From Phoronis ovalis (taxonomy: Eukaryota; Phoronida; Phoronidae): a stretch of 21,128 bases of DNA. Location of the stretch: positions 4,996-26,123 of the forward strand of contig JAOXYB010052278.1 in NCBI GenBank assembly GCA_028565635.1, in the 5' to 3' direction. The position numbers and the translations under genes were made by a program. Of this stretch, positions 1 through 21,128 are shown piece by piece. Below the pieces are notes generated by a model, which was not told the origin of the DNA, searched no databases, and worked only from the letters and a program-made list of their open reading frames with translations. Each line of letters begins with the position of its first letter. Within the stretch, counting starts at the first letter, position 1.

Positions 1-41
1 TCTCGTTATGAGCATACTTTTTCAAATTTCATGAACTGAAG

Positions 42-108
42 CTTTACATTACCTGCTGGACCGGGAACTTAACTTTACATTACCTGCTGGACCGGGAACT
101 TAACTTTA
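42..108 (+). repeat. 31-bp tandem repeat, about 2.2 copies
   Basis: The unit starts CTTTACATTACCTGCTGGAC and continues CGGGAACTTAA. Perfect copies lie at 42-72 and 73-103, with a partial third CTTTA. Confidence 0.95.
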
Positions 109-633
109 GATTAATAATAATTATGAAAACATCTTTATCTTTCCAAATTCAACTAAACAAGAAACATGCATCGTCATAAACAGATGTTTCCACATTTACA
201 ATATACAGGACACACAGGGTTTACTTCTCAAACGATGTTCCTTACCACTTGCATTGTGACAGTAAAGCACTATCTTGCATGTTCATACTACAGTAAAAGG
301 TTATGATAAATATAGGAAGCTATGCTGTTGACTAGTATAACTATTAAAGTGCACTAGCTGCTATGTTACACTTTCACCTCAGCTTAATGTGTTGCCTATG
401 GAGTCTTTAACAATGGAGGTCAACATTCCATGTTAATGATTACAGTACAGTATCCCTATTTCACAAGTTTAGCAGTGATTCTTATTAAGCCACCCACCAC
501 AAGTATACCTAGCCAGCACCAATGTTGAGGGTTCCAACTCATAAGTAACACTAGAACATTACACACATCTATAAATAAACCATCGCAAAAACTTGTGAGA
601 TTGTGTAATGTACAAAAATTACAAAGTACACAT

Positions 634-651
634 GTTTTAACATGTTAAAAC
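634..651. repeat. 18-bp perfect palindrome
   Basis: GTTTTAACATGTTAAAAC equals its own reverse complement. It lies in the flank downstream of the reticulon gene. It could be a dimeric factor site or chance in AT-rich DNA. Confidence 0.8.
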
Positions 652-1160
652 AACATCAAATAGTTTTAAACACGACTTTTAAAAATACCAAAATGATCTC
701 TGTTATAGGTAACAAAGTATGATTTACAAAAACCACTGGTGATAGGTTAGATTTTCACCATTTTTAATCTAAAGATTCTACAACATTTTCTACGATGCCA
801 AATTGTTTACAAATACATATACTTTGATACAAATGCCAAAACACACATTACGATACAAAGATCAGATATAGATGACGACTCACACCTTATAAAAAATGTA
901 TACTGTTAATTACAAACATGACATGAAATTAAAATATCTGGACAAGGTGTCTCAGTTCACAGCACTCGAATTATTTTCAGCAAACAATATGCAGAGACAT
1001 ATATATGTTAACTCAAGTTGTGGCTGCTCACTTGCCGAAGCTTCATTTTACTACCACCAGGGATTTCTTAACAATTTGAAATGAACCTGTTCGGCACGAG
1101 ATGTCACGAGTATAACATAAAACATAAAACTTACTGAAGTTAGACTAACTGAAGAACGAC

Positions 1161-1185
1161 TTAAGACCGTTTACTCCATTCTGCT
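1161..1185 (-). CDS. RTN: Reticulon candidate terminal exon (tentative)
   Basis: Downstream of the exon-5 donor, the best pyrimidine-rich acceptor on the minus strand is near 1194-1186 (ctctccttcctggcag then ttgatcag). Using the second AG restores a frame that reads Q-AEWSKRS followed by TAA at 1163-1161. This is a short basic tail, compatible with the Lys/Arg-rich reticulon C-terminus but not clearly homologous. Using the first AG, 8 nt upstream, gives WNH then stop. The assignment rests on splice signals alone. Confidence 0.4.
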
Positions 1186-4100
1186 CTGATCAACTGCCAG
1201 GAAGGAGAGTAAACAGAACTGTGTATATACAATATCAGTCCAATTGGAATATTTATACAACACAATCACTTTGACAAATGTGCGAGCTTCTGTCCTCTTG
1301 ACAGCTAGGATTAATATAAATTCACCAACCACTATCCTGAGAAAAATAGTCTACTGTTCAGCACGCATATAAACTTAGTAATCTGCGTAGCATGGTTCTG
1401 TGTGATTCAAGTTTATTCATAAAAACTGCACTTTCAGGTGGTTTTTCTAGTTCATGCACAAAAGTGTTTAGGATAATTATAAATTTTGCTCATCATTCGA
1501 TTGTTACCCAGTTTTAATTTTCCTACAATCACCTTTTTATTCTTTCTTTGTCTTTTTGGGAAAAGGTATCTTCTCTTTCACTCTGAAAAAAATAAATATC
1601 AAACTTTAAAATGCTCCTGCTTTTCCGCTTCACAATTTTATGTTGTATATACAATTAGTGCGCACCTGTTTGTTAGTTTTAACCTTGCAAGCACTTTGTG
1701 TTATTCTGTACCAAACTTCCACAAATTCTGACTCGACTGCATTTCCCTCCCAACTGGAATATCAATATATGTTACAAGTACACTTTGAGAATTGGATTAG
1801 AATTACGAGAAAATTGTGCAAAAGGACAAAAATTGGGTCTGAGACATTCGAGTATATAGCGATGCCCAAGTACTACTTGTATCAAAACATGGCAAAAAAA
1901 TAAATCTATTACAGGTAACATAGACCAAGCTACTGAATTGTTTCAACCAGAGTTTTATATTTTAGTTGAAGTTTAAACTTTAAATATTAAAGTAATCCCT
2001 GGTAACTTACTGATTCCAGACTTGTCTGACCTGTGTCATTGCCATGCAGACATACTGATCAATGACTGCTTGGTTTGTTTCGTATACTTTAGGTAATGTA
2101 AAGGCTGCAGTTACAGCTGTAACAAATACAAATACACGTACAATTACACAATGTACTAAAACCACAAATACACAAGGTACTGAAACAAAAAAATACACAA
2201 TGACAATATCTGTACTGTTAACATGCTGCTGCTCATGCTCATACGGACATCAGCGATTTTCAAATAGCTTCAGAATGTCTGTGTGTAAAACTGAGGATTA
2301 CACTAAGGAATACTAGGTAAGTTTTCCTTACCACCAGCAACGTGCAATCTTATCAGATTTCTGCAATATTTAGGATATGAGAAACTCTGAGAGTAAATAC
2401 AAGTTCCAACAATAGCCACATTGTAATTTACTTACCAAGGATAACAAGAGTCAATCCATTAAACCAGGCACCAATATATGTAAGGACCCACAACAGGAGA
2501 CCAAACTGTAATAACAATGTTAATAATAAGAATTTTTTAATTTATACTAAATATAGTTCATCCCACAAATCTGTCACAGTCACCTGCACTTACAGCTAAT
2601 ACAGAAGGCTCACTTTTTCATTTTTGCCGCATAGCAATAAATTTTACAAAATTACTTGTTTCACACGACAAAGAAAATACAATCTTACTTACCCCATTTT
2701 ACAAAGCAAAATTATGTTTTACGAAAAACAAAGGTATCAGTTTGTTATCTCGTTTAACGAAGTGTGTTTGCCTCACCTTTATAGAATCTACTAAATCTTT
2801 GACTAAGAAGAGATCTCTAAGATGAACCAGAGCTGGGTTGATTTTCTTCAGAGCGGTATCAAGTGAATCATGCACTTTTTGTTCCGGAAGGGTGACCTCC
2901 ATATCCAAGAATTGTCTACAAGTAAATCAACATGTGTTAACATAGTTACTGGAAATCAGCTCGATAAAACTATCCAAACTTTTTTTTTTCAAACACAAGC
3001 ACTGCTATTGCGGAGCGATCCTTGACAGCAAGCCTGCGAAATTATTCATATCCATTTGACGACATTCGACATACAACTTCACATGATATGACAAAAGTTG
3101 GATGTGTCAGTTCTAATTAGCTCATGCAAATTGTTTTTTCCACTCTAAAATATTTTCTTATTAAACCGGATATTTTATTGGCACACTTTCTTTTCCCTAT
3201 ACGAGAGATCCAAGAATTGGGAATCAAGCTGATATTTTAATCTCAGCACCTACAAAATACATTTAATAATTTTTCCATTAAAATGGAATGGATATAGGCA
3301 GCAGGTTATGAGACTACAGATAGAAACCACTTGATCACCCACAGAATCAGACTTACTTGAAGGGATCTCCATCACCAGTTTTCTGTACAGCATTGAGGAC
3401 ATTCTTGTAAACTTTGAAGCTAAAAGTAACTGTTAGGGCAGCGAGAGAAAAGTAAGACACAACGCTGATAAATGAAAAGAATGCCAGCGAAAGAAGAACA
3501 AACATGAGGCTGCCAAACACGACACCCGTCTTCTTCACATCACGCCAGTAAACCAATTCCACCACTGAAATTAAAACAAAATACCATGAAGCAATCACAT
3601 CTCTTACTGTACACACTAAATTTCTTTAACAGCCACTGGCAAGCATTGCAAACCTATTTTATGACAAATTGTCATAAACATCTCTTATTTGGTTTCTCAA
3701 AACACAGAAATATAGACTTAAGATAAAAATGTCACTTAGAGTGATTTTTTTAAAAATTTAGCCAGTCATGATTGTCACATAAAAAATAGCACATATGACC
3801 TCAGACAGTGATTACAATATTATAGAATAACATAGAAGTGCAACTCAGTTCAAGATTATTGCAGTAAGGCGGTTAATCATCTGTTTCCTTTCATTTGCTG
3901 AAAAACAAAAATTATGTCACGCACAGAGATACAAAGAACCCATACTGTTTGTTCTACATTTTCACATATAATACAAAATACATTGTGCAAAGAATACTGC
4001 TTAGGCACAAAGATATTAAAATACATCAAAGATACAATGAAAGTTAGCAGATATAGTACAATGTACATGTTACATTTCATATGCAACATGCAGTGATGAC

Positions 4101-7100
4101 TAGTAAAAGTTACATCAACTGAGGTAATGGTATAGGCACATGCACTGCCATCAAAACCAGGTTAGCTAAAGCGTTGTACATACATAAATGCTATTGCCCC
4201 TATAAACGAAGCAATATTTCAAATGCTTTGCATGCCGGTGGGATAAATTCAAAATCTGAAGCGCATAGTCTATAAGAGTTCTGTCACAAACTACATACAG
4301 TAATGCACAGCAAGTTGTCAAAAGTAGCTTTATTCTTAGGATTTGCACAAGCATGGAGAACATTTAAGACAAAATACTCAAATAAGAGAGTGTTCAAAGT
4401 GCTTATGACAAGAAAAAGCACAATTAAACAAAACAGACAAAGAAACTATCATCATTGAAACTGACCACACAACAGACGAGAGTAAAAAATTGTAGTAACA
4501 AACTATACTGTACCACTAGAGTCGGTCACTGCAGGCATAAAATTAAAACATTGCAGATTTATAAAAAATGTTTTAGTCAAATCTTAACTCAAAATAAAAA
4601 CAGGTAAGTACATGTACAAACAGTTGCTTTAAACATCTTTTATCTATTCAGCATTCCCTACATACGACAAAAAAAATGCACATTCATTTTGACAATACTT
4701 CTAAGAACAGTCAACTTGACAACAGTTAGTAAATCTTGCTAAAGCCACACCAAAATGATAAGTTATTTAACTGTCAAAAGCCCTAAAACCGAGTAGGTCA
4801 GACTTTTTTTTTCAACAAAATTAATTTTTTTTTAAAAACCAAGGTTTAAAAAAAATATTTTCAAATGCCATAATTTAAAGTGGGTGTGCCTGTTAAACAT
4901 GGGTTTTCTTTGGTTATCGCCTAATGGATAAGTTGTTACTTTTTAAAAATTAGTTCTCTGCCTTATGTTTGGTTATAAATGTTTAGGTTATATGTAGATA
5001 CAATACAATAAGCTTAATACTAATTAACGACCTAAGCAAACAAATAACAATTCCCAGCCAGATTAAGGGTTTAAATTAATGTTGAAATAGCAGATGATGT
5101 TTTAAGCTAACTTAGTATGAAATGTACCAAGTACTAAGACATAACCAACTAACGGCCTCTGATAGAATGTACCCATTTACTCTGATTTCAGCCATTTTCC
5201 AATAACACCTACAACATCGGAATATCAGTACACTCGTTTGTACTATCAGAACAAGGGTTTCTACTATAAAAACAAGGGTTGAACTGATTAAACATACGAC
5301 TCTGTTCTGTGAAATATTTTAATTGGTCCACATTTTTTTAGGAATAAGCTTTTTCAACATATGAATAACAGTTAATTAAAATGAGACCATATCATTCTCA
5401 AGGAACATTCCTATCAAGCCACAATCTAATTAGAAGCCTGTAGTTATGAAGCCTCTTATGACTGATCATACAGTTAGATCATACATTAGAAGCCTGTAGT
5501 TATGAAGCCTCTTATGACTGATCATACAGTTTACTTGACCTGAAATGATCTGGTTATGTACAACTAAATCATCAATATGAGAATTATCTTCAGTTATTCA
5601 GGATCAATAGTTCTGTAATACAAATTTTCTCAAGAGACTAATGCACTAAGAACTGAAGAGCATTGGTTAGATGAAACGGAACCAGAAAATAGGACAAGAA
5701 ATCACTATGGTGCACAAGAAGCGCCACTCCTTTGACACACCTAGAATTTTGTTTTAAAATATGTCCATATCAAATCTGTCACTGCCACAGAACATTAGGT
5801 ATATAACTGAAACAGCAGCTCCAAGTTTTACATGCTCAAACTATAATTGTTATCAGTGTACTAACAGAGTGCATGACTGAAGCCCTACAAGACTGAAGCC
5901 ATACAAGTAATCTTCATCATTCAATAATAAGAATATTAAAGTTTATAGATGACTGTATACAAATATGTAATACTGCTAAAGTGCTCTAAATAAAAAAAAA
6001 ATTGATACAAGCAGACCATGTGTAAAGGAATACATGACTAACAAATCAAACAAATGTATAATTATAGTTTACATTAGATTAATATGCTGTTTGCAGGATG
6101 AAACTTAAACCTCAAACAGACTCAACTGATTATCCAATTTAAAGGATTTGAGTCGCCTGAATGCAGATTGGAATTCTTCAAAGCTGATTAGAAAAGCTGA
6201 TTTGAAATGTCACATGGATTGAGATTTATGGGGAGTTCATTTAGCTGTAGAACAAAGTATACACAGTACTGCAAATGTGAAGACACACACTAGTGCCTCT
6301 TTGACACATGAACAGAGACTTGCTTAAATGATTTAAAAGTCACTTTAGTTTGTAAAAAGGATTATCCTAACAAAATACTACAGTAGTTTATTTTACCATT
6401 TAATGAATTAAGGTTAAAATCTGAGTGCCAGGCACTTGATATTAACATTAATATTTTATGAAACTGTCTGCAAACAACTCCAGTTCTATATGACTGATAG
6501 CTTGATTTGACTACCTTTTGTAATTGTATTATAGACAACAGTTTGCTACATATTACTTGATCTGTTACTTAGCAACAAAATCAATGGGAAATGTAACATG
6601 TAACTGTTGTCAAAAGCCAGTGAAATGGAAATTGTAACTTTTCTATGCTGAATTACGAATCATTACCTACCAGATAGAATGTTGCAATTTGTAAGTGATT
6701 TATTTCTTACATTTCTGCTAGCCTAATATAGAGATTGTTCCCTCGCTGCTATGCAAGTCTTGGTTACCCACTGTACCTGTCAGCTCTTATAGCTGTTGGT
6801 ATACAGGTTTAACTGCATTTATTAAAAAATGGAAACTAAAACCCCCGAAGATAATCAGAGAACGACAAGCAGTTCCCCACCAAGAAGGCAATTTTGGTTG
6901 AAAAATATATTTGCAAATCTTACATAATATGATCACTTTAGCCTACATATTTATGTAGGTTCATCTCTGGTCCAGCTATAAGACCTGGAAGATAATTTGT
7001 AATACCCTGTGGATAAGGATAAAAGCTGACATAAGCTCATATAAGGTTGTAAATATATTAACTGTCATGCTCCAAGTAATAAAAAGGCTAAACACTCTAT

Positions 7101-10100
7101 TAACCTACTGGGAAAAGCTCTCAAATTAACAAAAGAACTAAACAAATTAAGAAAATAATATATAAACTACTGTACTAGGGACTGGGATTTAACCTTGTCA
7201 AGCTGGTATGTCTATGTTCTACCAAATATAAACACTTTGCAATATAATGTACCACTTCCAGTATTAATTACAGAAATTCAGTAAGGGACTATTCCATAAT
7301 CAAATACATCCAATAATCATTACCTGTGACAGTTATAGAACTATCAATAAAGAGCTGGAAGCTTGACTTCGTTATAACAGGATCAAGTCAATAAATTCCA
7401 GTTACAGTTAGTAAACTGCAGCATTCACATTGCTCTTATGATAACATCCAATCCCTTTATTGATCTTTAATGTTAATATACAAATCATAACTAGAAAGCA
7501 TTTTGGAAATTACATACAAATGTGATAAATGCATATCGATCTACGAACAGTAGGAAGATTTAGTTATAAATACTGCAGACTATAAATATTAATTCTATAT
7601 TTTTAGTATGAACTTAGGGTTGCACCAGTCTTTCTTTCTTTCAAAACCATGACTATGTGAGTGGGGTATATAGTTTCAACAAATCTGTCCATGAATGTGT
7701 GACTGCACCCCATCCCAGTTCATGCCTGCAGGTTTTTCCTATGTAACACTGGAAGGATATTCGTATATACAACAAACTGACTGACTGAATGTTATACATT
7801 CTACACCTGCAAATCAAATAATTACGGCACCTGTTCGGTAGAATATGCATATAGCTAGATGACACAGCAAAGCAAATACAGCCATTCTTACTATTCACGA
7901 CAGTTTATGAATGAATCATCGCACCACTACCTGTGCGCTCGCGTAACTCATTGATAAAAGCATGGAATGGGTTTGTTTTGCTACACCATCTAGTATGTAC
8001 ATGCAAATTTATTGCATGTCAGTACAAAGTGGAAATAAGACAGGAAACAAAGAGCAAGCAAGCAGGCAGGAAAACATAAGATACAATGAGAACTAGAAAT
8101 CATTAGTAAGCCAATCTCCCAGTGTATGAACTCTTACCGCTCCAACTACAGATCAGACTACTGATCTACTCTTAACAGAATCGTTTTTGAAGAAACGAAG
8201 AGGCAACACTACTTAGCTCCAAATATAACTTGGCGTGCAGTTATTAAATTAACTGGGCAATATTAGCTCAAGAGTTCAGATACCAGCAAGTAAGTTCGTC
8301 TCAATCCTAGCGAATGTGAATTGTTTCAAGAAAACATACCTCGTGGGTCTACACTCTTCAACCAAGAGTTTAAAGCGTGATCACCTAGAGAAGCCAGAAA
8401 TACAAACAAAGGCAACATTTGTTACTATGCTCAATATCAAATCATACAGCACTACAAAGCAATTAGCGATTTCCACAAACTGTAGTAAAATGGGACACAG
8501 TTCATCAAGGACAATTTCGAACGGACAAATTACATTAAATTTCCCTTGTAACAGTGCACATAATGTTATTTACAATTTTGAACTATGAATGGATGTACTT
8601 TTATATCTTGGTAAATTTTGAAAACATTTATTTTGTGAGATGTTCTTGGATGCCCTTAGTTAAACTTGTTCTGTTGTTTGCAGAAAAATATTAATGAAAC
8701 CACATTAATGAAAATCTAACCTTGTGCATCATCTTTCATTTTCTGCCAGGAACTAATAATGTACAAGTAAAATTCTCTTTCTCATTTTGTCAAATTATGG
8801 CTCATTTTGATTGTGGAAATCACTGGTAGTATAATGTAAAGATTGTTAGGATAACTCATATTGTGCATTTTGTAAAATGTATATTGAACAAAATCATATT
8901 ATCAGCTTTGGGTACAGTATAAACATTAAATTATATTATCAGCTTTGGGTATGTACATTAAGTTCAAAATGTATGTTGAATTTAGAGACTAAAATAAACA
9001 AGGGGTGTTGAGTTTAGTGGCTTTAACTAGATAAATTGACAAGAAATTGGTTTGTATAAAATATAAAAAGATTGAATATTAAATATATTCTCTTAGCATT
9101 ACTTTACAAGGTGAATCATAAGAAAACAATTAACACATAATTGGCTCTTTGACAAGTGAATCATTCATATATTACCTTTGGCTGAACATATAGTCTAGAC
9201 CTATCATATGTATAGAGGCATGAGGGCAAAGGTCAATTTTGAATATCACATGGAAATTGCATGAGACTTTGGTCAGTTAAGGTTCGGCTCGTGGCAACAT
9301 TTGAAATGTGTCATTTCCAAATTTAAAGGTACAACTTGTTCACCAATCAGAAATAATGCATTTATATAGCACATTTGATGAATTGGGATTCCCTAAGGGT
9401 TACAGAGGATTTATTATGTTGAATGAGCAATAACTTGACATTATAGTAATGCTGCACAGGTATTATAGGGCATTGGGATAATAAAGTAGAGCCATAAATT
9501 AAATTAGCATATACTGCATCCACATGCTAAATGTATAAGTAATGTGGGGCATTCAAACAAGTGACTCCATTCTCAAAAGTCACCATATGCTGTTCAGTGA
9601 TCAGCCATATAAAAAATTGGTACACACTGTTATTGCAAAGAAAACAAGTTTTGTTCACGTCACCTTTGAATTGAATTAAATTGAATGGACATGCCACTTA
9701 CTAAAGTAATACAAATTTTAAAGACAGTTGCAAAGTTAGAAGACCAGAAATTGTCAAGAAAATTTGCAGCTTTCTACATTAATAAGCTTTGTTTCATTAA
9801 AGTACATGCACGATGCCTGTGATAATTAGAAATCAATCGCCAAGACAATAGCATAATGTTTTACATGCAAACACAGACGTACCTGCGAGAGCTATTGGAG
9901 CGGCGGGTTTGGAAGTGACTTCTTCCCGACTTGTGGTTCGTGGAGGAGTGGCGGGTGGGGTTGGTTCTGAGGGATACGCCTCAGGCAAAGTAGTGCTAGA
10001 TGGTTCAGCAGCCAATATTTCTTTCTTGGGATCTGTGTCTCCAAAGTTGATCAAAGGCTGCTGGACTGCTTCTGCTTCGGATGAGCCTCCAGCTGTGTAC

Positions 10101-10213
10101 AGGTCTTCCTCTGCCTGATCTGTGCTGTCTGCGAACGTTGAAGTTGGAGTAACATGTTCAAAGCCGTTATCTTCTGGATAGGAGCTTGGGTCGACTAGTT
10201 TATCATCATCCAT
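1161..10213 (-). CDS. RTN: Reticulon (reticulon homology domain protein), complete split gene
   Basis: Reticulons are ER-membrane proteins whose two long hydrophobic hairpins bend the bilayer and shape tubules. Joined exons (minus) are 10213-9883, 3564-3357, 2915-2777, 2505-2436, 2116-2011 and, tentatively, 1185-1161, giving about 292 residues (285 if the last intron is retained). Residues 1-110 are acidic and Pro/Ser/Thr-rich. The reticulon homology domain starts at about residue 111 with [18 protein letters not shown], the family signature. Hydrophobic stretches lie at about 124-163 and 228-256, separated by a hydrophilic loop ending in [12 protein letters not shown]. All junctions are GT..AG and phases agree. 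The start is supported by an in-frame stop 15 bases upstream (10229-10231) and a good context (A at -3, G at +4). The gene is divergent from SPTLC2, with start codons 132 bp apart. The family call is secure; RTN1/3/4 orthology cannot be assigned. Only the C-terminal exon is doubtful. Confidence 0.95.
1186..2010 (-). other. Reticulon last intron or extended 3' UTR
   Basis: This 825-nt stretch is an intron in the spliced form, or 3' UTR if exon 5 is terminal. It has two minus-strand AATAAA hexamers and a pyrimidine-rich double acceptor near 1186-1200. Plus-strand open frames here are short, AT-driven and unsupported. Confidence 0.5.
1536..1541 (-). terminator. Candidate intronic polyadenylation signal of reticulon
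   Basis: Minus-strand AATAAA occurs here and again at 1412-1417, between exon 5 and the tentative last exon. It would serve the form that stops at the TAA inside the exon-5 donor. For a longer form, only an ATTAAA at 763-768 was seen. Confidence 0.3.
2011..2116 (-). CDS. RTN: Reticulon exon 5: end of second hairpin and C-terminal tail
   Basis: This exon has 106 nt, with acceptor ttgttacag|CTGTAACTG. It encodes [20 protein letters not shown] then [16 protein letters not shown], matching the family pattern F.VP..YE..Q..ID.Y. The probable donor AATCA|gtaagt contains an in-frame stop: unspliced reading gives WNQ followed by TAA at 2009-2007. The exon can therefore be internal (spliced to 1185) or terminal (intron retained). 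Minus-strand AATAAA signals at 1541-1536 and 1417-1412 would serve the retained form. Confidence 0.88.
2436..2505 (-). CDS. RTN: Reticulon exon 4: second hydrophobic hairpin
   Basis: This 70-nt exon lies between acceptor ttattacag|TTTGG and donor CCTTG|gtaagt. It encodes [20 protein letters not shown] followed by VIL. This aligns with the family's second hydrophobic segment, in which TY.GA.FNGLTL is invariant-looking. It enters in phase 0 and leaves in phase 1. It is too short to appear as a long open frame and was found by extending the homology domain. Confidence 0.93.
2777..2915 (-). CDS. RTN: Reticulon exon 3: hydrophilic loop of the homology domain
   Basis: This exon has 139 nt, between acceptor cttgtag|ACAAT and donor AAAG|gtgagg, and encodes residues about 180-226. 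This is the 66-residue-type loop between the hydrophobic hairpins. It contains [20 protein letters not shown] and ends [16 protein letters not shown], close to the vertebrate LRRLFLVDDLVDSLK. Exit is in phase 0. Confidence 0.95.
3357..3564 (-). CDS. RTN: Reticulon exon 2: first hydrophobic hairpin of the homology domain
   Basis: This exon has 208 nt, between acceptor tttcag|TGGT and donor TCAA|gtaagt. It enters in phase 1 (G from exon 1 plus TG gives Val) and leaves in phase 2. It encodes [20 protein letters not shown], a hydrophobic run of about 40 residues (too long for a simple span, as expected for a reticulon wedge), and the start of the loop with KTGDGDPFK, matching vertebrate HPFR at the same boundary. 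An open frame continues upstream into the intron but lacks an ATG, so I do not use it. Confidence 0.95.
5430..5531 (+). repeat. 56-bp-period direct repeat, two copies of 46 bp
   Basis: The 46-bp block at 5430-5475 (starting TTAGAAGCCTGTAGTTATGA) recurs exactly at 5486-5531 after a 10-bp spacer. It lies in the long reticulon intron and looks like a recent local duplication. Confidence 0.93.
5875..5906 (+). repeat. 16-bp tandem repeat, two copies
   Basis: GACTGAAGCC[C/A]TACAA occurs twice in direct tandem with one difference, in the long reticulon intron. Confidence 0.85.
8896..8951 (+). repeat. 37-bp-period direct repeat
   Basis: ATATTATCAGCTTTGGGTA occurs at 8896 and again at 8933, with AT-rich sequence between. 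It lies in the long reticulon intron. Confidence 0.85.
9883..10213 (-). CDS. RTN: Reticulon exon 1: start codon and acidic N-terminal region
   Basis: This exon has 331 nt (110 codons plus one base), ending at GCAG|gtacgt. It encodes a low-complexity, probably disordered cytosolic region: MDDDKLVD at the start, the tract [13 protein letters not shown] near residues 83-95, and [12 protein letters not shown] around residues 51-62. The PLINFG element resembles the PLMDFG stretch that I recall in the N-terminus of vertebrate RTN4; that match is from memory. GFEHV at about 17-21, preceded by PED, fits a loose LC3-interacting (LIR) pattern. Reading past the donor adds only a short meaningless tail, so the splice is preferred. 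Confidence 0.9.
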
Positions 10214-10345
10214 TATTTTTCCAACTTCTTACACGTTGTACAAAATAAAACTGAACTGAATTGCGTCTATTTAAGATGCCGTTACAAAAATCTTTTGTGA
10301 GCTGCAACTTCTCATTCAAATTTTTCTTTCAAAGATGGCCGTTCG
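10214..10345. promoter_or_regulatory. Compact bidirectional promoter between reticulon and SPTLC2
   Basis: Only 132 bp separate the divergent start codons of reticulon (10213, minus) and SPTLC2 (10346, plus), so both 5' UTRs and both core promoters must fit here, unless SPTLC2 uses a start in the next exon. Visible elements are an AT box TATTTAAG at 10268-10275 near the midpoint, readable as TATA-like on either strand, and AAAGATGGCCG at 10331-10341, which matches the YY1-type core (AAnATGGC). In-frame stops upstream of both starts lie at 10229-10231 (minus) and 10298-10300 (plus). Transcription start sites cannot be seen. Confidence 0.7.
10331..10341 (+). promoter_or_regulatory. YY1-like element overlapping a four-codon upstream ORF
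   Basis: AAAGATGGCCG fits the YY1 consensus, which often sits just downstream of start sites in housekeeping promoters. Its ATG (10335-10337) is in strong context (A at -3, G at +4) and opens a minimal frame, Met-Ala-Val-Arg-stop. The TGA (10347-10349) overlaps the ATG of the candidate SPTLC2 start at 10346 as ATGA. Whether it is transcribed depends on the start site. Confidence 0.45.
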
Positions 10346-10388
10346 ATGAAGATGACATCATTCTCCGTCGATGATATTGCTAAAAAAG
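10346..10388 (+). CDS. SPTLC2: SPTLC2 candidate first coding exon
   Basis: The ATG opens [14 protein letters not shown] and one base before donor AAAAAAG|gtaatg. Splicing to ttctgaaatag|GCG at 10595 restores GGC GAT ATG and keeps the frame into the next exon with no stop. Against this, a stronger pyrimidine-rich acceptor at 10541-10542 would end this frame after about ten more codons and make this exon 5' UTR. No family homology supports these residues. Confidence 0.5.
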
Positions 10389-13300
10389 GTAATGGCACAG
10401 ATACACAATGTTTGTAAAAACAACTGTTTTTGTAAATTAATCTATCAATTTAAAGTTAATCATATTTCTAAATGAATTATTTAGGCAGTTTTATGCTATG
10501 TTAAATTATAAAATTTTTTTTTAAAATAATTTATTTTTACAGAAACTTATCCGTATAATGTATTTTGTATTAAACCATAACATTTCTGAAATAGGCGATA
10601 TGGCGTCTGGAGATCCTCGAACGGGGCGGGGAAGCACACAAAAATTAAATGGGTTTTTTAACAATGGAATCGGAGATGGAATACGTAAAATTAGGAAAGA
10701 GGTATGTAATAACTGACTGTAGGCTAAATAAATTCAAGTTATTGGGAAATATTACAAGAAATTCAGTGAACATGGGAGCTGCTATTTTTAACCAAGTTGA
10801 CTGCAGCCGGTCAACATGTGATGATGACAACGGCACTTAACTCCCGCCACAACATTAAACAATTGATTAGGCTAATAGTCTGGGATAATGATAAAACAAT
10901 TATATTGTTTTTTTATGATGCAGTAATTTGTAAACTTTTTGTAGCTTTGGCTGCGATTGTAAATCGTTTACAAATTTTTATACAGACTAATACACGTTTG
11001 TCAAATCTTGAGGTCAAATAATTATATATATCAGGTCAAATCCATTCGTAGTATTAAATGATGTCGAGTGTATTTATGTGGTATATTGTAAGAATGATTT
11101 CACTAAGTGTAGTGGCCTGAAGCAATATCTTCAAGAACAATTAATGTACAGACGCCTTACCATAGCATCCTGGCATAGCACTACATACCACAGGGGGCTG
11201 GTGCTCAAAAAAATATAAAACGAATAAAACATATGAAATGAATGAAATAAATATATTTCCACTTCTGTCATTCACACTTATTACCAAATTGTCAAAAATC
11301 CTGCAAAAATGTATGAGTTTGTTGTTGAATATTGCGTATGTCTGTTGAGGTACGTGGATGGAAACATTTTTTTACGCTAGTTTAAGGTGTTAAAGAGATG
11401 TTCTGGTTAGTTTCTTGTGGGTACTTGCACTGATTGGTAAAAATATAATTTTTTTTAAAATTCAACCATGAAATTTTCAATTATCGTGTCACCCCTTGAT
11501 ACTATTATATATAGTACGAGCCGCCTCGGACCCAGGAGCTATATTGATAATTTCTATGAGTTTTTTTGAGATTTTTGCGGAGTTTTTGACCATTTGGTGA
11601 TAAGTGTGAATGACAGAAGCGGAAATATATTTATTTTTTATTCGTTTTATATTTTTTGGGGGCACCAGCCCATGTGCTACTTACTAGCTACTTGTTAACG
11701 TAAACTTTAATATAATAATTAAAACTCCTGGATGTTACAGACCTCTGAACAGGATATGATACATATATTTCCTCCTGGATACATGAATGCTGTAGCAGTC
11801 GGTAGCCTGGCATAGTGTCTTGTGTCTTGCTACATGTATCTTACATAGTCTGATGTTTATATTTAAAACAGTCGCGGGTCTTTGGTATTTCTTCACAAAT
11901 GTAGTTTCTAAACACAAAAATGATCAAACGCTTTGAGATAACAAAAACCTATGACCCTGCAGTTGACTTTAATATTAACCTTGAACTCCCTGGTCCCTGG
12001 ATGTTCCAGACTTTGAGCAGGACAAGATACAGCTAGTCCCTCCCGTATATACGTGGCTCTGCTATGGCAGCCTACGGCCTACTGTAGGGTCATGCAATTG
12101 GATAGTAGGGTCATGAAGCTATCTAAGAGTAATATGCAGGAGCTGTGATTGCAGTATTGTATTACATAGTTGTTATGGAGGCCATTTAAATATAGCGTTT
12201 TATTCCCTTTTACTTATACACTCACTGTAGCAACTGATTTCACATTGCTCTGTTTTGTGAAAATGATTAACATTTAACCATGTCTATTTCAGACTTCTTG
12301 GCAGGAGGACTTCGAAGAGTCATTTGAAGAAACTCCATTACTGATCGCCATTATTACTTATATAGGCTATGGTATTCTGGTACTTTTCGGATTTATTAGA
12401 GATTTTACGAGAAACCATGGTTTTGAAAAAATACACAAAGCGGAACCAAAAATTGAGGTAACATTTTATGTTATGGACTTGTTAATGCTTTCATTTTCTG
12501 AAAGGGATAATAATAATAAAACGGTAAACTGCTGTGTGACACAGTACGCTACTATCACGCTTGATAGGCCACAAAAAGCACACTATATAACACCCACTAC
12601 CTTTTTGAACGGTTGTGAACATATCGTTGTCAGAGTAGAATTAATCTTTTTTATAAATTCCTAGTTGTTATGGGTTTATACTGATGTGTGTCAGTTAAAC
12701 AAATAACACATCAATGTTGAACACTCAAAAGTTTGCTCTTTGATATCATATGAATCCAGCTTTGACCTCGTTCAAATGCAATTTAAATTGTTGATTTCAC
12801 ATATCGAATTAATCTTTGTATCTTCTTTTTAATATAAATACAGAATTAATTAATGTTTGGTGTAACTGCATGGTCTCCAGTCTTTTGTATTTCTTGAGGA
12901 TCTGAATTGATGAACTATAATTTCCACCCATATATTACAATGTGTACTAAAATATATCTGTTCCCTTTGTCTTTCAGGGGTTCGTTCCTTTGTATCAAAG
13001 TTTTGAAAATTTTTATACGAGAAATTTATACATCAGAATTCGTGACAGTTGGAATAGACCTATAGGTAGTGTTCCCGGTGCTGAATTTGAGCTCTTGGAT
13101 AGGAAAACAGACGACTATGGATGGAATTTTGAGTAAGTAGTCTTTACCGTAGTCTTTACCGTAGTCTTTACCGTAGTCTTTACCGTAGTCTTTACCGTAT
13201 TCTAACATTCTTATAGCAACATTGTACTGTTTTTTTTCTTTTTGAGAATATTTAATATAGTGTCCTTGCTGAAGTCCATTTTTGGCTCTGTACATCTCAT

Positions 13301-16300
13301 ACCATAAGCGATAATAATTGTATTGTAGCCTGTCTGCTGGCTTAATTATATAAGGATTTAATGTATTGCTAGGTGACAGTTTTACTCTTGTTTCTTCATT
13401 TATAACAGTGCTATCAGTAAATTAATCATTTTTAGCAATGAAAAATAGAATTTTATGAACTCAGAATTATAGAACTAATTACATTTCTGACTAAATATAA
13501 GTTACATTGTGGAAAAAAATGTAACTTATCATTACTTTAGGTAATTTAAGTAAAAACATAGTTTACAATGATACAAACTGAGTTCAGCCTAAAAAAATTG
13601 ATATAAGAACATAGACAACAATCTACTGTGAAGTAAGTTAATTTCGAAAATATATTAACAGGTCTTATTTTTAACAGCACTCAAATGAAAAGCTACTGGG
13701 AATTCCATTTTCTTTTTAGATTTACTGGAACCAGAACGAAAGCACTGAATTTTGGATCGTATAATTATCTAGGTTTCGCAGAGAACAAAGGTCCTTGTGC
13801 AGATGCTTCGGAGAAAGCTACAAAAGAATATGGAGTTGGTGTGTGTAGTACTAGAAAAGAATTAGGTAGGCGCAGCAACAGGGATTCCATGCTCAGCTTG
13901 CATTGATTGAAACACAATTTTCGCAGTTGTATTATTTTTTCAGTAGACACTATATTAGAAAATGTTGTGTGCTTTGATGTCTACGTATTGTTTTTAATAA
14001 AACATAGCCTGCTATTCCAAAGTTTGTCTAGTACAAAAACCCATCAATAACAAATTCATTATTTTTAATAAAAGGTACGGAAAATATGCTCCAGCTATCC
14101 TGACCCAACTTGAGGTCCTGTTGTTTACATGTTGTGAAGGCTTTATTTTAAAAAGATTAGATAGTGGTAATTAATCTGTCAGGTTTAGAAGCAGGTTATC
14201 ATTTGCTGATATTAAAACTATCACAGCACTTCTCATTGTAAACAGAAGACTTGGCTCAAATTGCTTGACATCAACTTTCTTTGTACAAAAACAGTTGTAT
14301 TTATATTTTTCAAAGAACTGAAGACAGCAAATCATTCATAAAGATTGCTAATGAGTGTGATAATGTCAAAACCTCAAGAAGCTTAGAAATTTAAATTGTA
14401 CCTTACAAAAATGGAAAAAAATTATCACAGACATGCAGTCATTTTGTCTTCGTTTTAGAATTAGTTTATGCAACAGATTTTTGTTCGCTCTATGTTCAGG
14501 TCGACATATTGATTAATTTAACAATATTTTAATTGTCTTGTTTTTCTTTAATTTTGAAATTTCACTTGTAGGTTCGTTAGCAATTCACAAGGAGTTAGAA
14601 GAATTGGTGGCTAAATTCTTAGGAGTTGAAGATTCTATTGCCTTTGGAATGGGTTTTGCTACCAACTCTATGAATATGCCCACCTTAATGGGGAAGGTAC
14701 GTATGACTATTTAGATGCCAGAAATATGAATCTTGCTAGGATTTCTGCTGAAGTTTAATACCATATTGCTCAGCAAACAACTGCATGCCTGACATAAGCA
14801 AGTTATTGCCTTTTTGAACAGCGCATTGTATTTACATATTTTGGCATGCTGATAATTTCTTGCTGATACCTACATATCATGAAATATTATTAACATTATG
14901 TAGCAAGAATATTTATAACCTAATCTTTAACTGTTTTCTGGGCAATATAGTAGTAAATTGTTGCTGCTTAGAACTTAGGGCTGTTCCAGAAAATAAGATA
15001 TATTTCACTAGGTTGGCACTGTTTTTATACCCCAGCTAGTCTTCTGCATCGTGATTTTTTAATAGTAGAAAAGAAAATTATTGACACGTATGTAATTTGT
15101 CTGGAACATCCCTTATAATTATCAACACAAGCATCATTATTTTACTTTTCAATAGATAATGTGTGAAAGTGTAGAAGTGCGGGATGAGGGAGGATGTTAT
15201 GCTGGTAACATAATCTAATTAGCTGTCTTTGTGAGCGTTTTATGCTGCATATTATAGATAATTTGTGTGCACCTTTCTTAAACCTCGGAGCACAAACAAT
15301 ACATCAATGGTAAAAATAAATGTTGTTTTGATGACATCTCGATTTAGTACAATGTTTGTGAAAAATGAATTTAGTCTGAATCTAAATCAGTCTTTGACCA
15401 AGAAATAGCTTCCATTGTTCCTGCTGAATATATTCTGAATAGAAGTGAAAAATATGTTTTGCTTAAAATAGGGTCTGTTTTAAGATTAAATTTGCTATTA
15501 ATAGTATAATTTAAATTGTTTTCAAAGAAATTACATGTACCTTCATAAAAACCAGTAACCTTCCAGGGAGAACAATCGTTTTTGTGATCAAGTAATAAAG
15601 GTGATCAAATAATATTTTTGTAGGGTTGTTTAATAGTTAGTGATGAACTGAACCATGCATCGCTAGTTTTAGGAGCCAGATTGTCCGGGGCTTCAATTAA
15701 AGTCTACAAACATAACAGTAAGTACTTCTGCTATCACTCATATCTTGTTAATAATTTTACCTGTCACCTAGAATATTTCCATTAGTACTTATCATTATTA
15801 TGATTTCCTCTGATTAAAAAAATTATCAAGTAGTTATGTGCTGTGTTAAAGAGGCTGTATCCGTCAGTGCGTTGTGCGTGTGTAAAGATCCCGCTCATTT
15901 GCATATATTCATCTAAAACCCAATCTCCTGGTTTATTGGTATCTGGTAGCATCTACTGAAACAGCTGCAGATTGACCCTCCATCATAAATAATAAAAGTA
16001 CAGGGGGTGTAAAAAGTTGACTCTCTATCTTTCAATTACTACAGATTTCTGTGAAACGCAATCCTAACTACTCAGTGAATATAAACCACACCCTAATTAA
16101 CATTTTACCTTGTTTGTAGATATGAAAAGTTTAGAAAAAATCTTATCTGATGCCGTTGTATACGGTCAACCAAGGACGCACAGACCTTATAAAAAAATAC
16201 TCATCGTTGTCGAGGGCATTTACAGGTAACTATGGATTATGTTAAACTCAGTATGTCACAGTATCGAAACTGGATATGACTTCCAACCAAAAGTTTAAAC

Positions 16301-19300
16301 ATTTTAATCCAACTTTCATTGAAATCAATTCAGTGCTTCTCGAGGTATCAAGAATGTATTTTTGTGCTCTCTTTTATGTAAAAAGAAAGTTGATGGCAGC
16401 CTGATTTGGTGCAATCAGTGTTTCTTGCTATATAATGTGTAGTTTCGTTAGTCTGAGTATATTGTAAAGCAGAAGCATGCAAAAAATTGTTGAAGCTGGA
16501 TAGTTAGTGACTGAGTGAAAAGAACCGATGGAAAAACAATGTGTCTCCCAACTTTGTTACTAATGTGTGTATACATAGAAGACTGTATACATTCTGTAGT
16601 TGATACTGCAAAATTAAAGTAGAACCAACTTGCCGTATTTTGAAACCATTGCAATCTATTTCTTTTTATTTACTATATGAGACATATGCACGAATCTTTA
16701 AAACTCATGAAAAGCTAGTTATATGTAAGTGTGAAATATTCATCTTTTTAATGCAAAAATACTTTTTATATATTGTAATTAATTTGTTCAAAAATTTTGA
16801 TTGGATAGCTTTTACGTTGACATATATATGAAAGGGTCGACATTATAGCAAATACTAAAATGTTTGTCATGTTAAGTTCCATACCCTGTAATTCTTCTAC
16901 ACAAACTTGCTTAAATCTTACAGCATGGAAGGCTCAATAGTTAGACTGCCTGAAGTTGTTCGCTTAAAGAAGAAATATAAAGCGTATTTATACTTGGATG
17001 AAGCTCACAGTATCGGTGCATTAGGACCCACGGGAAGAGGTGTCGTGGAATATTTCGGTTGTGACCCTAAAGATATTGACATCATGATGGGCACTTTTAC
17101 AAAAAGTTTTGGCTCTGCTGGTGGTTACATTGGTGGTTCGAGAGTATGTTTTCAATCGTGATTTTTATAATATACGCCATACAACGAGGACTTCTATGTG
17201 TTGCATTCCACAACAATGGTCAAAACTGCAACCAGTCTTCCATTTCACTGGCTGTTTAGCTTTAATGCCGTTCTTCCGTGTAGGTGTTTTGTGCATGGCA
17301 GTTGGAACTAGGAGTCCTAAGACTTTATAGTGATTTCGCTTTTTTGATAAGCATGCATCGAGATACCTAAACAAATATTATTAGGTGGTCCTTAGGGAGA
17401 AAATAGAGACAAAACAAACATCATGTTGTGTTTGTCTTAAGGCATGTAATTTTATTTTTCACTGAAGAAAGGTGTAATTTGTATCCAAATCTGTGTCGGT
17501 GACACATAGAATCTTCTTGAAATATAAACTTACGTTGTAAAAATGGTACTTAAAAAATTGTCTTTCTTCTAGGAATTAATCAACCATTTGCGCCTTAATT
17601 CTCATAGTACGTGTTATGCAACGTCCATGTCGCCACCCGTGGTTCAACAAATCATCACCACCATGAAGATTATCATGGGAGAAGACGGAACAAAAGAAGG
17701 TCAGAAAAGAATTGCTCAGCTTGCAAAGAATAGTCGGTACTTTAGAGAAAAACTTCGCGAAAGTGGTTTTACAATATATGGTAACAGAGATTCTCCTGTT
17801 GTTCCTCTGTTAATATATATGCCGGCACGAGTCAGGTATGCATTTGGAAATTTTGGTTGATTATGGTGTGCATTCTAATGCTTGGAAGCATTGCTTTTGC
17901 AGGTCAAAGAAGAATTGCTCAACTTGCTTGGAATGCCCGATATTTTAGGGAAAAGCTGCATGAGCACGGGTTTATTATATATGGAAACAAGGATTCCCCT
18001 GTCGTGCCTATGTTGCTTTTTATGCCAGCTAAAATCAGGTATGCGGCTTCATGTACGAAGAGATGCTACTGCTGATTTGAAATATCTGTTGCCAAATCTG
18101 ATTTGTTTTTGTTGGGATGCATTGCTACCTCTCTTGTTTGCTACTACTTGTAAATGTAAGAGTCGTTTTAATAGGGTGTTTTCCTTTTGCCAGTGTGTGT
18201 GTCCCAAGTTAGTGTTTGAGCTGGAGATGCATAAACCAATGCATATTGGAGATCACGTGGTCCACATCTTGAAATTATTTTTACTAAGAAAGTTACTGTA
18301 ACATAGTAATATAGTGTTCAAGCTTTTTCTTTCATGACACCCAAACTTGCACAGTCACTCACTAATCTACTACCCATCAACTCGTGCAGTTGCTCATTTA
18401 ATAATTCACCATCAACTCAGTAACTTACTCGTGTTTCGACTCATTTACTACTTGTGTTTATGTATTCACCAAAGTGTTCAGTGATACAGGAATAAATTCT
18501 TGTTTCTTTTTGTTAAAACAAGTTCTACAAAATCTTCCAAATATTTTATGTAGCTACTGTTTGTATTATTAGTAACCACATTTGCTGTGTTTGTTTACTG
18601 TTTGAAGTCTTCTTTCAAAGCTATAGGAATGTTCATGGTTTACTTTGTAGTGCTTTTAGTCGGGAGACACTAAAACGCGGACTAGGCGCAGTTGTAGTTG
18701 GTTTTCCTGCCACTCCAATCATTGAATCTCGAGCAAGGTTTTGTCTGTCAGCAGCGCATACTAAAGAAATGCTGGATCAAGTAAGTTGAGAAATATGTAG
18801 ATTATTGCGTATAATCCTTGTATTATGTATTGAAATGTGATTTTTGTGTAATTTATAGCTATTTGTGAGGTTAATTATCTGTAAATCCAAGACACTAGTC
18901 GCATCATCACCCCTTTTCTCGGTACAGAGGATACAAGGCTGGGAGACGCACTCGTGTGATCCCTAAAAAAGAATTGAGGCCTGACATCTGGTGGTAATCA
19001 TATTAGCATTGTATCGCCAATAGATGATTTGTCATTTTAATCAAACAAAGGCTTGGCATTATTTGGTATAAATAAACTATTTGAACTGCTCTATTATATG
19101 GCTGACAATTGCTCAAACACTGTTAAATGTTGTCCATATCTTCAGGCAATGTGTAATATCACTGAATTAGTTTAAAACTGTACAATGCTGTCGTATCTTT
19201 TTATAGGCACTGGAAATCATTAATGAAGTAGGCGATATGGTGAGGATCAAATATTCCAAACATAAAATATGCAAGAAGTTAAAAGACGGCAAAAAGGATC

Positions 19301-19305
19301 AATGA
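10346..19305 (+). CDS. SPTLC2: Serine palmitoyltransferase, long-chain base subunit 2 type, complete split gene
   Basis: This is the catalytic PLP-dependent subunit of serine palmitoyltransferase. With SPTLC1 it condenses L-serine and acyl-CoA to 3-ketosphinganine at the ER membrane, the committed step of sphingolipid synthesis. Exons are 10346-10388, 10595-10701, 12293-12457, 12978-13132, 13720-13865, 14572-14696, 15624-15717, 16120-16225, 16924-17143, 17573-17835 (or 17573-17699 plus 17903-18038), 18651-18780 and 19207-19305: 550 residues against about 562 in human. All junctions are GT..AG with consistent phases. An N-terminal membrane segment (about residues 66-82) precedes an alpha-oxoamine synthase fold. 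ELNHASL carries a PLP-stacking His (258), LDEAHS the cofactor Asp (339), and GTFTKSFG the Schiff-base Lys (374). [10 protein letters not shown] is intact. SPTLC3 is a vertebrate-type paralog, so SPTLC2/3 ancestry is equally possible. The first exon and start are least sure: Met at 10600 gives 534 residues. Confidence 0.97.
10595..10701 (+). CDS. SPTLC2: SPTLC2 exon 2, with alternative start at 10600
   Basis: From the ATG at 10600 (G at -3 and +4) it encodes [20 protein letters not shown] and continues to IRKIRKE, ending at donor GAG|gtatgt in phase 0, which matches exon 3. The Gly/Asn-rich low-complexity composition is typical of the poorly conserved SPTLC2 N-terminus. An in-frame ATG also occurs at 10558. 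The exon is supported by position, frame and donor rather than by homology. Confidence 0.75.
11192..11674. mobile_element. MITE-like element with long terminal inverted repeats
   Basis: The arm at about 11192-11310 is repeated in inverted form at about 11571-11674. Both begin with GGGCTGGTGC near the outer edge, and share the blocks ATATAAAACGAATAAAA, AAATATATTTCC, and CTTCTGTCATTCACACTTAT on the inner side. The left arm has about 16 extra bases. The roughly 260-bp centre has no open frame of note, so it would be a non-autonomous element. No convincing target-site duplication is visible. It lies in SPTLC2 intron 2 (10702-12292). Confidence 0.75.
11702..12085 (+). repeat. Diverged direct repeat, about 115 bp, copies 262 bp apart
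   Basis: The copies at about 11702-11815 and 11964-12082 share, in the same order, ACTTTAATAT, CTGGATGTT.CAGAC, GA.CAGGA..GATACA, and a stretch around TGCTGTAGCAG or TGCTATGGCAG followed by CCT. They are clearly related but diverged, perhaps two copies of an old repeat family just downstream of the inverted-repeat element. Confidence 0.5.
12293..12457 (+). CDS. SPTLC2: SPTLC2 exon 3: conserved FEETP motif and membrane segment
   Basis: This 165-nt exon is in phase 0 at both ends (ctatttcag|ACT, GAG|gtaaca). It encodes [20 protein letters not shown] and then [15 protein letters not shown]. Human SPTLC2 has [32 protein letters not shown] here. The hydrophobic run LLIAII...LVLFGF is the N-terminal membrane-associated helix. 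Confidence 0.96.
12978..13132 (+). CDS. SPTLC2: SPTLC2 exon 4
   Basis: This 155-nt exon lies between ctttcag|GGG and TTTGA|gtaagt, phase 0 in and phase 2 out. It encodes [20 protein letters not shown] followed by [18 protein letters not shown], aligning with human [35 protein letters not shown] 12-bp minisatellite begins five bases past the donor. Confidence 0.97.
13138..13197 (+). repeat. 12-bp minisatellite, five copies, beside a splice donor
   Basis: GTAGTCTTTACC is repeated five times without change, starting five bases after the exon-4 donor GA|gtaagt (13132/13133). The perfect copies point to recent expansion. On the minus strand it reads as a KDYG peptide repeat, which I regard as chance. 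Confidence 0.95.
13497..13529 (+). repeat. Intronic hairpin with perfect 12-bp stem
   Basis: ATAAGTTACATT and AATGTAACTTAT are perfect inverted complements around a 9-nt loop, in the intron between SPTLC2 exons 4 and 5. The stem is too short for a typical miRNA precursor. No role can be given. Confidence 0.7.
13720..13865 (+). CDS. SPTLC2: SPTLC2 exon 5
   Basis: This 146-nt exon lies between tctttttag|ATTTAC and GAATTAG|gtaggc, phase 2 in and phase 1 out. It encodes [20 protein letters not shown], then EEYGxGVCSTR-type sequence ([15 protein letters not shown]). [11 protein letters not shown] and GVCSTR are core alpha-oxoamine synthase motifs of the SPTLC2 class. Confidence 0.97.
14572..14696 (+). 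CDS. SPTLC2: SPTLC2 exon 6
   Basis: This 125-nt exon lies between cacttgtag|GTTCG and GGGAAG|gtacgt, phase 1 in and phase 0 out. It encodes [20 protein letters not shown] and then [22 protein letters not shown]. Human has [17 protein letters not shown] at this place. It includes the glycine-rich turn near the cofactor phosphate. Confidence 0.97.
15624..15717 (+). CDS. SPTLC2: SPTLC2 exon 7, carrying the PLP-stacking histidine
   Basis: This 94-nt exon lies between tttttgtag|GGTTG and CATAACA|gtaagt, phase 0 in and phase 1 out. It encodes [20 protein letters not shown] followed by [11 protein letters not shown]. The His of DELNHASL (residue 258) stacks on the PLP ring in this enzyme family. 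Confidence 0.96.
16120..16225 (+). CDS. SPTLC2: SPTLC2 exon 8
   Basis: This 106-nt exon lies between tgtttgtag|ATATG and TACAG|gtaact, phase 1 in and phase 2 out. It encodes [20 protein letters not shown] and then [16 protein letters not shown]. It aligns residue by residue with human [36 protein letters not shown]. Confidence 0.97.
16924..17143 (+). CDS. SPTLC2: SPTLC2 exon 9: catalytic core with PLP lysine
   Basis: This 220-nt exon lies between cttacag|CATGG and TCGAGA|gtatgt, phase 2 in and phase 0 out. It holds [20 protein letters not shown] (cofactor Asp339 and conserved His342) and [18 protein letters not shown] with the Schiff-base Lys374. Positions equivalent to human V359 and G382, both altered in HSAN1, keep the normal residue. 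This is the best conserved exon in the window. Confidence 0.98.
17573..17835 (+). CDS. SPTLC2: SPTLC2 exon 10 with alternative version A
   Basis: This 263-nt exon lies between tcttctag|GAATTA and GTCAG|gtatgc, phase 0 in and phase 2 out. The common part (17573-17699) encodes [20 protein letters not shown], then [23 protein letters not shown]. Version A (17700-17835) encodes [20 protein letters not shown] and then [24 protein letters not shown]. An internal AAG|GTCAGA at 17699/17700 can act as a donor to join version B at 17903 in the same phase. If unspliced at its end, the frame stops at 17858-17860. Confidence 0.95.
17700..18038 (+). repeat. Tandem duplication of a 136-nt coding segment
   Basis: The units are 17700-17835 and 17903-18038, separated by 67 nt. 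By hand alignment I count 39 mismatches in 136 and no gaps. Similarity covers the flanking AG before each unit and the gtatgc after each, so both splice-site contexts were duplicated with the coding part. Confidence 0.93.
17903..18038 (+). CDS. SPTLC2: SPTLC2 alternative exon 10 version B (tandem duplicate)
   Basis: This 136-nt exon has its own acceptor (attgcttttgcag) and donor AATCAG|gtatgc, phase 1 in and phase 2 out. It encodes [20 protein letters not shown] and then [24 protein letters not shown]. It is identical in length and phase to 17700-17835 and about 71% identical in DNA, with many third-position changes, so both copies look selected as protein. Human SPTLC2 at this place (QQLAENTRYF, GFIIYGNEDSPVVP, MPAKI) shares features with each. 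It is not a pseudogene: no stop, no indel, intact splice sites. Confidence 0.9.
18039..18650 (+). other. SPTLC2 intron after the duplicated exon
   Basis: This 612-nt intron, like 18781-19206 after exon 11, shows no further copy of the duplicated 136-nt segment and no other coding exon. The array therefore has exactly two members. Confidence 0.75.
18651..18780 (+). CDS. SPTLC2: SPTLC2 exon 11
   Basis: This 130-nt exon lies between actttgtag|TGCTTT and GATCAA|gtaagt, phase 2 in and phase 0 out. It encodes [20 protein letters not shown], then [47 protein letters not shown] matches human almost exactly, including the residue equivalent to human I504. Confidence 0.98.
19207..19305 (+). CDS. SPTLC2: SPTLC2 terminal exon with stop codon
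   Basis: The acceptor is tttttatag|GCACTG. The exon encodes [20 protein letters not shown] and then [12 protein letters not shown], with TGA at 19303-19305. It aligns with human ALKEIDEVGDLLQLKYSRH. The tail is shorter than in human and basic rather than ending in the acidic vertebrate segment. Confidence 0.97.
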   Translation, partial: ALEIINEVGDMVRIKYSKHKICKKLKDGKKDQ

Positions 19306-19852
19306 TGTGTTGTTACGTCTCTATCGCATGTTGTTTGTTATTGCCAATATAGCTTTAATTTTACCAAATATGCCAGTGGATGCAGTTTAATATGTGGATC
19401 CCTGACTACGATTAAAAGCTAGTGGCACATCTCTTCTTTATTACCCAATTGGACCAGGGTAATACGCTCGCCATGTTCTAAATATTGGTAATACAACCGA
19501 ATGAACGAGAATTGTATACACGGTTGTAAAACCACAGAACTAGTTTTAATTTACAAATGCAGTCTGTGATACCTTATACAGCCTGGTGTAAGATACAAGA
19601 TTAAATATTATACAGTGTGCAAGTGTTTGCATTTCGTCACCAAATTAGCACGAACTGAAGCACACTTGCTATTAAACTTCATTGGATGAACCAATGATGT
19701 CAGCAGCAGTCTGAATATGGTAGGAAATATGCAGAAAGTAATCCAGATAGAAGAAATGAAAACTTTACAGTATATTGCAAAGTAGGATTCACCAGGACTT
19801 TAGATTTTATCAGCATAGCAATGCAACAGATATTTGTTTTCGATACTAGTAT

Positions 19853-19879
19853 GCAATATATATATATATTATATATATA
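19853..19879. repeat. AT dinucleotide tract, near-palindromic
   Basis: A run of (AT)n interrupted by TTA near its middle, in the SPTLC2 3' UTR. It is a simple microsatellite able to fold on itself. Confidence 0.85.
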
Positions 19880-20180
19880 AACTGTAGTTTTATGTGTCCA
19901 AATGTACAGAATCAAATGTATAAAAGGAGATACTTTCAGATATCACTGAGTCTGTGATAGTACATTGCGAGCGAGCAATCGTATACTGGGTATGTAAAAC
20001 TCAGTCGCCTTATTTTAGCAACAGTAAGTTTTTTCTCTTACTGGATACTCTCATACTTGGTAACAACTAATGACTCTAGTGTTCCCTTATAGCAGACATC
20101 TTGAAACTAAACCAGTACAGGCCTGCAAAGTTCTCCAGCCAGGGTAATCTTACAAAATGTGTGTTAACACAGTATATGAA

Positions 20181-20186
20181 AATAAA
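20181..20186 (+). terminator. Candidate SPTLC2 polyadenylation signal
   Basis: This is the first canonical AATAAA I see after the SPTLC2 stop codon, and would give a 3' UTR of about 900 nt. Variant ATTAAA hexamers at 19411, 19600 and 19671 are alternatives for shorter forms. Confidence 0.4.
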
Positions 20187-21000
20187 TCAATTTTATTTTA
20201 GCATCAATAAGCCTGTTGGTTTACTGAACTCGCAAAAGGTCCGGTAGCTAGTTATACAGGTCAGGTTTAGCAGAGAAGCTAATACTGGGAAAAAGTTCCT
20301 GACTGTATGTTAACTTGGCAAACATGCCGTACCCCCTGACAAAGTATAAGTAGTATATAATTATTACAGTTTTGCTACAATGGTATAAATAATTCTGAAG
20401 CCTGTCTTCTGTGTTTTTTGGTACTTCCAAAGTCACGTGAAGTGAAACGCGTAAAGGCACCCAAATTTGCATCTCATCTATTCTGATATGAATAGCCACT
20501 GATAGATTGGATTTTCGTTATCCAACAACTTATCAAGATTCCATAGGCTAGTCATGACCAATATAAATTTCACGTCATTCTGAACTGCAAGAAACTACCT
20601 ACGACATGCAATCAAATTTTTTCTATCATTGCGAGCTGTAACAGTATATAAATTGTACAAAACTTTTGATCATGAAATTGTAGTGTGTAGTGTGAGGTAA
20701 CAAAGTTTCTATGTGCATAAAGCTTCTTATTGATTTGAACTATGTGCTTGTGTGTGCTATCATATTTAATTGTTGGTGTTCTTTTCTTCTCTCGTGGACT
20801 TCTGTTGTAAACTTGGCTTCCAAGTCCGAGCAGTGTAACAGACAGTCAGTGCATTTCTCTATTGATCAGCTTTTTATATTGAAAAGTAGTAGAAGCAAAG
20901 AGATAGAACTGTGTAATTGTCCATATAACTTGCCAAATTAAGTATACATTATTTCTGTTGTATATAGTTAATTATAATTTTTTATGGAATTTTATTATTG

Positions 21001-21031
21001 CTGCTTAATCCTATGAAATAGGATATAGCAG
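21001..21031 (+). repeat. Stem-loop of 31 nt
   Basis: ATCCTAT and ATAGGAT pair around a GAA loop, and the outer CTGCT and AGCAG pair after a two-base mismatch. No T-tract or gene context assigns a role. Confidence 0.6.
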
Positions 21032-21128
21032 CCTTGTTTTTGCCCTTGACGTGACAGTTTGTAATATGGTTTTAAGTGTATAATATTGAATGATTTACCT
21101 TTTGTAGCTAATAATAACTGTTTCACAA

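Follow-up and report, generated by a model that had tools for sequence, protein, structure and literature searches.

An SPTLC2 gene of Phoronis ovalis with two conserved tandem exon copies, probably used one at a time through an internal donor and a cassette exon

SPT performs the first, rate-limiting step in sphingolipid synthesis (PMC4326654). In Phoronis ovalis, the gene for its catalytic subunit SPTLC2 contains two neighbouring coding segments of similar sequence, here called copies A and B. An initial annotation of this locus interpreted them as a mutually exclusive exon pair, through which one gene would make two SPTLC2 proteins differing at 12 residues. This raises the question whether both copies serve as protein-coding sequence, and how splicing could choose between them. 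We address it in the window, i.e. the whole stretch of 21,128 nt that was analysed, and in the genome assembly from which it comes.

The complete coding region of SPTLC2 lies on the + strand of the window, in segments that run from 10600 to 19305 (Table 1). Human SPTLC2 is the best of 54 matches to the spliced protein of 534 residues (E 6.4e-243, residues 37-525), and since it resembles solved SPTLC2 over almost the whole length and shares the TFTKSFG motif, the gene is identified as SPTLC2. We take the lysine of this motif to be the PLP-binding residue. The segment numbered exon 10 in the initial annotation is the ninth coding segment in the present count, the segment itself being the same. 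A second SPTLC2-like gene was not found in the 77.4-Mb assembly; apart from this locus, the protein matches only contig C2104, three times and weakly (32-47% identity). Animals carry eight TCP-1 genes plus HSP60, whereas matches to the TCP-1 family were confined to 6 contigs here, and the assembly is therefore probably incomplete. One of these matches, on contig C679 (16833-18455), is an uninterrupted Cpn60 match of 541 codons, while the other TCP-1 matches are split; it could represent an intronless HSP60 or a foreign contig. COX1, encoded on a mitochondrial contig of 15.7 kb, shows 90% identity to that of Phoronopsis harmeri, ahead of an unnamed record (87%) and molluscs (85-86%), which for this contig makes a phoronid other than P. 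harmeri the likely source.

Table 1. Coding segments and splicing features of the SPTLC2 gene (positions in the window)
Feature	Positions	Strand	Remark
Coding segment 1	10600..10701	+	Start ATG at 10600
Coding segment 2	12293..12457	+	
Coding segment 3	12978..13132	+	
Coding segment 4	13720..13865	+	
Coding segment 5	14572..14696	+	
Coding segment 6	15624..15717	+	
Coding segment 7	16120..16225	+	
Coding segment 8	16924..17143	+	With TFTKSFG motif
Segment 9, common part	17573..17699	+	In both forms; phase 1 at end
Proposed internal donor	17700..17705	+	AAG/GTCAGA; required by form B
Copy A	17700..17835	+	3' half of the 263-nt exon 17573-17835, without own acceptor; apparently the derived version
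Form A donor	17836..17841	+	GTATGC
Spacer	17836..17902	+	67 nt, ending in acceptor TTTTGCAG
Copy B	17903..18038	+	Cassette exon, apparently the family-like version; donor GTATGC at 18039
Coding segment 11	18651..18780	+	In-frame partner of either copy
Coding segment 12	19207..19305	+	With stop

Other features of the window lie outside these segments. On the - strand, reticulon-domain exons (Pfam PF02453) are located at 2702-3565, with 3356-3565 scoring above the Pfam cut-off and 2702-2926 just below it. An open frame at 9836-10213 on the same strand matched no family, and its assignment as first exon of the reticulon gene is a guess. A tandem array with a 12-nt unit (13137-13203, 5.6 copies, 98% match) starts within the donor of segment 3, four bases past the exon end, and two more short arrays are present at 33-113 and 5442-5531 (units of 31 nt and ~30 nt).

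Copies A and B are each 136 nt long, begin in phase 1, end in phase 2 and share 71% of their DNA sequence and 32/44 residues. The coordinates, equal lengths, phases, GTATGC donor context and protein identity of ~73% given by the initial annotation are all correct. A repeat search independently recovered a 144-nt pair (17698-17841 and 17901-18044, 73%), so that the similarity starts two bases ahead of each copy and takes in the GTATGC donor. The copies match at 97/136 positions, compared with a mean of 36.4 (sd 5.2) for placements on the + strand outside A; elsewhere, the highest counts are 58 matches on the + strand and 60 on the - strand, and the likeness is thus far beyond chance. Open 44-codon windows in a given frame are found in 241 of 3,704 cases in four introns of the same gene. 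Within the 77.4-Mb assembly, the arrangement occurs once. In lying side by side, in being homologous and in agreeing in length and phase, the two copies fit mutually exclusive exons derived from tandem duplication.

The reading frame restricts how the copies can be combined. Joined to A or to B, the common part reads in frame through segment 11 and gives a full SPTLC2 of 534 residues, in agreement with the initial annotation. When both copies are included, a stop follows 15 codons beyond the end of A; with neither copy, it follows 7 codons after the common part; and when the spacer is retained, it lies 8 codons beyond A. One copy at a time is the sole productive outcome among the joins tested.

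The two copies are not equivalent at their borders. Copy B has an ordinary acceptor (TTTTGCAG), whereas A simply continues the common exon: the sequence upstream of it is purine-rich coding sequence with 2/18 pyrimidines, compared with 10-16 for the gene's 11 acceptors, that of B included. A classic symmetric pair, in which both copies would be exons bounded by an acceptor and a donor of their own, is ruled out by this missing acceptor. The mutually exclusive pair of the initial annotation thus survives in that each intact frame holds one copy, and fails as a textbook pair. Since A is not a separate exon and lacks an acceptor, the choice must go through the internal donor at 17700.

We propose, with a probability of about 0.77, that the gene produces two alternative SPTLC2 proteins by 5'-splice-site choice combined with a cassette exon, rather than through a symmetric exon pair. 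An old tandem duplication of an ancestral SPTLC2 exon (136 nt, phase 1 to phase 2) would have given rise to the two copies, and strong selection would have preserved each of them as an alternative version of residues 414-458. In form A, the long exon 17573-17835 would be joined to 18651 and B skipped. In form B, the exon would be cut at 17699, the 203-nt stretch 17700-17902, which holds A, would be removed as an intron, and B would then be joined to 18651. Joining A to B would be hindered or wasted, with predicted branch points 25 and 43 nt from the A donor and a product that stops early. At the sequence level, the initial claim of two proteins differing at 12 residues is well supported by the constraint on both copies, the frame logic and the short spacer. 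That donor 17700 is used, that exclusion is steric, that the choice is regulated and that the two proteins differ in function are inferences.

Donor 17700 itself is usable on paper and somewhat atypical. It matches the consensus at 6/9 positions (5-8 of 9 for the gene's 11 other donors), and its predicted U1 duplex of -5.4 kcal/mol falls within their range of -4.6 to -9.1, although it is weaker than 10 of the 11. It carries C at +3, where all 11 other donors have A. Among 94 other coding GTs, three match the consensus as well, and seven pair with U1 as well or better. This donor sequence can fairly be read as a weak, regulated site, and may also be a disused one.

The 67-nt spacer is unusual for this genome. 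Estimates for 38 other introns, obtained from myosin and TCP-1 matches, start at 113 nt, and the other introns of the SPTLC2 gene measure 402-1591 nt; an intron of 67 nt would be an exception among them. These lengths are estimates, derived from 60 of 103 match rows judged consecutive by eye, with 38 pairs kept at profile gaps of -25 to +10; short introns inside one match are missed, since the matches read through stops. The shortest left-out pair spotted (contig C1601, one row with five stops) would give ~124 nt. Flies splice many introns of ~60 nt. Branch points are predicted in the spacer at +25 (TTGAT) and +43 (CTAAT) from the A donor, and A-to-B splicing looks sterically hindered because of these short distances within a 67-nt spacer. 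A distance of ~50 nt between branch point and donor has been proposed as the steric limit in vertebrates (PMC7969005). With predicted branch points and a limit taken from vertebrate splicing, steric exclusion at the spacer may be put forward by analogy. Exclusion by RNA pairing was rejected: the longest perfect docking/selector pairings between the three introns tested (7, 9 and 8 nt) are much as in shuffled sequences (means 7.7, 9.2 and 7.4), and the spacer RNA fold is no better than shuffles (z 0.41).

Myosin heavy-chain genes are a known site of exclusive exon clusters. In the same assembly, a myosin heavy-chain gene on contig C3048 shows repeated exon matches (~2483-3172, 4928-5591 and 14380-16800), in which profile positions ~89-119 and 121-152 occur twice and 561-602 three times. 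These are possibly exclusive-exon clusters, with approximate exon ends and a copy near 16678 that is not open. We count these repeats in favour of exclusive use in SPTLC2.

Selection on both copies was assessed from their differences. Across 132 nt of whole codons, A and B differ at 39 positions, distributed as 7/9/23 over codon positions 1/2/3. Their dN is ~0.17, whereas dS is saturated (not computable by NG86, ~4 by ML). Neutral simulations (20,000 per starting copy) never ended with 12 or fewer amino-acid changes, and a stop arose in 71-73% of them. With dN low and synonymous sites saturated, both copies have most likely been translated for most of their history. Near-invariant positions, as defined by the 120 homologues listed of 1,939, are kept at 18/20 in A, 20/20 in B and 148/149 in the rest of the protein. 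That either copy is long dead is ruled out by this constraint on both.

In terms of identity, all 86 distinct homologous segments compared are nearer to B than to A. The set used here and for the tree comprised 88 distinct rows including A and B, with the Cooperia oncophora gene model (P0001) and rows with ≥ 5 gaps left out. BLAST bit scores against 124 proteins are higher for A in 62 cases, higher for B in 61 and equal in one; where the difference exceeds 5 bits, B is favoured in 34/34. B also scores higher with 25/25 proteins picked as lophotrochozoan, two of them unnamed and 23 named ones that we assume to belong to this group. From these comparisons, B looks like the ancestral, family-like version and A like the derived one. 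In a tree of the 45-residue segment, A groups weakly with Bugula (0.74), then with B (0.70) and then with Lingula (0.92), and so short a segment cannot date the duplication. The Bugula neritina protein (P0114) has the rare K423 and V458 in common with A, while by identity it is nearer to B (34/45) than to A (32/45). The duplication might thus predate the split of the phoronid and bryozoan phyla. When the A segment served as the sole query, four matches were obtained, a chiton protein being the best, and a near-identical protein was not found among the 120 homologues listed of 1,939.

These observations bear on the possibility that only form A is productive and that B is a poison cassette, which shifts the frame after A, triggers mRNA decay and so tunes the SPT level. 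The layout is compatible with it: the exon that carries A and the A donor is uninterrupted, B is flanked by splice sites of its own on both sides, and inclusion of B after A leads to the stop 15 codons beyond A. Constraint on the protein is not required of a poison exon, whereas B retains all 20 near-invariant residues and is the copy nearer by identity to all 86 homologous segments. Moreover, its conserved phase is used only by junction 17699^17903, and the spacer that would have to be spliced is short for this genome. We consider a poison cassette improbable.

About equally improbable is that one copy is a recently disused, undecayed relic and the other constitutive. Copy A looks the faster-changing of the two: it carries I438T and K457R, at positions where 120/120 and 119/120 of the homologues listed have I and K, respectively, and three of its residues are unseen in these 120 homologues, compared with one in B. 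The donor at 17700, on which B depends, is unusual. Against a relic, the low dN and saturated dS imply that any disuse was recent relative to the duplication, and both frames are open, with all expected splice sites present except the A acceptor. The two substitutions in A, the C at +3 and weaker U1 pairing of donor 17700, the vertebrate origin of the steric limit and the restriction to one genome also speak against the reading as two alternative forms. An assembly error that merged two paralogues or haplotypes in one contig is very improbable: fragmentation of the 77.4-Mb assembly into 4,805 contigs speaks for it, but the 29% DNA difference is far too large for haplotypes, nothing else within 17200-18800 is repeated except one 17-nt match, and a single locus was found in the assembly.

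Under the preferred reading as forms A and B, the asymmetric layout requires a history. Human SPTLC2 has 12 exons (PMC4326654), and 12 coding segments are obtained here when an intron between the common part and the copies is counted. In the Cooperia oncophora gene model, the 3' part of SPT is repeated from exactly the boundary between common part and copy, a hint that, in a nematode, an exon begins at this point. This repeat may be genuine, as a partial duplication, or may have arisen as an artefact of draft assembly. The Tupaia gene model contains an insert precisely at the end of segment 8. An intron was probably once present between 17699 and 17700. The simplest history would be that an old exon was duplicated and that the intron before A was subsequently lost, leaving AAG/GT as a usable donor. 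Past the six donor bases, the downstream flanks have 39% ungapped identity over 67 nt and are no longer alignable, for which reason the reverse order of events is also possible.

If the proposal is true, a natural splice switch in the catalytic subunit of SPT would provide two enzyme versions from one gene and would point to C-terminal SPTLC2 residues that matter. The asymmetric layout suggests how an exclusive exon pair may change after intron loss. In human SPT, mutations that shift activity towards alanine are linked to hereditary neuropathy (PMC4326654). The swapped segment corresponds to human SPTLC2 435-479; a functional link through the ceramide-contact residues described for human SPTLC2 (Tyr122, Phe498 and Ile503; PMC10261145) was dropped, as all three lie outside it. 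A more far-reaching idea, which we regard as rather unlikely, is that the only SPT catalytic subunit detected here is tuned by a splice switch instead of gene duplication. A and B would then differ in substrate (serine or alanine, acyl-CoA length) or in the ORMDL/ceramide response, as a counterpart of COQ-2, with a former exclusive exon fused upstream and the old AAG/GT junction acting as a regulated donor.

The initial annotation knew of no description of such an arrangement for SPTLC2, and our literature search of open-licence papers likewise recognised no such exon pair. Alpha-tropomyosin exons belong to the same steric-exclusion class as those of OGDH. Exclusive use of exons duplicated in tandem is well known (PMC9013439, PMC9741552), and SPTLC does not occur in the main text of the latter, which treats human events. 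OGDH exons 4a/4b are likewise tandem exon copies in a metabolic enzyme, in which branch points less than ~50 nt away block joining (PMC7969005); there, each copy is spliced through its own mapped branch points, whereas here A is fused upstream and the branch points are predicted. Duplicated exons are also used alternatively in U2AF1 (exons 3/Ab, PMC5224494) and in vertebrate GNAO (exons 7-8, PMC5896119), where they are separate exons, unlike copy A. The Rogers model of intron gain, in which an AGGT segment is duplicated, resembles the present case in that AG/GT starts both copies (PMC4974935), but its criterion of an unchanged peptide does not hold here, as the copies encode different peptides and either can be read.

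Humans also possess two versions of the catalytic SPT subunit, SPTLC2 and SPTLC3 (PMC10261145), which are encoded by two genes, in contrast to the two exon versions within one gene proposed here. The closest counterpart in a lipid pathway is COQ-2, in which exons 6a/6e of helminths, annelids and molluscs are homologous alternative exons of an invertebrate enzyme, one resembling the universal form and the other being special (PMC7434440). The COQ-2 swap changes the product between rhodoquinone and ubiquinone, as genetically shown in C. elegans (PMC7434440), whereas for SPTLC2 a change of function is hypothetical. If both forms of SPTLC2 are made, sphingolipid synthesis would stand next to COQ-2 among the lipid pathways in which a choice between exon copies acts as a switch.
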